NCBI RefSeq assembly: GCF_900108515.1
Contig: NZ_FNWW01000005.1
Location: 186,001 to 250,000 of the forward strand
Reading direction: 5' to 3'
Length of the DNA: 64,000 nucleotides
DNA from: Halobacillus karajensis
GTDB taxonomy: Bacteria > Bacillota > Bacilli > Bacillales > Halobacillaceae
The position numbers were made by a program, and so were the translations under genes. Of the stretch, positions 1 to 64,000 are shown one piece after another. A model generated the notes under the pieces. That model ran no database searches, was not told the origin of the DNA, and was given only the letters and a program-made list of their open reading frames with translations. The stretch's first letter is position 1. Each line of letters opens with the position of its first letter.

Positions 1-1
1 A

Positions 2-448
2 GTAGCTGATAGTTTAGTCGGTCAAGAGTTATTGATGCAAGAAGCGGACAAACGTGAATTTTCTGCATCAGACGAGGAAGTCAATAATAAACTAGAAGAA
101 CTTGCTAAACAACAGCAAGTAGAATCAGCAGACGAGTTCCTTAAGGCTTTGGAAGAGCAAGGGATGAGTGAAAAAGAAGTAAAATCACAAATTCAGTCTC
201 AAATTAAAATTGACAAGCTTATTTCAGAAGAAGCTGGAGATGTTCAGCCATCTGAAAAAGAAATGAAAGAAGCTTATGATAAAATGAAAGAACAACAGGA
301 ACAAATGGATTCTAAGCAGGAAGTTCCATCTTATGAAGAAGCTAAACCGACAATTGAACAACAATTGACGCGTCAAAAAGAAGGGGAAGCGACTCAAAAA
401 ATCGTGGACAACCTTCGTGAAGACGCAGATGTTACAGTAAACCTGTAA
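2..448 (+). CDS. SurA N-terminal domain protein, 5' partial
   Basis: The reading frame is open from the first bases of the window, so the start and any signal peptide lie outside it. The visible residues begin VADSLVGQELLMQEADKREF, then an acidic, Gln/Glu-rich helical segment with SDEEVNNKLEEL. This is the pattern of SurA/PrsA N-terminal chaperone domains (peptide-binding helices that often precede a rotamase domain). No parvulin domain is seen before the stop, so the protein is probably a short SurA_N-type secreted or lipoprotein chaperone. A strong terminator follows immediately. Family fairly sure; membrane anchoring cannot be judged. Confidence 0.75.
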   Translation, partial: VADSLVGQELLMQEADKREFSASDEEVNNKLEELAKQQQVESADEFLKALEEQGMSEKEVKSQIQSQIKIDKLISEEAGDVQPSEKEMKEAYDKMKEQQEQMDSKQEVPSYEEAKPTIEQQLTRQKEGEATQKIVDNLREDADVTVNL

Positions 449-460
449 AAAACAAATGAT

Positions 461-506
461 ACAAAAGAACCCCCGGACCCTAAAAAGGGTCCGGGGGTTC
501 TTTTGT
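461..506 (+). terminator. Rho-independent terminator after SurA-domain gene
   Basis: Long GC-rich stem (ACAAAAGAACCCCCGGACCC with its complement around a short A-rich loop) ending in TTCTTTTGT. It sits 13 bases past the stop and, being nearly symmetrical with A- and U-rich flanks, could also serve the convergent nucleoside carrier gene. Confidence 0.9.
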
Positions 507-563
507 GATGATAGAATATCCAAATACAAATACTGGGGGACCAGGTCATACAAATAATGGAAA

Positions 564-1754
564 TTAAATAAACATGGATACGAATATGGCTGTGATAAAG
601 CTTGCGAGTGTCCCTCCGATGATGGCTTTGAGTCCGAGTTTGGCGACTTGGGATTGCTTGTTTGGAGCTAGAGACCCAAGACCGACAATTAACTGACCAA
701 TGGAGGAGAGGTTTGCGAAATTACATAGGGCCACAGACATCACAGCGATTGTTTTAGGGGAGAATTGATCCATCATCTCCTGCATGTTTCCATAGGCGAG
801 AAATTCATTGGAGGCTAGTTTAGTACCGATCAAAGAAGCTGCCTGAAATGCATCTGATAACGGGATTCCAATGAGAATCGCAAAAGGATAAAATAGGTAG
901 CCAAAAACCGTCGATAGATCAGTATGAACAATACCAAGGAGGCCATTGACCAAGGCAATCATACTCATAAAAGCAATGAGAAGACCACCAATATTCATGG
1001 CCAATTTAACACCGTTCACAGCTCCATCGGAAATGGCTTCAAAGACATTGGTTTGTTCTGAACTGGCCATTTGTACATTTCCATCCAATTCCGACTCTTC
1101 TGCTTCTGGTTCAAGGAGCTTAGCTATGACAAGAGAAACTAAAGGTACGCTGAAAATGGAGATTAATAGATAATTTAAATCAATGCCCATTTCTACGTAT
1201 CCGACCAGGATAGCACCACTTGCAGATGCGGTGCCTCCTACCATGATGGCAAAGGTTTCAGAACGAGTCATTTTAGCCAAGTAAGGTTTAACGAGCAAAG
1301 GGGCTTCAGCTACTCCGAGAAAGGTATTACCTACAGCGCTGAAGGATTCGACTTTGGATGTCTTTAATAACTTCCCAACAATGGTGCCTAAGAACTTTAC
1401 GATAAATGGGAGGACCCGAAGATAATAGAGTGCGGAAATTAATGACGATATAAAAATTAAGGCTCCCAATACATTAATGGCAAAAAGAAAATCGATCTCT
1501 GTTTCCGCGAACAGCGGGCCGAATACAAATTCTATCCCTGCTGAACTATAATCGATAATGCTTTGAATAAATAGAGCCGCTTTTTTCAATATGACCTGCC
1601 CTAATGATACGTTTAACATCGTATACACAAAAACACCTTCAAGTACTAGTCCAATAATGATTGTGTGCCACTTTACCATCTTTCTATTACTGCTTAGCAG
1701 CCAGGCTAGCGCGATGATCACAAGTAATGAAATAAGTCCTGTAAGAAAACTCAT
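564..1754 (-). CDS. nupG: NupC/CNT-family nucleoside transporter (NupG-like)
   Basis: Concentrative nucleoside transporter of 396 residues, the usual size of Bacillus NupC/NupG proteins. It should import nucleosides with H+ or Na+ across the cell membrane. The sequence shows about ten hydrophobic segments and CNT-type motifs: GNTFLGVAEAPLLVKPYL near residue 150, then GGTASASGAILVGY, and the C-terminal SDAFQAASLIGTKL and NLSSIGQLIVGLG. The ATG is preceded by GGAGGAACATC. A guanine riboswitch with its own terminator lies in the leader. In B. subtilis the purine nucleoside carrier NupG (YxjA) is the guanine-riboswitch-controlled member, so a purine nucleoside (guanosine/inosine) substrate is inferred. 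Family certain, exact substrate not. Confidence 0.9.
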   Translation of the reverse strand: MSFLTGLISLLVIIALAWLLSSNRKMVKWHTIIIGLVLEGVFVYTMLNVSLGQVILKKAALFIQSIIDYSSAGIEFVFGPLFAETEIDFLFAINVLGALIFISSLISALYYLRVLPFIVKFLGTIVGKLLKTSKVESFSAVGNTFLGVAEAPLLVKPYLAKMTRSETFAIMVGGTASASGAILVGYVEMGIDLNYLLISIFSVPLVSLVIAKLLEPEAEESELDGNVQMASSEQTNVFEAISDGAVNGVKLAMNIGGLLIAFMSMIALVNGLLGIVHTDLSTVFGYLFYPFAILIGIPLSDAFQAASLIGTKLASNEFLAYGNMQEMMDQFSPKTIAVMSVALCNFANLSSIGQLIVGLGSLAPNKQSQVAKLGLKAIIGGTLASFITAIFVSMFI

Positions 1755-1823
1755 GATGTTCCTCCTTGGAATAATAATACGGATTCCTTTAATAGAGGTA
1801 GGATGTCGGACATCTCAGCTAAT

Positions 1824-1860
1824 AAAAAAACCTCTTTCCTTAATGGGAAAAGGAAAGAGG
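1824..1860 (-). terminator. Riboswitch-controlled terminator of nupG leader
   Basis: On the minus strand CCTCTTTCCTT pairs with AAGGAAAGAGG and is followed by seven Us. The 5' arm CTTTCCTT can instead pair with AAGGAAAG, which overlaps the 3' strand of aptamer helix P1, so ligand binding would favour this terminator. Confidence 0.85.
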
Positions 1861-1894
1861 CAGAGAGGGTTCAGCAATCCCTCATCAGCTAACT

Positions 1895-1967
1895 TTCCTT
1901 ATAGTCCGGCCATTTACGGTAGCCAGGTAGAGACTTGTGGACCTTATTTCCACATTTATATAAGGAA
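1895..1967 (-). promoter_or_regulatory. Purine (guanine-type) riboswitch aptamer
   Basis: Read on the minus strand, P1 is TTCCTTATA...TATAAGGAA. P2 has arms TGTGGA/TCCACA. The J2/3 signature is CTCTACC, P3 is the CTGGC/GCCGG arm with the loop ACCGTAAAT, and J3/1 is GACTAT. The discriminating base before UAU is C, which in this family (xpt-type) specifies guanine; adenine sensors carry U there. It precedes the nupG-like gene and a terminator whose arm competes with P1, giving an OFF switch when guanine is plentiful. Confidence 0.93.
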
Positions 1968-2119
1968 TCCGTATAGAATAGAATGATAGAAATTCTAGCA
2001 GACACTATTTGGCATGGCAAGGCACTTGACGAATGTTTTAATATACAAAAAATTCAGGAGGAAAATAAAAGGTATGGATGAAAAGGCCTCATGAACGGTT
2101 TTAGGTTTATGGAGAATAA

Positions 2120-2153
2120 AAAAACGTCTCCCCCGTAAATGAGATGAGACGTT
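2120..2153 (-). terminator. Orphan minus-strand terminator
   Basis: On the minus strand AACGTCTC...GAGACGTT is followed by a run of eight Us and ATT. No minus-strand gene lies directly upstream, so it either ends a small untranslated RNA or is a relic. Confidence 0.6.
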
Positions 2154-2180
2154 CCTTACACATGAATTAAAATTATTTGT

Positions 2181-2225
2181 TCCCCTTTTAACCTCGTCCC
2201 CTTTACCGACGAGGTTAAAAGGGGA
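2181..2225. repeat. Perfect 18-bp inverted repeat with 9-base loop
   Basis: TCCCCTTTTAACCTCGTC at 2181-2198 is followed after CCCTTTACC by its exact complement at 2208-2225. There is no U-run on either side, so it is not an ordinary terminator. It lies in the gap between the nupG leader and the DUF454 gene, 28 bases from the orphan minus-strand terminator, and could be an RNA hairpin or an operator. Confidence 0.75.
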
Positions 2226-2331
2226 AATGCTAAAATTTATGTGAAAACAATGGGGCTATAGAACTTTCAGAGGGTTTGGTAAAATAGAAGGGGGATGGCA
2301 TGTCCCCGTTTTTAAAGCAGTTGGAGGTTGT

Positions 2332-2703
2332 ATGAAAACATTTAAGAAAATACTTTTAATTGTAATCGGGTGGATTTCATTCGCGGTTGGGGTAGTAGGG
2401 ATTGCACTTCCCTTGATTCCTACGACGCCTTTACTCTTGTTAGCAGCGGCTTGTTTTTTTCGAAGCTCAGATCGGATGTATGATTGGCTGCTGACAAACA
2501 AGTATTTTGGAAAGTATATTCGTGAATACCGTGAGCAGCGTGGAATTCCCCTTAGGGCTAAATGGGTGGGGATAAGTCTCCTATGGGTCTCGATCCTATC
2601 TTCCATTATTTTTGTAGTTCCCTTGTTTTATGTAAAAGTTCTCATGATCATCATCGCCACTTACTTCACTTGGTTTATTTTGAGATTAAATACAATACGG
2701 TAG
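2332..2703 (+). CDS. DUF454 (YbaN-family) small membrane protein
   Basis: Protein of 123 residues with a long N-terminal hydrophobic stretch (residues 7-45), a basic middle (YIREYREQRGIPLRAKW) and two C-terminal membrane segments. The conserved block GIALPLIPTTPLLLLAAACFFRSS identifies the DUF454/YbaN family, inner-membrane proteins of unknown function found in most bacteria. GGAGGT lies a few bases before the ATG. It stands alone, with the riboswitch region upstream and a terminator downstream. Confidence 0.85.
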   Translation: MKTFKKILLIVIGWISFAVGVVGIALPLIPTTPLLLLAAACFFRSSDRMYDWLLTNKYFGKYIREYREQRGIPLRAKWVGISLLWVSILSSIIFVVPLFYVKVLMIIIATYFTWFILRLNTIR

Positions 2704-2756
2704 GCTAAAGTAAGAATGTAAGAAGGGGATTTTGTCCAAAAGTGAAAATCCAAAAT

Positions 2757-2800
2757 AAAAAAGCTGGTCCTCTGCAAAGGAGAGATCAGCTTTTTTATTT
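2757..2800 (+). terminator. Terminator between DUF454 and zinc-protein genes
   Basis: AAAAAGCTGGTC...GATCAGCTTTTTT hairpin with U-run; the A-rich 5' side lets it work for the convergent gene too. Confidence 0.8.
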
Positions 2801-2864
2801 AATGTTTTTTATCCCTATAATGCTTTGCTTAACTTCGTTCAGCATATTTTCCCTTCTCAGTTTT

Positions 2865-3128
2865 TTAAGCAAATTGTTGTAAAGCATGAAACATCTGCTT
2901 GCCTTCGTCATTGAGTACATGACCATTACCGTGGCAGCGTCCACATTCTTTTTGATAACTCGTTTCTTCAACAGCCAGTTTCCAGGCATGAGTGTCATCA
3001 GCATGGTTCATACGTTGATAATGGTCCATTAGCATGTTTGCTTTACTGCTGTCATACTCTTTATAATTTCCGGTTCCGTGACAAAGGGGGCAGACATTGT
3101 AGAGGTGACTCACCGTTTTTGTATTCAA
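2865..3128 (-). CDS. Small DnaJ-type CxxCxGxG zinc-binding protein
   Basis: An 87-residue protein with two zinc-knuckle repeats, CPLCHGTG near the N-terminus and CGRCHGNG near residue 62, separated by a polar helical spacer. The pattern matches DnaJ zinc-finger halves. The C-terminal arrangement (CxxCxGxG followed by a short LNDEGKQMFHALQQF tail) also recalls the tryptophan-operon anti-TRAP protein, although the spacing between knuckles is longer here. Start is TTG behind AAAGGAAGTG. No known partner lies nearby. Zinc binding is well supported; a role as RNA-protein antagonist or chaperone-like factor is only a possibility. Confidence 0.65.
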   Translation of the reverse strand: MNTKTVSHLYNVCPLCHGTGNYKEYDSSKANMLMDHYQRMNHADDTHAWKLAVEETSYQKECGRCHGNGHVLNDEGKQMFHALQQFA

Positions 3129-3250
3129 AAGAACACTTCCTTTTATTTGATATAGTTAAATTATGATTGATTTTATGGAATATTCAGACTAATTGCAATA
3201 GGCTTTGAACATATAAAAAAGAAAAAAAGTAATTCGGGCTAACAAACTAT

Positions 3251-3278
3251 AAAAAGCCACCGGAGAACCCGGTGGCTG
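3251..3278 (-). terminator. Terminator of CAP-protein gene
   Basis: On the minus strand AGCCACCGGG...CCGGTGGC is followed by TTTTTA, about 20 bases beyond the CAP-domain stop codon. Confidence 0.8.
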
Positions 3279-3297
3279 CAGTGTTAGATTTATTCTA

Positions 3298-4044
3298 TTA
3301 TTTACCGATGAACATTTGTGTCCAGTAGTTTCCGTCTTCTGCATGTCCCACTCCAATATGAGTGAAGTCAGGATTCATGATGTTTTTACGGTGACCTTCA
3401 CTATTCATCCAGCCTTCGACCACTTGCTCAGGAGACGTTTGTCCCATTGCAATGTTCTCACCAGCTGTACGGTAGTCGATTCCATAAGACTTCATCATAT
3501 CAAATGGAGAACCATGTGTTGGGCTGTTGTGAGAGAAATAGTCATTCTTCTGCATATCTAGTGATTTATCTTTAGCTACACCACTAAGCTCTGTATCTAG
3601 TTTAAGAGGCTCCAGCCCCTGTTTTTCACGTTCTTGGTTTGTCAATTCTACTACTTGCTTTTCGAATGCAGAAACTTCGGAAGATGCTTCTTGCTGATTA
3701 TTTTCTTCTTGTTCTACTTCTTCCGTTGGTTGTTCTTGTTCTGGTGCAGGTTCTGCTTCTGTTTGTTTGTCAGGTTGTTCTTGAGCAGACTCCTGTTGTT
3801 GTGTTTCTTTAGCCGGTTTATCTTGCTGCTGGTCATTCCACTGTTTTTGGTAACGATCTAGAATGGATTGCAGCTCTTCTTGACTTAATTTATATTGGAA
3901 GCTGTTTTCACCTGTTTGCTGGATATTTTGGGTGTCTATTTTATACGTGTATTGCACGTCTCCAGAAGACGCCAGTGAAGTGGCAGGTGAAACTAGTAAT
4001 GATAGGGCAAGAGCTCCTGATACAATAAGAGATTTTTTCATCAT
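3298..4044 (-). CDS. Secreted CAP/SCP-domain protein (YkwD type)
   Basis: Secreted protein of 248 residues. The signal peptide covers residues 1-26 with a cut near SLASSG. A low-complexity Gln/Glu/Pro linker (about 65-125) leads to a CAP domain (about 127-248). CAP hallmarks are LTNQEREKQGLEPL, YFSHNSPTHGSP, AGENIAMGQTSPEQVVEGWMNSEGHRKNIMNPDFTHIGVG and a final WTQMF. Bacterial CAP proteins of this kind are exported and often linked to envelope or spore functions, but no activity is established. AAGGAGGA precedes two adjacent ATG codons; the first is used here. It is monocistronic with its own terminator. Confidence 0.88.
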   Translation of the reverse strand: MMKKSLIVSGALALSLLVSPATSLASSGDVQYTYKIDTQNIQQTGENSFQYKLSQEELQSILDRYQKQWNDQQQDKPAKETQQQESAQEQPDKQTEAEPAPEQEQPTEEVEQEENNQQEASSEVSAFEKQVVELTNQEREKQGLEPLKLDTELSGVAKDKSLDMQKNDYFSHNSPTHGSPFDMMKSYGIDYRTAGENIAMGQTSPEQVVEGWMNSEGHRKNIMNPDFTHIGVGHAEDGNYWTQMFIGK

Positions 4045-4342
4045 GCTAAAAATTCCTCCTTGAAACTTGTGTTTTTTGGAACGACTTCATCGTATCATCC
4101 AACTTTTGTAACATAAGAGGAGAAGATTTCCAAAGAGTAATAGATTCATCTTGGATTCAAAATGAAAAACTTATATTCTTTGGTGTCACTGTATTTTTAT
4201 CTAAATGATTAAAAAAAAGGGAATGGTAAATCTTAGATCCTCATAAACTTTTTACTAGATAAAAGGGGTTGACAGACTTATCAGGAAGGTCCGTTTTTTA
4301 CGAATATGACAAGACTTTTACAAGGGATGGTCTCTTTAAAAA

Positions 4343-4395
4343 GTATGGAAAATCCATACCTGGTTTTTCCTCAAGGAAAAGGTTTATGGTATAGT
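4343..4395 (+). promoter_or_regulatory. Tandem small palindromes and extended -10 before TPR gene
   Basis: GTATGGA-AAA-TCCATAC (4343-4359) and TTTTCC-TCAA-GGAAAA (4365-4380) stand head to tail just upstream of TGGTATAGT, an extended -10 box with TATAGT at 4390-4395. The ribosome site GGAGGT follows at 4407, so this promoter would give a very short leader. The palindromes could be operators. There is also a TTGACA at 4269 that may belong to an upstream promoter. Confidence 0.35.
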
Positions 4396-4418
4396 GAAGA
4401 AAAGAGGGAGGTAGAGAG

Positions 4419-5777
4419 ATGGATACAATATTCTTGGAAACACCTAAACAGGGGAAGCTTAATTTGAAGGCGGACCGTGTTGTCTTCTTTGAACAAATGC
4501 AGGTCATGGAAGCTCATGATGAAACCACCTGTTTTACGCTCTTTTTCTATAAGCAGCAATACTTAACGGCAGTGAAAACGAGCCGCGTGAAGATTGATTG
4601 TTATCTTGGTCGAATTCTTAAAGAAGGAAGCCATTATGGAGCCGCTCATCCGTTCCTTCAGGCTTTGATTAAAAGTCATACCACACCGTCACTTCGTAAA
4701 ATCAGCTACCCTCAGCTGAAGCAACAAATGGAGAAGAATCGTTATTCCCGTCAAGAACAAGCGAAGATCCTCACTGTATTCGAATCATTTATTCCCAAAA
4801 AACAACTGTTTAAAGACATAAAATCTCTTTTCTATCAGTATCGCAGGGAAGGGAACATGTCTGGCGCTTATCAAATCGTCAGGGTATTGCAGGACTTTGC
4901 GCCGAAGAATAGTTTTGTGAGAGAAGTAGGAAACGATCTTTCTTTTAAGAAACTCGAATCGATGTACTTAGATAAATCCGCAAAACTATTGGAACGAGAT
5001 CCTTTTTTCAAAGAAGAGTGTTCCTCTATGATTGAGCTTCGCGCGCTTTTTGAAGAAGAAGGCCGGTATTTAGAAGCTGTTTCTATTGTCATGGCTGATT
5101 TGGTTGAGCACCCTACTCAAGAAAACTACATCCATTACACACAGTTGATTGAGCACTATTTTCCCTCTGAACAGCAAATTGTGATGCTGGAACACCTTTA
5201 CGAACTCATTCCAGCCTTCCCTCCTCTTATCGAAGACCTTTTCCACTCTTATGTAAATCAAAAAGAAGTGGTTTCTCTGATTCCCTTGATTGTCAATCAC
5301 AAGGGTATATTAAATGAGGATAAACTAAATCAAATGGAAGATTTACTTGAGGCTTCTCTATCAGACATAAGTCCAACCACACGTTTGGCTCCTCTCATGA
5401 AGATACTTGTGGAGGAAAGAACCGGTCGAATAGACACTCTCTTTGAAAAGTATGTGATTTCTCTTATGTCATCTACTGATCTTGAACAGGCGATTGCTCA
5501 TCTGAATGAATTTCCTCAAACTTTGCCGATTGTTAGGAAGGTTAAACGAATGGGAGAGATTCAAGAAGACTTTGATTCGATTCAAGAACTCGGCATTTCC
5601 TATTATGAACTGCACCAATTGGATCAGGCGCTGGATTGTTTTCAAATGGAAATGGAGCTTAAACCCAACGATCCTGAACCGCTGCGGTGGATTGCGAAAA
5701 TTTATGGAGCCAAACAAATGGTTCATGAGGCCAAGATATATCAGCAATTGTGCGCAGATGTTCAAAAATGGGCTTAG
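4419..5777 (+). CDS. TPR-containing protein of unknown function
   Basis: A 452-residue, mostly helical soluble protein without signal peptide. The last 70 residues carry a recognisable tetratricopeptide unit (ELGISYYELHQLDQALDCFQMEMELKPNDPEPLRWIAKIYGAKQMVHEA); helix pairs before it look like degenerate repeats. The N-terminal 100 residues (METIFLE-type start, TCFTLFFYKQQYLTAVKTSRV) are not recognised. GGAGGT lies 6 bases before the ATG. TPR proteins are scaffolds or peptide-binding regulators; nothing in the sequence or neighbourhood shows the partner. It may share a transcript with the Na+ channel gene 126 bases downstream, as no terminator is seen between them. Confidence 0.75.
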   Translation: MDTIFLETPKQGKLNLKADRVVFFEQMQVMEAHDETTCFTLFFYKQQYLTAVKTSRVKIDCYLGRILKEGSHYGAAHPFLQALIKSHTTPSLRKISYPQLKQQMEKNRYSRQEQAKILTVFESFIPKKQLFKDIKSLFYQYRREGNMSGAYQIVRVLQDFAPKNSFVREVGNDLSFKKLESMYLDKSAKLLERDPFFKEECSSMIELRALFEEEGRYLEAVSIVMADLVEHPTQENYIHYTQLIEHYFPSEQQIVMLEHLYELIPAFPPLIEDLFHSYVNQKEVVSLIPLIVNHKGILNEDKLNQMEDLLEASLSDISPTTRLAPLMKILVEERTGRIDTLFEKYVISLMSSTDLEQAIAHLNEFPQTLPIVRKVKRMGEIQEDFDSIQELGISYYELHQLDQALDCFQMEMELKPNDPEPLRWIAKIYGAKQMVHEAKIYQQLCADVQKWA

Positions 5778-5903
5778 AATTAAGAGATGTTGGGTGATTC
5801 AATTGACTATTTCATGGATATCCTTTATAAAAGACGAGTGAGAAAAACTTTATAGTCGCAGTACGTTCGTATAAGGCTGTGGCCAATTAGGGAAAGTGGG
5901 GAA

Positions 5904-6692
5904 ATGAAGATCGGTCTGCGAAATTTTATTGAACATAAATGGTTTTCGCGTGTTATTCTGTCTGTGATTTTAGTCAACGCTGTTCTAATTGGAATGGCCA
6001 CAAACGAAACAGTTTATCAAAGCTATGAATCAACATTTGTCTTCTTGGATATTTTGATTTTGTCTATATTTACGATCGAGATTATACTAAAGTTGATTTT
6101 GTATCGGAAGGACTTCTTCAAAGATGGATGGAATGTATTTGATTTTATCATTGTTTTTGGAAGTTTAGTTTTATACAATACCCACTTAGTAGGAGTATTG
6201 CGGATTCTTAGAGTATTGCGTGTCTTGAGGACTATTTCCATCGTACCCTCATTGAAAAGACTCACAAGCGCGCTTTTCTTAGCTATACCGGCCATTGGTT
6301 CTGTAACGGTTCTGATGGGGATTATCTTTTATGTTTATGCCATAATTGGAACCAGTTTTTTTGGTGAGGTTGCACCTGAATACTTTGGGGATGTGGGACT
6401 GAGTGCATTGACATTATTCCAGGTCTTTACATTGGAAAGTTGGGCGAGTGGTGTTTTTAGACCTGTTTTTGCTGAAATGGCATGGTCATGGTTGTATTTT
6501 GTATCATTCATTATCGTCTCTACGTTTATCATTTTGAATTTAATCGTTGGGGAAATTGTGAATAATGCTCAACAGCTTTCTGAGCATGCAAAGGAAGAGA
6601 GTGAAGATATGCAGAAGCTCATGAGGAATATGGATGAGCTGAAGCAAATGATACGAGAGCAAAACCATCATAACAAAAATAAGACAGGATGA
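5904..6692 (+). CDS. NaChBac-type voltage-gated sodium channel
   Basis: Single-domain six-segment channel of 262 residues, the size of NaChBac/NavBP. S1-S3 occupy about 16-91. S4 carries arginines at 100, 103, 106 and 109 in the every-third-residue pattern (VLRILRVLRVLRT). S5, the pore helix and S6 follow, and the selectivity filter TLESWAS is at residues 176-182, identical to the NaChBac filter and typical of Na+ selectivity. Residues about 220-253 form a charged helix expected to make the C-terminal four-helix bundle. In alkaliphilic Bacillus the homologue (NavBP, gene ncbA) supplies Na+ for pH homeostasis and motility. Here it sits beside unrelated genes and ends in a terminator. Confidence 0.93.
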   Translation: MKIGLRNFIEHKWFSRVILSVILVNAVLIGMATNETVYQSYESTFVFLDILILSIFTIEIILKLILYRKDFFKDGWNVFDFIIVFGSLVLYNTHLVGVLRILRVLRVLRTISIVPSLKRLTSALFLAIPAIGSVTVLMGIIFYVYAIIGTSFFGEVAPEYFGDVGLSALTLFQVFTLESWASGVFRPVFAEMAWSWLYFVSFIIVSTFIILNLIVGEIVNNAQQLSEHAKEESEDMQKLMRNMDELKQMIREQNHHNKNKTG

Positions 6693-6700
6693 TTGAAGTC

Positions 6701-6744
6701 GAAGAGAGCTCTATCCAAATTTGGATGGGGCTCTCTTCCTTTAT
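6701..6744 (+). terminator. Terminator after sodium channel gene
   Basis: AAGAGAGC..TATCCAAATTTGGATGGGGCTCTCTT hairpin ending in CCTTTATT, just past the channel stop codon. Confidence 0.8.
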
Positions 6745-6812
6745 TGCCAAGATCATTAGATCACTTTTAATTTCCTCAGGATGTTTCCTCCCCTCAGCGC
6801 ATTGGAGTAATG

Positions 6813-8147
6813 TCAATGTAAGAATAAAAGACCGATGGAAATCGGTATAAAACTCCAAAATAAGATGATGACACAGAATCCCATAATGTCTTTTACTTTC
6901 AGGCCAGCTATAGCCAAAAGCGGTAATGCCCAAAAAGGCTGAATCATGTTGGTCCATGCATCCCCCCAGGCTACAGCCATGGCTGTTTTCGCTGTACTTA
7001 CACCAAGGTCCAAAGCCGCGGGAACCATAATAGGGGCTTGTACAGCCCACTGGCCTCCACCAGAAGGGACGAAGAAGTTGACAATCCCTGCACTGATGAA
7101 CGCGAACAATGGAAAGGTAAACTCTGTAGATATACTGACAAACCAATTGGACATTTGTTCAGATAACCCTGAAGCCACCATCATTCCCATTATGCCTGCA
7201 TAGAAAGGGAATTGAATAATTATTCCTCCCGCGTTTTGAACAGCATCATGGATACTGTTCAAAAACCTTCTTGGTGTTTGATGGAAGAGGATTCCGAGGA
7301 ATAAGAAAATGAAATTTACAATATTGATGTTCAGCTCAAATCCACTTCTCATAAAGTGATAAAGGATGAAGAGTAATCCGAGAAGCCCGATGAGTAGGGA
7401 TATTATTCTGCTGTTTTCAAGTCTTTCGGCTGGGGTCATATCAGAAGTCGTTGCTGCCATGTGCTGTTCAGCCGTATTTTCTTCCTTTAAAAAATCACGA
7501 TTGTCTTTACTTAAGTCACCGTTGGATTTCAGCAACCATAAGTTAAGCAGGGGAAGAGAGAGGAGTAAGGTCACGATGATGAATATATTCATTTCACTGA
7601 ATAATGTTTCTGTGATGGCGATTGCACCAATAGAATCTGCCAGGAAGTGGTCTTCGGTAGCGATAGTCAACGGTATAGAGGCAGACAAACCCCCGTGCCA
7701 AAGAAGAAACCCACTGTAGGCGCTGGCCATTAATAAACGATAGTCCACGTTTGGCACACGTCGGGCTACATGAATGGCTAATAAAGCGCCAACAACTAAT
7801 CCAAAACCATAGTTAACTAAACATGCAAGACCGGCAACAAATGTGACTAATAAGATTGCCTGTGCTGGGGTCCTGGCCAGCTTACTTAATTTAGATAAAA
7901 CGGATTTAACAAGCGGGGTATTGGCTAATATGTATCCCGTAACCACAATAAGGGACATTTGCATAGCAAATGCGAGAAGGTCCCAAAAGCCATCTCCCCA
8001 AAATTGAACCATTTGTCCTGGTGAACTGTCTGTAATGGCAATCCCCAATCCAAATACGACGAAAGTTAAAAGAATGGCAAATAAAAAGGCATCCGGCAAA
8101 AACCTTTGAACCATACGATCAAAGAAGTGAGTAACACCTCGAAGCAT
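6813..8147 (-). CDS. atoE: AtoE-family short-chain fatty acid transporter
   Basis: Membrane protein of 444 residues from the ATG at 8147, which has GGGAGGT seven bases upstream; the longer TTG frame start lacks a ribosome site. Around twelve hydrophobic segments and the family blocks LVNYGFGLVVGALLAIHVARR, AYSGFLLWHGGLSASIPL and NFFVPSGGGQWAVQAPI match the AtoE/TIGR00366 family, which takes up short-chain fatty acids such as acetoacetate or butyrate. A perfect CcpA cre site lies 19 bases upstream of the start codon, so catabolite repression is expected. No fatty-acid activation genes adjoin it. Substrate is inferred from the family. Confidence 0.88.
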   Translation of the reverse strand: MLRGVTHFFDRMVQRFLPDAFLFAILLTFVVFGLGIAITDSSPGQMVQFWGDGFWDLLAFAMQMSLIVVTGYILANTPLVKSVLSKLSKLARTPAQAILLVTFVAGLACLVNYGFGLVVGALLAIHVARRVPNVDYRLLMASAYSGFLLWHGGLSASIPLTIATEDHFLADSIGAIAITETLFSEMNIFIIVTLLLSLPLLNLWLLKSNGDLSKDNRDFLKEENTAEQHMAATTSDMTPAERLENSRIISLLIGLLGLLFILYHFMRSGFELNINIVNFIFLFLGILFHQTPRRFLNSIHDAVQNAGGIIIQFPFYAGIMGMMVASGLSEQMSNWFVSISTEFTFPLFAFISAGIVNFFVPSGGGQWAVQAPIMVPAALDLGVSTAKTAMAVAWGDAWTNMIQPFWALPLLAIAGLKVKDIMGFCVIILFWSFIPISIGLLFLH

Positions 8148-8165
8148 AAAACGACCTCCCAATTA

Positions 8166-8179
8166 TGTAATCGCTTTCA
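8166..8179 (-). promoter_or_regulatory. CcpA cre site before atoE
   Basis: TGTAATCGCTTTCA fits the cre consensus TGWAANCGNTNWCA at every position on both strands. It ends 19 bases before the atoE start, a position suited to repression by roadblock or promoter occlusion. Confidence 0.8.
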
Positions 8180-8643
8180 ACAATTATAAGTTTCCTTCAA
8201 ATCGAATGAAAATTCAAGAGAAAATGAGGAGGTACCTGAGGGAATATTCTTATCAAGTGTTAGAAATAATTATATACTTTCATGCACCCTGAAAGGTGGG
8301 TAAGGAGAATCAATATATTTGTGAACAATTAGAAGCTCTTAAAATCATTTCTAGTTAATTTTGAGTAATAAAATAGGGATCTAATATAAGAAGGAGAGGT
8401 TGTAGAATGATGCCATGACCTCTCTATTTGTCTAAGAATTTGAAAAAACAAGGGGATACGCCGCCTTTATTAAATATACATCTCATTCTTTTTCATCACG
8501 TATCCTCTTTAGGTGAAAGTATCTTAGTTCGGTTTCACCATTTCTTTCCGCTACTGTCCCCACCTCCCAATTATGAAAGGGGAGAATCATTCAAATCACA
8601 CAATTGGGCATACACACATAAATTAGCGGTAGAGGTGGTGAGC
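8180..8643. other. Intergenic region before ABC operon
   Basis: About 460 bases between the divergent atoE and ABC importer genes. I see a weak hairpin GAGAGGT...ACCTCTC at about 8393-8423 and a possible leader ATG-ATG-CCA-TGA behind AAGGAGAGG, but no riboswitch whose core I can recognise and no convincing gene. Confidence 0.5.
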
Positions 8644-9465
8644 ATGAAAGATCGTAAAAGGGAGTCTGTGACGGACCCTTTACAAATGGAAAAACTGGAA
8701 TGGAAAAAGAGACAAATGCAACATCGCTTTAAACAAATATTGACGATATCATCGCCGATTTTCATTGTATTGTTATGGGAGTTTTTATCACGAACAGGAT
8801 TGATTGACGCCCGTTTCTTCCCACCTCCTACTGAAATTGTAGGTACATTTTGGGCAATGGGAATGAGTGGGGAGTTGTTTCATCATGTCGGTATTTCGCT
8901 TTATCGTATTTTTGCTGGATTTTTACTCGGAGTAATCCCAGCCATTATTATCGGGCTTGCCATGGGATTGTACGGTCCTGTACGGCATTTTCTTTCCCCG
9001 CTAATTATGGCATTAATGCCGATTCCGACTTTGGCGCTTTTGCCTATCATTATCATTTTGTTTGGTGTCGGTGAAGTTTCCAAAGTAGTGACAATTGCGG
9101 GCAGTGTATTCTTTCCTGTAGTCATCAACACAGTGGCAGGTGTTGTCAATATTGACCGCATTTACCTTGACGTTGCGAAGAACTATGGGGCGGATTCGAA
9201 GCAATTCTTTTTCAAAATTGCCTTACCTGGATCCATGCCTGTCATGTTGGAAGGGATTCAGATGGGGCAAGCGATAGCACTGTTGACGATTGTTGCTGCC
9301 GAAATGATGGGGGCTAACTCGGGAATCGGTTATTTAATCTGGACTTCGTATAAAGCCTTTTTATTGAAGGAAATGTTTGTAGGGCTTGTGCTCATTTCGT
9401 TCTTTGGTTATTTATTTTCGCTCATACTCAGAGGGCTTCAAGCTAAACTGCTGCCATGGCGATAA
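8644..9465 (+). CDS. ABC transporter permease, SsuC/TauC type
   Basis: Permease of 273 residues starting at the ATG behind GAGGTGGTG; the open frame extends about 70 codons further upstream without a ribosome site or homologous-looking residues. After a charged N-terminal tail it has six membrane segments and the BPD_transp_1 cytoplasmic loop (KNYGADSKQFFFKIALPGSMPVMLEGIQMGQA). The FPPPTEIVGTFWAM opening is typical of the nitrate/sulfonate/taurine family. It pairs with the ATPase 20 bases downstream and the binding lipoprotein after that. Substrate (sulfonate, pyrimidine precursor or other) cannot be told from sequence. Confidence 0.88.
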   Translation: MKDRKRESVTDPLQMEKLEWKKRQMQHRFKQILTISSPIFIVLLWEFLSRTGLIDARFFPPPTEIVGTFWAMGMSGELFHHVGISLYRIFAGFLLGVIPAIIIGLAMGLYGPVRHFLSPLIMALMPIPTLALLPIIIILFGVGEVSKVVTIAGSVFFPVVINTVAGVVNIDRIYLDVAKNYGADSKQFFFKIALPGSMPVMLEGIQMGQAIALLTIVAAEMMGANSGIGYLIWTSYKAFLLKEMFVGLVLISFFGYLFSLILRGLQAKLLPWR

Positions 9466-9485
9466 TTAATGAAAGGAGTGCAGGG

Positions 9486-10259
9486 ATGGAAGTTAAAATT
9501 TCAATAAACGATTTGACGAAGGTATTTTATAAAAAGGATAGTCGCGTAACCGCACTTCAAGGGATATCACTGGATATTGCGGATGGGGAATTTGTCTGTC
9601 TTGTCGGTCCCAGTGGTTGTGGGAAAACGACCTTGCTCCGTATTTTGGCTGATTTAGAAAAACCGAGCAGTGGATCTTTTCATATTGGCATAAGCAAACG
9701 AGAGCGCCCGCTGCAGTCAATGGTGTTCCAGGAACGAGGTGTCATCCCCTGGCTCACTGTCGAAGGCAATGTAAGCTTCGGATTAAAGATGAGGCATTTA
9801 CCTGAGGACGTGATCAAGGAGAGGACGTCGTATTATTTAAATAAAGTAGGTCTTGAAAAATTTGCGAAACTCTACCCGAAAGAATTGTCAGGCGGGATGA
9901 AACAACGGGTAAGCATTGCACGTGCCTTTGCCAACGACCCGGAAATCCTGTTGATGGATGAACCGTTTGCAGCGCTTGATGAACAGAATAAATTTATCTT
10001 ACAGGAAGAACTTCTGAATATTTGGTCCGAGACGAAGAAGACAGTCTTGTTTATTACGCATAGCATAGATGAAGCCCTTCTACTTAGCGACCGGATTCTA
10101 TTAATGAGTTCACAGCCTGGAACAATTATTGATGAGAAACGCATTGATCTGCCTAGACCGAGAAATATGGAACAAGTACGTGCTGATCCAGTAATGGCAG
10201 AACATTTCGTGGAAATTTGGAATCACCTTCAGGAAGAGGTCCAACGTTCGCGCAAATAG
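9486..10259 (+). CDS. ABC transporter ATP-binding protein, SsuB/TauB type
   Basis: ATPase of 257 residues. The start chosen is the ATG at 9486 behind AAAGGAG; ten extra codons are open upstream. It has Walker A GPSGCGKTT (about 44-52), Q-loop VFQERG, signature LSGGMKQR, Walker B ILLMDEPFAALDE and switch histidine FITHSIDEA. LMSSQPGTI near the C-terminus is typical of the NitT/TauT subfamily. It energises the permease encoded just upstream. Confidence 0.92.
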   Translation: MEVKISINDLTKVFYKKDSRVTALQGISLDIADGEFVCLVGPSGCGKTTLLRILADLEKPSSGSFHIGISKRERPLQSMVFQERGVIPWLTVEGNVSFGLKMRHLPEDVIKERTSYYLNKVGLEKFAKLYPKELSGGMKQRVSIARAFANDPEILLMDEPFAALDEQNKFILQEELLNIWSETKKTVLFITHSIDEALLLSDRILLMSSQPGTIIDEKRIDLPRPRNMEQVRADPVMAEHFVEIWNHLQEEVQRSRK

Positions 10260-10283
10260 CATCAGGAAAGGGGATAGACTCCC

Positions 10284-11357
10284 ATGAAAAGAGTGTTCCA
10301 ATGTCTATCATTTTTGTTAGTGGTTTTTGTTTTATTTGGCTGCGCGTCAAAGGATAATGAAGATAAAACCGTCGGCGATGATTATCCTTCCGGAGACCTG
10401 GCCCCGTTAGATAAAAAGACAACAGTAGTCGTTGCTGAAGACGGGGCTGCATCGGGAGCCGGCTTTTACATTGCCAAAGAAAAAGGTTACTTTGAGGATT
10501 ACAATATTGATATTAAGTTTACAACTTTCGCGAATAGTGATGATATGCTTCCTGCACTTGCAGCCGGGGAGGTAGACATTGCTGGAGGGGTGTCTACTGC
10601 CTCATTCTTCAATGCGATTGCCCAGGGCATTGACGTGAAAATCATTGCGGACAAAGGCCACTACTTTGATGGTAACTCTTATTTTAGTTTTGTTATTCGG
10701 GAAGATCTGCAGGATGAAGTTAAAGAGTACAGTGATTTGAAAGGAAAAAGGATCGCCGTATCTTCAAGGAATGCGGTGGATGATTATATTTTTCAACGGA
10801 TGATTGAACATGCTGGACTCACTGAAGACGATGTAGAGTTTGTCTTAATGTCCGATTTCGGAAACATGCTGGCAGCTATGGGGAACAAATCCATTGACGC
10901 TGCCCTGCAAATTGAACCTTTAATTACGCAAGGAGAATCGCAGAACCTGCACGTCCGGTTTGGGGATGCCACAGACTTCGCCCCTGAGGCGCAAATTGCT
11001 ATGGTTCTTGGCAGTCCGGATTTTATTGAAAAAGAAACCGATGTATCCTTACGCTTTATGGCTGCTTATTTAAAAGGGGTCCGTGATTATAATGATGCAT
11101 TCTTATATGATGAAGGGCTTGATGAAGTCATAGATATTATGACGAAACATACAGCTCTTAAAGATCCGGAAATTTGGAAGAAAGTCGGCGTCACCGGACT
11201 TGATCCTAATGGGGAAATGTTTGTAGATGACATCAAAAAACAATTCGATATGTACGATGCGAATGGCGCCATCAGCGGGGATATTGATTTTGATAAGGCT
11301 GTTGATACCTCTCTGAGTGAGGAAGTGATTGACTTGATAGGACGTTATGAAAGATAG
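10284..11357 (+). CDS. ABC transporter substrate-binding lipoprotein (NMT1/SsuA-like)
   Basis: Protein of 357 residues with a lipoprotein signal: hydrophobic residues 5-19 and lipobox LFGC, so it should be anchored outside the membrane. The mature domain has the NMT1/THI5-like layout: GAASGAGFYIAKEKGYFEDYNIDIKF, then LAAGEVDIAGGVSTASFFNAIAQG, the DLKGKRIAVSSRNAV hinge strand and a C-terminal helical lobe. It is third in a permease-ATPase-binding protein operon, 24 bases after the ATPase gene. Family members bind sulfonates, nitrate, thiamine precursors or riboflavin, so specificity stays open. The neighbouring S-box belongs to the next gene. Confidence 0.88.
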   Translation: MKRVFQCLSFLLVVFVLFGCASKDNEDKTVGDDYPSGDLAPLDKKTTVVVAEDGAASGAGFYIAKEKGYFEDYNIDIKFTTFANSDDMLPALAAGEVDIAGGVSTASFFNAIAQGIDVKIIADKGHYFDGNSYFSFVIREDLQDEVKEYSDLKGKRIAVSSRNAVDDYIFQRMIEHAGLTEDDVEFVLMSDFGNMLAAMGNKSIDAALQIEPLITQGESQNLHVRFGDATDFAPEAQIAMVLGSPDFIEKETDVSLRFMAAYLKGVRDYNDAFLYDEGLDEVIDIMTKHTALKDPEIWKKVGVTGLDPNGEMFVDDIKKQFDMYDANGAISGDIDFDKAVDTSLSEEVIDLIGRYER

Positions 11358-11423
11358 TTGTTGAAATAACACTTGTCAACGGGTGATTTTTATTGTAAAG
11401 TAACGATTAACTCAATTGAATAT

Positions 11424-11531
11424 TTCTTATCAAGAGAAGTGGAGGAACTGGTCCTGTGAAGCTTCAGCAACCACCAACGTCAGTTGGCCGGTGCTAATTC
11501 CAGCAAGTGGTAAACACTTGAAAGATAAGAA
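11424..11531 (+). promoter_or_regulatory. SAM-I riboswitch (S-box) before metT
   Basis: P1 is TTCTTATC (11424-11431) with GATAAGAA (11524-11531). Conserved core: CTTATCAAGAGAAGTGGAGG, ACTGGTCC, GCAACC, then GTGCTAATTCCAGCAAG and AAAGATAAG. It is followed by a terminator whose 5' arm CCTTCTTAT can pair with ATAAGAAGG of P1, as in transcriptional OFF switches responding to S-adenosylmethionine. Confidence 0.95.
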
Positions 11532-11551
11532 GGAATGAACGGATACGATTC

Positions 11552-11587
11552 AAGGGCCTTCTTATGATGAGAAGGCTCTTTTTTATT
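11552..11587 (+). terminator. S-box-controlled terminator
   Basis: AGGGCCTTCTTATGATGAGAAGGCTCT hairpin followed by six Us, 110 bases before the start of the MetT-like carrier. Confidence 0.9.
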
Positions 11588-11699
11588 TGCACACACCTCT
11601 TTATTTAATCAAGCAGGTTTACTGGGGTCGAGCCCCCCAACCTATTCTCTTTGGTAAAAAAATATTCAAATGAGTTTATCATACGAAGGAGGATGCATT

Positions 11700-13019
11700 A
11701 TGACAAAACCATTAAGCAATGCTTTTGCTCTCATTCCATTTGCTATCTTTATATTCCTATTTATCGGGTCAGGCATAGTAACGGGCGATTTCTATCAAAT
11801 GCCGGTGCTCGTAGCATTGTTCATTGCGATTCTCGCAGCTTTAGCCATGAATCGCAAAACAGATTTTCAAACGAAGGTATCTCAGTTGACTAAGGGAGGA
11901 GGGCATCCCAACATTATTTTAATGGTCATTATATTCCTGCTTGCTGGAGCTTTCGCAGCCGTTGCTTCAGGGATGGGGGCTGTAGAATCCACCGTTAACC
12001 TCGGTTTGAGTTACCTGCCTGGGGGATGGATGATCGTTGGTCTGTTTATTATAGGATGCTTTATTTCTATTTCGATGGGGACATCGACGGGCACAGTTGT
12101 CGCACTGGCTCCTATTGGTGTAGGAGTGGCTGAACAAACAGATGTCGGCCTCGCTTTAGTGATGGGGGCCATTGTCAGCGGAGCCATGTTCGGTGACAAC
12201 CTTTCTGTCATTTCTGATACGACTATTGCCGCTGTTCGTACACAAGGAACAGAGATGAAGGAAAAATTTAAAGCTAATTTCTTCATTGTCTTTCCGGTGG
12301 CTCTCCTGACTGCTGTTATTTTTGCGATTATTACCGCTGATACAACAGCAAGCTTACAAGAAATTTATCCGTATAATCTGATAGAAATCCTGCCTTATAT
12401 TGGAGTGCTTGGTTTTGCTATCGCAGGTATCAATGTCATTTACGTGCTGATCGGGGGAATTATCTTTGCAGGTGTTGTCGGTTTTAGCCTCGGCAAGTTT
12501 TCCGGTATGGAATTCATCACACTTGTGGGTGATGGATTTACAAATATGCAGACGTTGGCTATGATTGCTATTTTATTAGGTGGTTTAGTGGAGCTCATCA
12601 GGCAAAACGGAGGCATTGAGTTCTTATTACAATCCGTGACCAGAAAGGTGAACTCTAACCGTGGTGGTGAATTTGGAATAGCCGGCATTGTGACAGCTGT
12701 GAATTTCTCTACTGCTAATAATACGATTTCCATCATTACTGCCGGTCCTCTGGCGAAGCAACTATCCGATGAGTATGGGATCGAAGGACGTCGGTCTGCG
12801 AGTATTCTTGATATTTTCTCAAGCTCTGTACAAGGAATCATTCCCTATGGAGGTCAGATGCTTGCGGTAGCGGGGGTAGCAGGTATTTCGCCATTGGCCA
12901 TTGTCCCATTTTGTTTTTATCCAATGTTGACCATACTAGCGGGTATTTTAGCGATTGTGTTTAGATATCCAGGATTTACAGTTAATGATAAAAGGAAGTC
13001 ATGGAAGGAAGCTTCGTAA
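11700..13019 (+). CDS. metT: NhaC-superfamily carrier under S-box control (MetT-like methionine transporter)
   Basis: Carrier of 439 residues; the ATG at 11700 has AAGGAGG ten bases upstream. About twelve membrane segments and NhaC-type signatures are visible: ISISMGTSTGTVVALAPIG, GAMFGDNLSVISDTTIAAVRTQGT and STANNTISIITAGPLAK. The SAM-I riboswitch in its leader places it in the methionine regulon. Comparative genomics of Gram-positive bacteria named S-box-controlled NhaC-superfamily members MetT, a predicted methionine transporter. A close paralogue without an S-box lies at 29580-30887. Na+ coupling is inferred from the family. The annotation Na+/H+ antiporter is the alternative. Confidence 0.82.
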   Translation: MTKPLSNAFALIPFAIFIFLFIGSGIVTGDFYQMPVLVALFIAILAALAMNRKTDFQTKVSQLTKGGGHPNIILMVIIFLLAGAFAAVASGMGAVESTVNLGLSYLPGGWMIVGLFIIGCFISISMGTSTGTVVALAPIGVGVAEQTDVGLALVMGAIVSGAMFGDNLSVISDTTIAAVRTQGTEMKEKFKANFFIVFPVALLTAVIFAIITADTTASLQEIYPYNLIEILPYIGVLGFAIAGINVIYVLIGGIIFAGVVGFSLGKFSGMEFITLVGDGFTNMQTLAMIAILLGGLVELIRQNGGIEFLLQSVTRKVNSNRGGEFGIAGIVTAVNFSTANNTISIITAGPLAKQLSDEYGIEGRRSASILDIFSSSVQGIIPYGGQMLAVAGVAGISPLAIVPFCFYPMLTILAGILAIVFRYPGFTVNDKRKSWKEAS

Positions 13020-13022
13020 GGG

Positions 13023-13057
13023 AAAAAGGTCACCTGTTTATAGGTGACCTTTTTTCT
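13023..13057 (+). terminator. Terminator after metT
   Basis: AAAAGGTCACCTGTTTATAGGTGACCTTTTTT: nine-pair GC-containing stem and U-run directly after the stop. Confidence 0.92.
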
Positions 13058-13252
13058 TTCTGGGATTATAGAAAAACCGGATAAGAGTCTTGTACTTTTT
13101 TTACAGTGTTCCTTTTCCTGAGCGATATATTATTTCAAAATGAATCATTAGGATTAGTTCTAAAGTATTGGTAAAACATGGTCTGATTTTTGATTAGGGC
13201 CTTAAGTGGTATAGACGACTATATCTATTTTCGTTACGCTTTTATTACAAAA

Positions 13253-13266
13253 TGTAAACGCTTGCA
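13253..13266 (+). promoter_or_regulatory. Probable CcpA cre site before nagZ-namZ
   Basis: TGTAAACGCTTGCA agrees with TGWAANCGNTNWCA at 13 of 14 positions (G in place of W at position 12). It lies 126 bases before the nagZ start in an otherwise empty 370-base gap, so glucose repression of muropeptide recycling is likely. Confidence 0.7.
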
Positions 13267-13391
13267 ATAAAACAGTTAGAATACTTTCTGGTATACGACA
13301 AAAAAGTCAGGTAGAAGTGAGTTTGGAAAAGAGAACCTTCTGGGATAGAGGGGCATCTTTTACAAATAGATAAATTAAGGAGGAGTGTGGA

Positions 13392-15491
13392 ATGAAAAGG
13401 ATTGGTAAATGTCTGTTCATTATGGTGTTGGCCTTTTGCATGGTTCTGCCGGCGTCTATGTTAGGCGTGCAAGTGGATGCTGCTGAAAAGGAGGGAGTAA
13501 CGGACTTGGTCATCCTGGAAAATGTACCTCAATCTGATGTGACGGTCAAAGATCATCAGGTTGACCTTACGGCGTTGAACGTGTATCAAGATGGACATTT
13601 TACTAAGGTAAAAGAAGGTTTGGAATGGAGATCGAAGAACAAGAAGGTGGCCACAGTAGACGAGCACGGTAAGGTTACCTTCACTGGGAAGCCAGGACGA
13701 TCGTGGGTGACAGTTACGAATGGTATCTACGAAGATCGTATTGCAGTAGATTACAAACCAGCCCCCACCAGTAAAGGAAAACCAGAAGTCAAGCCGTTCA
13801 TTACTAAGGAACAAGGAGAACGTTATCACCTTGTACAACATGCTCTTGAAAACATGACGATGGAAGAAAAAGTTGGACAAATGCTCATGCCTGACTTCAG
13901 AACAAGGGACGGAGAGAACGTTACAGAAATGCTTCCTGAAATTGAGCAATTGGTGAAAGACTATCACCTTGGCGGTGTGATTTTGTTCCGTGAAAATGTC
14001 GTTACTACAGAACAAACAGCCAAATTGGCCGCTGATTATAAGGAAGCTTCTGAAAAATATGGATTGCTTCTCACGATTGACCAAGAAGGAGGGATCGTGA
14101 CGCGTCTTCAGTCGGGAACAGATATGCCAGGTAATATGGCTGTAGGGGCCGCACGATCTGAAGAAATGGCTGAAGATGTAGGGGGAGTCATTGGAGCAGA
14201 GCTGGAGTCTTTAGGAATTAATATGAACTTTGCTCCTGTGATGGACGTCAATAATAATCCTGATAATCCTGTCATTGGTGTTCGCTCTTTTGGAGAAAAT
14301 CCTGAGCTTGTAGGGAGAATGGGAGTGGCTTATACGAAAGGGTTGCAGAAACATGGGGTTGCCGCAACAGCTAAACACTTTCCAGGGCATGGAGATACAG
14401 CGGTTGATTCACATCTGGGCCTTCCGGAAGTGCCCTATGATAGGAAACGTTTAGAAGAAGTAGAATTATATCCATTTCAACAAGCGATGGATAGGGGAAT
14501 TGACGCCATCATGACAGCCCACGTGACTTTCCCTAAAATCGATGGGAAAACCGTGACGTCTAAGAAAGACGGCTCTGAGATAGCGCTCCCGGCCACATTA
14601 TCAGAGGAAGTACTTACAGGGCTCATGCGTGAACAGATGAATTATGATGGTGTCGTTATTACGGATGCTCTGAATATGAAAGCTATCGCTGATCATTTTG
14701 GACCGGTGGATGCGGTCATTCGTGCTATTAATGCTGGTGCAGATATTGCCCTCATGCCTGTCGGTCTGGAAGAAGTCGCAGAAGGAGTTTATGATGCTGT
14801 GGAATCAGGGGGAATTCCAATGGAGACGGTCGAAGAGTCAGTCGAACGTATTCTGACACTGAAAATGAAGAGAGGCATCATTAAAGAGGAAACGCCTCAA
14901 TCCATCGAAGATCAAATAGAAGAAGCCCAACAGGTTGTTGGATCTGAAGAACATAAAGCGGTGGAAAAAGAGGCGGCCGAACGTTCCATTACACTAGTGA
15001 AAAATGATGATGTACTTCCTCTAGATTCATCTGATGAAAACGTCGTGGTTATCGGCAATTCTTTTATTGGAGATCTTGCTGATACTGTTTCTGCTTACCA
15101 TTCAAATACAACGGTCATCCAGACCAACGCACCCGAATTAACGGAGACTGAGAAGCAGATCGTTTTGGAAGCGGATAAGGTGATCTTTGGGACTTACACG
15201 TATAATGTTTTCACACGGTCGGAGGATCATCCACAAATGCAGTTGATTCATGAGGTGATGGAAGAAACAGATGCGGAGGTCATTGGGGTTGGTATCAGGA
15301 ATCCATATGACATTATGGCTTACCCTGAAGTCGACGCCTACATTGCTCAATATGGTTTCAGGGAGGCGAGCTTTGCTGCAACGGCTGCTACAATTTTTGG
15401 AGAAAATAATCCTTCAGGTCAGTTACCTGTTACTATCCCGGGGAATAACGGTCAGGTGTTATTTGAATATGGGACAAGTTTAAATTATTAG
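13392..15491 (+). CDS. nagZ: Secreted beta-N-acetylglucosaminidase NagZ (GH3) with Ig-like N-terminal domain
   Basis: Secreted enzyme of 699 residues; signal peptide 1-31. Residues about 35-122 resemble a bacterial Ig-like (BIG2) fold (LEWRSKNKKVATVDEHGKVTF). The GH3 catalytic barrel spans about 140-490, with the NagZ acid/base loop KHFPGHGDT at 328-336 (Asp-His dyad) and the likely nucleophile Asp425 in VVITDALNMK. A C-terminal alpha/beta domain follows, as in B. subtilis NagZ (YbbD). It removes terminal GlcNAc from peptidoglycan fragments outside the cell. AAGGAGGAG precedes the ATG. namZ follows 79 bases later, the same pairing as in the B. subtilis MurNAc recycling cluster. Confidence 0.92.
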   Translation: MKRIGKCLFIMVLAFCMVLPASMLGVQVDAAEKEGVTDLVILENVPQSDVTVKDHQVDLTALNVYQDGHFTKVKEGLEWRSKNKKVATVDEHGKVTFTGKPGRSWVTVTNGIYEDRIAVDYKPAPTSKGKPEVKPFITKEQGERYHLVQHALENMTMEEKVGQMLMPDFRTRDGENVTEMLPEIEQLVKDYHLGGVILFRENVVTTEQTAKLAADYKEASEKYGLLLTIDQEGGIVTRLQSGTDMPGNMAVGAARSEEMAEDVGGVIGAELESLGINMNFAPVMDVNNNPDNPVIGVRSFGENPELVGRMGVAYTKGLQKHGVAATAKHFPGHGDTAVDSHLGLPEVPYDRKRLEEVELYPFQQAMDRGIDAIMTAHVTFPKIDGKTVTSKKDGSEIALPATLSEEVLTGLMREQMNYDGVVITDALNMKAIADHFGPVDAVIRAINAGADIALMPVGLEEVAEGVYDAVESGGIPMETVEESVERILTLKMKRGIIKEETPQSIEDQIEEAQQVVGSEEHKAVEKEAAERSITLVKNDDVLPLDSSDENVVVIGNSFIGDLADTVSAYHSNTTVIQTNAPELTETEKQIVLEADKVIFGTYTYNVFTRSEDHPQMQLIHEVMEETDAEVIGVGIRNPYDIMAYPEVDAYIAQYGFREASFAATAATIFGENNPSGQLPVTIPGNNGQVLFEYGTSLNY

Positions 15492-15570
15492 GGAGAGTCA
15501 GAAGGAAAGGGATATTTATAAATGTCCTTTCCTCCCATTATAAAAATTTATTTTAAGGGAGAGGTTCTTT

Positions 15571-16851
15571 TTGAAAAAATGGTTTATGGTGGCGATTGTA
15601 TTATTAATGACATGGTCGACCTTTTCTGTCGTGTTTGCCGATCATAAGAGTAACCCTGGTAAACAGAAGGGGCATCAGAAAGAAGGGGAGACCTTCAAGC
15701 TTGGCGTAGAAGTTCTATTAGATGAAGAGAAAGCCCTCATTGAAGGAAAAAAGGTCGGTTTAATTACGAATCCGACCGGAGTCGACCAGGATCTGAACAG
15801 TATCGTAGATACACTTCATAACGATGATGATGTAGATTTGACAGCTTTGTATGGACCAGAGCACGGGGTGAGAGGTAGTGCACAGGCTGGTGAGTATGTT
15901 GAGTTTTATACAGACGAGGAAACAGGACTCCCTGTTTATAGTCTATACGGACAGACGCGTAAACCGACATCAGAAATGTTAGAAGATATTGATGTATTGC
16001 TCTTTGATATTCAAGATGTAGGAACGCGATTCTATACGTACATTTATACAATGGCCTATGCCATGGAAGCAGCACAGGAAAATGACATTCCGTTCATCGT
16101 CCTTGATCGCCCGAATCCAATCGGCGGCGGGAAAGTTGAAGGTCCGGTTCTGGAGGAAGAGTATAAATCCTTCGTTGGAAACTATCCTATTCCGTTACGT
16201 CATGGGATGACGGTTGGGGAACTTGCGAAGTTTTTCAATACTGAGTTTGACATTGGTGCAGATCTAACCGTAGTTGAAATGCAAGGGTGGAAGCGTAACA
16301 TGCATTATGATGACACAGGCTTGGAATTTGTTGCACCATCCCCGAATATGCCTACTGTGGATACCGCCTTTGTTTATCCTGGTGCCGCATTGATTGAAGG
16401 GACGAATGTTTCCGAAGGGCGTGGAACCACTCGACCGTTTGAATTAATCGGGGCACCATTTATAAACAGTACAGACCTTGCGGCGGAAATGAATGGCTAT
16501 CATTTACCTGGTGTGAAATTCAGAGCTGCCTCGTTCACTCCGTCTTTCTCAAAACATGCAGGCGAATTAAGTCATGGTGTTCAGATCCACATCGTCGATC
16601 GCGAGGAATTTAATGCGGTAGAGACAGGTCTCTATCTAGTTAAGACGATTCATGACATGTATCCGGAGGACTTCCAGTTCCGTGCGGAAAATTCATCAGG
16701 CATCTCTTTCTTCGATCATTTGATTGGTAATGGATGGGTTCGTGAAGCTATCGAAAATGGGGATTCTGTGGAAGATATGAAAGAGCGCTGGCAAAACGAT
16801 CAAAAAGAATTCAACAAAGTAAGAAAACACTACCTCCTCTATAAAAAATAA
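15571..16851 (+). CDS. namZ: Exo-beta-N-acetylmuramidase NamZ (DUF1343, YbbC)
   Basis: Secreted protein of 426 residues. Start is TTG behind AAGGGAGAGG; the first 23 residues (MKKWFMVAIVLLMTWSTFSV...) form a signal peptide. The DUF1343/GH171 domain fills the rest, with GLITNPTGVDQ, LYGPEHGVRG, LFDIQDVGTRFYTYIYTM, VLDRPNPIGG and SEGRGTTRPFE. B. subtilis NamZ (YbbC) removes MurNAc from the non-reducing end of muropeptides, the step complementary to NagZ, encoded just upstream. The two enzymes together yield free GlcNAc and MurNAc. No MurNAc importer or etherase is in the window, so it must lie elsewhere or be absent. Confidence 0.92.
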   Translation: MKKWFMVAIVLLMTWSTFSVVFADHKSNPGKQKGHQKEGETFKLGVEVLLDEEKALIEGKKVGLITNPTGVDQDLNSIVDTLHNDDDVDLTALYGPEHGVRGSAQAGEYVEFYTDEETGLPVYSLYGQTRKPTSEMLEDIDVLLFDIQDVGTRFYTYIYTMAYAMEAAQENDIPFIVLDRPNPIGGGKVEGPVLEEEYKSFVGNYPIPLRHGMTVGELAKFFNTEFDIGADLTVVEMQGWKRNMHYDDTGLEFVAPSPNMPTVDTAFVYPGAALIEGTNVSEGRGTTRPFELIGAPFINSTDLAAEMNGYHLPGVKFRAASFTPSFSKHAGELSHGVQIHIVDREEFNAVETGLYLVKTIHDMYPEDFQFRAENSSGISFFDHLIGNGWVREAIENGDSVEDMKERWQNDQKEFNKVRKHYLLYKK

Positions 16852-16869
16852 AAGATATATGGAACCATT

Positions 16870-16920
16870 TAACACACCAGGTCATCCAGAATATGGATGA
16901 CCTGGTGTGTATTTTTTTTA
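16870..16920 (+). terminator. Terminator after namZ
   Basis: ACACACCAGGTCATCC-AGAATAT-GGATGACCTGGTGTGT followed by a U-run. The arm contains ACCAGGTCAT, a decamer that recurs in other intergenic regions of the window. Confidence 0.92.
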
Positions 16921-17046
16921 CAGGATGAGGAAGGGTGTGAGTCATCAGGCTTAACTGAGTGGGTTATATCTTACATTTTCATTGAGTCTGTGATAAAATT
17001 TGTAAATATTCACACATATTCGACAAAGGAAAGGCAGGAGAACCTT

Positions 17047-18690
17047 ATGGCAGATCCATCAATACTTAAAAATAAATGGCTGCAGCTATGGGCCATACAC
17101 TATCAGGCGAAGGATTTATTGAAATTCACAGTAACTGGAAACTCCAATTCTTCAAATCCTAAACATTCCAATCAAGCATCTGCGGATGGCAGTGACCCGG
17201 GTCCCTCTTTTGATACGAGGCAGAAGATAGGGTTATTTTTAGGGCCTGTTTTGTTTGCGCTTACACTTTTATTCGTAGAAGCGGATGGTTTATCGCAAAG
17301 TGCTGTTGCGATTCTGGCGAGTACGTTGTGGATTGCGACATGGTGGATAACGGAAGCTATGCCTATTCCGGCAACGTCATTGCTGCCACTTGTTCTTTTC
17401 CCTATCACTGGAGGGTTAGATGGTGCAACGACAGCTTCTTCCTATGGGGATAATACGATTTTCCTGTTTATGGGCGGGTTTTTAATAGCCTTGGCGATGC
17501 AAAAGTGGAATTTACATAAGCGAATGGCTTTGTTTATTATTTCATCCGTAGGAACGAGTACGGAACAGATTGTTCTCGGGTTTATGGTCGCGACAGGATC
17601 CTTATCCATGTGGATTTCGAATACGGCTACAGCAATGATGATGGTGCCTATTGGTATGGCCGTCATTTATCAGGCATCCGAACAATTAAAGAAAAAAGGG
17701 GAAACTGTGGATCACGAGAACTTTAATTTTGGAAAAGCGGTTATGCTGGGAGTGGCTTACAGTGCTTCGATTGGGGGGCTGGCCACACTGATTGGAACAC
17801 CACCAAACACCATTTTTAAAGGTGTGATAGAGCAGACATACGGTATTGATATCAGTTTTGCTGGCTGGATGGCATTCGGCGTTCCGTTAACGGTCTTATT
17901 CTTAGCTATCGCATGGTTTTATTTGGTGAAGATCGCTTACCCGATGAAGGTTAAGGAACTTCCCGGGGGGCGTAAGGTGATCGGGGAGGAAAGACGTGCG
18001 CTGGGTCAAATGAGCGCTGAAGAAAAGATAGTCATGACCGTATTTGCTTTCACAGCGGTCGCGTGGATTTCGCGTTCATTCGTACTAGTCCATCTCAATG
18101 AAAATATTAATGATACGATGATTGCGATGACGGCTGCTGTTGTTCTATTTCTTATTCCTTCAAAGAACAAGCGGGGAGATTACCTTCTTGATTGGGACAC
18201 AGCCAAAGGGCTCCCTTGGGGAATCTTACTTTTATTCGGTGCCGGCCTCGCGGTTGCCGCTGGTTTTAAGGAAACGGGTCTTGCGGAGTGGATTGGTACA
18301 CAGCTTACTGTCCTGCAAGGGGTTAACTTGATTCTTATTATTGTCATAGTTACTGCGTTGGTTATCTTCTTAACGGAGATTACATCCAACACAGCCACCG
18401 CGACAATGATGTTTCCAATTATGGGATCCCTTGCCAGTGCAATTTCCGTTCATCCATACAGTTTGATGATCGCTGCAGGGGTAGCAGCTAGTTGTGCATT
18501 TATGCTGCCAGTCGCTACACCGCCGAACGCCGTCGTATTTGGGTCCGGATATTTAAAGATCCCAGATATGGCGAAGGCTGGATTTTTATTAAATGTCCTT
18601 GCTGTCATTCTAATTACGGTAGCGATTTATTTCTATCTGCCCCTCGTTTGGGGACTTGATTTAACCACATTCCCAGATCGATTCAACTAA
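17047..18690 (+). CDS. DASS/SLC13-family sodium-dicarboxylate symporter
   Basis: Carrier of 547 residues starting at the ATG at 17047, with AGGAG eight bases upstream; 50 open codons before it lack a ribosome site. A hydrophilic N-terminal tail (1-60) precedes about eleven membrane segments. SLC13 hallmarks are the paired SNT motifs: MWISNTATAMMMVPIG and EITSNTATATMMFPI, with ATLIGTPPN and ATPPNAVVFGSGY. The family imports succinate, malate or fumarate (or citrate, sulfate) with Na+. An MFS gene starts 18 bases after the stop, so the two are probably cotranscribed. Confidence 0.9.
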   Translation: MADPSILKNKWLQLWAIHYQAKDLLKFTVTGNSNSSNPKHSNQASADGSDPGPSFDTRQKIGLFLGPVLFALTLLFVEADGLSQSAVAILASTLWIATWWITEAMPIPATSLLPLVLFPITGGLDGATTASSYGDNTIFLFMGGFLIALAMQKWNLHKRMALFIISSVGTSTEQIVLGFMVATGSLSMWISNTATAMMMVPIGMAVIYQASEQLKKKGETVDHENFNFGKAVMLGVAYSASIGGLATLIGTPPNTIFKGVIEQTYGIDISFAGWMAFGVPLTVLFLAIAWFYLVKIAYPMKVKELPGGRKVIGEERRALGQMSAEEKIVMTVFAFTAVAWISRSFVLVHLNENINDTMIAMTAAVVLFLIPSKNKRGDYLLDWDTAKGLPWGILLLFGAGLAVAAGFKETGLAEWIGTQLTVLQGVNLILIIVIVTALVIFLTEITSNTATATMMFPIMGSLASAISVHPYSLMIAAGVAASCAFMLPVATPPNAVVFGSGYLKIPDMAKAGFLLNVLAVILITVAIYFYLPLVWGLDLTTFPDRFN

Positions 18691-18708
18691 TAATTGAGGA
18701 TGGTGGAT

Positions 18709-19902
18709 ATGGAAGCTTTACAAAAAGATAAGAAACCTTATACTCCTGACGGGAGTCCGTTTTGGCGGGTGACTGTCGCACTTATGCTCGCTTCTTTATC
18801 CATCTTTTCCACGCTCTATGTTTTTCAGCCGTTGTTGCCCGTTTTCGCAAATCGCTTTCAGGTGTCTGCTACAGAATCGAGTTTCCTCATGTCTGCCTGT
18901 GTATTAGCGATGGTACTTGGACTTTTTGTGCTCGGCTTTGCAGCAGACCGATACGGGCGATCCATCGTAATGAAGGTTTCCTTATTTGTGACCGCTGTGA
19001 CACTCCTTATCCTGCCATTTACTCCTGTTTTGGAATGGATGATCGTAACAAGATTCATTCAAGGTTTTTTTCTAGCGGGAATACCAGCTGCTGCTATGGG
19101 GTATTTAGGAGAAGAGGTTTCTCACCGTCATCTGGGCCTCGCCATGACGTTATATATTTCTAGTAATGCACTGGGAGGTATGGGGGGGAGAGTCATTGGG
19201 GGTTATTTGACAGACCTCTTTGACTGGCGCTTCACTTTATGGTCTTTCGGGGCTTTTGGGTTGCTTTCTGCTCTTTTGTTTGTATTTGCTTTTCCGAAAG
19301 AGCGCTTTTTTAGAAAAACAAACCAAGGATTACTGGAAGATTTAAAAGGCATGTTTGTTCATTTAAGAAGTGCATCAATGCTTGTTTTATTCTTAATGGG
19401 CGTGCTTTTGCAAATCGTATTTACAGCTGTTTGGACTTATATTCCTTTTTATCTTCATGGGGATCCTTTTAACTGGCCATTAAAATGGATTGCCCTGACA
19501 TATTTTGCTTATGCTTTCGGTGTGGTAGCTCCTCCAATCGCCGGGAGATTTTCTGACAGCTTCGGTTTGAAGAAAGTTATGTTTACCGGGGTGTCTCTTT
19601 TGATAATAGGGGTGCTCTTCACAGCCATTCCTTCAGGGGCCTTGATTCTCGTGGGGCTTTCTTTTATTTGTATGGGTTTTTTTGTTGCTCACTCCATGGC
19701 AGCTGCTCTTGTCAGCAAATCTGCCACCCATCACAGAAGTGGGGCTTCAGGATTCTACTTAATCAGCTACTATTTGGGCGTGGCCATCGGTAGTACGGCT
19801 ATTGGTACCCTCTGGGAGAATTACCAATGGCCGGGAGTGCTGAGCGTCACCGCCTTGTTAGTATTCCTATTCCTTTGTCTACCACTGTATAGAAATGAGT
19901 GA
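18709..19902 (+). CDS. MFS transporter (YnfM-like)
   Basis: Major facilitator of 397 residues with twelve hydrophobic segments. The motif-A loop GFAADRYGRS between segments 2 and 3, a second copy PIAGRFSDSFGLKK between 8 and 9, and the opening TLYVFQPLLPVFANRFQVSATESS are typical of the YnfM/inner-membrane exporter subgroup. The ATG at 18709 (GAGG upstream) is preferred over the TTG 15 bases earlier. It follows the DASS carrier closely, so it may export or exchange a related acid; the actual substrate is unknown. Confidence 0.85.
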   Translation: MEALQKDKKPYTPDGSPFWRVTVALMLASLSIFSTLYVFQPLLPVFANRFQVSATESSFLMSACVLAMVLGLFVLGFAADRYGRSIVMKVSLFVTAVTLLILPFTPVLEWMIVTRFIQGFFLAGIPAAAMGYLGEEVSHRHLGLAMTLYISSNALGGMGGRVIGGYLTDLFDWRFTLWSFGAFGLLSALLFVFAFPKERFFRKTNQGLLEDLKGMFVHLRSASMLVLFLMGVLLQIVFTAVWTYIPFYLHGDPFNWPLKWIALTYFAYAFGVVAPPIAGRFSDSFGLKKVMFTGVSLLIIGVLFTAIPSGALILVGLSFICMGFFVAHSMAAALVSKSATHHRSGASGFYLISYYLGVAIGSTAIGTLWENYQWPGVLSVTALLVFLFLCLPLYRNE

Positions 19903-20006
19903 TGGACAATATTCCATAATATGGGTGACCTGGTACACCTAATATTGGGAATCCAATCCATGTTAGAATAGGTTAAGTAAATAATGAAGTAATTGGAGGG
20001 GTGACT

Positions 20007-20333
20007 TTGTCTAAGCATCCTCTTGTTAAAGGGGTGGAGGTTGACGCACAAACCCGTTGTGCCCATTATCAAAGTGATCGGGATATCATTGCCATTAAAT
20101 TTCATTGCTGCAAAGAGTATTATGCGTGTTACTATTGCCACCATGAACAGGCCGGACATCCCCCATCCAAATGGCCACGCCAACAGTGGGGAGAAAAGGC
20201 GATTCTGTGCGGGAATTGCCATCATGAATTAACGATCCTGGAATATATGGAAAGCAAAAGGTGCCCGCAGTGCGAGCATAGATTCAATGAAAATTGCAGC
20301 CTCCACTATCCTTTATATTTTGATAGGAAATAA
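20007..20333 (+). CDS. CHY zinc-finger protein
   Basis: Small protein of 108 residues rich in Cys and His. The order RCAHYQSDRDIIAIKFHCC, YYACYYCHHE, ILCGNCHHELTI and RCPQCEHRFN matches the CHY zinc-finger fold, which binds three zinc ions. Family members in bacteria are uncharacterised. The TTG at 20007 is seven bases from GGAGGGG; the GTG at 20001 is too close to it. It stands alone between the MFS gene and the YceI gene. Confidence 0.82.
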   Translation: MSKHPLVKGVEVDAQTRCAHYQSDRDIIAIKFHCCKEYYACYYCHHEQAGHPPSKWPRQQWGEKAILCGNCHHELTILEYMESKRCPQCEHRFNENCSLHYPLYFDRK

Positions 20334-20543
20334 TAAGTCTTTATAGGGCGTTTATTTGTGATTTCGATGATGTAGGTTCAGTATGATAGCATCCGTTTGC
20401 CGAGGAGATTGCATCAAGCCCAGAGCTTACCTTAGTTCTCAACTTTTTTATGGTAAGAGTTGAGTGGATAAAATGGGGGTAGAAATGCCGGCTAGGTCAT
20501 TGAAATAACAAACTGCCCCTTCATAAGAAAGATCACACAGGAT

Positions 20544-20582
20544 CCAAAAAGAAGCTGAGTCCCTTGAGGCTCAGCTTCTTCA
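20544..20582 (-). terminator. Terminator of yceI gene
   Basis: AAGAAGCTGAG...CTCAGCTTCTT, eleven-pair stem, followed on the minus strand by TTTTGG; it lies 20 bases past the stop. Confidence 0.85.
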
Positions 20583-20599
20583 TATTTTCATTTCATTCA

Positions 20600-21130
20600 T
20601 TATTCAGAAACGATGAATTCAAAGTTCCCTTCGAATTTAACGACTTTCCCAAGCAGAACACCGCCCGTTTCCAAAGCTGCATTATAAGTCAAACCGTAGG
20701 CTTCACGATCAATTTTGCCACTTACATCAAATCCTGCAACAGTGCTCCCATCCATCGGATTCTTGGAGGAACCGTTATATTCCACGGTGAATGTTTCTTC
20801 ACGTGTGATTCCTTTAATTGTTAAATCTCCAGTAACTTCAAATTCATCATCCGAAACCTTATGAATAGCAGTACTTTGGAAGACAATCTTCGGATATTGG
20901 TCTGCTTCAAAAAAGTCTCCTGAGCGAAGGTGTCCATCCCGTTGTTCGTTTCGTGTGTTAATAGAATCTACAGATATGGTTGCGGTTACTTTGGACGAGG
21001 GAAGATCATTTAAATCACCAGAAAATTCTACGTTGAAAGTTTCGAATTCACCTTTGGCTTTAGATACCATCATGTGTTTAATTTGAAAGTTCAAGCTACT
21101 GTGGACTTGATCCAAAGTTAATGTGGTCAT
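20600..21130 (-). CDS. YceI-family protein
   Basis: Cytoplasmic YceI protein of 176 residues without signal peptide (Gram-negative relatives are periplasmic). The family pattern is clear: LDQVHSSLNFQIKHMMVSKAKGEF, NEQRDGHLRSGDFFEADQYPKIVFQST, FEVTGDLTIKGITREETFTV and REAYGLTYNAALETGGVLLGK. YceI proteins form a lipocalin-like barrel that binds polyisoprenoid or fatty-acid type lipids; the cellular role in Bacillaceae is not settled. GAGGAGAG precedes the ATG. Confidence 0.9.
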   Translation of the reverse strand: MTTLTLDQVHSSLNFQIKHMMVSKAKGEFETFNVEFSGDLNDLPSSKVTATISVDSINTRNEQRDGHLRSGDFFEADQYPKIVFQSTAIHKVSDDEFEVTGDLTIKGITREETFTVEYNGSSKNPMDGSTVAGFDVSGKIDREAYGLTYNAALETGGVLLGKVVKFEGNFEFIVSE

Positions 21131-21286
21131 TTTACACTCTCCTCATTAATAAATATAGTTTGAATTCTAAGTTAACTATACGCTCTACTTATTTTGAAGT
21201 CAAGATATTTTTCGTTGAAATAAATAGGAAGAAGCCAGACAAAAAAGCCCGGTACCAAGTGACAAGGACCGGGGAATTTTATGATT

Positions 21287-21589
21287 TTATTTGTTCATTT
21301 GGAAATGGGCATTTAATTGTCCTCGAATCATTTTTTCCTTAAGATTTCCTTTAGTGGAAGTTTGTAGATCTTTTCTGATTTCGTATGTCTGCACACCTTC
21401 TTCTCGTTTGTCTGCAATTTGTAATAATGTTTCAACATCCGAAAAAGAATATTTGCGTGTCCCTCTTTTAGTTCTTTCGGGTTGGATTAAACGACGCTCT
21501 TCATAGTAACGAATCTGCCTGAGTGAGAGGCCGGTCAATTCATTGACGATCCCAATGGACATAACTTTTTTGTGCTTGTATGATGCCAT
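21287..21589 (-). CDS. tnrA: Nitrogen regulator TnrA (MerR family)
   Basis: A 100-residue MerR-type regulator. The N-terminal winged helix shows [46 protein letters not shown], almost the TnrA/GlnR consensus. The C-terminal [11 protein letters not shown] is TnrA-specific; in B. subtilis this tail binds feedback-inhibited glutamine synthetase. TnrA activates and represses nitrogen genes when nitrogen is limiting. GAGGAGG precedes the ATG, 22 bases after the stop of a small FbpA-like gene, and a perfect TnrA box lies further upstream, so positive autoregulation is likely. Confidence 0.93.
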
Positions 21590-21611
21590 TACATTTCCTC
21601 CTCTTTACTCC

Positions 21612-21770
21612 TCATTGTGGGTGGTCAATTCTGGAGGCTAAGGTTTCTAACTCCGTCAAAGTTAAAGAATGGAGGGTTTCATCTGTTGATTGATACATAC
21701 CGGCATCGATAAGTTTTTGAATATAGTGTTCCCTCATACTTTCGACAGCTTTTCTTAAATGATTTTTCAT
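21612..21770 (-). CDS. Small Fur-regulated-basic-protein (FbpA) family protein
   Basis: A 52-residue protein whose ATG lies behind GGGAGTG. The sequence MKNHLRKAVESMREHYIQKL continues with IDAGMYQSTDETLHSLTLTEL, the pattern of the FbpA family (R..YI.KLI..G.Y...D..L..LTL.EL). In B. subtilis such proteins belong to the Fur regulon and are thought to help the small RNA FsrA spare iron. Here the gene lies 22 bases upstream of tnrA and downstream of a TnrA box, and I see no clear Fur box, so it is probably expressed with nitrogen status. Assignment rests on this motif only. Confidence 0.65.
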   Translation of the reverse strand: MKNHLRKAVESMREHYIQKLIDAGMYQSTDETLHSLTLTELETLASRIDHPQ

Positions 21771-21900
21771 TAAGGTTCACTCCCGTATGTGTGGAATATA
21801 GGTCACATTGGTAAAACGGATCGGCAAGCTGGAAAAGTACATGTGTTCTTTTCTCTGATGAATATAGAATATCTAAATATTAACATTATGTCACTTATTA

Positions 21901-21917
21901 TGTAAGAAAATCTAACA
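21901..21917 (-). promoter_or_regulatory. TnrA/GlnR operator upstream of fbpA-like/tnrA operon
   Basis: TGTAAGAAAATCTAACA matches TGTNANAWWWTNTNACA at all 17 positions on both strands. On the minus strand TATTCT or TATATT (21861-21871) could be the -10 box, which puts the operator centre about 50 bases upstream of the start site, the usual distance for activation by TnrA. It lies 131 bases before the fbpA-like start codon. Confidence 0.85.
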
Positions 21918-22122
21918 TGAATATTTCGACTGGTAGTTTATCTGACATAGCTTGTTTTATGGGAAGGGTAATCTTTAAAGTATGATTTCGATAGCAGTAA
22001 TTGTGTGATCTAAACTTTTATATAAAGGTCTGGTGTGAAAAGAAAGGGCTTATAAATCTTTTTTTCCTAGTTTACAATTGTGAAATAAAGTGAATGAATG
22101 GGGTAAAGGAGGGGAAAGGGTT

Positions 22123-23187
22123 ATGTGGATCAAGCATTCATTTTTTAAATACGTGACAGCAGCTATACTTATTCTAGTACTCTACTATTTCTTAGAAAAA
22201 TTAGAGTTGCTGGAACCGTTCAAGACAATCTTTGGAACTTTATTCTATCCACTTCTTATTGCAGGATTTTTGTTTTATATCCTGCGCCCTGTTGTTCACT
22301 TGATATCTAAAGTGAGGTTTATTCCTGTTCCTTTTGCCATTTTGATCGTTTTTGTTTTCATTGGCGGGCTTTTATATATGGGCGTCTGGCTGCTTGCTGA
22401 TACCGTGCAGAAGCAGATGAATGATCTATCGAAAATGCCGGAGGAAATGAAGCAAACAGCAGAAGAGGCAGGACAAAAATTAAAAGAGAATGACATGGGG
22501 GTGATATCTGGTGCTTCCATCCAACAACGGATGACGGAGTATTTTGGCGGGATCACCCAACAAATTGGGGAACACATGATGAGTGTGTTTTCTACAATCG
22601 CTGGGGCTACCACCGTTTTAATCATTGTCCCGTTTGTATTATTTTTCTTTTTAAAGGACGGGCATCGATTAATTCCCTTCTTGAAGAGAGCTTTACCAGA
22701 AAAGCACCAGCCTAGAGGAGTGAAAGTCCTGCAGGATCTCGACTATACAGTATCTTCTTATATTATTGGACAAGTAACGATTGCAGCCGTGGATGGTGTT
22801 TTAACCTATATCGGCTATTTAATCATCGGAATCGATTACGCTTTAATCTTAGGATTGTTTGTTACATTGACTTGTGCCATCCCGTTTGTAGGACCTGTGA
22901 TTGGAGCGATTCCTGCTATCGTTGTTGCGCTTATGCAGGAGCCTTCTTTGGCGATTTACGTCATCATTACGTTCATTGTGGTACAGCAATTAGAAAGTAA
23001 CCTTGTGGCTCCCTTTGTCTTCGGAGAGCGATTGAACATCCATCCGCTTACGGTTATTTTATTACTTGTTGTGGCGGCTCCACTTTACGGCGTAGTAGGG
23101 ATGATTATCGCTGTACCGACTTATTCTGTTCTGAAAGTATTATTGAAGCATGGGTATGATTTTTACCAACTTTACCATTCAACATGA
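22123..23187 (+). CDS. AI-2E/UPF0118-family transporter
   Basis: Membrane protein of 354 residues; ATG at 22123 behind AAGGAGG. Two N-terminal segments, a large polar loop (about 95-150), then five or six segments with PFVLFFFLKDGHRLIPFLKRALP, GQVTIAAVDGVLTYIGYLIIGIDYALILG and PFVGPVIGAIPAIVVAL, the AI-2E (PF01594) pattern. Family members include the E. coli TqsA exporter, and a UPF0118 protein from Halobacillus has been reported to act as a Na+(Li+)/H+ antiporter, which fits this genome better than quorum signalling. It ends in a terminator and stands alone. Confidence 0.85.
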   Translation: MWIKHSFFKYVTAAILILVLYYFLEKLELLEPFKTIFGTLFYPLLIAGFLFYILRPVVHLISKVRFIPVPFAILIVFVFIGGLLYMGVWLLADTVQKQMNDLSKMPEEMKQTAEEAGQKLKENDMGVISGASIQQRMTEYFGGITQQIGEHMMSVFSTIAGATTVLIIVPFVLFFFLKDGHRLIPFLKRALPEKHQPRGVKVLQDLDYTVSSYIIGQVTIAAVDGVLTYIGYLIIGIDYALILGLFVTLTCAIPFVGPVIGAIPAIVVALMQEPSLAIYVIITFIVVQQLESNLVAPFVFGERLNIHPLTVILLLVVAAPLYGVVGMIIAVPTYSVLKVLLKHGYDFYQLYHST

Positions 23188-23193
23188 ATAACG

Positions 23194-23235
23194 TTTAAAA
23201 CGTCCAGGAAGTTTGATCCCTGGACGTTTTAAAGT
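23194..23235 (+). terminator. Bidirectional terminator between UPF0118 and cypC genes
   Basis: TTTAAAACGTCCAGG...CCTGGACGTTTTAAA long symmetrical stem between two convergent genes. Confidence 0.88.
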
Positions 23236-23247
23236 GATGGAGAGTGG

Positions 23248-24498
23248 TTAACTCTTAAAATGTACTTGGCTTATGACAAATCCGCTTTTCGGAAGGGAAG
23301 GTATCTTTTTCAGGCTGTAACTGTAGTCTTGTTTTGGAACGGTGTATCCGAGGTGTTTCGTCATATAGCGGAAGCTTGCTTGCAGCACTTCTATTGTCGG
23401 CCATTCTCCAGGACATCGGTGGCCATGATAGTATCCGCCTCCTCCTTGCGGGATCAGGTCGAACAAGCCGCCCTTCCAGTCTACAAAACGATCAGGATTA
23501 AATTCATTAGGATCCTCCCAGATCTTTGGGTCATGATTAATTCCATACACGTCAAGTAAGACCAGTTGTCCTTTTTTAAAATTATATTGCTGCCAAGTGA
23601 AATCCTGATTCGCTCTTGCTCCAAGAAAAGGAACAAAAGGGTAAAAGCGTCTGACTTCCTGGGTAAACATGAACAAATATTCCTCATCCAATGCCACCTG
23701 CTTCTGAATTTGCGGATGTTCGTGAAGAGCTACGGAACCGAAAGCGATGAATTTAGAAATAGCGACAAGTGGACGGATGACATTCAAAACTTCTACGGCA
23801 GCGATCCTTGCATCAAGCGGCTGTCCATCTAAGTCTTTATGTTTGGCCATTTCGTATAAGGCTTTGTCTTTCTCTGCTTCCAGCTGGTCTTCCCGTACTT
23901 TCACAATTAATTTCTCTATCCATGCCTCCGAGCGTTTACGGGCTCTTCTGCTTTCCAAATGTTTTGGACCAATAGCACTGAATCCATCAATCAGGTTACT
24001 TAAATCTCGTGTCCTCTTTTGTACTTCTTTTTCTTCCAGGGGAATTCCTGCCCATTCACATGCTGTTCGACAAAGCAACTCACGAGACTCGTCGTAAAGG
24101 TTCACTTTTTTCATTCTGTTCCACTTCTTTGTGAAGCGTGCCCAGTTTTGGGTGGTTATTTCGTATAGCTCTTGTATGGATTCCTGAGTCATCAAAGACA
24201 TGAAAAGAAGCTTGCGGTGGGCATGCGCCTCACCATCCTTTGTTTGAATACCGTTTTCTCCAAATAATGTTTTCAATACCCTCTTAGGGAGGGCGTTTTT
24301 TCGGTCCATTCGGTTTGTATCATAGAATAGCTTTGCTCCCTCCACTCCACTTAAAAGAGCGACTTTCTCCCCTAGAACCCTTGTTTCATAAACATCCAGA
24401 TGATGATTTTGTACCCGCTTTGGGATAAAGTTATAGCCATCTTTAAAGATCGCTAATGTATTGTCAATGGTTTTGTCCTTTGGTACTTGGGCAGTCAT
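23248..24498 (-). CDS. cypC: CYP152-family fatty acid peroxygenase (P450 BSbeta/CypC type)
   Basis: Cytochrome P450 of 416 residues from the ATG at 24498 (AGGAGG nine bases upstream; eight extra open codons rejected). CYP152 features fall at the same numbers as in P450BSbeta. Gln85 is in the substrate pocket (ENGIQTKDG), Arg242-Pro243 in helix I (NVIRPLVAISKF) replaces the usual acid-alcohol pair, EVRR is at 281-284 and heme-ligand Cys362 is in YYHGHRCPGEW. Such enzymes use H2O2 and the fatty-acid carboxylate itself to hydroxylate the alpha or beta carbon. Gln rather than His at 85 suggests hydroxylation over OleT-type decarboxylation. No redox partner is needed or present nearby. Confidence 0.93.
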   Translation of the reverse strand: MTAQVPKDKTIDNTLAIFKDGYNFIPKRVQNHHLDVYETRVLGEKVALLSGVEGAKLFYDTNRMDRKNALPKRVLKTLFGENGIQTKDGEAHAHRKLLFMSLMTQESIQELYEITTQNWARFTKKWNRMKKVNLYDESRELLCRTACEWAGIPLEEKEVQKRTRDLSNLIDGFSAIGPKHLESRRARKRSEAWIEKLIVKVREDQLEAEKDKALYEMAKHKDLDGQPLDARIAAVEVLNVIRPLVAISKFIAFGSVALHEHPQIQKQVALDEEYLFMFTQEVRRFYPFVPFLGARANQDFTWQQYNFKKGQLVLLDVYGINHDPKIWEDPNEFNPDRFVDWKGGLFDLIPQGGGGYYHGHRCPGEWPTIEVLQASFRYMTKHLGYTVPKQDYSYSLKKIPSLPKSGFVISQVHFKS

Positions 24499-24590
24499 TC
24501 TATAACGCCTCCTTATCTGCAAGTCTAATGGTTTAATTATTCCTTTTTTTAACTAGAGGTAAACTGTTTTTAGAATCTTTCTCCTCCCTA

Positions 24591-24619
24591 TTGAATTTAA
24601 ATGCATTAGAATGTATAGT
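24591..24619 (+). promoter_or_regulatory. Sigma-A promoter for yjiH-like gene
   Basis: TTGAAT, a 17-base spacer and TATAGT; the predicted start lies about 60 bases before the ATG. Confidence 0.6.
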
Positions 24620-24685
24620 TATTAACTATCGAATCATGTTTATTTATACTTTTTTATGCATAAAGAATACAGAGGAGGGCGAAAT

Positions 24686-26071
24686 ATGGCTGTTCAACAG
24701 ACGAAAGTGAACAACACTGTGAAAGAATCTACATCCTACACGACCAAACAATGGATGAAGTTTTTCATCCCATCCATAATTGGTGTTTTTTTATTTCTTG
24801 TGCCCATTTCTGTTGATGGGAGAGTGACAATTGGTTTAGGTTTGATGGCAGATGGCCTGCAGGGAGCGATCGGCCCGTATATACCACTTTTCATGACTAT
24901 AGTCATTGCCATCTCTGCTTTAGGAAGTCTAGTTGTCAAAGGCACAGAAGGTAGTTTTAGAAATCATCCTTTTATATCTCATATTTTTGATGTGGGCCCA
25001 TTTTGGATCGTCTTGCGTATTATCGGTGCGATTTTTGCTTTGATGACTCTTGCAGAAATTGGACCCTCTTATATAGGGTCAGAACTGACAGGCGGGGTTG
25101 TTCTCTATGATTTGATTCCTGTCTTAATGGTTTGGTTTTTATTTGCGAGTTTATTCATGCCGCTTTTATTAGAATTTGGGTTAATGGATTTTATAGGAAC
25201 GATTGTAAGAAAAGTCATGCATCCATTATTCAAGCTGCCGGGTAGGTCTTCTGTTGATGCTATGGCATCTTGGATGGGAAGTGGAACGGTAGGAGTATTG
25301 TTAACGACCCAGCAATATGAAAATGGCTATTACTCTAAACGAGAAGCGGCTGTCGTAGCAAGTAATTTCTCTATTGCATCCATTGCTTTTAGTCTCGTCA
25401 TAGCGAAATTTTTAGCGATTGATCATATGTTTGTTTCTTTTTATTTTACCGTTATGGTTTGTGGAGTGGTAGCGGCGGTCATCTGTCCTAGAATTCCACC
25501 GCTTTCCAGAAAAAAAGAAACATATCATGAGCCTGTAGGAAAGCAGATTGATGAAGTGGTTCCTAAAGGGACGTCAACTTTCCGCTTTGGGATTGATCAA
25601 GCGGTAGCAAAAGCGGATCAAGTGAAAAGTGCTGGGGCCGTTGCTAGAAAAGGGATATTTAATGTCGTGGATATTTGGTTTGGGCTGATTCCTCTTGTGA
25701 TGGCGCTTGGTACTGTCGCGCTGGTTATCGCTGAATTCACGCCTGTATTCACATGGCTGTCTTATCCATTCATTCCATTGTTGAACTTACTACAGATTCC
25801 GGAGGCGGCGGAAGCTGCTCCAGCGATGATTGTCGGTTTTGCCGATATGTTCCTTCCGGCAGTTGTAGGAAGTGGCATCGAATCTGAACTGACTCGTTTT
25901 ATTATCGGGGTCATGTCGTTGACGCAGCTGATTTATATGTCTGAAATAGGGATTCTGTTAATTAAATCTAAAATCCCAATTAATTTCTTAGAGTTGTTCA
26001 TCATTTTCCTGCAACGTACGATTATTACATTGCCTATTGCGGCATTGCTCGCTCATCTACTGTTCTTTTGA
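24686..26071 (+). CDS. YjiH-family membrane protein (nucleoside-recognition/Gate domain)
   Basis: Membrane protein of 461 residues; ATG at 24686 behind GAGGAGGG. It begins with a polar 30-residue tail, then about ten membrane segments. FFIPSIIGVFLFLVPIS, MASWMGSGTVGVLLTTQQYENGYYSKREAAVVASNFSIASIAFSLVIAK and VGFADMFLPAVVGSGIESELTRFIIGVMSLTQLIYMSEIG identify the YjiH family with a Gate (nucleoside-recognition-like) domain. Transport of an unknown organic solute is inferred; no member is well characterised to my knowledge. Monocistronic, ending in the terminator at about 26.2 kb. Confidence 0.82.
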   Translation: MAVQQTKVNNTVKESTSYTTKQWMKFFIPSIIGVFLFLVPISVDGRVTIGLGLMADGLQGAIGPYIPLFMTIVIAISALGSLVVKGTEGSFRNHPFISHIFDVGPFWIVLRIIGAIFALMTLAEIGPSYIGSELTGGVVLYDLIPVLMVWFLFASLFMPLLLEFGLMDFIGTIVRKVMHPLFKLPGRSSVDAMASWMGSGTVGVLLTTQQYENGYYSKREAAVVASNFSIASIAFSLVIAKFLAIDHMFVSFYFTVMVCGVVAAVICPRIPPLSRKKETYHEPVGKQIDEVVPKGTSTFRFGIDQAVAKADQVKSAGAVARKGIFNVVDIWFGLIPLVMALGTVALVIAEFTPVFTWLSYPFIPLLNLLQIPEAAEAAPAMIVGFADMFLPAVVGSGIESELTRFIIGVMSLTQLIYMSEIGILLIKSKIPINFLELFIIFLQRTIITLPIAALLAHLLFF

Positions 26072-26165
26072 ATATGGGAATGAAAGGTGTAGGATAAGCA
26101 AAGGGTTTCCATCGAGTGGAGTTTAGTATTCTTTGGTAAAAAGAATAGGGATGGAAAGAATTCAT

Positions 26166-26203
26166 AAAAAGGCGCAGCTGAAAATTTCAGCTGCGCCTTA
26201 TTT
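26166..26203. terminator. Bidirectional terminator between yjiH-like and RND genes
   Basis: AAGGCGCAGCTGAAATTTTCAGCTGCGCCTTA-type perfect palindrome with A/T flanks between convergent genes. Confidence 0.85.
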
Positions 26204-26261
26204 ACAATAGGGGAGGTCATTACACTATAAGTTTCGCTCCTCCTATATTTTTTGTGGGGGT

Positions 26262-29200
26262 TTATATCACCGTTTCTTCAGGGAGCTCATTGGTTGTGCT
26301 TTCCTTCTTTTTTGCGAAAAGCCGGTAAATGGCTGGAATAAGCAGCAAGGTGAGAAATGTGGCAAACAACAATCCTGAAATAATCACTGTAGCCATGGGG
26401 GCTTGATAATTTCCCGCACTCCCAGAGGCAAGAGCTAGAGGGAGCATCCCCCCGGCTGTTGTCAGACTCGTCATGAAAATCGGTCTGATTCTGTCTTTTC
26501 CGGACTCGATCAGAGCTGTATCTACCGCGAGTCCATTTTTTCTAAGTTGGTTGGTCCGTGTAATGAAAAGGATCGCATTATTTAATACAATTCCGATCAA
26601 CATAACAATGCCCATAGCTGACATGACACTTAATTCTCTTTGAGTCAAAAACAATCCGAGAATAACACCGACTACTGTCATTGGGATGACAGCCATAACA
26701 ATAAGCGGATGAAAAAGATGATTGAACTGCACGGCCATCACAAGATAGACAAGGAAGACTGCAATTCCTATAATAAGCAGCATTTCCTGTATCATTTGCT
26801 GTTGTGCTTCTAAATCCCCTGCTACTGTCAGGCTATAACCCAGAGGTGCTTCAAAGTCGTCGATGATACCTTGGACGTCTCGATTGACGGAACCAAGGTC
26901 CTGGCCTTCGATATCAGCAGAAACGGTAATATATCTTTCGCCATCTATATGGTTGATTTCATTGGGTGTCTGAACGGTTTCGAATGTGAGAAAGTCGGAA
27001 AGTTTTTTCTCATCTGTCATGGGAACGGAGATGCCCAGAAGGGCTTCTTTAGAATCGATGGGACTTTCCCAATTAATGAGCAACGGGACATTTTTCTGAT
27101 TAATTTTAAGCTCGCCTATGGGTTGGTTAAGGAAACTTTGTTGAACCATTTCACGAATTTGAATTTCGTTAAGCCCGGCATCTTCCATGGCGGTTTTATT
27201 TAATTGGACGATTTCTTCTTCAGACATACGGTCTATAGATGTTTGACTGGCGGCAATACCATCAATATTTTCAAGCTTGGCTTTGAAATCTATTGCCAGC
27301 TGTTGCAATCGTTCAAATGATTCCCCCTTTATGTGGACTTGAACTGGGGAAGCAGCCCCTCCATCCATGACACTGGCAACATTTTTAATAGGGTATTTAT
27401 CTTCTAAGGTGCGTAGTGATTTGAAAATCTGTTCGTTTACATCTTTCTGTTCTGTAGTCACTTGGTCATCTTTAGTCATATTGATAATGGTATATAACAT
27501 TCCACCAGAATCCATCATATAGTTCGACTCTATGTCATCAATATTTTTAAGCTCATGATTAACGGCAGTGACGATTTCCTGTTTGTCATCTTGGGACAGA
27601 CCTTCATCCACCTCTATCATTAATTCAGCATAGCGGTTAAAGACATCAGGCATGAGGGTCATCGGGATTTTCGTAACCAGAAAAAGGGAGCTGACAAACA
27701 ACATTGTAAAAAGTGCAAGAACAACTAAACTATTCCGCTTCTTCCGGACCGTCCATGAAACTAAGCGATCGTAAAACTTTAAAATCGGTCCATCTTTTTT
27801 CTGGCGCTTCTTTTTTCTCATCGTTAAAAATTTCTCGGACAGAGAGGGGATCAGGGTAAAGGAAATCATAACGGAGCTTATTAATGTAATGGCGACAACA
27901 ACGGATAGAACGATCATGAATTGACCGACCTCTCCACCGAGAAGACCAATCGGAAGGAAGACGACAATGGTTGTGAGCATAGAAGCAAGAACAGCTGTAG
28001 CCACTTCTTTGATACCGGAAGATACGGCATCCATCCCAGTTAACCCTTCTTCTTTCTTATTATAGATCGACTCCAGAATGACGATAGAAGAGTCCACCAT
28101 CATGCCAATTCCAAGCCCGAGACCGACGAGAGTCAACATATTCAAGCTGTAATCAAGGAGCCACATCGAAGTGAGGGTGAGTAAAATGGATGTGGGGATG
28201 GAAATACTAATGATGACAGTGGCTCTCAGGTTTCTAAGGAAAATTAACAGGATAGCGATGGCAATCAGGCCGCCGATGAGAATGTTATTTGTAACACCAT
28301 TAATCGAATCTTCGACGTAATCAGCCTGGGCAACGACTTCATTTAAAGAAAATCCATCAAAGAGTTCCGCTTCTTCCATATTTCTAATTTCATCTCGAAC
28401 GGCAGCTGCTGTCTCGATTTCTGTGAAGTTGGAAGAACCGCCTATTTGAACAAATAAAAAGTCTTTGCCGCCATTTTTCCATACATAGGAAGATTGTTCT
28501 TGAGGTTGTAAAGAAACGGTAGCAATGTCTTGAAGGGTAATAAATCCTGATGGAACAGGGATGCTGAGTTTTTTCATTTCTAAAGTATTCTCAATGGATG
28601 AGGGCCATCGAAGAGAGGGGGAACCTTCCTCTCCTGATAATTCCCCTAAGGTAGATTCTTCATCTGCTTGTTGGAGGATAGGGATGACTTGGTCGATTTG
28701 TAAACCATGCTTCTGTAATTTTTCACGGTTAAATGCTACATTCATTTCCTTTTTTTGAATGCCAAGGATATCAACATCTCGAACTTCAGGTAGTTCTTCT
28801 AGTCTAGGTTCTAAAGTATTTGTGGCGAAAGCGCTCATTGTTTCCATGTCCCCACCAGAAAGATCCAGGAAGAATTGATAGCTTTGAGTGGTACCATATT
28901 GTCCGGATTCGACACGGTCAATATTCATCGTTGACGTTACTTGATTAGTTATGGATTCAGCTTCTTTTATCGCCACATCTCCTTCATCCCGTGAAAATGT
29001 TAATTGGATGGTGCTGCGTCCGTCATAAGATGTCGAACGAATTTCCTCAATGCCTTCCACACTTTCTAATTGTCTTTCCAGTGGGGTTGTAATCGTGCGT
29101 TCGATTTCAACAGCTGACTGATTTCCTGCGTCGATATTGATATACCCACCATCCATAGTTATAGGGGGCATGAGCTCTTCATCCATGTTCAGCAAAGCAT

Positions 29201-29279
29201 ATCCGCCGATCATGAGGATGAGGGTGGTTACAAGTCCGATGAAAATTTTTCTCTGTAAAATGAACTGAAGGGCTCTCAT
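26262..29279 (-). CDS. RND-family efflux transporter (SwrC/YerP-like)
   Basis: RND pump of 1005 residues, started at the ATG behind AAAGGAGGAG (17 further open codons ignored). It has the standard duplicated plan: TM1 at 7-27, a large extracellular loop, TM2-6 near 330-520 with GLGIGMMVDSSIVILESIYN (proton-relay Asp), TM7 near 535, a second loop, and TM8-12 at the end with GIVLNNAILFITRTNQLRKNG and a final RPIFMTSLTTAGGMLPLAL. In B. subtilis SwrC exports surfactin and helps swarming, with no outer-membrane partner needed. No TetR regulator or adaptor gene adjoins. Export of lipids or lipopeptides is an inference. Confidence 0.9.
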   Translation of the reverse strand: MRALQFILQRKIFIGLVTTLILMIGGYALLNMDEELMPPITMDGGYINIDAGNQSAVEIERTITTPLERQLESVEGIEEIRSTSYDGRSTIQLTFSRDEGDVAIKEAESITNQVTSTMNIDRVESGQYGTTQSYQFFLDLSGGDMETMSAFATNTLEPRLEELPEVRDVDILGIQKKEMNVAFNREKLQKHGLQIDQVIPILQQADEESTLGELSGEEGSPSLRWPSSIENTLEMKKLSIPVPSGFITLQDIATVSLQPQEQSSYVWKNGGKDFLFVQIGGSSNFTEIETAAAVRDEIRNMEEAELFDGFSLNEVVAQADYVEDSINGVTNNILIGGLIAIAILLIFLRNLRATVIISISIPTSILLTLTSMWLLDYSLNMLTLVGLGLGIGMMVDSSIVILESIYNKKEEGLTGMDAVSSGIKEVATAVLASMLTTIVVFLPIGLLGGEVGQFMIVLSVVVAITLISSVMISFTLIPSLSEKFLTMRKKKRQKKDGPILKFYDRLVSWTVRKKRNSLVVLALFTMLFVSSLFLVTKIPMTLMPDVFNRYAELMIEVDEGLSQDDKQEIVTAVNHELKNIDDIESNYMMDSGGMLYTIINMTKDDQVTTEQKDVNEQIFKSLRTLEDKYPIKNVASVMDGGAASPVQVHIKGESFERLQQLAIDFKAKLENIDGIAASQTSIDRMSEEEIVQLNKTAMEDAGLNEIQIREMVQQSFLNQPIGELKINQKNVPLLINWESPIDSKEALLGISVPMTDEKKLSDFLTFETVQTPNEINHIDGERYITVSADIEGQDLGSVNRDVQGIIDDFEAPLGYSLTVAGDLEAQQQMIQEMLLIIGIAVFLVYLVMAVQFNHLFHPLIVMAVIPMTVVGVILGLFLTQRELSVMSAMGIVMLIGIVLNNAILFITRTNQLRKNGLAVDTALIESGKDRIRPIFMTSLTTAGGMLPLALASGSAGNYQAPMATVIISGLLFATFLTLLLIPAIYRLFAKKKESTTNELPEETVI

Positions 29280-29579
29280 TAAACTCTCCTCCTTTTTACT
29301 CACACAAAATAAAGTATATACTGAACTCATTTAAACATGAGCAAAAAATCTTATTTAATGAAAAATTTTACAAATGATTCAGTACCTCCTTAGCATAGTC
29401 GTTTCGATTCCTTTTGACCTTAAACTTTGGACGTAAATTTCCTACGTCTCCAGACTTATTTGAAGAAGAGCTACAATCTATAGTGGTTGATAGGAGGGCG
29501 ACAGGTGTTGTAGAGTATGAAAGAGCTTCTGAAAGATAATGTAAGTAGTGGCTGAAAAAATTAAAGGAGTAAAAGAGGT
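29280..29579. other. Divergent intergenic region, RND gene / MetT paralogue
   Basis: Holds the promoters of two divergent genes. I found no S-box, T-box core or strong operator, so the downstream carrier differs from its 11.7-kb paralogue in control. Confidence 0.5.
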
Positions 29580-30887
29580 GTGATTGTGAAAGCAAAGGAG
29601 TTAAATAAAGGCAACGGGTTGGCATTGCTTCCATTTGTTGTTTTCATTGTTCTTTTTATCGGATCAGGCATAATAACCGGAGATTTTTATCAGATGCCTG
29701 TTCTTGTGGCCGTGTTTGCCGCCATTCTTGTTGCGTTATTTATGAATAGAAAAGTAGACTTTCAAACAAAATTTCAACAGTTAACAGAAGGAGGAGGGCA
29801 CTCGAACATCATTTTGATGGTGGTTATTTTTCTCCTCGCTGGTGCTTTTTCCACGGTGGCTGAAGGAATGGGAGCTGTGGACTCAACCGTCAATTTTGGA
29901 TTAAGTATTCTTCCTGGAAATCTTCTGATTGTAGGGTTGTTTGTTATTTCTTGTTTCATTTCTATATCGATGGGGACATCTGTCGGAACCATTGTAGCTC
30001 TAGCTCCGATAGGGATGGGGATCGCCGAACAGACGGATGTTGTTGTGGCGCTGACCATGGGAGCGATTGTCAGTGGTGCCATGTTTGGAGATAATCTATC
30101 TATCATATCAGATACCACAATAGCAGCAGTTCGAACGCAAGGGACAGAAATGAAGGATAAGTTCAAAGCAAACTTTTTTATTGTCCTGCCGGCAGCTATT
30201 GTGACTGCGGTCATTTTTGGTTTTATTACTGCAGATGCCGCATCAACTGTACAAGATGATCATCCCTTTCATTTACTCAAGGTACTCCCATATCTTGGTG
30301 TGCTTATCTTCGCGGTTCTTGGCGTGAATGTCATATATGTTCTTATGGGAGGTATAAGTTTTGCGGGAATCATCGGTTTTATAATGGGGGAGTTCTCGCT
30401 GATGGAATTTATTACACTTATGGGGGAAGGATTCGAAGGAATGCAGGAATTGTCCCTGCTAGTCATTCTGCTTGGCGGTCTCGTAGAATTAATCCGTCAG
30501 AATGGAGGGATTGATTATCTGCTTTATAAGATCAGCAGAAGAGCCCATTCAAGTAGAGGGGGAGAGTTTAGTATTGCTGGCCTAGTAAGTGCGATCAATC
30601 TTTCTACAGCCAACAATACCATATCCATCATGACTGCAGGCCCCCTTGCCAAACAAATTTCTGACCGTTTTTATATCCGTTCTAAAAGATCTGCAAGCCT
30701 CTTAGATATTTTTTCAAGTTCGGTTCAGGGATTGATCCCTTACGGAGCGCAACTATTATCCGTTGCAGGAGTAGCTGGTCTTTCTCCAGTCAGTATTATT
30801 CCATACTGTTTCTATCCTATTTTACTTGCCGTTTCAGGCCTTGCAGCTATCATGATTCGCTTTCCTAAGTTTACTGTTCAGGATTAG
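29580..30887 (+). CDS. NhaC-superfamily amino-acid carrier, paralogue of the S-box-controlled MetT
   Basis: Carrier of 435 residues, strongly similar along its whole length to the product of 11700-13019: both share IGSGIITGDFYQMPVL-type openings, ISISMGTS.GT.VALAPIG, GAMFGDNLS.ISDTTIAAVRTQGTEMK and STANNTISI.TAGPLAKQ. GTG at 29580 is taken as start (AAGGAG 11 bases upstream); GTG at 29586 behind GAGGTG is equally good. No S-box is present. The closest B. subtilis relative I can name is YuiF, a predicted amino-acid carrier. The substrate is therefore probably an amino acid, perhaps not methionine. Confidence 0.82.
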   Translation: MIVKAKELNKGNGLALLPFVVFIVLFIGSGIITGDFYQMPVLVAVFAAILVALFMNRKVDFQTKFQQLTEGGGHSNIILMVVIFLLAGAFSTVAEGMGAVDSTVNFGLSILPGNLLIVGLFVISCFISISMGTSVGTIVALAPIGMGIAEQTDVVVALTMGAIVSGAMFGDNLSIISDTTIAAVRTQGTEMKDKFKANFFIVLPAAIVTAVIFGFITADAASTVQDDHPFHLLKVLPYLGVLIFAVLGVNVIYVLMGGISFAGIIGFIMGEFSLMEFITLMGEGFEGMQELSLLVILLGGLVELIRQNGGIDYLLYKISRRAHSSRGGEFSIAGLVSAINLSTANNTISIMTAGPLAKQISDRFYIRSKRSASLLDIFSSSVQGLIPYGAQLLSVAGVAGLSPVSIIPYCFYPILLAVSGLAAIMIRFPKFTVQD

Positions 30888-30989
30888 TGGTTCAAAATCA
30901 TGCATATAGGGAATTACAAGTATTAACGTGTCATACTCGATTCTGCATTTCAATTCTGCAGATCCTATTTATTGAAGAGGAGATTAGTT

Positions 30990-31472
30990 ATGGATGTGGC
31001 TATAACAGAAATTAAACGGTGCCATTTAGATGTCCTTCATGAATGGGAACGGGATGAAAAACTGCAAGTTCAAACTGGGGTGGACGTCCCACGTACCTAT
31101 GAACAGTTTTTACATGCTTATAAAGCTTATTTAAATGGTGAAAAACCTAATTTATATTTGAGAGCTGTTTTGTTAGACGGCCAGCTTATTGGAAAAGTGG
31201 AACTGTTTCGGACGACGGAAAAAGATTTTATAGGGATGGTTATTGCTGAAAAAAGAAATAGCGGCGTAGGGACAAGAGCGCTTTTCTTATTTTTAGATGA
31301 AATTTATGAGCGCTTTGGAATCAAGCATGTTTTTGCTGAGGTTTATGAAGATAACACCCGCAGTTTACACTTTTTTAAAAAGAATGGATTTCAAACCACT
31401 AGAGAGAAAAAGAGAGAATGGTTTAGAGGAAAGCCAAGGGAGTTAATCACCATGAAAAAAGACCTTCAATAA
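30990..31472 (+). CDS. GNAT-family N-acetyltransferase (RimJ/RimL type)
   Basis: Acetyltransferase of 160 residues from the ATG at 30990 (GAGGAG ten bases upstream). The fold is recognisable from LIGKVELFRTTEKDFIGMVIAEKRNSGVGTRALFLFLDEIYERFGIKHVFAEVYEDNTRSLHFFKKNGFQ, where RNSGVGT stands in for the acetyl-CoA pyrophosphate loop (Q/RxxGxG/A) and the YEDNTRSLHFFKKNGF block is typical of RimJ/RimL and spermidine acetyltransferases. Substrate unknown. Single gene with its own terminator. Confidence 0.85.
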   Translation: MDVAITEIKRCHLDVLHEWERDEKLQVQTGVDVPRTYEQFLHAYKAYLNGEKPNLYLRAVLLDGQLIGKVELFRTTEKDFIGMVIAEKRNSGVGTRALFLFLDEIYERFGIKHVFAEVYEDNTRSLHFFKKNGFQTTREKKREWFRGKPRELITMKKDLQ

Positions 31473-31507
31473 AAAAAGCGCCTGCCAATTTGGTCAGGCG
31501 CTTTTCT
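31471..31507 (+). terminator. Terminator after GNAT gene
   Basis: AAAAAAGCGCCTGCC...GGTCAGGCGCTTTT, directly overlapping the stop codon. Confidence 0.88.
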
Positions 31508-31583
31508 CATGGTGCGGGGAATGAAAGGAGGCTCAGGCCTAATCATTATAGATTCTTGTACCCGGTACGAGAGGGGGATTGAC

Positions 31584-32330
31584 TTACGAAGTTGTACTTA
31601 TGCCTAACACGGCAACGTATTGATTATTAAACAGAGGGGCGAAATGGGTATTTTTCCAAGTTAATGGTGTTTGCACGAGTCCTAACCCATCAGCATTATA
31701 ACGTCCAATAATACGCTGGAATGCATATAAGTCATATACTCCGTCCCCATCAAAATCCACGGGATAAAGGGTGTTTAACCCTGACACTGATCCCTGTAAC
31801 GGAGATTTCAGTTTCCCATCACTGTGATAAATTTCCGATAAGTATTCCGGGTCACGATTACTTAGGTCGATGATGAAAGACAGCTGCAGGGTCTTGTTAA
31901 TGATTTCCACTTTATAGTTGTTTTGGTAATTCACCTCATAATTAAACTGCCCATCGAAGACCTCATAGTCGAATAGTACCTTAGGTTTATTGTTTACAAA
32001 GGAATACAAATAATAATACCCGAAGGCACCGCTGCCGCCGGAGTCCATGCTTATTAAAATGTTATCCACTCCATCTCCAGTAAAGTCACCTAAAAAGAGA
32101 CGGGGCTGGTAGCCCATATTTGTCTTTAATGGCACACTGTAGAATAGGTTCGTTTGGCCATCTTGGATAACAAGTGTAATGTTGGTGATGTAGGGGCTGT
32201 CAGATGTCTTTTCACCGACAAGGAACACTTGATCTTCAATAAAATCACCATTCACATCACCTCTAGCATAAGAGAGGATATTTGAAGTAGCCGAAGGCTG
32301 CTGCCTATAGTAATAAGGATACGTATACAT
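31584..32330 (-). CDS. VCBS/FG-GAP repeat protein, unknown function
   Basis: Protein of 248 residues opening with MYTYPYYYRQQPSA. It carries several FG-GAP/VCBS-like units with calcium-loop patterns: ARGDVNGDFIEDQVFLVG (about 23-40), LGDFTGDGVDNILIS (near 80) and VDFDGDGVYDLYAFQ (near 192). These predict a beta-propeller-like surface or spore-associated protein. No signal peptide, anchor or enzyme motif is seen. AAAGGTGG precedes the ATG. Similar proteins are widespread and uncharacterised in spore-forming Bacillaceae. Confidence 0.72.
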   Translation of the reverse strand: MYTYPYYYRQQPSATSNILSYARGDVNGDFIEDQVFLVGEKTSDSPYITNITLVIQDGQTNLFYSVPLKTNMGYQPRLFLGDFTGDGVDNILISMDSGGSGAFGYYYLYSFVNNKPKVLFDYEVFDGQFNYEVNYQNNYKVEIINKTLQLSFIIDLSNRDPEYLSEIYHSDGKLKSPLQGSVSGLNTLYPVDFDGDGVYDLYAFQRIIGRYNADGLGLVQTPLTWKNTHFAPLFNNQYVAVLGISTTS

Positions 32331-32404
32331 AAAAAAACGCCACCTTTCTTCAATACATTATGCTTTAAGTGAGGTGGTTGATCGTGTTGGACAAAAAAGA
32401 AGCA

Positions 32405-32430
32405 TAAAAAAGAGCCGTAAAACGGCTCAG
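32405..32430 (-). terminator. Terminator of 151-residue hypothetical gene
   Basis: On the minus strand GAGCCGT-TTT-ACGGCTC followed by six Us, starting eight bases past the stop. Confidence 0.85.
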
Positions 32431-32437
32431 TAGGTGG

Positions 32438-32893
32438 TCAAAGGCGGCTGAAACCTTCCTGCTCAAGAAAATTGACCGCCTCTTCATAGGAGTTAAATGT
32501 ACCTTCTAATTGCTCTTCTGCATAAACATTAAATCCGTCCTCTTCACGCATTAAGACAAGAGACTGATCGTTGTCATTCAGCCACTCTTCCATAACAGGA
32601 TTTTTTTCAGCAGGTGAAAGGGATAAGGAATCGATGGCCTCTCTGAGTAATGTGCGGATTTCATCTGCTCCTAGCTCCTTGATGTTGACCATCCCTTTCT
32701 CATCCGTCGGGTATCCTTCTATTTCTCCTGCAAAAATAAAACCATTGCCATTAGGGTGTAAGCGATAGACCACGATTTTTTTTTCATACAGACTTTCTTC
32801 ATAATGAAAATTCACTCTTCCAAGAGAAATTTCCTTTTTCTCAAGCTCTGGAAATTCTTCAATGATGTTTAATTTTTCTTCAAATGTAAGCAT
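32438..32893 (-). CDS. Conserved hypothetical acidic protein
   Basis: Acidic soluble protein of 151 residues from the ATG at 32893 (AGGAGGAACTT upstream). It has no membrane segment, signal or recognised motif. It opens MLTFEEKLNIIEEFPELEKKEISLGRVNFHYEES and contains a strand-rich middle (KIVVYRLHPNGNGFIFAGEIEGY) and an acidic helical end. The high Asp/Glu content suits a cytoplasmic protein of a salt-tolerant cell. Function not recognised. Confidence 0.7.
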   Translation of the reverse strand: MLTFEEKLNIIEEFPELEKKEISLGRVNFHYEESLYEKKIVVYRLHPNGNGFIFAGEIEGYPTDEKGMVNIKELGADEIRTLLREAIDSLSLSPAEKNPVMEEWLNDNDQSLVLMREEDGFNVYAEEQLEGTFNSYEEAVNFLEQEGFSRL

Positions 32894-32955
32894 AAGTTCC
32901 TCCTGAGAATTTTTTGTAGACTTAGTATAGCATAGGATGAGCATACAAAAATCTC

Positions 32956-32984
32956 TTGCTAACCTAGCCAAACCATGGTATATT
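32956..32984 (+). promoter_or_regulatory. Sigma-A promoter of putative sRNA 1
   Basis: TTGCTA, 17 bases, TATATT. No translated gene begins downstream before the terminator at 33.1 kb. Confidence 0.6.
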
Positions 32985-32990
32985 TATTTA

Positions 32991-33113
32991 GCGATGAGCT
33001 GTTTGTGTAAGACGAAGTATATGCTTCTTTTTGAAGCTAAACGACGAATGTGGTCGTCGGTATATTCGCGACAAAAATCGAAAGCCTTTCCTTTAAAGGA
33101 AAGGCTTTTTTCT
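32991..33113 (+). ncRNA. Putative small RNA 1 (promoter to terminator, about 120 nt)
   Basis: A sigma-A promoter (TTGCTA-17-TATATT) is followed about 100 bases later by an intrinsic terminator. Between them are hairpins GAAG-TATAT-GCTTC and CGAC..GTCG, and there is no ribosome site with an ORF. It could be a trans-acting sRNA, or the attenuated leader of the helix-turn-helix gene that starts 85 bases beyond the terminator. It does not match any RNA family I recognise. Confidence 0.45.
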
Positions 33114-33115
33114 AT
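33084..33115 (+). terminator. Terminator of putative sRNA 1
   Basis: AAGCCTTTCCTTTAAAGGAAAGGCTT perfect stem with a U-run. Confidence 0.85.
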
Positions 33116-33198
33116 CATTCACCAATTATTATGGGGTTATAAGGTCTTGAGCCAAATGACCACCCATACTTGCACAATAGCTTATATGGAGAGATGAT

Positions 33199-33459
33199 AT
33201 GATAAAAGGGACAAGGACGGTGATTCATATGTATTTGACGATTGAAGAAACTTCTGAATACCTAGAGCTCCCTGAAGACTATCTCCGCCACCTTATATTA
33301 AATAATAAAATTAAAGCAATCTACGATGGAAAGCAGTATTTAATTAATAAAAATCAGTTTCAGAATCACCTGGAGCAGATGGAAAGCTACCGGGAGGTAA
33401 TTCAGGAATATTTGAGAGAGCCGCTTCCTGAGGATCCAGATGTAAAAGATGAGGACTAA
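33199..33459 (+). CDS. Excisionase-type helix-turn-helix protein
   Basis: An 86-residue protein with MYLTIEETSEYLELPEDYLRHLILNNKIKAIYDGKQYLINKNQF, the winged-helix pattern of excisionase/MerR-like DNA-binding domains (HTH_17), then an acidic helical tail ending PEDPDVKDED. The ATG at 33199 has GGAG seven bases upstream; the ATG at 33229, starting the domain itself, is the alternative. No phage or transposon genes adjoin, so it is more likely a small regulator than a true excisionase. Confidence 0.75.
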   Translation: MIKGTRTVIHMYLTIEETSEYLELPEDYLRHLILNNKIKAIYDGKQYLINKNQFQNHLEQMESYREVIQEYLREPLPEDPDVKDED

Positions 33460-33475
33460 GAACATCACCATCACA

Positions 33476-33511
33476 AAAGAGGCAGAGCTTATGAGCTCTG
33501 CTTCTTTTTAT
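33476..33511 (+). terminator. Terminator after HTH gene
   Basis: AGAGGCAGAGCT-TATG-AGCTCTGCTTCTTTTTA hairpin. Confidence 0.85.
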
Positions 33512-33559
33512 GAAAATGCCCATAAAAAATCAAGGGATATCGAAATCTATAATGGTTCC

Positions 33560-33940
33560 TCATTTTCTAAACGCAATGGCTTCGATCTCTACTTTTGCTC
33601 CTTTTGGAAGTTTACTTACCTCTACGGCTGCACGAGCAGGATAAGGATCACTCAAATAGCTGGCATAAACGTCGTTGACAATAGAAAAGTCATCCATTGA
33701 GTCCAAGTATATGTTCATTTTAACGACATTTTTGAAGGTGAGTCCCGTTTCTTTCAGTATGGCCTGTATATTTTTCATAACTTGATGTGTTTGCTCTTTT
33801 ACATCCTCAGATACGAACTCCATTGTGGCTGGATCTAAAGGGATCTGACCAGAGATGAAGATGATATTTCCGAGGTCTGTAGCCTGGGAATAGGGACCGA
33901 TCGCACTTGGGGCTTGGTTGGTTGAAACTGCTGTAAACAT
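33560..33940 (-). CDS. ridA: RidA-family enamine/imine deaminase
   Basis: Protein of 126 residues from the ATG at 33940 (AAAGGAG ten bases upstream; twelve earlier open codons rejected). RidA features: TNQAPSAIGPYSQATDLGNIIFISGQIPLDP at the start, NIQAILKETGLTFKNVVKMNIYL in the middle and the catalytic-arginine block DPYPARAAVEVSKLPKGAKVEIEAIA. RidA hydrolyses reactive 2-aminoacrylate and related imines from PLP enzymes. It is a single-gene unit here. Confidence 0.95.
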   Translation of the reverse strand: MFTAVSTNQAPSAIGPYSQATDLGNIIFISGQIPLDPATMEFVSEDVKEQTHQVMKNIQAILKETGLTFKNVVKMNIYLDSMDDFSIVNDVYASYLSDPYPARAAVEVSKLPKGAKVEIEAIAFRK

Positions 33941-34187
33941 TAGTGCCACTCCTTTTAATAGGTTTCTTTTCATCCTATCATTCTTTTCTTGATAGAGGAA
34001 TAGTTTCCATTACCCAGGAAATATCGACAATAACAGCCAATGAGTCCCTTACATTTTGAACAAATGTAGCCGATATTATCACTAGTTCGTTTTCAATATT
34101 TAAATGAGTAAAGGACTTTTAAACCCTCCCCCGATTTTAGTTTAGAGGAAAAATTAAGGGGAACTTATGAAAGAAGGAGTTGAAAAC

Positions 34188-34355
34188 ATGCCCTATAAAG
34201 AGCATTTAGAACAACAAATTGAAGAGTTAAGATCCCATATGTATGAAATTTATAAAAATAACCCTGAAGATGAGGAACTTTTGAAAATATCTCAAGAGTT
34301 AGATGAACTATTAAATCGTAGAGATATACAAAGTATTAAGGCACTAATTAAATAG
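34188..34355 (+). CDS. Spo0E-like aspartyl-phosphate phosphatase
   Basis: A 55-residue peptide from the ATG at 34188 (AAGGAG eight bases upstream); an in-frame ATG at 34167 behind AAGGGG is an alternative. It shows EQQIEELRSHMYEIYKNN and ISQELDELLNR, the signature SQELD of Spo0E/YisI/YnzD phosphatases. These remove phosphate from Spo0A~P and delay sporulation, which supports an endospore-forming host. A putative small RNA gene follows about 60 bases later. Confidence 0.88.
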   Translation: MPYKEHLEQQIEELRSHMYEIYKNNPEDEELLKISQELDELLNRRDIQSIKALIK

Positions 34356-34382
34356 ATGAGACTACATAGGAGACATCTACAT

Positions 34383-34411
34383 TTGATTAGATGGAGTAAA
34401 TATGGTATTTT
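34383..34411 (+). promoter_or_regulatory. Sigma-A promoter of putative sRNA 2
   Basis: TTGATT, 17 bases, TATTTT. The transcript would begin next to the 10-bp stem of the RNA described below. Confidence 0.6.
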
Positions 34412-34417
34412 AGAGAC

Positions 34418-34525
34418 AATGCCATCCTAGCAATCGTAACGACTGCGGGAAACTTAACCATTTCTTTAGGATGGCAGGTTATATAGCCATGCAAACCTTC
34501 TACGGATTCGTAGAAGGTTTTTTTG
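34418..34525 (+). ncRNA. Putative structured small RNA 2 (about 107 nt)
   Basis: Behind TTGATT-17-TATTTT, the predicted RNA folds into a perfect 10-bp outer stem TGCCATCCTA (34420-34429) / TAGGATGGCA (34467-34476). The stem encloses a small hairpin GCA.TCG-TAA-CGA.TGC and a conserved-looking GGGAAACTTAACC. A linker and an intrinsic terminator AACCTTCTACG...CGTAGAAGGTT with a seven-U run follow. No ORF with a ribosome site fits inside. It lies between the spo0E-like gene and cstA. The compact multi-stem fold is like a regulatory RNA or riboswitch, but I cannot name a family. Confidence 0.55.
34491..34525 (+). terminator. Terminator of putative sRNA 2
   Basis: AAACCTTCTACGGATTCGTAGAAGGTTTTTTT: ten-pair stem, TTCG-type loop, U-run. 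Confidence 0.9.
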
Positions 34526-34792
34526 TGCAGAATATAATTATTTTAGGGACATAGCAGAAAAAGTACGATGTTACTTAGCGAAGGTTGCCAGAAAGAATCA
34601 TTTGACGGAACCTGCCCCTTCATAAGGTAATCATCTCCTCTCAATGAACCCATATAGTTAATAACGGTGCAAGCGTTTTATTCTTAAGAAAAAAAAGAAT
34701 AAAATATAAATATTCAGAAAATGGGTTGTGATTCGACAATTTCAGCGCTAGAATACTCCTTACATTCATATGATTTGAAAGGAGGCTCAGCG

Positions 34793-36238
34793 ATGATCAC
34801 ATTTATCGCATCCATAGTTTTACTTATTGTCGGGTATCTTGTTTATGCAAAGGTGGTTGAACGAATTTTCGGAATCAATGATCAGAAGAAGACCCCTGCA
34901 TACGAGAAGAATGATGGCTTTGATTATATGCCGATGAGCTGGTGGAAAGCGAGTCTCATCCAATTACTGAATATCGCTGGGCTTGGACCTATATTCGGAG
35001 CAGTATTAGGAGCCTTGTATGGGCCGGTAGCTTTTATCTGGATTGTCGTCGGGTCTATTTTCGCTGGAGCTGTTCATGACTATTTTTCTGGTATGCTTTC
35101 TCTCCGTCATAACGGTGCCCAGTATCCTACATTAGTAGGGAAGTATTTAGGAAAGCCTGCACAATCAGTTATTAATCTATTGTCTATTGCTCTTATGATA
35201 TTAGTGGCGGCGGCATTTACAGCGGGGCCTGCTCAATTAATGGCGGAAGTTACACCGCTGGGATTTTTTACATCTGTGTTACTCATTTTTGCTTATTTTT
35301 TAATCGCGACACTTCTTCCAATCAACAAAATTATTGGAAAGGTGTACCCGATTTTTGGAGCTATATTGATCTTCATGGCTGTTTCCATCGGGGTAGGGAT
35401 GTTTTTCTTTGATCACCCGATCCCGAATTTGACCATCAGCAACCTTCACCCTGATGAATTGCCGATTTGGCCGATGTTGATGGTGACAATTTCTTGTGGA
35501 GCTATTTCTGGCTTCCATAGTACCCAAAGCCCGATCTTGGCACGGACATTGAAAAAAGAAAGTGAAGGAAGGAAAGTGTTCTATGGAGCTATGATTGCTG
35601 AGGGAATTATAGCCTTGATTTGGGCAGCTGCCGGTATGACCTTCTTTGGCAGTACAGGCGGACTTCAATCGGCATTGGCAGCAGGAGGCCCAGCAGGGGT
35701 AGTTAACGAAATTAGCAATACTACGCTCGGCACCCTTGGAGGCATTTTAGCCGTACTTGGTGTTATCATATTGCCGATAACAACTGGTGATACGGCATTA
35801 CGCTCTTCACGTATGATGCTTGTTGATTTTGCTCGTGAGGTAAGTAAAAAGAAGTTCGAAGGGAAATGGACACCTATCCTATTTGCCATACCTGTAGCCA
35901 TCCCGACTTTCATGCTTACACAGATGGATTACAGTTTTCTCTGGAGATATGTGGGTTGGTCCAATCAGGTCGTTGCGACTGTTATGCTGTGGACAGGCGC
36001 TATGTATCTATTAAAAAATCATAAGTTTCATTGGATTTGCAGTGTTCCAGCTTTGTTTATGACAGCTGTTGTAAGTTCTTATATCTTTTATGCTCCCGAA
36101 GGATTTGGATTAGAGTACTCCACTTCCATGATTATCGGGTCTATTATCTGGCTTGCCGTAGTTACATGGTTTGTGTGGCAAGTGATTAAACAAAAAGTGA
36201 AGAATGAAAAAGAATGGATTACTACAAAAGCAGGATAG
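34793..36238 (+). CDS. cstA: CstA-family carbon-starvation peptide/pyruvate transporter
   Basis: Membrane protein of 481 residues; ATG at 34793 behind AAAGGAGG. The CstA core is obvious: YMPMSWWKASLIQLLNIAGLGPIFGAVLGALYGPVAFIWIVVGSIFAGAVHDYFSGMLSLRHNGAQYPTLVGKYLG and ISGFHSTQSPILARTL, then TGDTALRSSRMMLVDFAR. It is the short form (E. coli CstA has about 700 residues). Members import peptides or pyruvate under carbon limitation. An imperfect cre-like TGCAAGCGTTTTAT at 34669 is too weak to claim. Confidence 0.88.
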   Translation: MITFIASIVLLIVGYLVYAKVVERIFGINDQKKTPAYEKNDGFDYMPMSWWKASLIQLLNIAGLGPIFGAVLGALYGPVAFIWIVVGSIFAGAVHDYFSGMLSLRHNGAQYPTLVGKYLGKPAQSVINLLSIALMILVAAAFTAGPAQLMAEVTPLGFFTSVLLIFAYFLIATLLPINKIIGKVYPIFGAILIFMAVSIGVGMFFFDHPIPNLTISNLHPDELPIWPMLMVTISCGAISGFHSTQSPILARTLKKESEGRKVFYGAMIAEGIIALIWAAAGMTFFGSTGGLQSALAAGGPAGVVNEISNTTLGTLGGILAVLGVIILPITTGDTALRSSRMMLVDFAREVSKKKFEGKWTPILFAIPVAIPTFMLTQMDYSFLWRYVGWSNQVVATVMLWTGAMYLLKNHKFHWICSVPALFMTAVVSSYIFYAPEGFGLEYSTSMIIGSIIWLAVVTWFVWQVIKQKVKNEKEWITTKAG

Positions 36239-36247
36239 CCTCCTTAG

Positions 36248-36285
36248 CCGCTTTTCCAACGATAGGAAAAGCGGTATTCTTTTAT
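36248..36285 (+). terminator. Terminator after cstA
   Basis: CCGCTTTTCC-AACGATA-GGAAAAGCGG followed by TATTCTTTTAT. Confidence 0.85.
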
Positions 36286-36358
36286 ATAAGACAGGGCTGA
36301 AAAATAAAGATATACGCTTAGGGCATTTTCTAAAAGTTTAGAGAAAGATATATTGTGA

Positions 36359-36645
36359 TGGGGAAGGGACGTTGGGGAACGGCTCGCTTCCCAGGGGTGT
36401 TAAGTGAGTCCCCTCGAGCTGAAGCTCTTCAGAATCTCACCAACTGCTCTTCCTGGAGGAGTCTCCCTGTTCCCCAATGCCCCTTGCCATATGTGAGAAT
36501 CAGAATCATACTCCATGTGATCTACCGGCAAATGTGAAAACTCTATGATAACGTTGCTGTAGAGTCATTTTCATGAACGCTCCCTTCTGCTGTTTTACAG
36601 GAGTTTAGAGCTAATCATTATGGTAATGGGGGACCGGGAAGCCGC
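36359..36645 (+). repeat. Composite intergenic repeat, copy 1
   Basis: About 290 bases between cstA and the ATP-grasp gene. Module A (36360-36480) is a GC-rich imperfect palindrome closed by TTGGGGAAC/GTTCCCCAA. Module B (36482-36645) contains CTTGCCATATGTGAG, ACCGG, TTTAGAGCTA and TCATTATGGT. Module B recurs in inverse orientation at 55241-55350, there next to a related palindromic module. ORFs across it are translations of the repeat, not genes. Copy 1 carries about 50 extra bases inside module B. The element type (BOX-like or MITE-like) is inferred. Confidence 0.7.
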
Positions 36646-36778
36646 TATTCCGTGAAAGTTCTGGATAAGGAGCTTTAGTGGGAGAGAGGGTATCCCATTT
36701 ATGGAGGTCATTCCTAGTAACCTTATCGGTTTTTTATGATATGATGGGAGTAAGAAGAGATAGAAAGGAATGGGTTCC

Positions 36779-37723
36779 ATGAGTAAGATATACATCCTTC
36801 ACGAAAACGACGAGTGGACGGATCATTTAACTGAAAGATTAGAAGAGCTTAACCTTCCCTATGAGCTGTGGCACCTAGACCAGGGAACACTTGATCTAAC
36901 GAGCGAGCCTCCGGAAGGTATTTTCTATAACCGCATAAGTGCATCTTCACATACGAGAAATCACAGGTATGCACCTGAATTCACAGAAGCTGTTCTCGCC
37001 TGGCTGGAGCGTCACGGCCGTACAGTGGTTAATGGAAGCCGTGCATTGAGGTTGGAAGTAAGTAAAGTGAATCAATATATGGCTTTAAATCAAGCAGGTA
37101 TCCGTACACCTAAAACGATTTCGGCTGTTGGGAAAGAAAATATTTTGGAAGCTTCCCGGCAATTGAATATGGAATCGTTCATCACCAAACATAACCGTGC
37201 TGGAAAAGGGCAGGGCGTTCAGCTTTTCCATTCTAATGAAGCCTTAAATCAGTACTTGAATGGGGACTCTTTTGAAGAGCCTGTGGATGGAATTACATTG
37301 ATTCAACAATATATAGAAGCACCTGAACCTTATATCGTTCGTCATGAATTTGTCGGTGGAAAATTTGTTTATGGGGTGAAGGTGGACACATCCGAAGGGT
37401 TTGAGTTATGCCCGGCAGATGCATGTTCAATTGACGATTTGTATTGCCCGACAGATTCTAAACCACAAACACCAAAAGCGAAGTTCGAAATCTTGAAAGA
37501 CTATCGTCCGGCTATCATTGACGATTACGAGAAATTCTTACAGGAGAACAATATTCAGGTAGCAGGAATTGAGGCAATCCAGGATAAAGATGGTTATTTA
37601 TACACGTATGATGTAAATACGAATACTAATTATAATTCAGATGCTGAAGCTAAAGCGGGAACATACGGTATGTTGGAGCTTGCCAAATATCTCGGTGGAT
37701 TATTGGAAAAGTCACCTGTTTAA
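36779..37723 (+). CDS. RimK-like ATP-grasp protein
   Basis: Protein of 314 residues; ATG at 36779 with AAAGGA nine bases before it. The ATP-grasp fold is seen from SKVNQYMALNQAGIRTPKTISAVGKENI, the ATP-binding strand ESFITKHNRAGKGQGVQLF, LIQQYIEAPEPYIVRHEFVGGKFVYGVKV and the metal-binding end YLYTYDVNTNTNYNSDAEAKAG. The N-terminal NDEWTDHLTERLEELNLPYELW domain is of the RimK/glutathione-synthetase type. Such ligases join an amino acid or amine to a carboxylate; which one is not shown. Single gene facing the flavoprotein gene. Confidence 0.82.
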   Translation: MSKIYILHENDEWTDHLTERLEELNLPYELWHLDQGTLDLTSEPPEGIFYNRISASSHTRNHRYAPEFTEAVLAWLERHGRTVVNGSRALRLEVSKVNQYMALNQAGIRTPKTISAVGKENILEASRQLNMESFITKHNRAGKGQGVQLFHSNEALNQYLNGDSFEEPVDGITLIQQYIEAPEPYIVRHEFVGGKFVYGVKVDTSEGFELCPADACSIDDLYCPTDSKPQTPKAKFEILKDYRPAIIDDYEKFLQENNIQVAGIEAIQDKDGYLYTYDVNTNTNYNSDAEAKAGTYGMLELAKYLGGLLEKSPV

Positions 37724-37725
37724 GA

Positions 37726-37766
37726 AAAAAAGATCGATCACATGATCATGTGATCGATCTTTTTAA
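37726..37766. terminator. Bidirectional terminator, ATP-grasp / flavoprotein genes
   Basis: AAAGATCGATCACATGATCATGTGATCGATCTTT perfect palindrome with A-run on one side and U-run on the other, between convergent genes. Confidence 0.92.
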
Positions 37767-38821
37767 TGGCGCTTGCTTAACCAGAGGACGCCAGACTTTG
37801 CAAGGCGCGGCAGGACACCTGTCATCGGTTTCTGGAGCATGTTTCCGAATCCATCATTTTTACCAAGGGATCCTAGTGCTCCTTTTAATTTCACAGCGGA
37901 CGGACGTTCTGGAACGCGGTCTCTAAGAACAGCGTGAAGAACCTCAGCGACTTTTTCACCCTGCTGTCCGGCAAGCTGGGCACTAGGAGAGTGTTCTGAT
38001 GAGGCACAATCTCCCACAACATAAACGTTTTGGTGAGAAGGGACCTGATAAAAATCATTGACGATGACTTTTTCTTGGTCATCTTTTTCAAAAGGAAGTT
38101 CTCTGACGAGGAAGTTAGGACGAACACCTGCTGTCCATACGGTTACATCATTTATATAACATACCCCGTTATTACATACGCCATCTTTTTCAACGTATTC
38201 TACATTAGCCTTATGAATGACTTCCACATCATTATCCTTGAACCATTTCTCAACATAATCCTGTATTTTTGAATCGAAGGCTTTCAATACAGTTTCTCCC
38301 CGGTCCAGTAAACGGATATTCAAGTCAGGACGACTTTCTCGGACTTCTGAGGCCACTTCAATTCCACTTAGGCCGGCCCCAACAACAGTGATTTTTCCAT
38401 AGGCTCCAAGGTTATTGATCGCAAAACCGGCACTTCTGGCTTTCGAAAATGTCTGCACACTCTCCGTAAATTCTCGTGCTCCTTCAATTCCATGGTAATT
38501 ATCCTCGCAGCCAAGCCCAATCAATAAATAATCATAAGGAAGGCTTTCTAAGCCGCCTTTTATGGCGATGGTTTCATTTTCTGTGTCAATTTTTTCAATT
38601 TCATCAAACACATAGGTGACCTGCTCATGCTCAGGAAAGTCAACACGTGCATGACGATCAGACTCTGTACCTGCCGCAATGGTGTAAAATTCAGTTTTTA
38701 ATGAATGGTAAGGATTGCGGTCGATTACAGTAATATGTACATCTTCAGGAAGTTGGTCAAGCAACCCGTGCAATGTATTCATACCACCGTAGCCGCCCCC
38801 CAAAATAACGACTTTTTTCAT
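37763..38821 (-). CDS. NADH dehydrogenase-like FAD oxidoreductase (NDH-2, YutJ type)
   Basis: Flavoprotein of 352 residues. FAD-binding VVILGGGYGGMNT is at residues 4-16, the NAD-binding ITVVGAGLSGIEVASEVRE near 144, TVWTAGVRPN, and the second FAD contact NVYVVGDCAS near 269, in the order of type II NADH dehydrogenases. The length is nearer to B. subtilis YutJ than to the longer respiratory Ndh. It may pass electrons from NADH to quinone at the membrane, though the C-terminal membrane-binding helix is short. AAAGGTGG precedes the ATG. Confidence 0.85.
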   Translation of the reverse strand: MKKVVILGGGYGGMNTLHGLLDQLPEDVHITVIDRNPYHSLKTEFYTIAAGTESDRHARVDFPEHEQVTYVFDEIEKIDTENETIAIKGGLESLPYDYLLIGLGCEDNYHGIEGAREFTESVQTFSKARSAGFAINNLGAYGKITVVGAGLSGIEVASEVRESRPDLNIRLLDRGETVLKAFDSKIQDYVEKWFKDNDVEVIHKANVEYVEKDGVCNNGVCYINDVTVWTAGVRPNFLVRELPFEKDDQEKVIVNDFYQVPSHQNVYVVGDCASSEHSPSAQLAGQQGEKVAEVLHAVLRDRVPERPSAVKLKGALGSLGKNDGFGNMLQKPMTGVLPRLAKSGVLWLSKRH

Positions 38822-39136
38822 CTTGTTCCACCACCTTTATAATAATCAATCTCCTGATCGAACAGGTGATTCCCTTTTTTCGGTAAACGCTTTCTGATTC
38901 TTACAACCTTTAGAGTACCAAAATTAGCGTCGAAAGACTAGAATGAATAATGAAATATTCTCAGCTTTTCTGGATTCTTCATTCCCTTTTTGCAGAAAAA
39001 AGTATGAATGAAGAAAGTATAATTTAAGATAAGCTTAGTATCTTCCACTTTTAGCTATTCTAATAGTCATGTCCGTTTCCATTTTGGTTTAAATCTGATA
39101 AATTGAAGGCATGGACATCATAGAAAGGAAACGATT
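38822..39136. other. Divergent intergenic region, flavoprotein / C45 acylase
   Basis: About 315 bases with promoters for both genes. A cre-like GGTAAACGCTTTCT (38882-38895, 12 of 14) is present but not convincing. No RNA element recognised. Confidence 0.45.
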
Positions 39137-40204
39137 ATGAAACCAATACATAGTGATCTCATACAATTTCGTGGTACACATTACGAGTTCGGTTTCTATC
39201 AGGGCAAACTGCTGAAGGATTCCTGGACAGTTAAGAATAGGGAGAAACAGTGGCGTATTCGAAAACCTCGTTTCATAGTAGAAGAGCAGGAAGTGAAAGA
39301 AGCGATTACCTGTTTTGCTCCGGGCGTTTGGGATGAACTTTATGGTCTGCGTGACGCTTTGGAGTGGCCCATAGAACAAGTGTTGATGGAATTTGGCGGG
39401 TATCGCATTGATTATAAGCGAAGCGGCTGTTCAATTATGACAGGGGATGGGTTCTTAATAAGAAACTATGATTATATGCCGAAGACCTATGAAGGTCGGT
39501 ATATTCTTTTTCAACCAACGGATCAAGGGTATAGTATGATAGGGCCGACTCAACGCGTTACAGGGAGAATGGACGGAATGAATGAAAAAGGTCTTGTGAT
39601 GGGTTATAACTTTATGCACCGAAAACGACCAGGAGATGGTTTCATATGTTGTATGATAGGGCGTTTAATACTCGAATCATGTGCTTCTGTGGAAGAAGCT
39701 GTCGATATGCTTCGTGAAATCCCACACCGTCATTCATTCAGTTACACTGTGTTCGACAAGAGTAATCAGTCATATGTGGTCGAAGCATCTCCGAGAGGAA
39801 TTGAAGTAAGAGAGTCGAACGTATGCACGAACCATTTTGAAATTATGACAAAAGAAAACAGAAACCATCTTGTCGATTCCATGAAACGAATGGAGGTCAT
39901 TCATTCGAACCGTGATCAGGTTAAAAATGCTTATGATGCATTCCGGTTGATGAACGATACGAATCGTGGAGTTTTTTCAAACCTTTACAGTAATTGGGCA
40001 GGAACGATTCATACGTCTGGCTATCTCCCTAGGGAGGATAAAGCCTGGTTTGCACTTGGCGGGGACCAGGAGCCTGTAGAAATTGACTTTTTGCAATGGA
40101 TCAATGGAACAGATCTTGAAGAAAAAAGGATTTACGGAGAAGTGGACACCGATATTCCGTTTGCTCACATGGAAGATGGTGCTTATTGGAGCGGGAAGAA
40201 ATGA
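39137..40204 (+). CDS. C45-family autoproteolytic acyltransferase/amidohydrolase
   Basis: Protein of 355 residues of the acyl-CoA:6-aminopenicillanate acyltransferase (AAT, peptidase C45) family of Ntn hydrolases. N-terminal FRGTHYEFGFYQGKLL is the family opening. The presumed nucleophile is Cys98 in KRSGCSIM, which would become N-terminal after self-cleavage. Other blocks are FLIRNYDYMP, GRMDGMNEKGLVMGYNFMHRK, SFSYTVFDKSN and VEASPRGIEVRES. AAAGGAAAC precedes the ATG. It is first in an operon: its TGA overlaps the ATG of a GNAT gene by four bases, and a PP-loop ATPase follows. Role likely hydrolysis or transfer of an acyl group on an amide; substrate unknown. Confidence 0.85.
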   Translation: MKPIHSDLIQFRGTHYEFGFYQGKLLKDSWTVKNREKQWRIRKPRFIVEEQEVKEAITCFAPGVWDELYGLRDALEWPIEQVLMEFGGYRIDYKRSGCSIMTGDGFLIRNYDYMPKTYEGRYILFQPTDQGYSMIGPTQRVTGRMDGMNEKGLVMGYNFMHRKRPGDGFICCMIGRLILESCASVEEAVDMLREIPHRHSFSYTVFDKSNQSYVVEASPRGIEVRESNVCTNHFEIMTKENRNHLVDSMKRMEVIHSNRDQVKNAYDAFRLMNDTNRGVFSNLYSNWAGTIHTSGYLPREDKAWFALGGDQEPVEIDFLQWINGTDLEEKRIYGEVDTDIPFAHMEDGAYWSGKK

Positions 40205-40710
40205 GAAGGAAAGAGTGTATCATTCGTAGCGGGACACCAGTTGATTCGGTGGAGACGATAGAGATTACTAAAGAGATCCTTGATGAAGGCTATGGATTAA
40301 AACACCCTTTAGAGTTTCACGCATCCCTGGATAAGGAGCGAAATTGGATCGATAGCTATAAGGAACCAGATTTCTTTCTTGTTGCTGAAGTGGAAAGTAA
40401 GGTTGTTGGTTTCTTGAATTTTGACCGTGGTACACTTTCTTCAACAAATCATCAGGGGACATTTGGAGTGAATGTGAAGAAAAACGCACGTGGGAATGGA
40501 ATAGGGAGAAAACTAGTGACAGCAATGATAAAACGGTGTAAGAATATAGAGGATATTGACATCATACGCTTGAATGTTATGAGTTCTAATAAGCGGGCCA
40601 TTTCTCTTTATGAATCTTTTGGCTTCCAAATTGAAGGCTGTTTTAAAGACTATATCCGTAAGAGAGAGGGGAAGGAAGATTTGGTTCATATGGCCTTGCA
40701 TTTCCATTAA
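40201..40710 (+). CDS. GNAT-family N-acetyltransferase
   Basis: Acetyltransferase of 169 residues. Its ATG overlaps the previous stop (ATGA) and has GGAGCGGGAAG upstream, so it is translationally coupled to the C45 acylase. VVGFLNFDRG, FGVNVKKNARGNGIGRKLVTAMIKRC (acetyl-CoA loop RGNGIG) and RLNVMSSNKRAISLYESFGFQIEGCFKDYIR form the full GNAT fold, closest to the RimI/RimL and PhnO-like groups. The substrate is probably the product or partner of the neighbouring enzymes, but nothing in the sequence names it. Confidence 0.87.
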   Translation: MRRKECIIRSGTPVDSVETIEITKEILDEGYGLKHPLEFHASLDKERNWIDSYKEPDFFLVAEVESKVVGFLNFDRGTLSSTNHQGTFGVNVKKNARGNGIGRKLVTAMIKRCKNIEDIDIIRLNVMSSNKRAISLYESFGFQIEGCFKDYIRKREGKEDLVHMALHFH

Positions 40711-40725
40711 TAGAGGAGGGGGAAG

Positions 40726-41397
40726 ATGCCAGAAAAAGTAATGGTCTCCTGGAGCGGAGGTAAAGATTCTGCCCTGGCTTTATATAAAATGATGCAAGAT
40801 GAACATTATAATGTGGAAGGGATCTTTTCAACCATATCTGCCCAATCTACAAGGCTGCCTGTTCATGAAGTGAAACAGGATCTTCTCAAGAAACAGGCGG
40901 AGGCTATGGGTCTTCCTTTAAAGATCATTACTCTTCCACCTCATGCTTCAAATGAGAGATATGAACAAGAAATGGATGATTTGTTTCATTATTTTAAAGC
41001 AAGAGGAATAAACCACATTGTTTATGCTGATCTTTTTCTTGAAGATATTAAGGCCTACCGTGATCAGTTAGTAGAAAAATTTGGGATGAAAGGACTTTAC
41101 CCTCTTTGGGGCATGAATTCTAAAAATGTGGCTGAGCATCTGATAGAACAGGGATTTCGGGCGGTCATTACCACGGTGGACACTGAGAAGATGGATAATA
41201 AAATACCAGGTGTACAGTATGATCCTGAATTTTTGTCCTCTTTATCATCGGCTATAGACCCTTGCGGAGAATATGGAGAATTTCATTCATTCGTCTATGA
41301 TGGACCGATGTTTAAGGACCCTGTAAAGATCGTAAAAGGCCCTCGTTTTCATACGTTTGATGGAAGGTTTGCTCATATAGAAATGGAGGAAAAGTAG
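40726..41397 (+). CDS. Dph6-related PP-loop ATP pyrophosphatase (DUF71)
   Basis: Protein of 223 residues, 15 bases after the GNAT stop and behind GGAGGGGG. The PP-loop SWSGGKDSALALYKM (8-22) binds ATP and the DUF71 signature EYGEFHSFVYDGPMF is near the C-terminus (about 183-197); GLYPLWGMNS sits between. Archaeal and eukaryotic relatives (Dph6) make diphthamide by ATP-dependent amidation. Bacteria lack diphthamide, so this family must amidate something else; B12-related and other roles have been proposed. Operon context with an amidohydrolase-type acylase and an acetyltransferase hints at small-molecule amide chemistry. Confidence 0.85.
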   Translation: MPEKVMVSWSGGKDSALALYKMMQDEHYNVEGIFSTISAQSTRLPVHEVKQDLLKKQAEAMGLPLKIITLPPHASNERYEQEMDDLFHYFKARGINHIVYADLFLEDIKAYRDQLVEKFGMKGLYPLWGMNSKNVAEHLIEQGFRAVITTVDTEKMDNKIPGVQYDPEFLSSLSSAIDPCGEYGEFHSFVYDGPMFKDPVKIVKGPRFHTFDGRFAHIEMEEK

Positions 41398-41451
41398 ACA
41401 ATCCCCTTTATGTTAAGGTATAACTAAGAAAAAAGATTTTTGGAGGTTACT

Positions 41452-42231
41452 ATGGAAGATATATTGAAAATGAAAGATAAGAATATTGTGGTGATGGGCG
41501 TAGCCAATCAACGGAGCCTGGCTTGGGGAGTAGCAAAATCCCTTTATCAAGCAGGGGCCAATGTTATTTTTACATATAGAAAAGAAAGAAGTTATAAAAA
41601 GCTTGTGAAGCTGCTTGAAGACAATCAACTGGAAGCAAAAGCCGTTGTGCAATGCGATGTGAACAGTGACGACAGCATTAAGGAGGCTTTCAAGGAAATC
41701 GGTGAAGCAGTTGATGTAATCCATGGAGTGTGCCACTCGGTAGCCTTTGCCCATGCGGAAGACCTTAAAGGGGATTTTATCGAAACTTCCCGTGACGGTT
41801 TTGCATTTGCTCAAGATACAAGCGCTTATTCCCTTGTTGCCGTTGCAAAGGCAAGTCAGCCCTACATGACAGAGGGAGGCACCCTGATCGCTATGAGTTA
41901 CCTCGGAGCTCAGCGTGTGGTGGAAGGTTACAATGTGATGGGAGTTGCAAAAGCTTCTTTGGAAGCGACAGTACGGTACTTGGCCTCTGATTTAGGAGAA
42001 AATGAAATTAGAGTAAACGCGATTTCGGCGGGAGCTGTGCGAACTCTTGCAGCAAAAGGTGTGCCGAGTTTTAACGAAATCCTTCATAAAATTGAAGAAA
42101 CCTCTCCATTGAAGAAGAATGTTACACAAGAAGAAGTCGGTGACATGACCCTTGCCATGATGAGTCATCTTTCGCGAGGGATAACAGGAGAAATTGTCTA
42201 TGTTGACTCAGGATATAATATTTTAGGTTAA
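41452..42231 (+). CDS. fabI: Enoyl-[acyl-carrier-protein] reductase FabI
   Basis: Short-chain dehydrogenase of 259 residues; ATG at 41452 with GGAGG five bases upstream. FabI features: NAD-binding VMGVANQRSLAWGVAKSL (variant of the Gly-rich loop), DVNSD, HSVAFA, TSAYSLVAVAKASQPYM and the FabI-type Y-x6-K pair in EGYNVMGVAKASLEA, then RVNAISAGAVRTLAAKG. It performs the last reduction of fatty-acid elongation and is the triclosan target. TATAAC about 30 bases upstream could be the -10 box. Single gene with terminator. Confidence 0.92.
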   Translation: MEDILKMKDKNIVVMGVANQRSLAWGVAKSLYQAGANVIFTYRKERSYKKLVKLLEDNQLEAKAVVQCDVNSDDSIKEAFKEIGEAVDVIHGVCHSVAFAHAEDLKGDFIETSRDGFAFAQDTSAYSLVAVAKASQPYMTEGGTLIAMSYLGAQRVVEGYNVMGVAKASLEATVRYLASDLGENEIRVNAISAGAVRTLAAKGVPSFNEILHKIEETSPLKKNVTQEEVGDMTLAMMSHLSRGITGEIVYVDSGYNILG

Positions 42232-42262
42232 AAAAAGCCCCTTTGATAGGGCTTTTTTTATT
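42231..42262 (+). terminator. Terminator after fabI
   Basis: AAAAAAGCCCCTTTGATAGGGCTTTTTTT at the stop codon. Confidence 0.88.
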
Positions 42263-42353
42263 GAGGGAAACGTTTTATAGCCTCTGTTTAGGGAATGGGC
42301 CTGTAGATAAGGATATTCACACGGGACGAATTGATCAGAATGGAGGGTATAGA

Positions 42354-43730
42354 ATGCAGAGACAACAAACGATTATTGAAGAGTCCTTAAAGGCAATTAT
42401 GGAAGATGAGTCGTTTCTTCCAGATTTGAAAGCACAAACTAGAGAACAGGCTTACCATTCGTTAGTCGCCTTACTTTCAACTCCAAATCATGTTCATAAA
42501 TCTTTCTTAAGAATCACTACTGAAAATGGCAGGATCGTGCGGATCCCAGCGTTTAGGGTTCAGCATAGCGATACGGTAGGCCCTTATAAAGGCGGTATTC
42601 GATTTCATGAATCAGTGGATGAAGATGAAGTATCTAATTTAGCAAAACTGATGACATTGAAAAATGCTCTTCACGAACTTCCCTTTGGGGGCGGTAAAGG
42701 GGGAGTTGTCATCAACCCGAAAGAATACAGTGTCAAAGAGCTCAATCTAATATGTAAAAAGTATGTACAGTACTTTAATGATATCTTGGGCCCTGACAAG
42801 GATATACCTGCTCCGGATGTAGGAACAGGAGAGCGGGAAATGGATTGGCTGATGGGGGAATTCAAGAATATCCATCCCGGAGAACCTTACCGTAATAGCT
42901 TTACTGGGAAAAGCGTATTGAATGGTGGATCACTAGGTCGCCGGGAAGCAACGGGGAAAGGGGTCTACTACACTTTCCGATATATGATGAATAATTTCCT
43001 CAATGAACATAGAAAATGGCTGGGCGATACCGAAAATATTTTTGCCCATACAGCTCTGGATCATGCTGATCGTAAGCTGAAAATTGCAGTGCAGGGATTC
43101 GGAAGTCTGGGCTCTGTTGCCGCTCTTGAGGCCTACCAGTGTCACTATCTTCAAAACCGTGTGGTTGCCGTAAGTGATGCTAACGTTATGCTGTACCATC
43201 AAGAAGGGCTTGACATCCCAGGACTGGTCCAATATGCGAAAGAACATAATGGAGAGCTTCCATCCACAGTTGAAGAACTGGCTGATCATGAGCTGGTTGC
43301 AGACATCATGAAACGCGATGATCTGTTAACAATGGACGTTGACGTTCTTATCCTGGCAGCATTAGAAGATCAGATTCACCAAGATAATATGAAGGATATC
43401 AAAGCTAAACTTATCGTCGAGGGTGCCAACGGACCTATCACAGAGGAAGCAGATAAATACCTTGCTGACAAAGGTGTATTGATTATTCCGGATATATTAG
43501 CTAACGCGGGTGGCGTGATTGTTTCTTATTATGAATGGGTCCAGGGAAGAGAAGCACAGTTTTTGACGGAGGATGAAGTTTTTAATAGGCTTTTCAGTAA
43601 GCTGAAAGGGACTTTGGATACAATCCTTCCGCAATTCTTTGGTGACCCATATCCTTTAAGACAGAACTGTTATATCCACTCAGTAACGAAATTATCAACC
43701 ATTATGTACCGTCAAGGAAAGCTATATTAA
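42354..43730 (+). CDS. Glu/Leu/Phe/Val dehydrogenase family protein, long form
   Basis: NAD(P)-dependent dehydrogenase of 458 residues from the ATG at 42354 (GGAGGG upstream). Catalytic-lysine block PFGGGKGGVVINPKEYS, PAPDVGTGEREMDW, GGSLGRREATGKGV and the C-terminal ILANAGGVIVSYYEWVQ are those of hexameric glutamate dehydrogenases. It is about 30 residues longer than RocG/GudB because of an insertion (about residues 208-235) just before the Rossmann loop, and that loop reads QGFGSLGS rather than GFGNVG. Oxidative deamination of glutamate or another amino acid is expected; the insertion and altered loop suggest a distinct subgroup. Confidence 0.83.
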   Translation: MQRQQTIIEESLKAIMEDESFLPDLKAQTREQAYHSLVALLSTPNHVHKSFLRITTENGRIVRIPAFRVQHSDTVGPYKGGIRFHESVDEDEVSNLAKLMTLKNALHELPFGGGKGGVVINPKEYSVKELNLICKKYVQYFNDILGPDKDIPAPDVGTGEREMDWLMGEFKNIHPGEPYRNSFTGKSVLNGGSLGRREATGKGVYYTFRYMMNNFLNEHRKWLGDTENIFAHTALDHADRKLKIAVQGFGSLGSVAALEAYQCHYLQNRVVAVSDANVMLYHQEGLDIPGLVQYAKEHNGELPSTVEELADHELVADIMKRDDLLTMDVDVLILAALEDQIHQDNMKDIKAKLIVEGANGPITEEADKYLADKGVLIIPDILANAGGVIVSYYEWVQGREAQFLTEDEVFNRLFSKLKGTLDTILPQFFGDPYPLRQNCYIHSVTKLSTIMYRQGKLY

Positions 43731-43734
43731 GTAA

Positions 43735-43770
43735 AAAAACTCAGCCATGTTTAGGGCTGAGTTTTTTTTG
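43735..43770 (+). terminator. Terminator after dehydrogenase
   Basis: AAACTCAGCC-ATGTTTA-GGGCTGAGTTT with an eight-U run. Confidence 0.92.
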
Positions 43771-43832
43771 TGAATGTTTCCTTAGAAAAGGGCAAATTAA
43801 GGATAGAGTGTATTTTATAAGGAGGAATTGAA

Positions 43833-44609
43833 ATGCTTGAAGGCAAATCAGCTTTGATTACCGGCTCTGGACAAGGAATCGGGCTTGAAATTGCAACAGA
43901 GTTCGCCAAAGCAGGAGCAAAAGTTATGCTCAACGATATTAACGAAGAGACTCTCCAAAAGTCAGTCGAAGAGTTACGCTCTCAAGGACATACGGTTGAG
44001 GGAGTGGTAGCAAACGTCGCCAAAGAAGATGATGTGAAAAATGCGATTGAGGAAACCATCAATAAGTTTGGAAAGCTTGATATTCTCGTGAATAACGCCG
44101 GGATTCAACATGTAGCTCCAGTCGAAGAATTTCCTAGCGAAAAATACGAGTTAATCCTTGATATCATGTTAAAGGGTCCGTTTTACGGGATTAAACATGC
44201 TTTTCCTCATATGAAAAAACAAGGGTACGGGCGGATTCTGAATATGGCATCCATCAATGGGATAATTGGATTTGCTGGAAAAGCCGGGTATAACAGTGCA
44301 AAGCATGGAGTGATTGGTTTAACAAAAGTAACTGCGCTTGAAGGTGCAGATCACGGAATTACGGTTAATGCGATTTGCCCTGGATACGTGGATACACCCC
44401 TCGTCCAAAACCAATTGGAGGACCTTGCTAAAACGAGAAACATTGAAAAAGAAAAAGCGCTGGAAGAAGTCATTTATCCACTTGTTCCTCAGAAACGCTT
44501 GCTTCAAGTGCAAGAAGTTGCTGATTATTCTATTTTTCTTGTTAGTGAAAAGGCCAAAAGTATTACAGGTCAAGCTGCTGTCATCGACGGCGGATATACA
44601 GTTCAATAA
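43833..44609 (+). CDS. bdhA: 3-hydroxybutyrate dehydrogenase
   Basis: Short-chain dehydrogenase of 258 residues behind AAGGAGG. TGSGQGIG (NAD loop, 10-17), NNAGIQHVAPVEEFP, the catalytic NMASING serine with YNSAK, and CPGYVDTPLVQNQ are all characteristic of D-3-hydroxybutyrate dehydrogenase, which interconverts 3-hydroxybutyrate and acetoacetate. A GntP-family carrier gene converges on it, as with B. subtilis yxjC and yxjF. The CoA-transferase genes (scoAB) that normally accompany them are not here. The atoE-type carrier at 6.8 kb could supply acetoacetate or butyrate. Confidence 0.9.
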   Translation: MLEGKSALITGSGQGIGLEIATEFAKAGAKVMLNDINEETLQKSVEELRSQGHTVEGVVANVAKEDDVKNAIEETINKFGKLDILVNNAGIQHVAPVEEFPSEKYELILDIMLKGPFYGIKHAFPHMKKQGYGRILNMASINGIIGFAGKAGYNSAKHGVIGLTKVTALEGADHGITVNAICPGYVDTPLVQNQLEDLAKTRNIEKEKALEEVIYPLVPQKRLLQVQEVADYSIFLVSEKAKSITGQAAVIDGGYTVQ

Positions 44610-44686
44610 TATTTTAAAAGTCCCTTTTATTATCATAAGCGTCCATCCTGGTTCACGGATAAATGGTGAGAATTAAGGGAGGGTAT

Positions 44687-44722
44687 AATAAAAGCTCCTT
44701 TCTGAGAAAGGAGCTTTTATTC
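44687..44722. terminator. Bidirectional terminator bdhA / GntP gene
   Basis: AATAAAAGCTCCTTTCTGAGAAAGGAGCTTTTATT, symmetrical, between convergent genes. Confidence 0.92.
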
Positions 44723-44723
44723 A

Positions 44724-46010
44724 TTAGTTGATTCCCATCATGGCCAGAAATATAATCGCTATCGTAGCAACCATTGGAATGAGCAATCCTACAACAAAGA
44801 CATCCTTATAGGAATCTTTGTGGGTCAACCCTGTAACGGTGAACAAAGTAAGCAGGGCACCATTGTGAGGAAGGATGGAGGCACCAGAAGCGACCGATGT
44901 AATTCGGTGGAAGGCTTCCAGGCTTAACCCTTGGTTTACAGCAATGTTGTAATACTCTTGGCCGAGAGCTTCGAGTGCAATTCCCATTCCACCAGATGCA
45001 GATCCCGTAATCATGGCTAAAAGACTAACGGCAAATGCCTCAGAAAAGAATGGGCTGAGGGGGATGCTGAAAATCAAATCTTTTACTGAATCAAACCCGG
45101 GTGAGGCAGTGACTACTGTACCAAATCCGACAGCCGCACTTGTATTGATGGTGGCCATAACAGAGCCGGATGCCCCTCCGTTTATAGCTTTAATAAAATT
45201 CTTATAGTCCTTCCAATTAAAGGTCATGATTAGTAAAATCCCAATGAGCAAGGCGGCCAATATACTTATATCAAAAATGTTTAATGTAACAACTACAGCC
45301 ACTAGGGGAATGGTTGACAAAATCCAGTTTGGCAACTCTTCTTCGTCTACGCTTTTCACTTCATTATCCCCTGAAGGTTCTGTGAACTTCTCATCTTTAT
45401 TGTTCAATTGTTTTTCACGGAACTTCAAGTAAAAATACCCGCCAACAGCCATAATCAGACCGGCGACAATCCCTAGGATGGGAGCTGCCATTGTATCTGT
45501 TTCAAATGTATTGATCGGAATGATGTTCTGTATTTGTGGCGTTCCAGGTAGGGCTGTCATGGTAAAAGTAAATGCTCCAAGCACAAAGGTTGAAGGAATG
45601 AGTTTTCTTGAAACATTCGCGGCGCGGAACATCGCTACAGCCAATGGATAAACGGCAAATACTACAACGAAAAGACTTACTCCACCATAAGTAAGAATAG
45701 CAGCGGACAAAAGCATACCTAAGATTGCACGCTTTTTACCGATCATACTAGAGATTTTATGCGCCACTGATTGTGCAGCTCCCGTGTCTTCCATTAATTT
45801 ACCGAAAATCGCACCGAACAAGAAAATAGGGAAATAATCTTTGGCAAAGTCTACAAATCCCTGCATGTACGTATCGGTATAAGCAGGAAGGATGTCCATG
45901 CCACTTAAAATAGCCACTATACCTGAAACCAGGGGAGCAATCCAAATGATGGACCATCCGAGATAAGCTAGGAGCATAAGTAATACAAGTCCAATAAGGA
46001 TACTGATCAT
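44724..46010 (-). CDS. GntP-family permease, probably for 3-hydroxybutyrate
   Basis: Carrier of 428 residues with about twelve membrane segments. GntP-family blocks: FGAIFGKLMEDTGAAQSVAHKI, YGGVSLFVVVFAVYPLAVAMFRAAN, FTFTMTALPGTPQIQNIIP, GFGTVVTASPGF and SGGMGIALEALGQEY. A polar loop (about 205-235) splits the halves. GAGGG lies before the ATG. The convergent 3-hydroxybutyrate dehydrogenase gene suggests this hydroxy acid as substrate rather than gluconate. Confidence 0.87.
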   Translation of the reverse strand: MISILIGLVLLMLLAYLGWSIIWIAPLVSGIVAILSGMDILPAYTDTYMQGFVDFAKDYFPIFLFGAIFGKLMEDTGAAQSVAHKISSMIGKKRAILGMLLSAAILTYGGVSLFVVVFAVYPLAVAMFRAANVSRKLIPSTFVLGAFTFTMTALPGTPQIQNIIPINTFETDTMAAPILGIVAGLIMAVGGYFYLKFREKQLNNKDEKFTEPSGDNEVKSVDEEELPNWILSTIPLVAVVVTLNIFDISILAALLIGILLIMTFNWKDYKNFIKAINGGASGSVMATINTSAAVGFGTVVTASPGFDSVKDLIFSIPLSPFFSEAFAVSLLAMITGSASGGMGIALEALGQEYYNIAVNQGLSLEAFHRITSVASGASILPHNGALLTLFTVTGLTHKDSYKDVFVVGLLIPMVATIAIIFLAMMGIN

Positions 46011-46159
46011 GTGAATCCCTCGCTTTATTTATTATCTGTTTTACTTTGTCCAAATCTGAAAAATAAATGAGGGATCCATCATAGAATGAACCTGGATTAA
46101 AAATGAGAGGAATGCCATGTCTCCGTTTGGTTTTAGAAGAGGAAGGGGTTTTATATATA

Positions 46160-46200
46160 AAAAGGCCGAGGGAAAACATTCAAGTTTCACCCTCGGCTTG
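46160..46200 (-). terminator. Terminator of ppc
   Basis: On the minus strand AAGCCGAGGG...CCCTCGGCC followed by TTTTTATA, about 20 bases past the ppc stop. Confidence 0.88.
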
Positions 46201-46220
46201 TTGTAAAGATTTCATATTCA

Positions 46221-48977
46221 TCAGCCTGTGTTTCTTAGGCCGGCAGCAATACCACTAATCGTAAGGAGTACCTCTGTTAAAATGTCTTCATAATCATCTA
46301 CTTCACGTAATTCTTTGATCAATTCCACCTGTAAGAAGTTTAATGGGTCAACGTAAGGATTACGGAGGCGGACCGACTCCTTAATCGTCGGTTGGTGGTC
46401 GAGAAGTTCCGCATCCCCTGTAATCTGTAAGAGAATATCCTTTGTACGATTGTACTCTTCTACGATATTTTGGAAAATTCTCTCACCAAGTTCTTGGTCC
46501 TTCACAAGGGCTTTGTATTCTTTAGCCGTCTGAATATCCGCTTTTGTAAGAGCCATCTGCAAGTTATTGATGGTAGAGCGGAAGAATGGCCAGTTTTCAT
46601 ACATTTGCTGGAGTACGGCAAGATTATTATCGTTCTTTTGAACAAAGTCGGCAAGCCCTGTACCTGAAGCGTACCAAGCTGGGATGAGCTGACGATTTTG
46701 CGTCCAGGCAAATACCCAAGGAATCGCTCTCAGGTTCTCAAATTTAGAACTGTCTTTACGTTTCATTGGACGGGATCCAATATTCAATTCGCTAATTTCT
46801 TGAAGAGGAGTTGCTTCATTGAAATAAGTAAGAAAATCAGCGTCTCCGAAGACGAGCGATTGATACTTTTTAAGTGATACTTCGGAAATATCTTCAAGAG
46901 CTTGTTCCCAGACTTCTTCTCGATGGTGACCCTGTTCGGACTCTTGAGAAATGTTCATCGCACCTTCTAAGAGTGTTGAAGCTCCTTGTTCAAGGCTTCG
47001 ATAAGCAATATCCCTTAATAAGTAGCGAGAAGAAAGGACTTCTCCTTGTTCTGTAATTTTGACACCTTCCCCAAGAGTTTCGATCGGTTGGGATAAAAGG
47101 CTGCGGTTTAATGGGCCGCCTCCACGTCCAAGAGATCCTCCACGTCCATGGAAGAACTTCAAACCAACATTATACTCATGAGCCATGTCGTGGATCTCCT
47201 GCTGAGCTTTATAAAGTCTCCAGTTTGCTGTCAATGTTCCTCCATCTTTACTGCCATCAGAATACCCAAGCATAATTTCCTGGTTATTTCCGCGTTGATC
47301 CAGATGTTTACTGTAAACATCCATTTCGAAAAGAGTTTTCAAAATCTCCGGACCAGCCACAAGGTCATCGACAGTTTCTAGAAGCGGGGCCACATTTATG
47401 TTGCTTTCTACTGTGCCATCTGCATGCAGTCGATAGATCCCCGCTTCTTTTGCAAGCACAAGGACTTCTAATAGATCACTGGCGGATTCCGTCATACTAA
47501 TCAAATAGACTTCAATGGAACGCTTCCCAAATTCTAAGTGTGCTTTACGGATCATTTGGAAGACATTCAACATTTGCTGTGTGGATTCTGAATAATCCTC
47601 GTTCAGTAGTGAAACTGGTCTTGGATCTCTCAGCACATCTTGAAGAACGTCGAGCTTTTCATTTTCGGAAAGTGAGGCATAATCTTCTACAATGCCGACT
47701 TTACGAAGAAGCTCTGTTATGGCTGATTCGTGCTCACCACTGTGATTACGTATATCCAAGGTAGCAAGGTGGAAGCCGAATAGTTCCACTTGACGAATGA
47801 GTTTACGTAATTTTTTCAGTTCCCGCTTATTTGGCTGGTGTGTCTGGGCACTAACGCGGATTTGGTGAAGGTCTTCGAGTAGTTCATCTGCATGCTGATA
47901 TCCAATGTCAGATTTCCCGACTTGGCGAAGACGCTCAAGGATAATTGCAAATTTACGACGATAGATTTCTTTGTCGACTCGCCATTTTTTACCTTTTGGA
48001 AGCATAGGTTCTTCTTTTTCAATGGCTTTCTTCAACTCATCTGTTGCTGTCACTTGATTAGAGGAATGACTGAAACGTTTCATGAGTTCAACAAGGACTT
48101 CATCATACTTTTTTAAGACAAGCTTTCGTTGCTTTTGTAAAGTTTCCCATGTGATATCTGGTGTAACGTTCGGATTTCCATCACGGTCCCCTCCGATCCA
48201 GGAACCAAAACGAAGGAAATTGGGAACGGACCAGTTTTCGTCAGGATAATGTTCTTCTAAACGGGCTTCGAGTTCCTGATGGATATCAGGCAGGACATCA
48301 AATAATGTTTCGTCAAAGTAATAAAGTCCGTTGCGCACTTCATCCATAACCGTTGGTTTTCGCTCACGAAGTTCATCTGTCTGCCAAAGGACAGTGACTT
48401 CGTTCTGCAGGCTGTCCTGCAGGTTTTCACGTTCACTTTTTGTTAACTGAGGGTGATCGAGCCTTTTCAGAATTGTAGCAATCCGCTTTTGGATTTCAAG
48501 GACTGTCCGTTTGGTTGCCTCTGTCGGGTGGGCAGTAATAATTAATTCTAATGAAAGGTTGTTCAAAACCTCTTGAATAGAGTCTTTAGAAAAATCGTTG
48601 TTTTTCAGATTCACTACGGCACTTTCTAGTGAGAATGGTTGAGCTCCATGATCTTCGCGCAGCTGATATTCGCGGCGACGGCGAATGCGGTGATTTTGTT
48701 CAGCGATATTTACAAGGTGGAAATAAATTGAGAATGCGCGGATGACTTGGGAGCGCATTGGTGGTTCGAGGTTTTGAATCTCATTTTTCAGTTGGTTGTA
48801 TGTCGAGGGGTCCTGATTCTTCCTCAGATCTTTCGTCAATTGTCGTATGGTTTCTACTTTGTCCAATAGTTCTTCTCCGCCATGGTGAACAAGAATATCT
48901 CCCAGCATTTTTCCTAATGCGTGGATGTCACGGCGTAAGGGGGTTGTATGATCGTTTGTGTTTTTTACAGTAGTCAC
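46221..48977 (-). CDS. ppc: Phosphoenolpyruvate carboxylase
   Basis: Enzyme of 918 residues, full length for bacterial PEPC. Catalytic regions are intact: ITAHPTEATKRTVL with the active His, the FLRFGSWIGGDRDGNPNVT loop, GYSDGSKDGGTL, the mobile loop FHGRGGSLGRGGGP and the C-terminal QVELIKELRE...LLTISGIAAGLRNTG. It carboxylates PEP to oxaloacetate, replenishing the TCA cycle and feeding glutamate/proline synthesis, useful for compatible-solute production. Many Bacillus species lack ppc and rely on pyruvate carboxylase. Start is GTG behind GGAAGGTG. Monocistronic. Confidence 0.95.
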   Translation of the reverse strand: MTTVKNTNDHTTPLRRDIHALGKMLGDILVHHGGEELLDKVETIRQLTKDLRKNQDPSTYNQLKNEIQNLEPPMRSQVIRAFSIYFHLVNIAEQNHRIRRRREYQLREDHGAQPFSLESAVVNLKNNDFSKDSIQEVLNNLSLELIITAHPTEATKRTVLEIQKRIATILKRLDHPQLTKSERENLQDSLQNEVTVLWQTDELRERKPTVMDEVRNGLYYFDETLFDVLPDIHQELEARLEEHYPDENWSVPNFLRFGSWIGGDRDGNPNVTPDITWETLQKQRKLVLKKYDEVLVELMKRFSHSSNQVTATDELKKAIEKEEPMLPKGKKWRVDKEIYRRKFAIILERLRQVGKSDIGYQHADELLEDLHQIRVSAQTHQPNKRELKKLRKLIRQVELFGFHLATLDIRNHSGEHESAITELLRKVGIVEDYASLSENEKLDVLQDVLRDPRPVSLLNEDYSESTQQMLNVFQMIRKAHLEFGKRSIEVYLISMTESASDLLEVLVLAKEAGIYRLHADGTVESNINVAPLLETVDDLVAGPEILKTLFEMDVYSKHLDQRGNNQEIMLGYSDGSKDGGTLTANWRLYKAQQEIHDMAHEYNVGLKFFHGRGGSLGRGGGPLNRSLLSQPIETLGEGVKITEQGEVLSSRYLLRDIAYRSLEQGASTLLEGAMNISQESEQGHHREEVWEQALEDISEVSLKKYQSLVFGDADFLTYFNEATPLQEISELNIGSRPMKRKDSSKFENLRAIPWVFAWTQNRQLIPAWYASGTGLADFVQKNDNNLAVLQQMYENWPFFRSTINNLQMALTKADIQTAKEYKALVKDQELGERIFQNIVEEYNRTKDILLQITGDAELLDHQPTIKESVRLRNPYVDPLNFLQVELIKELREVDDYEDILTEVLLTISGIAAGLRNTG

Positions 48978-49399
48978 ACTTTCACCTTCCTGTCAGATCT
49001 TTGAGTAATTTAGGTTGTCCATGTGTTTCATAATGTTATCAGAATAATTTGTATAGTCAAATACCTAGAGCCGTGATATTATCTATAGTTGGATGGTTTT
49101 AAAACATAGGAAATGGTGACAAAATACAATCGGGATAATGCATGTAAACGCTAACTTGTTTTCCTGTATAACTACTATTTTTATTTTAAATTTTTTACGG
49201 TGAAAACACAAAATGAAAACCTTCCTGTTGTTTTGGAAGATTATGTATGACCTGGTCAGGTGAAACTAAAGAAGGTTTGAAAGGTTAACTTTTCGTCAGA
49301 TTATTAATTGAAATATTCGGAAAAAAATCGGGACGTTACATCTATACACATAGGATGGTAAACTATTATACAGTTAAGGTTGATATAGGAGGGAATCTA
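48978..49399. other. Divergent intergenic region ppc / NhaC carrier
   Basis: About 420 AT-rich bases. A cre-like TGTAAACGCTAACT (49143-49156, 13 of 14 to consensus) and a copy of the ATGTATGACCTGGT motif (49243-49256, complement of ACCAGGTCATACAT) are present. TTACAT-17-TAAACT near 49335-49363 could drive the carrier gene. Confidence 0.5.
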
Positions 49400-50902
49400 G
49401 TGGCAGATAATGAAAAGGGAAAAGAACAAGAACAAGAACAAGTCATTGAAGAGGCACTTGGAGAAAAAGACATTCGGAAATTGGAATTTCGCGGAGGGGT
49501 CTTTACTGCGACGATCCCATTAGTGTTTTTTATCATTTGGGCGATTGTACTTAGTGTCACAGGCCTTGTAACCGAACAGGCTCTTGTGCTTGGGATGGTC
49601 ATTGGTATTGCTCTCGGACTATTCTTCTGTAAATCTAAGTGGGCAGATTATGCACAAAGCTTGATCTCGGGTATGGCTCAGCCCGTCGGAGTCGTTGCGA
49701 TTATTGCCTGGTTCTGGGCAGGGATGTTTGCCAATATGCTATCTGCAGGTGGTTTAGTTGATGGACTCATATGGTTCGGTTTTCAATCAGGTCTTGAAGG
49801 AGGAGCTTTTGTAGGGATTACTTTCCTACTTGCAGGATTATTCTCGACAGCTGTCGGTACGGGCTATGGTACGGTAGCCACATTTGGTGTTTTGATGTAT
49901 CCTGCAGGTGTCATTTTAGGAGCAGATCCAGTGATTCTTCTCGCTGCTATCTTAAGTGGTGCGGTATTCGGTGATAATCTGGCGCCTGTATCAGATACAA
50001 CGATCGTATCTGCAACAACTCAGGATGCGGATGTTCCTGGCGTTGTGCGTTCCCGTTTTAAATACTCCATCGCTGCAGCCATTCCAGCTCTTATCTTATT
50101 TGTAATTTTTGGTGGCGGCGGAGAATCAGGAAGCCAGCAGGTAGTAGCACAGCTCCAAAACGAGGTATCACCGGATGGCTTACTTATGCTCGCTCCATTT
50201 ATACTGGTTCTATACCTGGCTTTGAGCGGGCACCATTTATTAACTTCTCTGTCTTATGGAATCCTTGCGTCCGTGGTCTTTATTTTCCTATCAGGAAAAT
50301 CTTTAAGAGACGTTCTTCACATCCATAAAAATGACGCTGGAGATGCTGTGATTGAAGGTGCGTTGATTGATGGAATCAGCGGATACTTTAACATGGCGAT
50401 TTTGATTTTATTTATCCTGGCAGCTGCTTATTTATTAGAAGTAGCGGGCACTATGGATGTTATTAAGAACTTCTTCTTAAGGATTATTAATAATGTTGTG
50501 CGCCGGGCTGAACTTTCAATTTTTGGGATTGTCGCTTTCTTGAATATGTTCATTACTATTAATACGGCAGCTGAAATTGCCGCAGCTCCTTTTGTTCGTA
50601 AAATTGGAGAAGAGATGAAGATTCATTCATACCGAAGGGCGAATTTATTAGATACAGTGACCTCATCTCTTGGTTACATTTTTCCATGGAGTGGAGGTGT
50701 GCTGCTCGCATGGGCGACTGTTCAGGGAGCAGCCGAGCAATATGATTTTCTCCCAGTGGTAGGGCCTGCGGAAGTGTTTCCATTCGTATTCCAAGGCTGG
50801 CTCCTGCTAGTAGTGATGTTTGTAGCCGCATGGACAGGCTGGGGACTTCGCTATACTGGAAAAAATGGAGAAGAAGTGAAACCGGCAGATTTTGAAAAAT
50901 AA
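49400..50902 (+). CDS. NhaC-family Na+/H+ antiporter
   Basis: Carrier of 500 residues from the GTG at 49400 (AGGAGGG six bases upstream). A charged, Glu/Gln-rich cytoplasmic tail (1-28) is followed by about twelve membrane segments. NhaC blocks: FSTAVGTGYGTVATFGVLMYPAG, SGAVFGDNLAPVSDTTIVSATTQDAD, and INTAAEIAAAPFVRKIGEE. This is a different branch from the two MetT-like carriers. Na+ extrusion coupled to H+ entry, or exchange of organic acids as in MleN, are both possible. Its 3' end overlaps the convergent DinB gene by 96 bases. Confidence 0.87.
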   Translation: MADNEKGKEQEQEQVIEEALGEKDIRKLEFRGGVFTATIPLVFFIIWAIVLSVTGLVTEQALVLGMVIGIALGLFFCKSKWADYAQSLISGMAQPVGVVAIIAWFWAGMFANMLSAGGLVDGLIWFGFQSGLEGGAFVGITFLLAGLFSTAVGTGYGTVATFGVLMYPAGVILGADPVILLAAILSGAVFGDNLAPVSDTTIVSATTQDADVPGVVRSRFKYSIAAAIPALILFVIFGGGGESGSQQVVAQLQNEVSPDGLLMLAPFILVLYLALSGHHLLTSLSYGILASVVFIFLSGKSLRDVLHIHKNDAGDAVIEGALIDGISGYFNMAILILFILAAAYLLEVAGTMDVIKNFFLRIINNVVRRAELSIFGIVAFLNMFITINTAAEIAAAPFVRKIGEEMKIHSYRRANLLDTVTSSLGYIFPWSGGVLLAWATVQGAAEQYDFLPVVGPAEVFPFVFQGWLLLVVMFVAAWTGWGLRYTGKNGEEVKPADFEK

Positions 50903-51454
50903 AAGATGCCCAAGCCCCCTGAGCCGCAATGGTTCAGGGGGCTTATGTTTGAGCAAAACATTATTTCCTGATTGAAGGCTGGCTTTTACTTCTTTCAATT
51001 GATCCAAGTGACGGAGTTCATGCCAGCCAATGAATTCTATCCATTGTTTCAGGTCCATATCCCCAAAGGAAGGGTGTGGGAATACGCGTTTTTTCAGAGT
51101 TTCTTCATCTTTATTATGAATGTGCAAAAGGGTTGCTTCACATGTCTTTTTTAATCCCTCTGCCGCATCATGTAATATTTGAAATTCACTGTTCGGACGT
51201 ACGGATTCTGGTGCTTCTACTTTATACTCTCGATTGGTTGCTCGGTGAATCGGCTTTTCGATAGCTTTTTGTTTATCCTCTTGTTTTAGGGTTTGATTGA
51301 TTTGGTAAATGATCATTTGCTCCATTAAATATAAATGTTCCAGAACTTCAAGAATCGACCAGCGAGTTTCTTCAGGTTTGACGGATGCTTCTTGATCAGA
51401 AGCTTCTTCAATAAAATGAAGCAGTTCTTTTCTTTTTTCATCTAATCTATACAT
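50807..51454 (-). CDS. DinB-family protein with read-through C-terminal extension
   Basis: DinB/DfsB-type four-helix protein, 215 residues. Residues 1-160 are a normal DinB domain: RWSILEVLEHLYLMEQMIIYQI and FIGWHELRHLDQLKEVKASL with metal-ligand histidines. Usual members stop at about 150-170 residues. Here the frame continues 55 residues through the shared terminator hairpin (KHKPPEPLRL is the translated stem) and into the antisense of the antiporter gene. In the neighbouring frame AGG-AAA-TAA would end the protein just after residue 161, so a one-base change probably removed the natural stop. The ribosome site is weak. DinB proteins include thiol transferases such as BstA; the substrate here is unknown. 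Confidence 0.75.
   Translation of the reverse strand: MYRLDEKRKELLHFIEEASDQEASVKPEETRWSILEVLEHLYLMEQMIIYQINQTLKQEDKQKAIEKPIHRATNREYKVEAPESVRPNSEFQILHDAAEGLKKTCEATLLHIHNKDEETLKKRVFPHPSFGDMDLKQWIEFIGWHELRHLDQLKEVKASLQSGNNVLLKHKPPEPLRLRGLGHLLFFKICRFHFFSIFSSIAKSPACPCGYKHHY
50911..50950. terminator. Terminator between NhaC carrier and DinB gene
   Basis: AAGCCCCCTGA...TCAGGGGGCTT, eleven-pair stem, followed by ATGTTT. The DinB frame runs through it from the other side. Confidence 0.82.
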
Positions 51455-51648
51455 TATTCTAAAGTCTCTCTTTTAAGTGAAGTTATCTAAACTTTACCCC
51501 CCATTTCGTAACCACGCTATAAGAGAACCCTAAAACTGAAACATTCCAACCCCCCAGCCGTATATAATAGAGAGAAGGTGAGGGAATAATTACCGTGCCA
51601 GGTCATACAAATTATTCCATACTAAATTGAATATAGGAGGGAATAGGA

Positions 51649-52341
51649 ATGAGCGATTATTCCATTGATGAGTTTATTAGGAAGACGAAGCAGGATGAAT
51701 CGGAAAATGATTATTTTGAGCTAGAAACTCCGAGAATCCTTGAAGTTAATCTGCTTGATCGAGTTTGGGCCAAATCGGGAGCAATGATTTCTTATAATGG
51801 AGATATAAAATTTGAAAGAGAAGGTATCCTTGAACATGGGGTCGGGCGGATGTTCAAAAAGGCCATGACTGGAGAAGGAAGTTCACTAATGAAAGCAACA
51901 GGAAGGGGACGTCTGTATCTCGCAGATCAAGGGAAGAAGATAACGATTTTTGATTTGGATAATGAAACCCTGACGGTCAACGGGAATGATTTACTCGCTT
52001 TTGAACCAAGTATTGACTGGGATATAAAGCTAATGAAGAAAGTGGCTGGAATGGTATCTGGCGGTTTATTTAATGTAACGCTTAGTGGTAGTGGGCGTGT
52101 AGCTGTCACTTCTCATTATGAACCTTTAACATTACTTGTCCGTCCAGGAGAGCCTGTGATTACAGATCCACATGCCACGGTCGCCTGGTCCGGTCACCTC
52201 GAGCCAGCTTTCAAAACCGATATCAGCTTCAAGACTTTCATCGGACGAGGAAGTGGGGAGTCCATTCAAATGGAATTTGATGGGGATGGATTTGTTATCG
52301 TTCAACCCTTTGAAGAAGTTTATACAACAGGGAAAAGTTAA
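51649..52341 (+). CDS. AIM24/TerB-type beta-structure protein
   Basis: Protein of 230 residues of the AIM24 family (PF01987), behind AGGAGGG. After a polar N-terminus come repeated beta segments: VWAKSGAMISYNGDIKFEREG, GRGRLYLADQGKKITIFDL, NVTLSGSGRVAVTSHYEPLTLLV and DPHATVAWSGHLEPAFKTD, with a final EFDGDGFVIVQPFEE. Bacterial members are soluble double beta-roll proteins of unknown role; the yeast member affects mitochondrial membrane organisation. Single gene with TATAAT at 51562 as a likely -10 box. Confidence 0.85.
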   Translation: MSDYSIDEFIRKTKQDESENDYFELETPRILEVNLLDRVWAKSGAMISYNGDIKFEREGILEHGVGRMFKKAMTGEGSSLMKATGRGRLYLADQGKKITIFDLDNETLTVNGNDLLAFEPSIDWDIKLMKKVAGMVSGGLFNVTLSGSGRVAVTSHYEPLTLLVRPGEPVITDPHATVAWSGHLEPAFKTDISFKTFIGRGSGESIQMEFDGDGFVIVQPFEEVYTTGKS

Positions 52342-52504
52342 ACGTGAAAAAAGTTTAATAGACTGGCATGAGTGTGCAACAGCCTGAATAGAATGAGAGC
52401 AAGGAAACAGAAAGTGAATTCATTTGGAATTTTTACGCTGTCATCCTTTACTTCATAACAAAAACGTTGTATTATGTGTATTAACAAAAATTAATAACGG
52501 AAAC

Positions 52505-52626
52505 TTCTTATCCAGAGAGGCGGAGGGACTGGCCCTTTGATGCCCGGCAACCATCGAATCAATCCAAGGATTGATAAGAACGGTGCCAATTCCTGTAGGA
52601 TGTATAAACATTCTAAGAGATGAGAG
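52505..52626 (+). promoter_or_regulatory. SAM-I riboswitch (S-box) before msrA
   Basis: P1 CTTATC (52507-52512) pairs with GATGAG (52619-52624). The core is AGAGAGGCGGAGGGACTGG, CCCTTTGATGCCCGGCAACC, GGTGCCAATTCCTGTAGG and TAAGAGATGAG, the SAM-I consensus. A terminator follows at 52645 and msrA starts 120 bases after the aptamer. Confidence 0.94.
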
Positions 52627-52644
52627 GATCGTGCGGATATTAGC

Positions 52645-52684
52645 GACCCCTTTTCTTACTGGATAAGAAAAGGGGTCTTTTCAT
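52645..52684 (+). terminator. S-box-controlled terminator before msrA
   Basis: GACCCCTTTTCTTA-CTGGA-TAAGAAAAGGGGTC with TTTTC after it; lies between aptamer and msrA. Confidence 0.88.
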
Positions 52685-52747
52685 GTAAGTACCATTACCG
52701 TCAAGGCTCTCGATAGAAGTTGCGTTAACAGAAAGGAAAGATGTCAA

Positions 52748-53221
52748 ATGGCAACAGCTATTTTCGGTGCAGGATGTTTTTGGGGAGTTGAAGCGTTTTT
52801 CGAAAAATTTGAAGGTGTAACAGCGACTAGAGTCGGGTATGTGGGAGGTCATTTAGAGAACCCTACCTACGAACAAGTGAAAGCAGGGAACACAGGCCAC
52901 GCAGAATCCGTGAAAGTGGATTACGACCCAACTGTTATCACTTACGCAGAGCTTATTAATATATTTTTTGAAGCTCACGACCCTACTTCAAAAAATCGCC
53001 AGGGAATTGATATCGGGCATCAATATCGTTCCGTCATCTTTTATTCTGATGCAAGCCAAAAATATATTGCAGAAGAAAAGATCAAAGAATGGGAAGGCAA
53101 AGGAATTTTTAAGCGGCCAATCGTTACAGAAGTAGAAGCAGCGACGACGTTCTATGAAGCAGAAGAGCATCATCAGAAATACTTACAAAAACACGGTTCT
53201 GCTGCTTGTTCCATTGGATAA
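52748..53221 (+). CDS. msrA: Peptide-methionine (S)-S-oxide reductase
   Basis: Enzyme of 157 residues. The catalytic GCFWG (Cys10) is at residues 9-13, with RVGYVGGHLENPTYEQV, GHAESVKVDYDP and IGHQYRSVIFY. A C-terminal Cys154 (SAACSIG) probably resolves the disulfide. It repairs the S-epimer of oxidised methionine using thioredoxin. The msrB partner is not adjacent. A SAM-I riboswitch in the leader ties its expression to S-adenosylmethionine level, so methionine shortage rather than (or besides) oxidative stress would switch it on. AAAGGA lies 11 bases upstream of the ATG. Confidence 0.95.
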   Translation: MATAIFGAGCFWGVEAFFEKFEGVTATRVGYVGGHLENPTYEQVKAGNTGHAESVKVDYDPTVITYAELINIFFEAHDPTSKNRQGIDIGHQYRSVIFYSDASQKYIAEEKIKEWEGKGIFKRPIVTEVEAATTFYEAEEHHQKYLQKHGSAACSIG

Positions 53222-53222
53222 T

Positions 53223-53254
53223 AAAAAGGACCCTTCAACTGGGTCCTTTTTTAC
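53223..53254 (+). terminator. Terminator after msrA
   Basis: AAAAAGGACCCTTCAACTGGGTCCTTTTTT hairpin with U-run. Confidence 0.92.
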
Positions 53255-53339
53255 ATGCCATCATAGGATTAACCATCTATCTAGTTCTCTTATCTAGAAG
53301 AACGGTTTTGCTTCTCCTGTATCGCCACATATCAGTCGA

Positions 53340-53744
53340 TTATTCATCATTCCCTCGGGAGGAATCCAGTGCTTTTATAAAATAAGCAGTAGGAAGAAGA
53401 ACTCCAACCCCAGATTCAATTAACGCAAAAAAGCGCGCGATCCCCACCGGGAGCATATCCCCATAACCGACACTCAGTATTGTCACTCCGCTAAAATAAA
53501 GAAGATCCAAAAAATCCGGGTCGAAAGGTTCTCTTGATGATAAACTGGTGACTAGAATGACCCTGTTTAGAGATAGAAGATAATAGAGGATAGCAAAACC
53601 TATCAAAATCCCAGTAAGCACGAAGAACAAATTTAAGAAAAGTGCTGTACTGAAGTACCCTTTTTTATAAGTCTTATTTCTAAAAAAGTAAAAAAGGTTC
53701 GTTAAAATAAATGCGATCGTAACAATAAAAAGTGCTTGACCCAT
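53340..53744 (-). CDS. Small two-pore-segment potassium channel protein
   Basis: Membrane protein of 134 residues behind AAAGGAG. Segments lie at about 3-22, 33-58 and 102-125. A pore loop between the last two carries the K+ filter TILSVGYGD at 88-96 (usual TVGYGD; the Ser91 change keeps the VGYGD core). There is no RCK/TrkA ligand-binding domain, so this is the bare Ion_trans_2 type. It would conduct K+ passively, possibly aiding osmotic balance. It is divergent from eutH. Confidence 0.87.
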   Translation of the reverse strand: MGQALFIVTIAFILTNLFYFFRNKTYKKGYFSTALFLNLFFVLTGILIGFAILYYLLSLNRVILVTSLSSREPFDPDFLDLLYFSGVTILSVGYGDMLPVGIARFFALIESGVGVLLPTAYFIKALDSSRGNDE

Positions 53745-53894
53745 TTTTCATCTCCTTTCTGTATTTTTTGGATCATGGGTTTTTTAGAAAAGTTGTTCCC
53801 CGTCTGAAATAGGGAAAAGGCATCATTTAGGAACTCCTACCCGTTGGATAAGTTCTAATAAACTTGAATTTTTTATGAAAGGGGATGGGAAACC

Positions 53895-55031
53895 ATGTGG
53901 TTCAATGAGGCGATTTTAATTGTCATGTGCATCTTTATGGTACTCGGAGCTCTAGATTACTACATCCTTGATCATCGCTTGTCATTGGGATGGCGTTTTT
54001 ATGAAGCCTTTATGATGATGGGGCCGCTTGCCCTCTCAATGGTGGGAATTATTTCTCTCGCCCCTGTTCTCTCTGAATGGCTGGCACCGTTGATCAGTCC
54101 ACTTTTTTTATGGTTTGGTGCAGATCCTTCTATGTTTGCCTCCATGATGCTTGCCATTGATATGGGAGCGTACCCTTTAGCGGAGTCATTAGCTATGGAA
54201 GAAAAAGCGGCTGTTTTTTCGTGGGCGCTTTTAGGGACAATGATGGGACCCACCTTGGTTTTTACAATTCCCGTGGCACTGACAATTATAAAAAAGGAGG
54301 ATCGTCCGTTTTTTTCCAAGGGGATCCTTGCTGGTTTAATTACTGTTCCCGTGGGCTGCTTTATCGGAGGAGTTTTGGCTGGTTATGAGTGGTCTTGGCT
54401 GGTTCGAAACCTTACCCCTGCTATTTTACTATCAGTGTTCATCGGTGCTGGTCTTTGGCTTTTTACGAATATTACGATTCGATTGTTTTCGTATTTTGGA
54501 AAAGCGGTTGAGATTATCATTATAACGGGACTGATTTTCATCATTATTGAGACACTGACGGACTTTGTCATCATACAAGGAATGGCCCCCTTATCGGAAG
54601 GAGTTATCATTGTCGGGAGGATTACGGTAACATTGGCCGGGGCCTATCCTCTGGTCGCTTTTATTAATCAACGGGGGGAGAAGATAATGAGGCGTTTAAG
54701 TGAAAAAACGGGGATGAACGTAGCCTCCTTAACAGGATTGATTGCTTCGACAGCCCACCATTTACCAATGCTTGCAACAATGAAGGACATGGATCGAAGA
54801 GGGAAAACAGTGAATGCTGCGTTCGCGGTAAGCGGGGCTTTTGTCGTAGGCAGCCATTTTGCTTTTGTTGCCAGTGTTGAAAAAGCCATGATTTTTCCTG
54901 TCCTTATAGGGAAATTGACAGCGGGTATTTTAGCTGTTGGGCTTGCTTTATGGATGACAAGAGAAAATGAGGGAAATCATTCTTATCTTATAGAAGAGGA
55001 AGCAGCCACAAAAAATCTCCCAAATAAATAA
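53895..55031 (+). CDS. eutH: Ethanolamine permease EutH
   Basis: Membrane protein of 378 residues with about ten segments; AAGGGGATGGG before the ATG. EutH features: MMMGPLALSMVGIISLAPVL, DPSMFASMMLAIDMGAYPLAESLA, GTMMGPTLVFTIPVAL and the C-terminal ASTAHHLPMLATMKDMDRRGKTVNAAFAVSGAFVVGSHFAFVAS. EutH admits ethanolamine, most important at low external pH. No eutBC lyase, reactivase or shell genes are in the window, so this is an orphan copy; a role in another amine or lipid head-group pathway is possible. Confidence 0.9.
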   Translation: MWFNEAILIVMCIFMVLGALDYYILDHRLSLGWRFYEAFMMMGPLALSMVGIISLAPVLSEWLAPLISPLFLWFGADPSMFASMMLAIDMGAYPLAESLAMEEKAAVFSWALLGTMMGPTLVFTIPVALTIIKKEDRPFFSKGILAGLITVPVGCFIGGVLAGYEWSWLVRNLTPAILLSVFIGAGLWLFTNITIRLFSYFGKAVEIIIITGLIFIIIETLTDFVIIQGMAPLSEGVIIVGRITVTLAGAYPLVAFINQRGEKIMRRLSEKTGMNVASLTGLIASTAHHLPMLATMKDMDRRGKTVNAAFAVSGAFVVGSHFAFVASVEKAMIFPVLIGKLTAGILAVGLALWMTRENEGNHSYLIEEEAATKNLPNK

Positions 55032-55061
55032 ACCATCCCCCTATAAATGGGGGACGGTTTC
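55029..55061 (+). terminator. Terminator after eutH
   Basis: AAACCATCCCCCTATAAATGGGGGACGGTTT at the stop codon; no long U-run. Confidence 0.75.
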
Positions 55062-55150
55062 CCACTATATATTAAAGCTCATGTGGATTTTCAATAAAGC
55101 TCCCTTATTCGATTTGCTCGGTTTCGAGATATTTTGTGGTGTGAAATAGA

Positions 55151-55350
55151 GATGAGAAGCTACTCGCTTTCCGCGAGAAAGACGCCAAGCCTCTTTCGTG
55201 CTGCGTCTAGTGGGGTCTCGCCATTCGCAAGGAGTCTCGCATCTTCCCATCCCCATGACCATAATGAGTAGCTCTAAAACTGCTGAAAATGAAAGAAAGG
55301 ACCGGTGAATCGCATAGAGAATGATTCCGCTCACATATGGCAAGAGTTGT
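55151..55350 (-). repeat. Composite intergenic repeat, copy 2 (inverse orientation)
   Basis: Read on the minus strand, 55350-55241 reproduces module B of the 36.4-kb repeat: CTTGCCATATGTGAG, CACCGG, TTTAGAGCTA and TCATTATGGTCATGGGGA. Module A' (55151-55251) is a different GC-rich imperfect palindrome (GATGAGAAG.../...CTTCCCATC) containing CGCTTTCCGCG and GGAGTCTCGC. The 115-codon minus-strand frame across it is repeat sequence, not a gene. Confidence 0.7.
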
Positions 55351-55451
55351 TCTCTATCGTCCCTAAACCATCCCAAGATACCTCGGAATCGAGTCTTCCA
55401 GATCACTGACATTTAAGCGAATGAAAATACCAGATAATAATAGCTTAGTTA

Positions 55452-55721
55452 TTAAATGAAACTTTGCATAGGATTGAAAAAGAAATACACCGGAAGAATA
55501 AACAAAATCATACCAGCCTGTAGACAGCTCCCAATAATGTGCAAACCTTTTCTCCTACCGCAAAGTGTCTCTGGGGAAAAGTGTCCGAGCGACTTGTTCA
55601 CATACAGTAAGCTCCTTTTAAAGAGGAAATTGATAAGAGGAAAGAAGATGGACATCATTCCTAATACCAGAGATGTTACTGCTTTTTGTCCCCCGTCCTC
55701 ATTTCGTATATTTGTTCGCAT
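55452..55721 (-). CDS. Possible small membrane protein (DUF4190-like, perhaps degraded)
   Basis: Open frame of 89 codons from an ATG that overlaps the ykuK 3' end by 23 bases; no good ribosome site. KAVTSLVLGMMSIFFPLINFL and KGLHIIGSCLQAGMILFILPVYFFF resemble the two membrane hairpins of DUF4190-type proteins, but the stretch between them (FKRSLLYVNKSLGHFSPETLCGRR) fits poorly. It may be a diverged or frame-damaged copy. Low confidence. Confidence 0.35.
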   Translation of the reverse strand: MRTNIRNEDGGQKAVTSLVLGMMSIFFPLINFLFKRSLLYVNKSLGHFSPETLCGRRKGLHIIGSCLQAGMILFILPVYFFFNPMQSFI

Positions 55722-56223
55722 AACTGCTTGCAACGATAGAGTCCGGTTTAATTTTAGGCTCCATACCCAGTGATTCAATTCTGGCGACCATTTCATTGAC
55801 ATACACTCTTGTCCTGTTCCGTTCTCCACTTCCAATATCAATATGTCCTTCTATTGTAAAAGTCGCGCCTTTATAGATATAGGGGAGGACAACTTCAATG
55901 AGTTCGTTTTTCTTCTGCTCAGTAAATAAGGAAGCGACCTGTTCTGTAAGAGAAGTTTCATAGGAAATCCGTTCATGAAGAGTGGTCATCTGTCTGTGGA
56001 CCAGTTCTTTGCGAAAACATGCCCAAGCGCCTTTTCCTACCCGTTGGATAACGATACCTGTAATAAACAGGGTATGAGAGGGATGAACTTGAGAATCGGT
56101 TCCCATCATTAGTTTGTAATTCCCAATTGGATCAGTTTTCATGAAAGTTAAAATGTGAGAAAAAACTTCTTCAAATTTCATTTTTTTATGGGTGAGGTTT
56201 TGAAACACATCGGATTGGTTCAC
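55699..56223 (-). CDS. ykuK: YkuK-family RNase H-like protein (DUF458)
   Basis: Protein of 174 residues. The GTG at 56223 is chosen because AAAGGAG lies nine bases upstream and residues NQSDVFQNLTHKKMKFEEV align with the known start of YkuK; 20 upstream codons are open without a ribosome site. YLMIGTDSQ-like LMMGTDSQVHPSHTLFITGIVIQRVGKGAWACFRKE and the end EGHIDIGSG...MEPKIKPDSIVASSYANKYTK are the DUF458/YkuK signature, an RNase H-like fold. In B. subtilis YkuK is a sporulation-associated protein of unknown activity. It faces away from the P-loop kinase gene. Confidence 0.9.
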   Translation of the reverse strand: MNQSDVFQNLTHKKMKFEEVFSHILTFMKTDPIGNYKLMMGTDSQVHPSHTLFITGIVIQRVGKGAWACFRKELVHRQMTTLHERISYETSLTEQVASLFTEQKKNELIEVVLPYIYKGATFTIEGHIDIGSGERNRTRVYVNEMVARIESLGMEPKIKPDSIVASSYANKYTK

Positions 56224-56461
56224 ATTAGCCAACTCCTTTATTTTTTCAAAAGAGGGATTGTACGTCATGAGTTTTGTGACCATTCTGTTATTAAGATATT
56301 CATAGACCTACTTGAAAGATAACATGAATTTAACGAGAGTATGTGTCAAGGGCAGGGGATTTATGTAAAACCTTTACAATAAAAATGTGGAATGATTGAT
56401 TTTTTTGTGATGAGTCATATGGTGTGAAAAATATAATTCTGAGTGAAAGGGGGATGAACAA

Positions 56462-56989
56462 GTGAAAGAAGCGAGAGTTATGCAGAGTATTCCACCTCTA
56501 AACGAAGGGGAACGATTTATTTTGGGGATTGATGGTCTTAGCAGATCTGGAAAAACGACACTAGCTAAAAATTTAGAGCCATTACTTCAAGAACGGTTTC
56601 ATCCATGGTTTGTCTTCCACATGGATGATTATATTGTAGAATGGGAAAAACGCTATCTTACCGGACATGAACCCTGGTATGAATATTATTATTTGCAGTG
56701 GGATGTGGAGGCATTAACCCGAGACCTTTTTCAACCCATGAGAGAAAAAGGTCTTGGGTTACCAGATACCGCTGGGATTATTGTGGAAGGGGTATTCCTT
56801 CAGCGGGAGGAATGGTGTAGATACTTCGATTATGTGATCTATTTACAATGGCCCAGGCAGGAAAGGTTTCAAAGAGAAAGTGAGGAAACAAGAAAAAAAC
56901 AGGAAAAGTTTAAGGAACGCTACTGGAAGGCCGAAGATTATTATTTACAAACGGTAAAGCCTGAAACTAAGGCGAATCTCGTTCTTTGA
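56462..56989 (+). CDS. Uridine-kinase-like P-loop kinase
   Basis: Protein of 175 residues; GTG start behind AAGGGGG. Walker A GLSRSGKTTLAKNL is at about 26-39, then FHMDDYIVEWEKRY (substrate-binding Asp pair as in uridine/pantothenate kinases), LQWDVEALTRDLFQPM, a Walker B-like TAGIIVEGVFLQREEW and a basic lid ERFQRESEETRKKQEKFKERY. It belongs to the uridine kinase-like group often called kinase in Bacillus genomes; the substrate is not established. A palindromic hairpin follows. Confidence 0.82.
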   Translation: MKEARVMQSIPPLNEGERFILGIDGLSRSGKTTLAKNLEPLLQERFHPWFVFHMDDYIVEWEKRYLTGHEPWYEYYYLQWDVEALTRDLFQPMREKGLGLPDTAGIIVEGVFLQREEWCRYFDYVIYLQWPRQERFQRESEETRKKQEKFKERYWKAEDYYLQTVKPETKANLVL

Positions 56990-57009
56990 AATATATCGAA
57001 TAGGTAAAA

Positions 57010-57043
57010 GGAGAGAAGGTACCTTCTCTCCAATGCTTTTTTG
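57010..57043 (+). terminator. Terminator-like hairpin after kinase gene
   Basis: GGAGAGAAGGTACCTTCTCTCC perfect 22-base palindrome followed by AATGCTTTTTT. Confidence 0.7.
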
Positions 57044-57064
57044 ATAACCACTATTTGATAATCA

Positions 57065-57295
57065 CTAAATGATAAAGATCCATACAAGGATAAGCGTGAC
57101 GGCAAATGTGATTACGTAGATGGTTGTCAGCAACGGGATGCTGCCACTGTTGTTGTGGTCATCTTTCAATTGCTTTGCATCATCCTCTGCTGAAGTTGTG
57201 TTCTCAGGCTTCATTACATTTCTGGCAATAACGATCGTCCCTACAAGGGCAATAATGGAAGCGATGGTGACGAGCACATAATAAAGAGGGTACAT
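57065..57295 (-). CDS. Small two-segment membrane protein
   Basis: A 76-residue protein from the ATG at 57295 (GAGGAG eight bases upstream; 16 earlier open codons rejected). Membrane segments lie at about 3-25 and 52-74, joined by a polar acidic loop (PENTTSAEDDAKQLKDDHNN). It is not assigned to any family by me. It follows argS on the same strand by 71 bases and could be transcribed with it if the argS terminator is absent; none is obvious. Confidence 0.7.
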   Translation of the reverse strand: MYPLYYVLVTIASIIALVGTIVIARNVMKPENTTSAEDDAKQLKDDHNNSGSIPLLTTIYVITFAVTLILVWIFII

Positions 57296-57366
57296 AAAAT
57301 CCGCTCCTCTAATCATACTTATTCTAATTATAATAGATAACATGTATTTGCGGAACCATTCTCTTC

Positions 57367-59049
57367 TTACATATGGTCAGGGGCCTCGATGCCGAGGAGG
57401 GATAGTCCTTCTTTTAATTGTAGCTTTACAGCATAAATTAAGGTAAGGAGCTCCTGGGACTCATCGCTTCCAATAATTTTTGTATGGGCGTAAAATCTGT
57501 TGAAGTTTTTCGCTAGTTCCAGAAGATGCTTCGCCATTTTTGATGGATCGTATTCTTTAAAGGCCTTTTCAATAATTTCGGGGAAAAGTCGCAGCGTCTT
57601 TATGACCGGCCAAGCCGATTCACTCTGGATACTAGTGACAGCTTCTTCTGGATTAAAGTTCCCTTTCTCAAGCAGAGAGGTTGTTCGTGCATGAGCGTAC
57701 TGTAAATATGGAGCGGTATGACCTTCGAATGTGAGCATCTCTTCTAAGGAGAATTCGACATCGTTGCGGCGGTCGTGTTTCAAATCATGAAAAATAACAG
57801 CTCCGACCCCGACTTGTTGAGCTACGGTGTGACGATCTTCCAAATACGGGTTCTTTTCTTCAATATTTTTGGCTGCCTGTTTGATAGCTTCTTCTAAAGC
57901 TTGTTCCAGCAAAACTGTTTTTCCTTGCCGGGTGGACATTTTCTTTCCGTCTTGCAGCATCATCCCAAATGATATATGTTTCAAGTTTTCTGCCCATTGA
58001 AATCCGGCTTTCTTAAGTACTTGTTTGACCTGTTGGAAATGGAGGGTTTGCTCTTGGCCGACAACGTAAAGAACTTCCTCAAAATTATAGGTGCGTTGAC
58101 GATCTATGGCCGCCGTTAAATCACGGGTGGCATAAATCGTGGTTCCATTACTTTTACGAATTAAACATGGAGGCAAACCTTCTTCATCGAGGCGGATGAT
58201 CTGAGCACCTTCGGATTCTTCCAGTAATCCTTTTTCTTTCAACAAACCTATGGTTCCTTCCATTTTGTTGTTGTAATAAGCTTCTCCACGCGTTAAGTCG
58301 AATTCAATGCCTAAGAGATCATAGATTTTTTCAAACTCAGAAAGGGACACATCCTTGAACCATTTCCAAAGAGTAACCGCTTCTTCGTCATTGTCTTCAA
58401 GCTTTTTGAACCAACTTCGTCCTTCTTCGATTAATGAAGGGTCAACCTCAGCAGCTTTGTGGAATTCCACATACACTCTTGTTAGTTCTTGAATGGGGTT
58501 CTCCTTTAATTGTTCTTCATTGCCCCATTTCAAGTATGCGGCCAGCAGTTTGCCAAACTGTGTACCATAATCTCCAATATAATTGATTTTTACTGTTTCG
58601 TATCCACATTTTTTCGCTAGGTTAGCCAGTGCATTTCCTATGACGGTGGATCTTAAATGCCCCATGGAAAAAGGCTTGGCGATATTGGGGGCAGACATAT
58701 CAAGAACAATTGATTTTCCTTTGCCAAATTCATGGGAACCATAAGCTGCTGGGTCCTGAAAAATCTGTTGCAACATATGATTAGCTACAAATGTCTGATC
58801 AAGAAAAACATTCACATATCCTCCCATTGGTTTAACCTTATGAAAAACAGGGTGCTTGATTTGTTGTGCTATTTCTTCGGCAATTAGGTTCGGGTTCTTT
58901 CGTAATGTTTTCGCTAATGGGAAACAGGGGAAGGCTAAATCGCCATGTGACTCCTGTTTTGGAATTTCAATTACATTCAGTACCCAATTCCTTGGGTACT
59001 CTTCACCTAGTATATGAGCTATTTGCAGAGCGAGAATTTGTTTTTCCAT
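57367..59049 (-). CDS. argS: Arginyl-tRNA synthetase
   Basis: Class I synthetase of 560 residues from the ATG at 59049 (GGAGGTGCTTGTC upstream). An N-terminal additional domain (1-110) is followed by the HIGH-type motif SAPNIAKPFSMGHLRSTVIGN, the KMSK-type KMSTRQGKTVLL, and an anticodon-binding helical domain ending LSLLGIEAPDHM with the DALR pattern (FNRFYAHTKIIG). It charges tRNA-Arg. An Arg T-box and promoter lie in the leader, so uncharged tRNA-Arg induces it. Confidence 0.95.
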   Translation of the reverse strand: MEKQILALQIAHILGEEYPRNWVLNVIEIPKQESHGDLAFPCFPLAKTLRKNPNLIAEEIAQQIKHPVFHKVKPMGGYVNVFLDQTFVANHMLQQIFQDPAAYGSHEFGKGKSIVLDMSAPNIAKPFSMGHLRSTVIGNALANLAKKCGYETVKINYIGDYGTQFGKLLAAYLKWGNEEQLKENPIQELTRVYVEFHKAAEVDPSLIEEGRSWFKKLEDNDEEAVTLWKWFKDVSLSEFEKIYDLLGIEFDLTRGEAYYNNKMEGTIGLLKEKGLLEESEGAQIIRLDEEGLPPCLIRKSNGTTIYATRDLTAAIDRQRTYNFEEVLYVVGQEQTLHFQQVKQVLKKAGFQWAENLKHISFGMMLQDGKKMSTRQGKTVLLEQALEEAIKQAAKNIEEKNPYLEDRHTVAQQVGVGAVIFHDLKHDRRNDVEFSLEEMLTFEGHTAPYLQYAHARTTSLLEKGNFNPEEAVTSIQSESAWPVIKTLRLFPEIIEKAFKEYDPSKMAKHLLELAKNFNRFYAHTKIIGSDESQELLTLIYAVKLQLKEGLSLLGIEAPDHM

Positions 59050-59091
59050 GACAAGCACCTCCAAAGTAATTATGAAATTCATAGAGAATAT

Positions 59092-59122
59092 AAAAAACCT
59101 CGTCTCTAAAAGAGACGAGGTT
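59092..59122 (-). terminator. T-box-controlled terminator of argS leader
   Basis: On the minus strand AACCTCGTCTC-TTTT-GAGACGAGGTT followed by a U-run, directly after the T-box motif. Confidence 0.93.
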
Positions 59123-59320
59123 AGGCTCGCGGTACCACTCTTATAGCTTTATCAGCCACTTGAAGTTGTTAACGGGGACGACCCCGGCTATCCCTACTCT
59201 TTCGTTCAGGAAAGCTTCTCAAAAGTCCGTTTCACCACAGAAACCTTGTTCAGGCTTTCACCAACCCTGACTCGCTATACTGATTCCATGCAGTTACTCT
59301 CTTTTTCTTTGAATTTCAAT
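59092..59320 (-). promoter_or_regulatory. T-box leader of argS
   Basis: On the minus strand: AGTAACTGCATGGAATCAG opens Stem I, then AGCGAG, GGTTGGTGAAAGCC and the specifier strand GTGAAACGGACTTTTGAG, followed by the T-box AGAGTGGTACCGCG at about 59127-59141 and the terminator. The triplet in the usual specifier position (after GAAA and before ACTTTTGAG) reads CGG, an arginine codon, in agreement with the downstream argS. Confidence 0.93.
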
Positions 59321-59330
59321 ATTTGAAAAA

Positions 59331-59359
59331 ATTATAACGGAAAGATTCTTCTTTTGCAA
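59331..59359 (-). promoter_or_regulatory. Sigma-A promoter of argS leader
   Basis: On the minus strand TTGCAA, 17 bases, TATAAT: a near-consensus promoter whose start site falls just ahead of T-box Stem I. Confidence 0.85.
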
Positions 59360-59419
59360 TCTCCTCTAAGAGAATAACCCTCTATATTTTAGGTGAACAT
59401 ACAAACGAGGTGATCGTAA

Positions 59420-60034
59420 ATGGATTGGATTTGGAAGGCTATTCTAATTATAATCGTAGGTACAATAATCTTAAGAATTGCAGGAAGAAAGTCGATCTCG
59501 CAAATGACTTTGTCACAGACCGTAATAATGATCGCGATCGGATCATTATTGATTCAGCCGGTAGCCGGGAAAAATATATGGGTGACCTTCGGTGTGGGTG
59601 GCGTTCTTGTCTTGACGTTAATTATGATGGAGTTTACACAGCTGAAGTTTGACTTTATGGAACGGTTTTTGACAGGCAGATCTATATCCATTATAGAAAA
59701 TGGGCAATTAAATGAGAAAAACTTGAAGAAATTACGCTTTACTGTGGATCAATTAGAGATGAAGTTAAGGCAAACGAATATCACTTCCATAGCTGACCTC
59801 AAGTCGGCTACTCTTGAGCCTAATGGCCAGGTGGGGTATGAGCTAAAGGAAGAGAAAAGGCCGGCAACCAAAAAAGATATCGATGACCTTAATCAGCAGA
59901 TCCAGTCATTAAGGCAAATGTTAAATCCAAATCAGGCGGCTCAGCCTGCTGATACACTTCCACCTGCCGAAGACCTTTTCAAGGAAGTTGAAACGAAACA
60001 GCATCAACAAGTCCATCCTGATCGATTAAATTGA
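59420..60034 (+). CDS. DUF421 membrane protein (YetF/YrbG type)
   Basis: Protein of 204 residues behind GAGGTGATCG. Two or three N-terminal membrane segments (residues 4-75) precede the cytoplasmic DUF421 domain. Family hallmarks: RIAGRKSISQMTLSQTVIMIAIGSLLIQP, the beta motif RSISIIENGQLNEKNLKKLRFTVDQLEMKLRQTNITSIADLKSATLEPNGQVGYEL. A polar tail rich in Gln and Pro ends it. B. subtilis relatives YetF and YdfS have been linked to spore membranes and germinant or phosphatidylserine functions only loosely; role unknown. Confidence 0.88.
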   Translation: MDWIWKAILIIIVGTIILRIAGRKSISQMTLSQTVIMIAIGSLLIQPVAGKNIWVTFGVGGVLVLTLIMMEFTQLKFDFMERFLTGRSISIIENGQLNEKNLKKLRFTVDQLEMKLRQTNITSIADLKSATLEPNGQVGYELKEEKRPATKKDIDDLNQQIQSLRQMLNPNQAAQPADTLPPAEDLFKEVETKQHQQVHPDRLN

Positions 60035-60095
60035 GTGGGGTTTTATACAGGCATTCTTGACTGTTCCTTGATACAATAGAAATGAGGTGAGACAA

Positions 60096-60425
60096 GTGGA
60101 ATCCGTACACTCAATTGAAGAATTGCTCACATTTGTTCGCGAACAACCGCTATCTATGGTTTATGTTTCGCGACCTAGCTGTTCGGTCTGTCATGGGCTG
60201 GAGCCACAAGTCGAAAATTTGTTGGGTGATTACCCAAAGGTTAAAGTGAGAGAGGTAAACGCTGATGAAGTTCCTGAGGTGGCTGGAGAATTTTCGGTTA
60301 TGACAGTCCCGGCTGTTCTGATTTATTCGGGTGGAAAAGAATTATTCCGAAAAGCACGTTTTGTGCCGATTCGTGATCTGGATCAACAACTTGCTAAATG
60401 GAATTATTTCATTAACGAAGAGTGA
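60096..60425 (+). CDS. Thioredoxin-family protein
   Basis: A 109-residue thioredoxin-fold protein from the GTG at 60096 (GAGGTG six bases upstream). The active-site motif is PSCSVCHGLEPQVENLL, i.e. Cys-Ser-Val-Cys instead of thioredoxin CGPC, and the cis-Pro loop is VMTVPAVLIY. Cytoplasmic, without a signal peptide. It resembles the YdbP/YtpP group of Bacillus thioredoxin-like proteins, with a role in thiol exchange likely but partner unknown. Confidence 0.87.
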   Translation: MESVHSIEELLTFVREQPLSMVYVSRPSCSVCHGLEPQVENLLGDYPKVKVREVNADEVPEVAGEFSVMTVPAVLIYSGGKELFRKARFVPIRDLDQQLAKWNYFINEE

Positions 60426-60460
60426 AACATCTGTTGTTTTTTTAACAGGTGTTTTTTTGT
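60426..60460 (+). terminator. Terminator after thioredoxin-like gene
   Basis: AACATCTGTT-GTTTTTTT-AACAGGTGTTTTTTT. Confidence 0.85.
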
Positions 60461-60657
60461 TTGGACGAAAGCAGGGATGAATAAACTGATAATTCAATTA
60501 ATTTTGCTTTCTCGGGCTTTTCTTAAAAATTCAATGCGCAAATATAACGCTGAGACGAGATTATTTACGGTGAGAAGCGATGAATCCGAAATACCTCTCC
60601 TTGAAACCGTTTACACTAACTAATTGGCTCTTATAGACCCGACTTGCCAAAAACCCC

Positions 60658-60685
60658 TTGAATAAGTTTAGCCCAGTGTTATGAT
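60658..60685 (+). promoter_or_regulatory. Promoter of proC-proB-proA operon
   Basis: TTGAAT, 16 bases, TATGAT. The leader to the proC start is only about 50 bases, too short for a T-box, unlike proline-biosynthetic operons of Bacillus that use a Pro T-box. Confidence 0.6.
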
Positions 60686-60744
60686 GAGAAACGTCTTGAA
60701 TAAAGAAGCGAACAAAAAATGCGAACGGGAGAGATTAACCCATT

Positions 60745-61587
60745 ATGATCAAACAAACGATTGCTTTTTTAGGTGCAGGCTCTATGGCTGAAGCGATGAT
60801 TTCAGGCATGGTGGAATCCGGCAATATTCCAGCTGAGAAGATCATCGTGACCAATAGAAGTAATCAGGAACGTTTAAATAAGATCAATGAAAAATATGGT
60901 GTACGCACAGTATTAAAAGATGACTTGAATTTTGCAGAAGTCGACCAGCTTATATTGGCGATGAAGCCGAAAGACATTGATGGGGTCCTTGCAGAATTGA
61001 AAGATCAGTTGACCCCTAATCAAGTACTTGTCTCTGTTCTTGCAGGCATTTCAACATCGTATATGGAAGACCGTTTAAATGACGGGCAACAAGTCATCCG
61101 TGTGATGCCGAACACTTCTAGTATGCTGCGTGAATCTGCAACAGCCATCACCCCAGGGCGATACACAGATATGGACAATGTCCGTGTCGCTAAAGAGCTT
61201 CTACAATCCATTGGTGAAGTTTTCGTTATTGAAGAAGATAAGATGGATGTATTTACAGGAATCGCTGGAAGCGGCCCTGCTTATTTCTACTATTTGATGG
61301 AACACATTGAGGAAACTGGACGTGCAGAAGGAATGGACCGCGAAACCCTTCGTGAAATTGGAGCACAAACATTACTGGGAGCAGCAAAAATGATGCTTGA
61401 GCGTGAAGAAAGCCCGACAGAACTCCGGGAAAACGTGACGTCCCCAAATGGAACGACAGCAGCTGGACTCCACGCCCTTGATGAAGCTGGCGGAGGGTAT
61501 GCCATTTCGGAAGCGATCAAAGGTGCAGCCAGTCGTTCTAAAGAATTAAGTAAGGAATTGGAAGGACTACTTGTAGGCAGCAAATAA
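60745..61587 (+). CDS. proC: Pyrroline-5-carboxylate reductase (ProH/ProC)
   Basis: NADPH-dependent reductase of 280 residues. Rossmann loop FLGAGSMAEAMI is at residues 8-19, then MKPKDI, VSVLAGIST, VMPNTSSMLRES and the P5CR signature TGIAGSGPAYFYYLMEHIEETGRAEGM with NVTSPNGTTAAGL. It makes proline in the last step. The order reductase-kinase-dehydrogenase equals proHJA of Halobacillus halophilus, the salt-induced route to proline as compatible solute. The ribosome site (GGGAGAG, 12 bases from the ATG) is loosely spaced. Confidence 0.94.
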   Translation: MIKQTIAFLGAGSMAEAMISGMVESGNIPAEKIIVTNRSNQERLNKINEKYGVRTVLKDDLNFAEVDQLILAMKPKDIDGVLAELKDQLTPNQVLVSVLAGISTSYMEDRLNDGQQVIRVMPNTSSMLRESATAITPGRYTDMDNVRVAKELLQSIGEVFVIEEDKMDVFTGIAGSGPAYFYYLMEHIEETGRAEGMDRETLREIGAQTLLGAAKMMLEREESPTELRENVTSPNGTTAAGLHALDEAGGGYAISEAIKGAASRSKELSKELEGLLVGSK

Positions 61588-61626
61588 TCGTAGCAAATGG
61601 AAGCGAAAATGTTAACCAGGAGTGAT

Positions 61627-62757
61627 ATGTTGAGTCAAGATAAAAAAAGAGTCGTAATTAAAATAGGGAGTAGTTCTCTCACAAGCATGCACGGTGAGAT
61701 AAGTCGCCGTAAATTAGAAAAATTAGTAGATGAAGTCGTTCAATTGAAAGACGACGGCCACGAAGTTTTACTCGTATCCTCAGGAGCTGTAGCCGCGGGT
61801 TATCGTAAGCTCGGCTGCCTGGAGCGCCCGAGTACGTTGCCTGAAAAACAAGCAGCAGCCTCCATTGGCCAAGGATTATTGATGGAATCTTATTCCGATT
61901 TATTCCTATCCCACGGCTATATGGGTTCACAAATCCTCATTACACGCAGCGACTTTTCAGATGAAGACCGCTACAACAACGCACGTAACACCATTAATGT
62001 TTTACTAGAACGAGGAATTATTCCAATTGTCAACGAAAATGACACGATTACGATCGATCGACTTAAATTCGGAGATAATGATACCTTATCTGCGAAAGTA
62101 GCGGGACTTGTTGATGCAGACCAGTTGATCATCCTCTCTGATATTGATGGACTCTATGATGCAGATCCAAGAAAAAATGCGGACGCTAAATTACTGGATA
62201 AAGTCCATGAAATTACCCCGGAAATTGAAGACGCAGCTGGTGATCCAGGAAGTGCAGTTGGTACTGGCGGTATGAAATCAAAAATTGATGCCTTCAAGAT
62301 TTCTATGGCTTCTGGGATCTCATCTTTTTTGGGTAAAGCGAACACCCCTAATATTGTTTATAATGCTGTATACGGAAAAGCGATAGGAACGTATTTCGAA
62401 ACAACGACAGATGCTGAGAATCTCGACCAGAAGAAACAGTGGATTGCCTTCAACTCTGGACCAGAAGGAGAAGTGATCATCGATTCTCGTGCTAAAGAAT
62501 CGATGGTAGAAATGAAAAAGAGCTTACTTCCGATGAACGTTCGTTATGTGAACGGACGTTTTGAAAAAGGGGCGGTTGTTCGTATTCACGATTTAGATGG
62601 AGAAGAGATCGGACTTGGTGTCGTAAATTATTCTTCAGATGAAATGGAAGAAATGATCAGTCTGACAGAACCTGAACTTGAATCTTATGATAAAGCAGCA
62701 ATAGAACGTAAAGATTTTGTTTGCCATTTAGAAGTTTCTATGCCTGTAGGCGTTTAA
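61627..62757 (+). CDS. proB: Glutamate 5-kinase (ProJ/ProB)
   Basis: Kinase of 376 residues from the ATG at 61627; AGGAG is only four bases upstream, so the adjacent TTG at 61630 (seven bases) could also serve. The amino-acid kinase domain shows VVIKIGSSSLT (11-21), LVSSGAVAAGYRKL, IPIVNENDTITID, FGDNDTLSAKVAGLVDAD and SAVGTGGMKSKIDAFKI. The C-terminal 80 residues form a PUA domain (GEVIIDSRAKESMVEMKKSLLP, then GVVNYSSDEM). It phosphorylates glutamate for proline synthesis. In osmostress versions feedback inhibition by proline is relaxed; sequence alone does not show this. Confidence 0.94.
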   Translation: MLSQDKKRVVIKIGSSSLTSMHGEISRRKLEKLVDEVVQLKDDGHEVLLVSSGAVAAGYRKLGCLERPSTLPEKQAAASIGQGLLMESYSDLFLSHGYMGSQILITRSDFSDEDRYNNARNTINVLLERGIIPIVNENDTITIDRLKFGDNDTLSAKVAGLVDADQLIILSDIDGLYDADPRKNADAKLLDKVHEITPEIEDAAGDPGSAVGTGGMKSKIDAFKISMASGISSFLGKANTPNIVYNAVYGKAIGTYFETTTDAENLDQKKQWIAFNSGPEGEVIIDSRAKESMVEMKKSLLPMNVRYVNGRFEKGAVVRIHDLDGEEIGLGVVNYSSDEMEEMISLTEPELESYDKAAIERKDFVCHLEVSMPVGV

Positions 62758-62777
62758 AAAAATCAAGGAGGTCTTTG

Positions 62778-64000
62778 ATGACACTAACAACAAATGTGAA
62801 CGTTGAAGCACAAGCAATCGAAGCGAAGCATGCTTCCAAAAAGCTGATGATCCTATCGGAAGAGGAGAAAAACCAGGCGCTGAATCATCTAGCAGATGTC
62901 CTGGAGCGCGAGTATGAGACGATTTTAGCTGCAAATAAGAGGGACTTGGATAATGGACGAGAAAAAGGTTTTACAGAGGCTTTCATGGATCGTCTATCTC
63001 TTTCCCAAGAGCGTATCGCTGATTTCGCACAAGGACTGCGCGATGTAGCTAAACTCGAAGACCCGACAGGGCGAGTGCTCACAGATTGGACACTTGAAAA
63101 CGACCTGCAAGTGGAAAAAGTAACCGTACCTTTAGGTGTCATCGGTATGATTTATGAAGCGCGTCCAAATGTAACCGTTGATGCTACAGGACTTGCGCTG
63201 AAATCAGGAAATGCCATTGTCTTAAAGGGAGGATCCTCTGCCATCAACTCCAATCAGGCAATTGTTGAAGTAATGCACCGCGGTTTAGAAGAAACGAAAA
63301 TTCCTAAAGAAACGGTTCAATTCATCGCATCTACAGATCGTGCAGCTACCAATGAACTCTTTACAATGAAAGCACACATTGACGTATTGATTCCTCGTGG
63401 GGGAGGCAAGTTAATTCAGGCAGTTGTGGAGAATGCAACCGTACCTGTACTTGAAACAGGTGTAGGGAATTGCCACATTTATGTAGATGAAAATGCGGAT
63501 GTTGAGAAAGCGATCAACATTCTTGTGAATGCGAAAACAGACCGCCCTGCGGTCTGTAATGCAGCAGAAACACTAGTCGTCCACAAAGAGTGGTTGAACC
63601 ATCATAAGGAGGCCCTTACTGCAGCATTGAAAGAAAACCAAATTCATGTTCATGGGGATGACTATATTCAGGGAATTATTCCAGGGTCTCAGCCGGCTGG
63701 ACAAGAAGATTGGGCGAATGAATATTTAAGTACCGATATCGCTGTGAAGGCTGTTGACGATATCACAGATGCTATCACGCATATCGAAACTTACGGAACG
63801 AAACACTCCGAAGCTATCATTACCGAAGATGCAGAAGCCGCAGAGAAATTCTTTGCTCTTGTTGATGCGGCTGCCCTTTATCACAATGCATCCACTCGTT
63901 TCACTGATGGTGGTGCATTAGGGTTCGGAGCAGAAATTGGGATATCCACACAGAAATTACATGCGCGTGGCCCAATGGGACTTCCTGCGCTTACAACCGT
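62778..64000 (+). CDS. proA: Glutamate-5-semialdehyde dehydrogenase ProA, 3' partial
   Basis: The frame starts at ATG behind AAGGAGGTCTTTG, 20 bases after proB, and runs off the window end after 407 codons, so only a few C-terminal residues are missing. ProA blocks: VPLGVIGMIYEARPNVTVDATGLALKSGNAIVLKGGSSA, VLIPRGGGKLIQ, TGVGNCHIYVDE, the active-site cysteine in KTDRPAVCNAAETLV, and FTDGGALGFGAEIGISTQKLHARGPMGL. It reduces glutamyl phosphate to the semialdehyde that cyclises to P5C. Third gene of the proline operon. Confidence 0.95.
   Translation, partial: MTLTTNVNVEAQAIEAKHASKKLMILSEEEKNQALNHLADVLEREYETILAANKRDLDNGREKGFTEAFMDRLSLSQERIADFAQGLRDVAKLEDPTGRVLTDWTLENDLQVEKVTVPLGVIGMIYEARPNVTVDATGLALKSGNAIVLKGGSSAINSNQAIVEVMHRGLEETKIPKETVQFIASTDRAATNELFTMKAHIDVLIPRGGGKLIQAVVENATVPVLETGVGNCHIYVDENADVEKAINILVNAKTDRPAVCNAAETLVVHKEWLNHHKEALTAALKENQIHVHGDDYIQGIIPGSQPAGQEDWANEYLSTDIAVKAVDDITDAITHIETYGTKHSEAIITEDAEAAEKFFALVDAAALYHNASTRFTDGGALGFGAEIGISTQKLHARGPMGLPALTT

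Follow-up and report, generated by a model that had tools for sequence, protein, structure and literature searches.

A conserved candidate small RNA gene of Halobacillus karajensis and its relatives in Bacillales, with complementarity to 16S rRNA

The RNA gene and its locus

The window, the whole stretch of DNA analysed here, is a 64,000-nt region of Halobacillus karajensis (NZ_FNWW01000005.1). A predicted small RNA gene lies in it between an upstream gene for a Spo0E-like protein (PF09388) and the downstream cstA gene (CstA, PF02554), and a PF01042 (RidA-type) protein is encoded further up. An initial annotation of this DNA had described a promoter, a perfect 10-bp stem, a folded apex and a terminator, and direct reading finds all four where it had placed them (Table 1). 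The promoter-to-core distance in the window locus is the same as that of the relatives. With a start near 34418, the predicted transcript has 107 nt, in agreement with the earlier estimate of about 107 nt without an ORF, and no window ORF of at least 40 aa overlaps the gene. The terminator had also been said to end the RNA well before cstA, and about 200 nt indeed separate the end of the RNA from the cstA ORF.

Table 1. Features of the small RNA gene in window coordinates
Feature	Position	Strand	Basis
Sigma-A-type promoter, TTGATT-17-TATTTT, extended -10 (TGG before TATTTT)	34383..34411	+	read directly; top-scoring site of locus L032
-35 element TTGATT, followed by a 17-nt spacer	34383..34388
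-10 element TATTTT	34406..34411
Predicted small RNA, about 107 nt	34418..34524	+	ends inferred from promoter and T run
P1 5' strand, TGCCATCCTA	34420..34429	+	perfect 10-bp stem read directly; covariation
Inner hairpin GCA.TCG-TAA-CGA.TGC	34430..34446
P2 side hairpin TCG-TAA-CGA	34434..34442	+	seen in predicted fold; pairing counts in class A
Conserved core TGCGGGA-AA-CTTAACC	34444..34459	+	invariant letters in alignment; complement of 16S rRNA GGTTAAGTCCCGCA, 2-nt bulge
Stretch GGGAAACTTAACC	34447..34459		read directly
Mostly unpaired loop CTTAACCA, proposed first contact	34453..34460	+	unpaired probabilities 0.78-1.00
P1 3' strand, TAGGATGGCA	34467..34476	+	perfect 10-bp stem read directly; covariation
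Intrinsic terminator	34493..34524	+	12 pairs; T5 run downstream in 75/84 loci
Terminator stem-loop, T run up to 34524	34493..34520

The fold energy of the stretch (-52.4) is better than that of 200/200 dinucleotide shuffles (mean -34.4, sd 3.65, z -4.9), and it is -43.3 (z -5.4) when the promoter part is removed. By consensus counting alone, the window scan gave one terminator against 1.1 expected, so that such signals are not rare, and the window promoter is missing from the promoter scan list at the threshold of that scan. The two signals are credible because they are conserved over 84 dereplicated loci, not by consensus counts.

The initial annotation had proposed an Rfam search, and an Rfam 15 scan of the window found no family at its gathering score over the RNA. 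Elsewhere in the window, the BsrF small RNA (RF01411) scores 63.1 bits (gathering score 50) at 32991-33106 (+), approximately 1.4 kb upstream of the RNA gene. Matches above the gathering scores were also obtained for two SAM riboswitches, a purine riboswitch, and a T-box leader, at 11424-11531 (+), 52505-52626 (+), 1882-1983 (-), and 59108-59318 (-).

Class A, the type found in the window

DNA comparison detected the RNA in 23 of 61 relatives, the window's own genome counted. The alignment of these 23 loci (A1; 20 distinct rows) consists of a variable stem, P1, surrounding a constant apex. The eight aligned P1 pairs are formed in 98.8% of the cells, and two-sided changes occur at four of the eight. 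Fourteen cells are changed on both sides, whereas shuffles average 3.8 (sd 1.5) and a slid pairing gives no more than 5. Further pair types, one of five covariation measures, are not in excess (7 against 7.3 in shuffles). The P2 side hairpin forms at least three pairs in 25 of 30 sequences, compared with 37% of shuffles.

A covariance model of class A (R1) found one copy each in 31 of the 44 genomes of the window's family, in three of its six genera. Three of the 22 genomes of the window's genus (G003, G004, and G020), themselves nearly complete, lack a class A match to this model. Over a sample of the order, R1 matched 21 of 299 genomes. Fifteen of these matches are strong, eight in the window's own family (f1) and seven in a second family (f36); four are weak and lack the core, and two weak ones belong to class B (L067 and L068). 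Model matches without the core in G106, G119, G145, and G230 were taken as false. The E-values of R1 and of the class B model R2 come from a short calibration.

Class B and the spread over the order

Class B is a divergent class with the same architecture as class A and is found in seven further families of the order. Its P1 sequence differs from that of class A, its apex has the form TTCGCTTGTTGCGGGACACTTAACCA..CGG, and most members have a terminator. Scanning named genomes with YTGCGGGAMACTTAACCAT gave 49 loci: 14 in Halobacillus, all of class A, one in Chryseobacterium, and 34 of class B, titled Rossellomorea, Metabacillus, Robertmurraya, Priestia koreensis, Bacillus, or metagenome bins. 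The Chryseobacterium locus (L134) has the core letters without a P1-type stem and was taken as chance, despite 25.8 bits from R1 on the core alone. In an alignment of 25 of the 34 distinct class B sequences (A2), two-sided changes are seen at 10 of 11 P1 pairs, and P1 together with two P2 pairs holds 74 two-sided cells, the corresponding counts being 26.8 (sd 4.4) for shuffles and no more than 27 for slid pairings. Covariation of the closing stem among relatives had been named as a check in the initial annotation, and it is present in both classes above the level of shuffles; the contrary outcome, drift of both arms without compensation, was looked for in the relatives and not found. The CGG after the class B core is invariant in A2 and often repeats the start of the P1 3' strand; pairing with 16S rRNA does not explain it.

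A pattern search in the order matched 31 of 397 genomes, and its reversed-pattern control gave one match. Model R2 matched 55 of the 397 genomes, four of them being weak matches to class A and 51 lying in families f4, f5, f18, f19, f27, f44, and f47. Of these 51 loci, 49 were retrieved (G317 and G394 were left out), and the core is present in 49/49; five, all in f19, have the form GGGACTAACC. A class-wide sample yielded matches in 2 of 398 genomes, both in the same order, and a phylum sample in 0 of 378, an empty answer that stands without a positive control. Rfam scans, which covered the window RNA and class B loci and left out the f36 and f19 forms, gave no match over class B in a set of five loci, nor in a set of 12 with at most three in common with the first. 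The RNA family has no Rfam match where it was scanned.

The model of each class picks up the other class no better than at E 0.004-0.009, so that A and B may not be homologous. No model was built from a combined alignment, as the two classes failed to align in P1. The letters TGCGGGA and TAACCA, with a short insert between them, are common to all classes (33 sequences). The P2 side hairpin is UCG/CGA in class A and CGC/GCG in class B, and the core letters beside it are unchanged.

Phages and plasmids gave no match to the window RNA, and viral contigs gave none to a class B-like pattern, which does not cover class A. One class B RNA of Cytobacillus spongiae (NZ_CP089998.1, 484177-484250; L208:2480-2553) lies on a 690-kb replicon, with chromosome-type neighbours and a 6S gene alongside. 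A mobile origin was considered and rejected.

Promoter, terminator, and gene context

A promoter score of at least 9 is reached in 50 of the 84 dereplicated loci and in 19% of shuffles, the best site per locus being taken for real and shuffled loci alike. In 70 of the 84 loci the distance from the end of the best promoter-like site to the core is 29-40 nt (a position without a control), and transcription would therefore start at about the foot of P1. In L188 and L199 it is P1 itself that precedes the T run. In the folds predicted for the window, with and without the promoter part, the terminator is independent of the apex. The gene is thus predicted to have its own promoter and terminator, a trait of trans-encoded antisense small RNAs. 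A product from the opposite strand, which would mimic 16S rRNA, is disfavoured, as the downstream T5 run of Table 1 compares with an upstream A5 run in 24 of the 84 loci. Cues within the stem fall on both sides: a C-A mismatch common to two sequences would be a wobble on the opposite strand, and three G-U and two U-G cells favour the plus strand.

The neighbouring genes are mostly constant within a lineage and different between lineages, and both orientations occur. In class A they encode CstA- and RidA-type proteins, and in most Halobacillus loci the RNA gene lies upstream of cstA on the same strand. Class B loci of the Rossellomorea type have a set of three or four neighbours, with other genes elsewhere. 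Neighbours in the same order, matched by order and size and not aligned, occur in Cytobacillus spongiae: a DUF948 protein, an MtnX-like HAD phosphatase, a peptidylprolyl isomerase, and a holin family protein. No downstream gene or gene class, as expected of a cis-regulatory leader, is constant across lineages. Because the neighbouring genes differ between lineages, the RNA is, judged from sequence, a stand-alone gene and not a leader of cstA. A free trans-acting RNA had been favoured in the initial annotation; the near-fixed promoter distance, the terminator, the lack of an ORF, the covarying stem, and the lineage-variable neighbours support this view, in which the RNA would be transcribed and act in trans.

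The gene for 6S RNA is found on the opposite strand in 6 of 12 class B loci scanned, at a tail-to-tail distance of about 100-110 bp in L107, L113, L130, L142, and L208 and of 1.2 kb in L103.

Complementarity of the apex to 16S rRNA

The constant tip of the RNA, UGCGGGA(nn)CUUAACCA, is complementary, with a 1-2-nt bulge, to GGUUAAGUCCCGCA in 16S rRNA, a point absent from the initial annotation. This site is the helix 36/37 arm, at about 1088-1108 in E. coli numbering. The string GGGTTAAGTCCCGCAACGAGCG, whose complement is CGCTCGTTGCGGGACTTAACCC, is present in the 16S genes of three genomes, two with class A and one with class B. Class A RNAs pair with the site over 7 + 7 bp, with the bulge of 1-2 nt in the small RNA. 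Class B RNAs pair over 11-14 + 7 bp with at most one G-U, except L143 (8 + 7), and the pairing of L191 is Watson-Crick throughout its 14 + 7. In the f19 form, whose 3' arm is shortened, pairing extends over 12-14 + 5. The 53 core strings examined, one of which is L134, were gathered with an expression that demands TGCGGGA and TAACCA, so that 7 + 7 or 7 + 5 is built in and the unselected part is only the extension of class B to 11-14 nt.

The class B core reaches -42.9 on 16S rRNA, whereas shuffling either the core or the 16S gives a mean of -28.3 (0/200 do as well in each case), and its reversed and complemented forms reach -26.3 to -29.5; part of the -42.9 comes from a second, non-conserved complement. 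This second complement (AACCATGTAC with GTGCATGGTT, near 16S position 1050) was judged a coincidence, since other class B members have AACCAGTACGG and AACCATTGTTCGG, and the cores used for the rrn-operon and opening-cost computations end before it. The energy of the class A core is not significant: out of 200 shuffles each, 23 of the core and 18 of the 16S sequence do as well, and the 1-nt-bulge variant is equalled by 8 and 16 of 200, respectively. The true class A core (-22.1) is surpassed by its own reverse complement (-22.8) and complement (-24.9). Over two whole rrn operons the 16S site is the best for five of five cores, with a narrow lead in class A (-22.1 against -21.0 and -21.8).

Two-strand folding was done with a 70-nt 16S fragment and 200 core-shuffled controls. 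The RNAs of L191, L180 (with the core of Priestia koreensis), L155, and L199, representing class B and f19, beat 200/200 controls, L199 (f19) by only 0.5 kcal/mol. For the window RNA the site was not chosen (-2.7, the same as the controls). After opening costs, the net gain is 6.4-7.0 kcal/mol for the window RNA and about 13 to 20 for the other four, as sums without a shuffled control. CTTAACC in the window RNA is mostly open, with unpaired probabilities of 0.78-1.00. The pairing is weakest in class A, the class to which the window RNA belongs. A pseudoknot between GGTT (34477-34480) and the loop AACC was rejected, as relatives have GGCC, GGCT, or GTTT there while AACC stays.

The string GGTTAAGN{0,2}TCCCGCA was located in 14 genomes. 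It occurs without a gap in 12 of them, and each of the 14 has a single copy with an insert of 1-2 nt, on the strand opposite the RNA gene. In the three genomes compared (G009, G011, and G297), the number and position of the gapless copies match those of the 16S genes, and for the other nine the same is deduced from copy number. The window's own genome and G142 have neither gapless copies nor a 16S gene in the assembly, so that the 16S rRNA of the window's genome is unseen. No other full-length complement of the core exists in the 14 genomes, the target string being limited to 16S-like copies or the strand opposite the RNA gene. A conserved stretch complementary to a target encoded elsewhere is thus clear for class B and weak for class A alone.

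A possible antisense RNA acting on 30S assembly

We consider it marginally probable that the gene encodes a stand-alone RNA, about 107 nt long and transcribed from a sigma-A-type promoter of its own, whose P1-borne apex is antisense to the 16S helix 36/37 arm and acts on free or assembling 30S subunits. The covarying P1 would present the apex with its constant UGCGGGA(1-2 nt)CUUAACC. Helix 37 is a hairpin with the loop UUAAGU, and a GGG/CCC hairpin also appears in the predicted fold of the 16S fragment. The antisense of such a hairpin is again a hairpin with an exposed ACUUAA-type loop, so a loop-loop start would be natural. The exposed CUUAACCA loop may touch the UUAAGU loop of the rRNA first, and the remaining core may then zip up, as in classical loop-loop antisense RNAs. 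16S rRNA is among the most constant RNAs of the cell, and core letters that stay while the side hairpin differs between the classes are expected if the core pairs with something constant.

The helix 36/37 arm lies in the 30S head near uS2. Because the arm is structured in the finished 30S, the likely substrate would be nascent, assembling, or damaged 16S rRNA, and the process affected would be 30S head assembly, quality control, or inactivation. During 30S decay in B. subtilis, the turning of the head by RNase R is accompanied by the loss of uS2 and uS3, the proteins that bridge head and body (PMC10901742). Head assembly is described as a costly step in another study (PMC13246957). Neither text mentions h35, h36, or h37 (0 occurrences), and the two show the region only as a control point. 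A further-reaching reading, put forward tentatively as a possibility, is that of a U3-like RNA in bacteria: a dedicated and stably folded small RNA of the Bacillales, which would pair with the helix 36/37 arm while the 16S rRNA is nascent and thereby steer, proofread, or shut off the folding of the 30S head.

The same stem, open loop, and terminator fit the usual small RNAs that act in trans on mRNAs. If the exposed CUUAACCA were an mRNA seed, the complementarity to 16S would be a by-product or a relic, and the class A pairing, not significant on its own, agrees with this. We regard such a role as rather unlikely, as the core is the same in nine families, whereas mRNA seeds and their targets usually drift together. 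The long class B match to 16S and the lack of another full-length complement in the 14 genomes also speak against it.

A constant sequence inside a covarying stem is typical of binding sites, and the core could be a junction that binds a protein or a ligand, its likeness to antisense 16S being a coincidence. The conserved CGG after the class B core would fit here. This explanation appears improbable to us, since the side hairpin differs between classes A and B while the core letters stay, and a chance match of 14 + 7 nt to 16S is very unlikely (0/200 shuffles).

The apex also resembles antisense 16S with small indels, as would a relic, an rRNA-derived antisense fragment turned into an intergenic hairpin and kept for its terminator or not at all. 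Two-sided compensation in P1, the near-fixed promoter distance, and one copy per genome point to selection on the RNA and make this reading very improbable. A riboswitch or attenuator of cstA, suggested by the position upstream of that gene in most Halobacillus loci and raised as a riboswitch-like alternative in the initial annotation, is hardly tenable and was rejected on gene context and terminator, because the terminator shares no bases with the apex (in L188 and L199 P1 takes its place before the T run), cstA is distant, and relatives have other neighbours in both orientations.

Comparison with known systems

Several known RNAs resemble the antisense candidate in part. The trpB ncRNA motif (RF04312) also has a stem followed by a terminator, but as the best weak match it reaches only 24.4 bits against a gathering score of 59 (E 0.53), which is the chance level. 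6S RNA (RF00013) is likewise a small RNA of the housekeeping type, and its gene adjoins class B in 5 of 12 loci and is 1.2 kb off in a sixth; however, it is a separate gene on the opposite strand without a sequence match to the class B RNA. Plasmid antisense RNAs of the RNAI and CopA type act by loop-loop contact, with a stem-loop complementary to the hairpin loop of their target. The candidate shares this stem and loop, but its gene is not opposite its target, the target would be an rRNA, and the gene is single-copy and mostly chromosomal.

As far as titles and abstract starts tell, no report of such an RNA was found; ribosome-associated RNAs of other kinds are described, and most subscription papers lay outside the reach of the search. 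In the literature examined, which included PMC8632094, a chimera protocol removes rRNA (PMC8216469), rRNA chimeras are usually treated as noise (PMC7213987), and PMC12249760 offers a probe only. SprF1, a dual-use antitoxin of Staphylococcus aureus, and a 16S-binding Val-tRNA fragment of Haloferax resemble the candidate as small RNAs proposed to act on the ribosome and not on mRNA, and the archaeal fragment contacts 16S (PMC8938821). They differ in being an antitoxin and a tRNA fragment, and no bacterial RNA family dedicated to antisense pairing with the helix 36/37 arm is mentioned in the passages of that source.

A single-copy RNA family that spans nine families of the order and has no Rfam match where scanned deserves a name even if its target is another. 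A real pairing would provide an easy genetic route to 30S head assembly or inactivation in the Bacillales.

The box C/D and U3-type snoRNAs of archaea and eukaryotes are likewise encoded by dedicated RNA genes and carry a guide stretch complementary to the small-subunit rRNA. Their C box is RUGAUGA and their D box CUGA, and neither string occurs in 34418-34524, so that the candidate is not a box C/D snoRNA by this trait. To our knowledge, bacteria lack the partner proteins of box C/D snoRNAs, and we know of no modification at this 16S site. Should the pairing with the helix 36/37 arm be real, the RNA would be a dedicated bacterial small RNA that acts on rRNA by base pairing, as snoRNAs do in archaea and eukaryotes.
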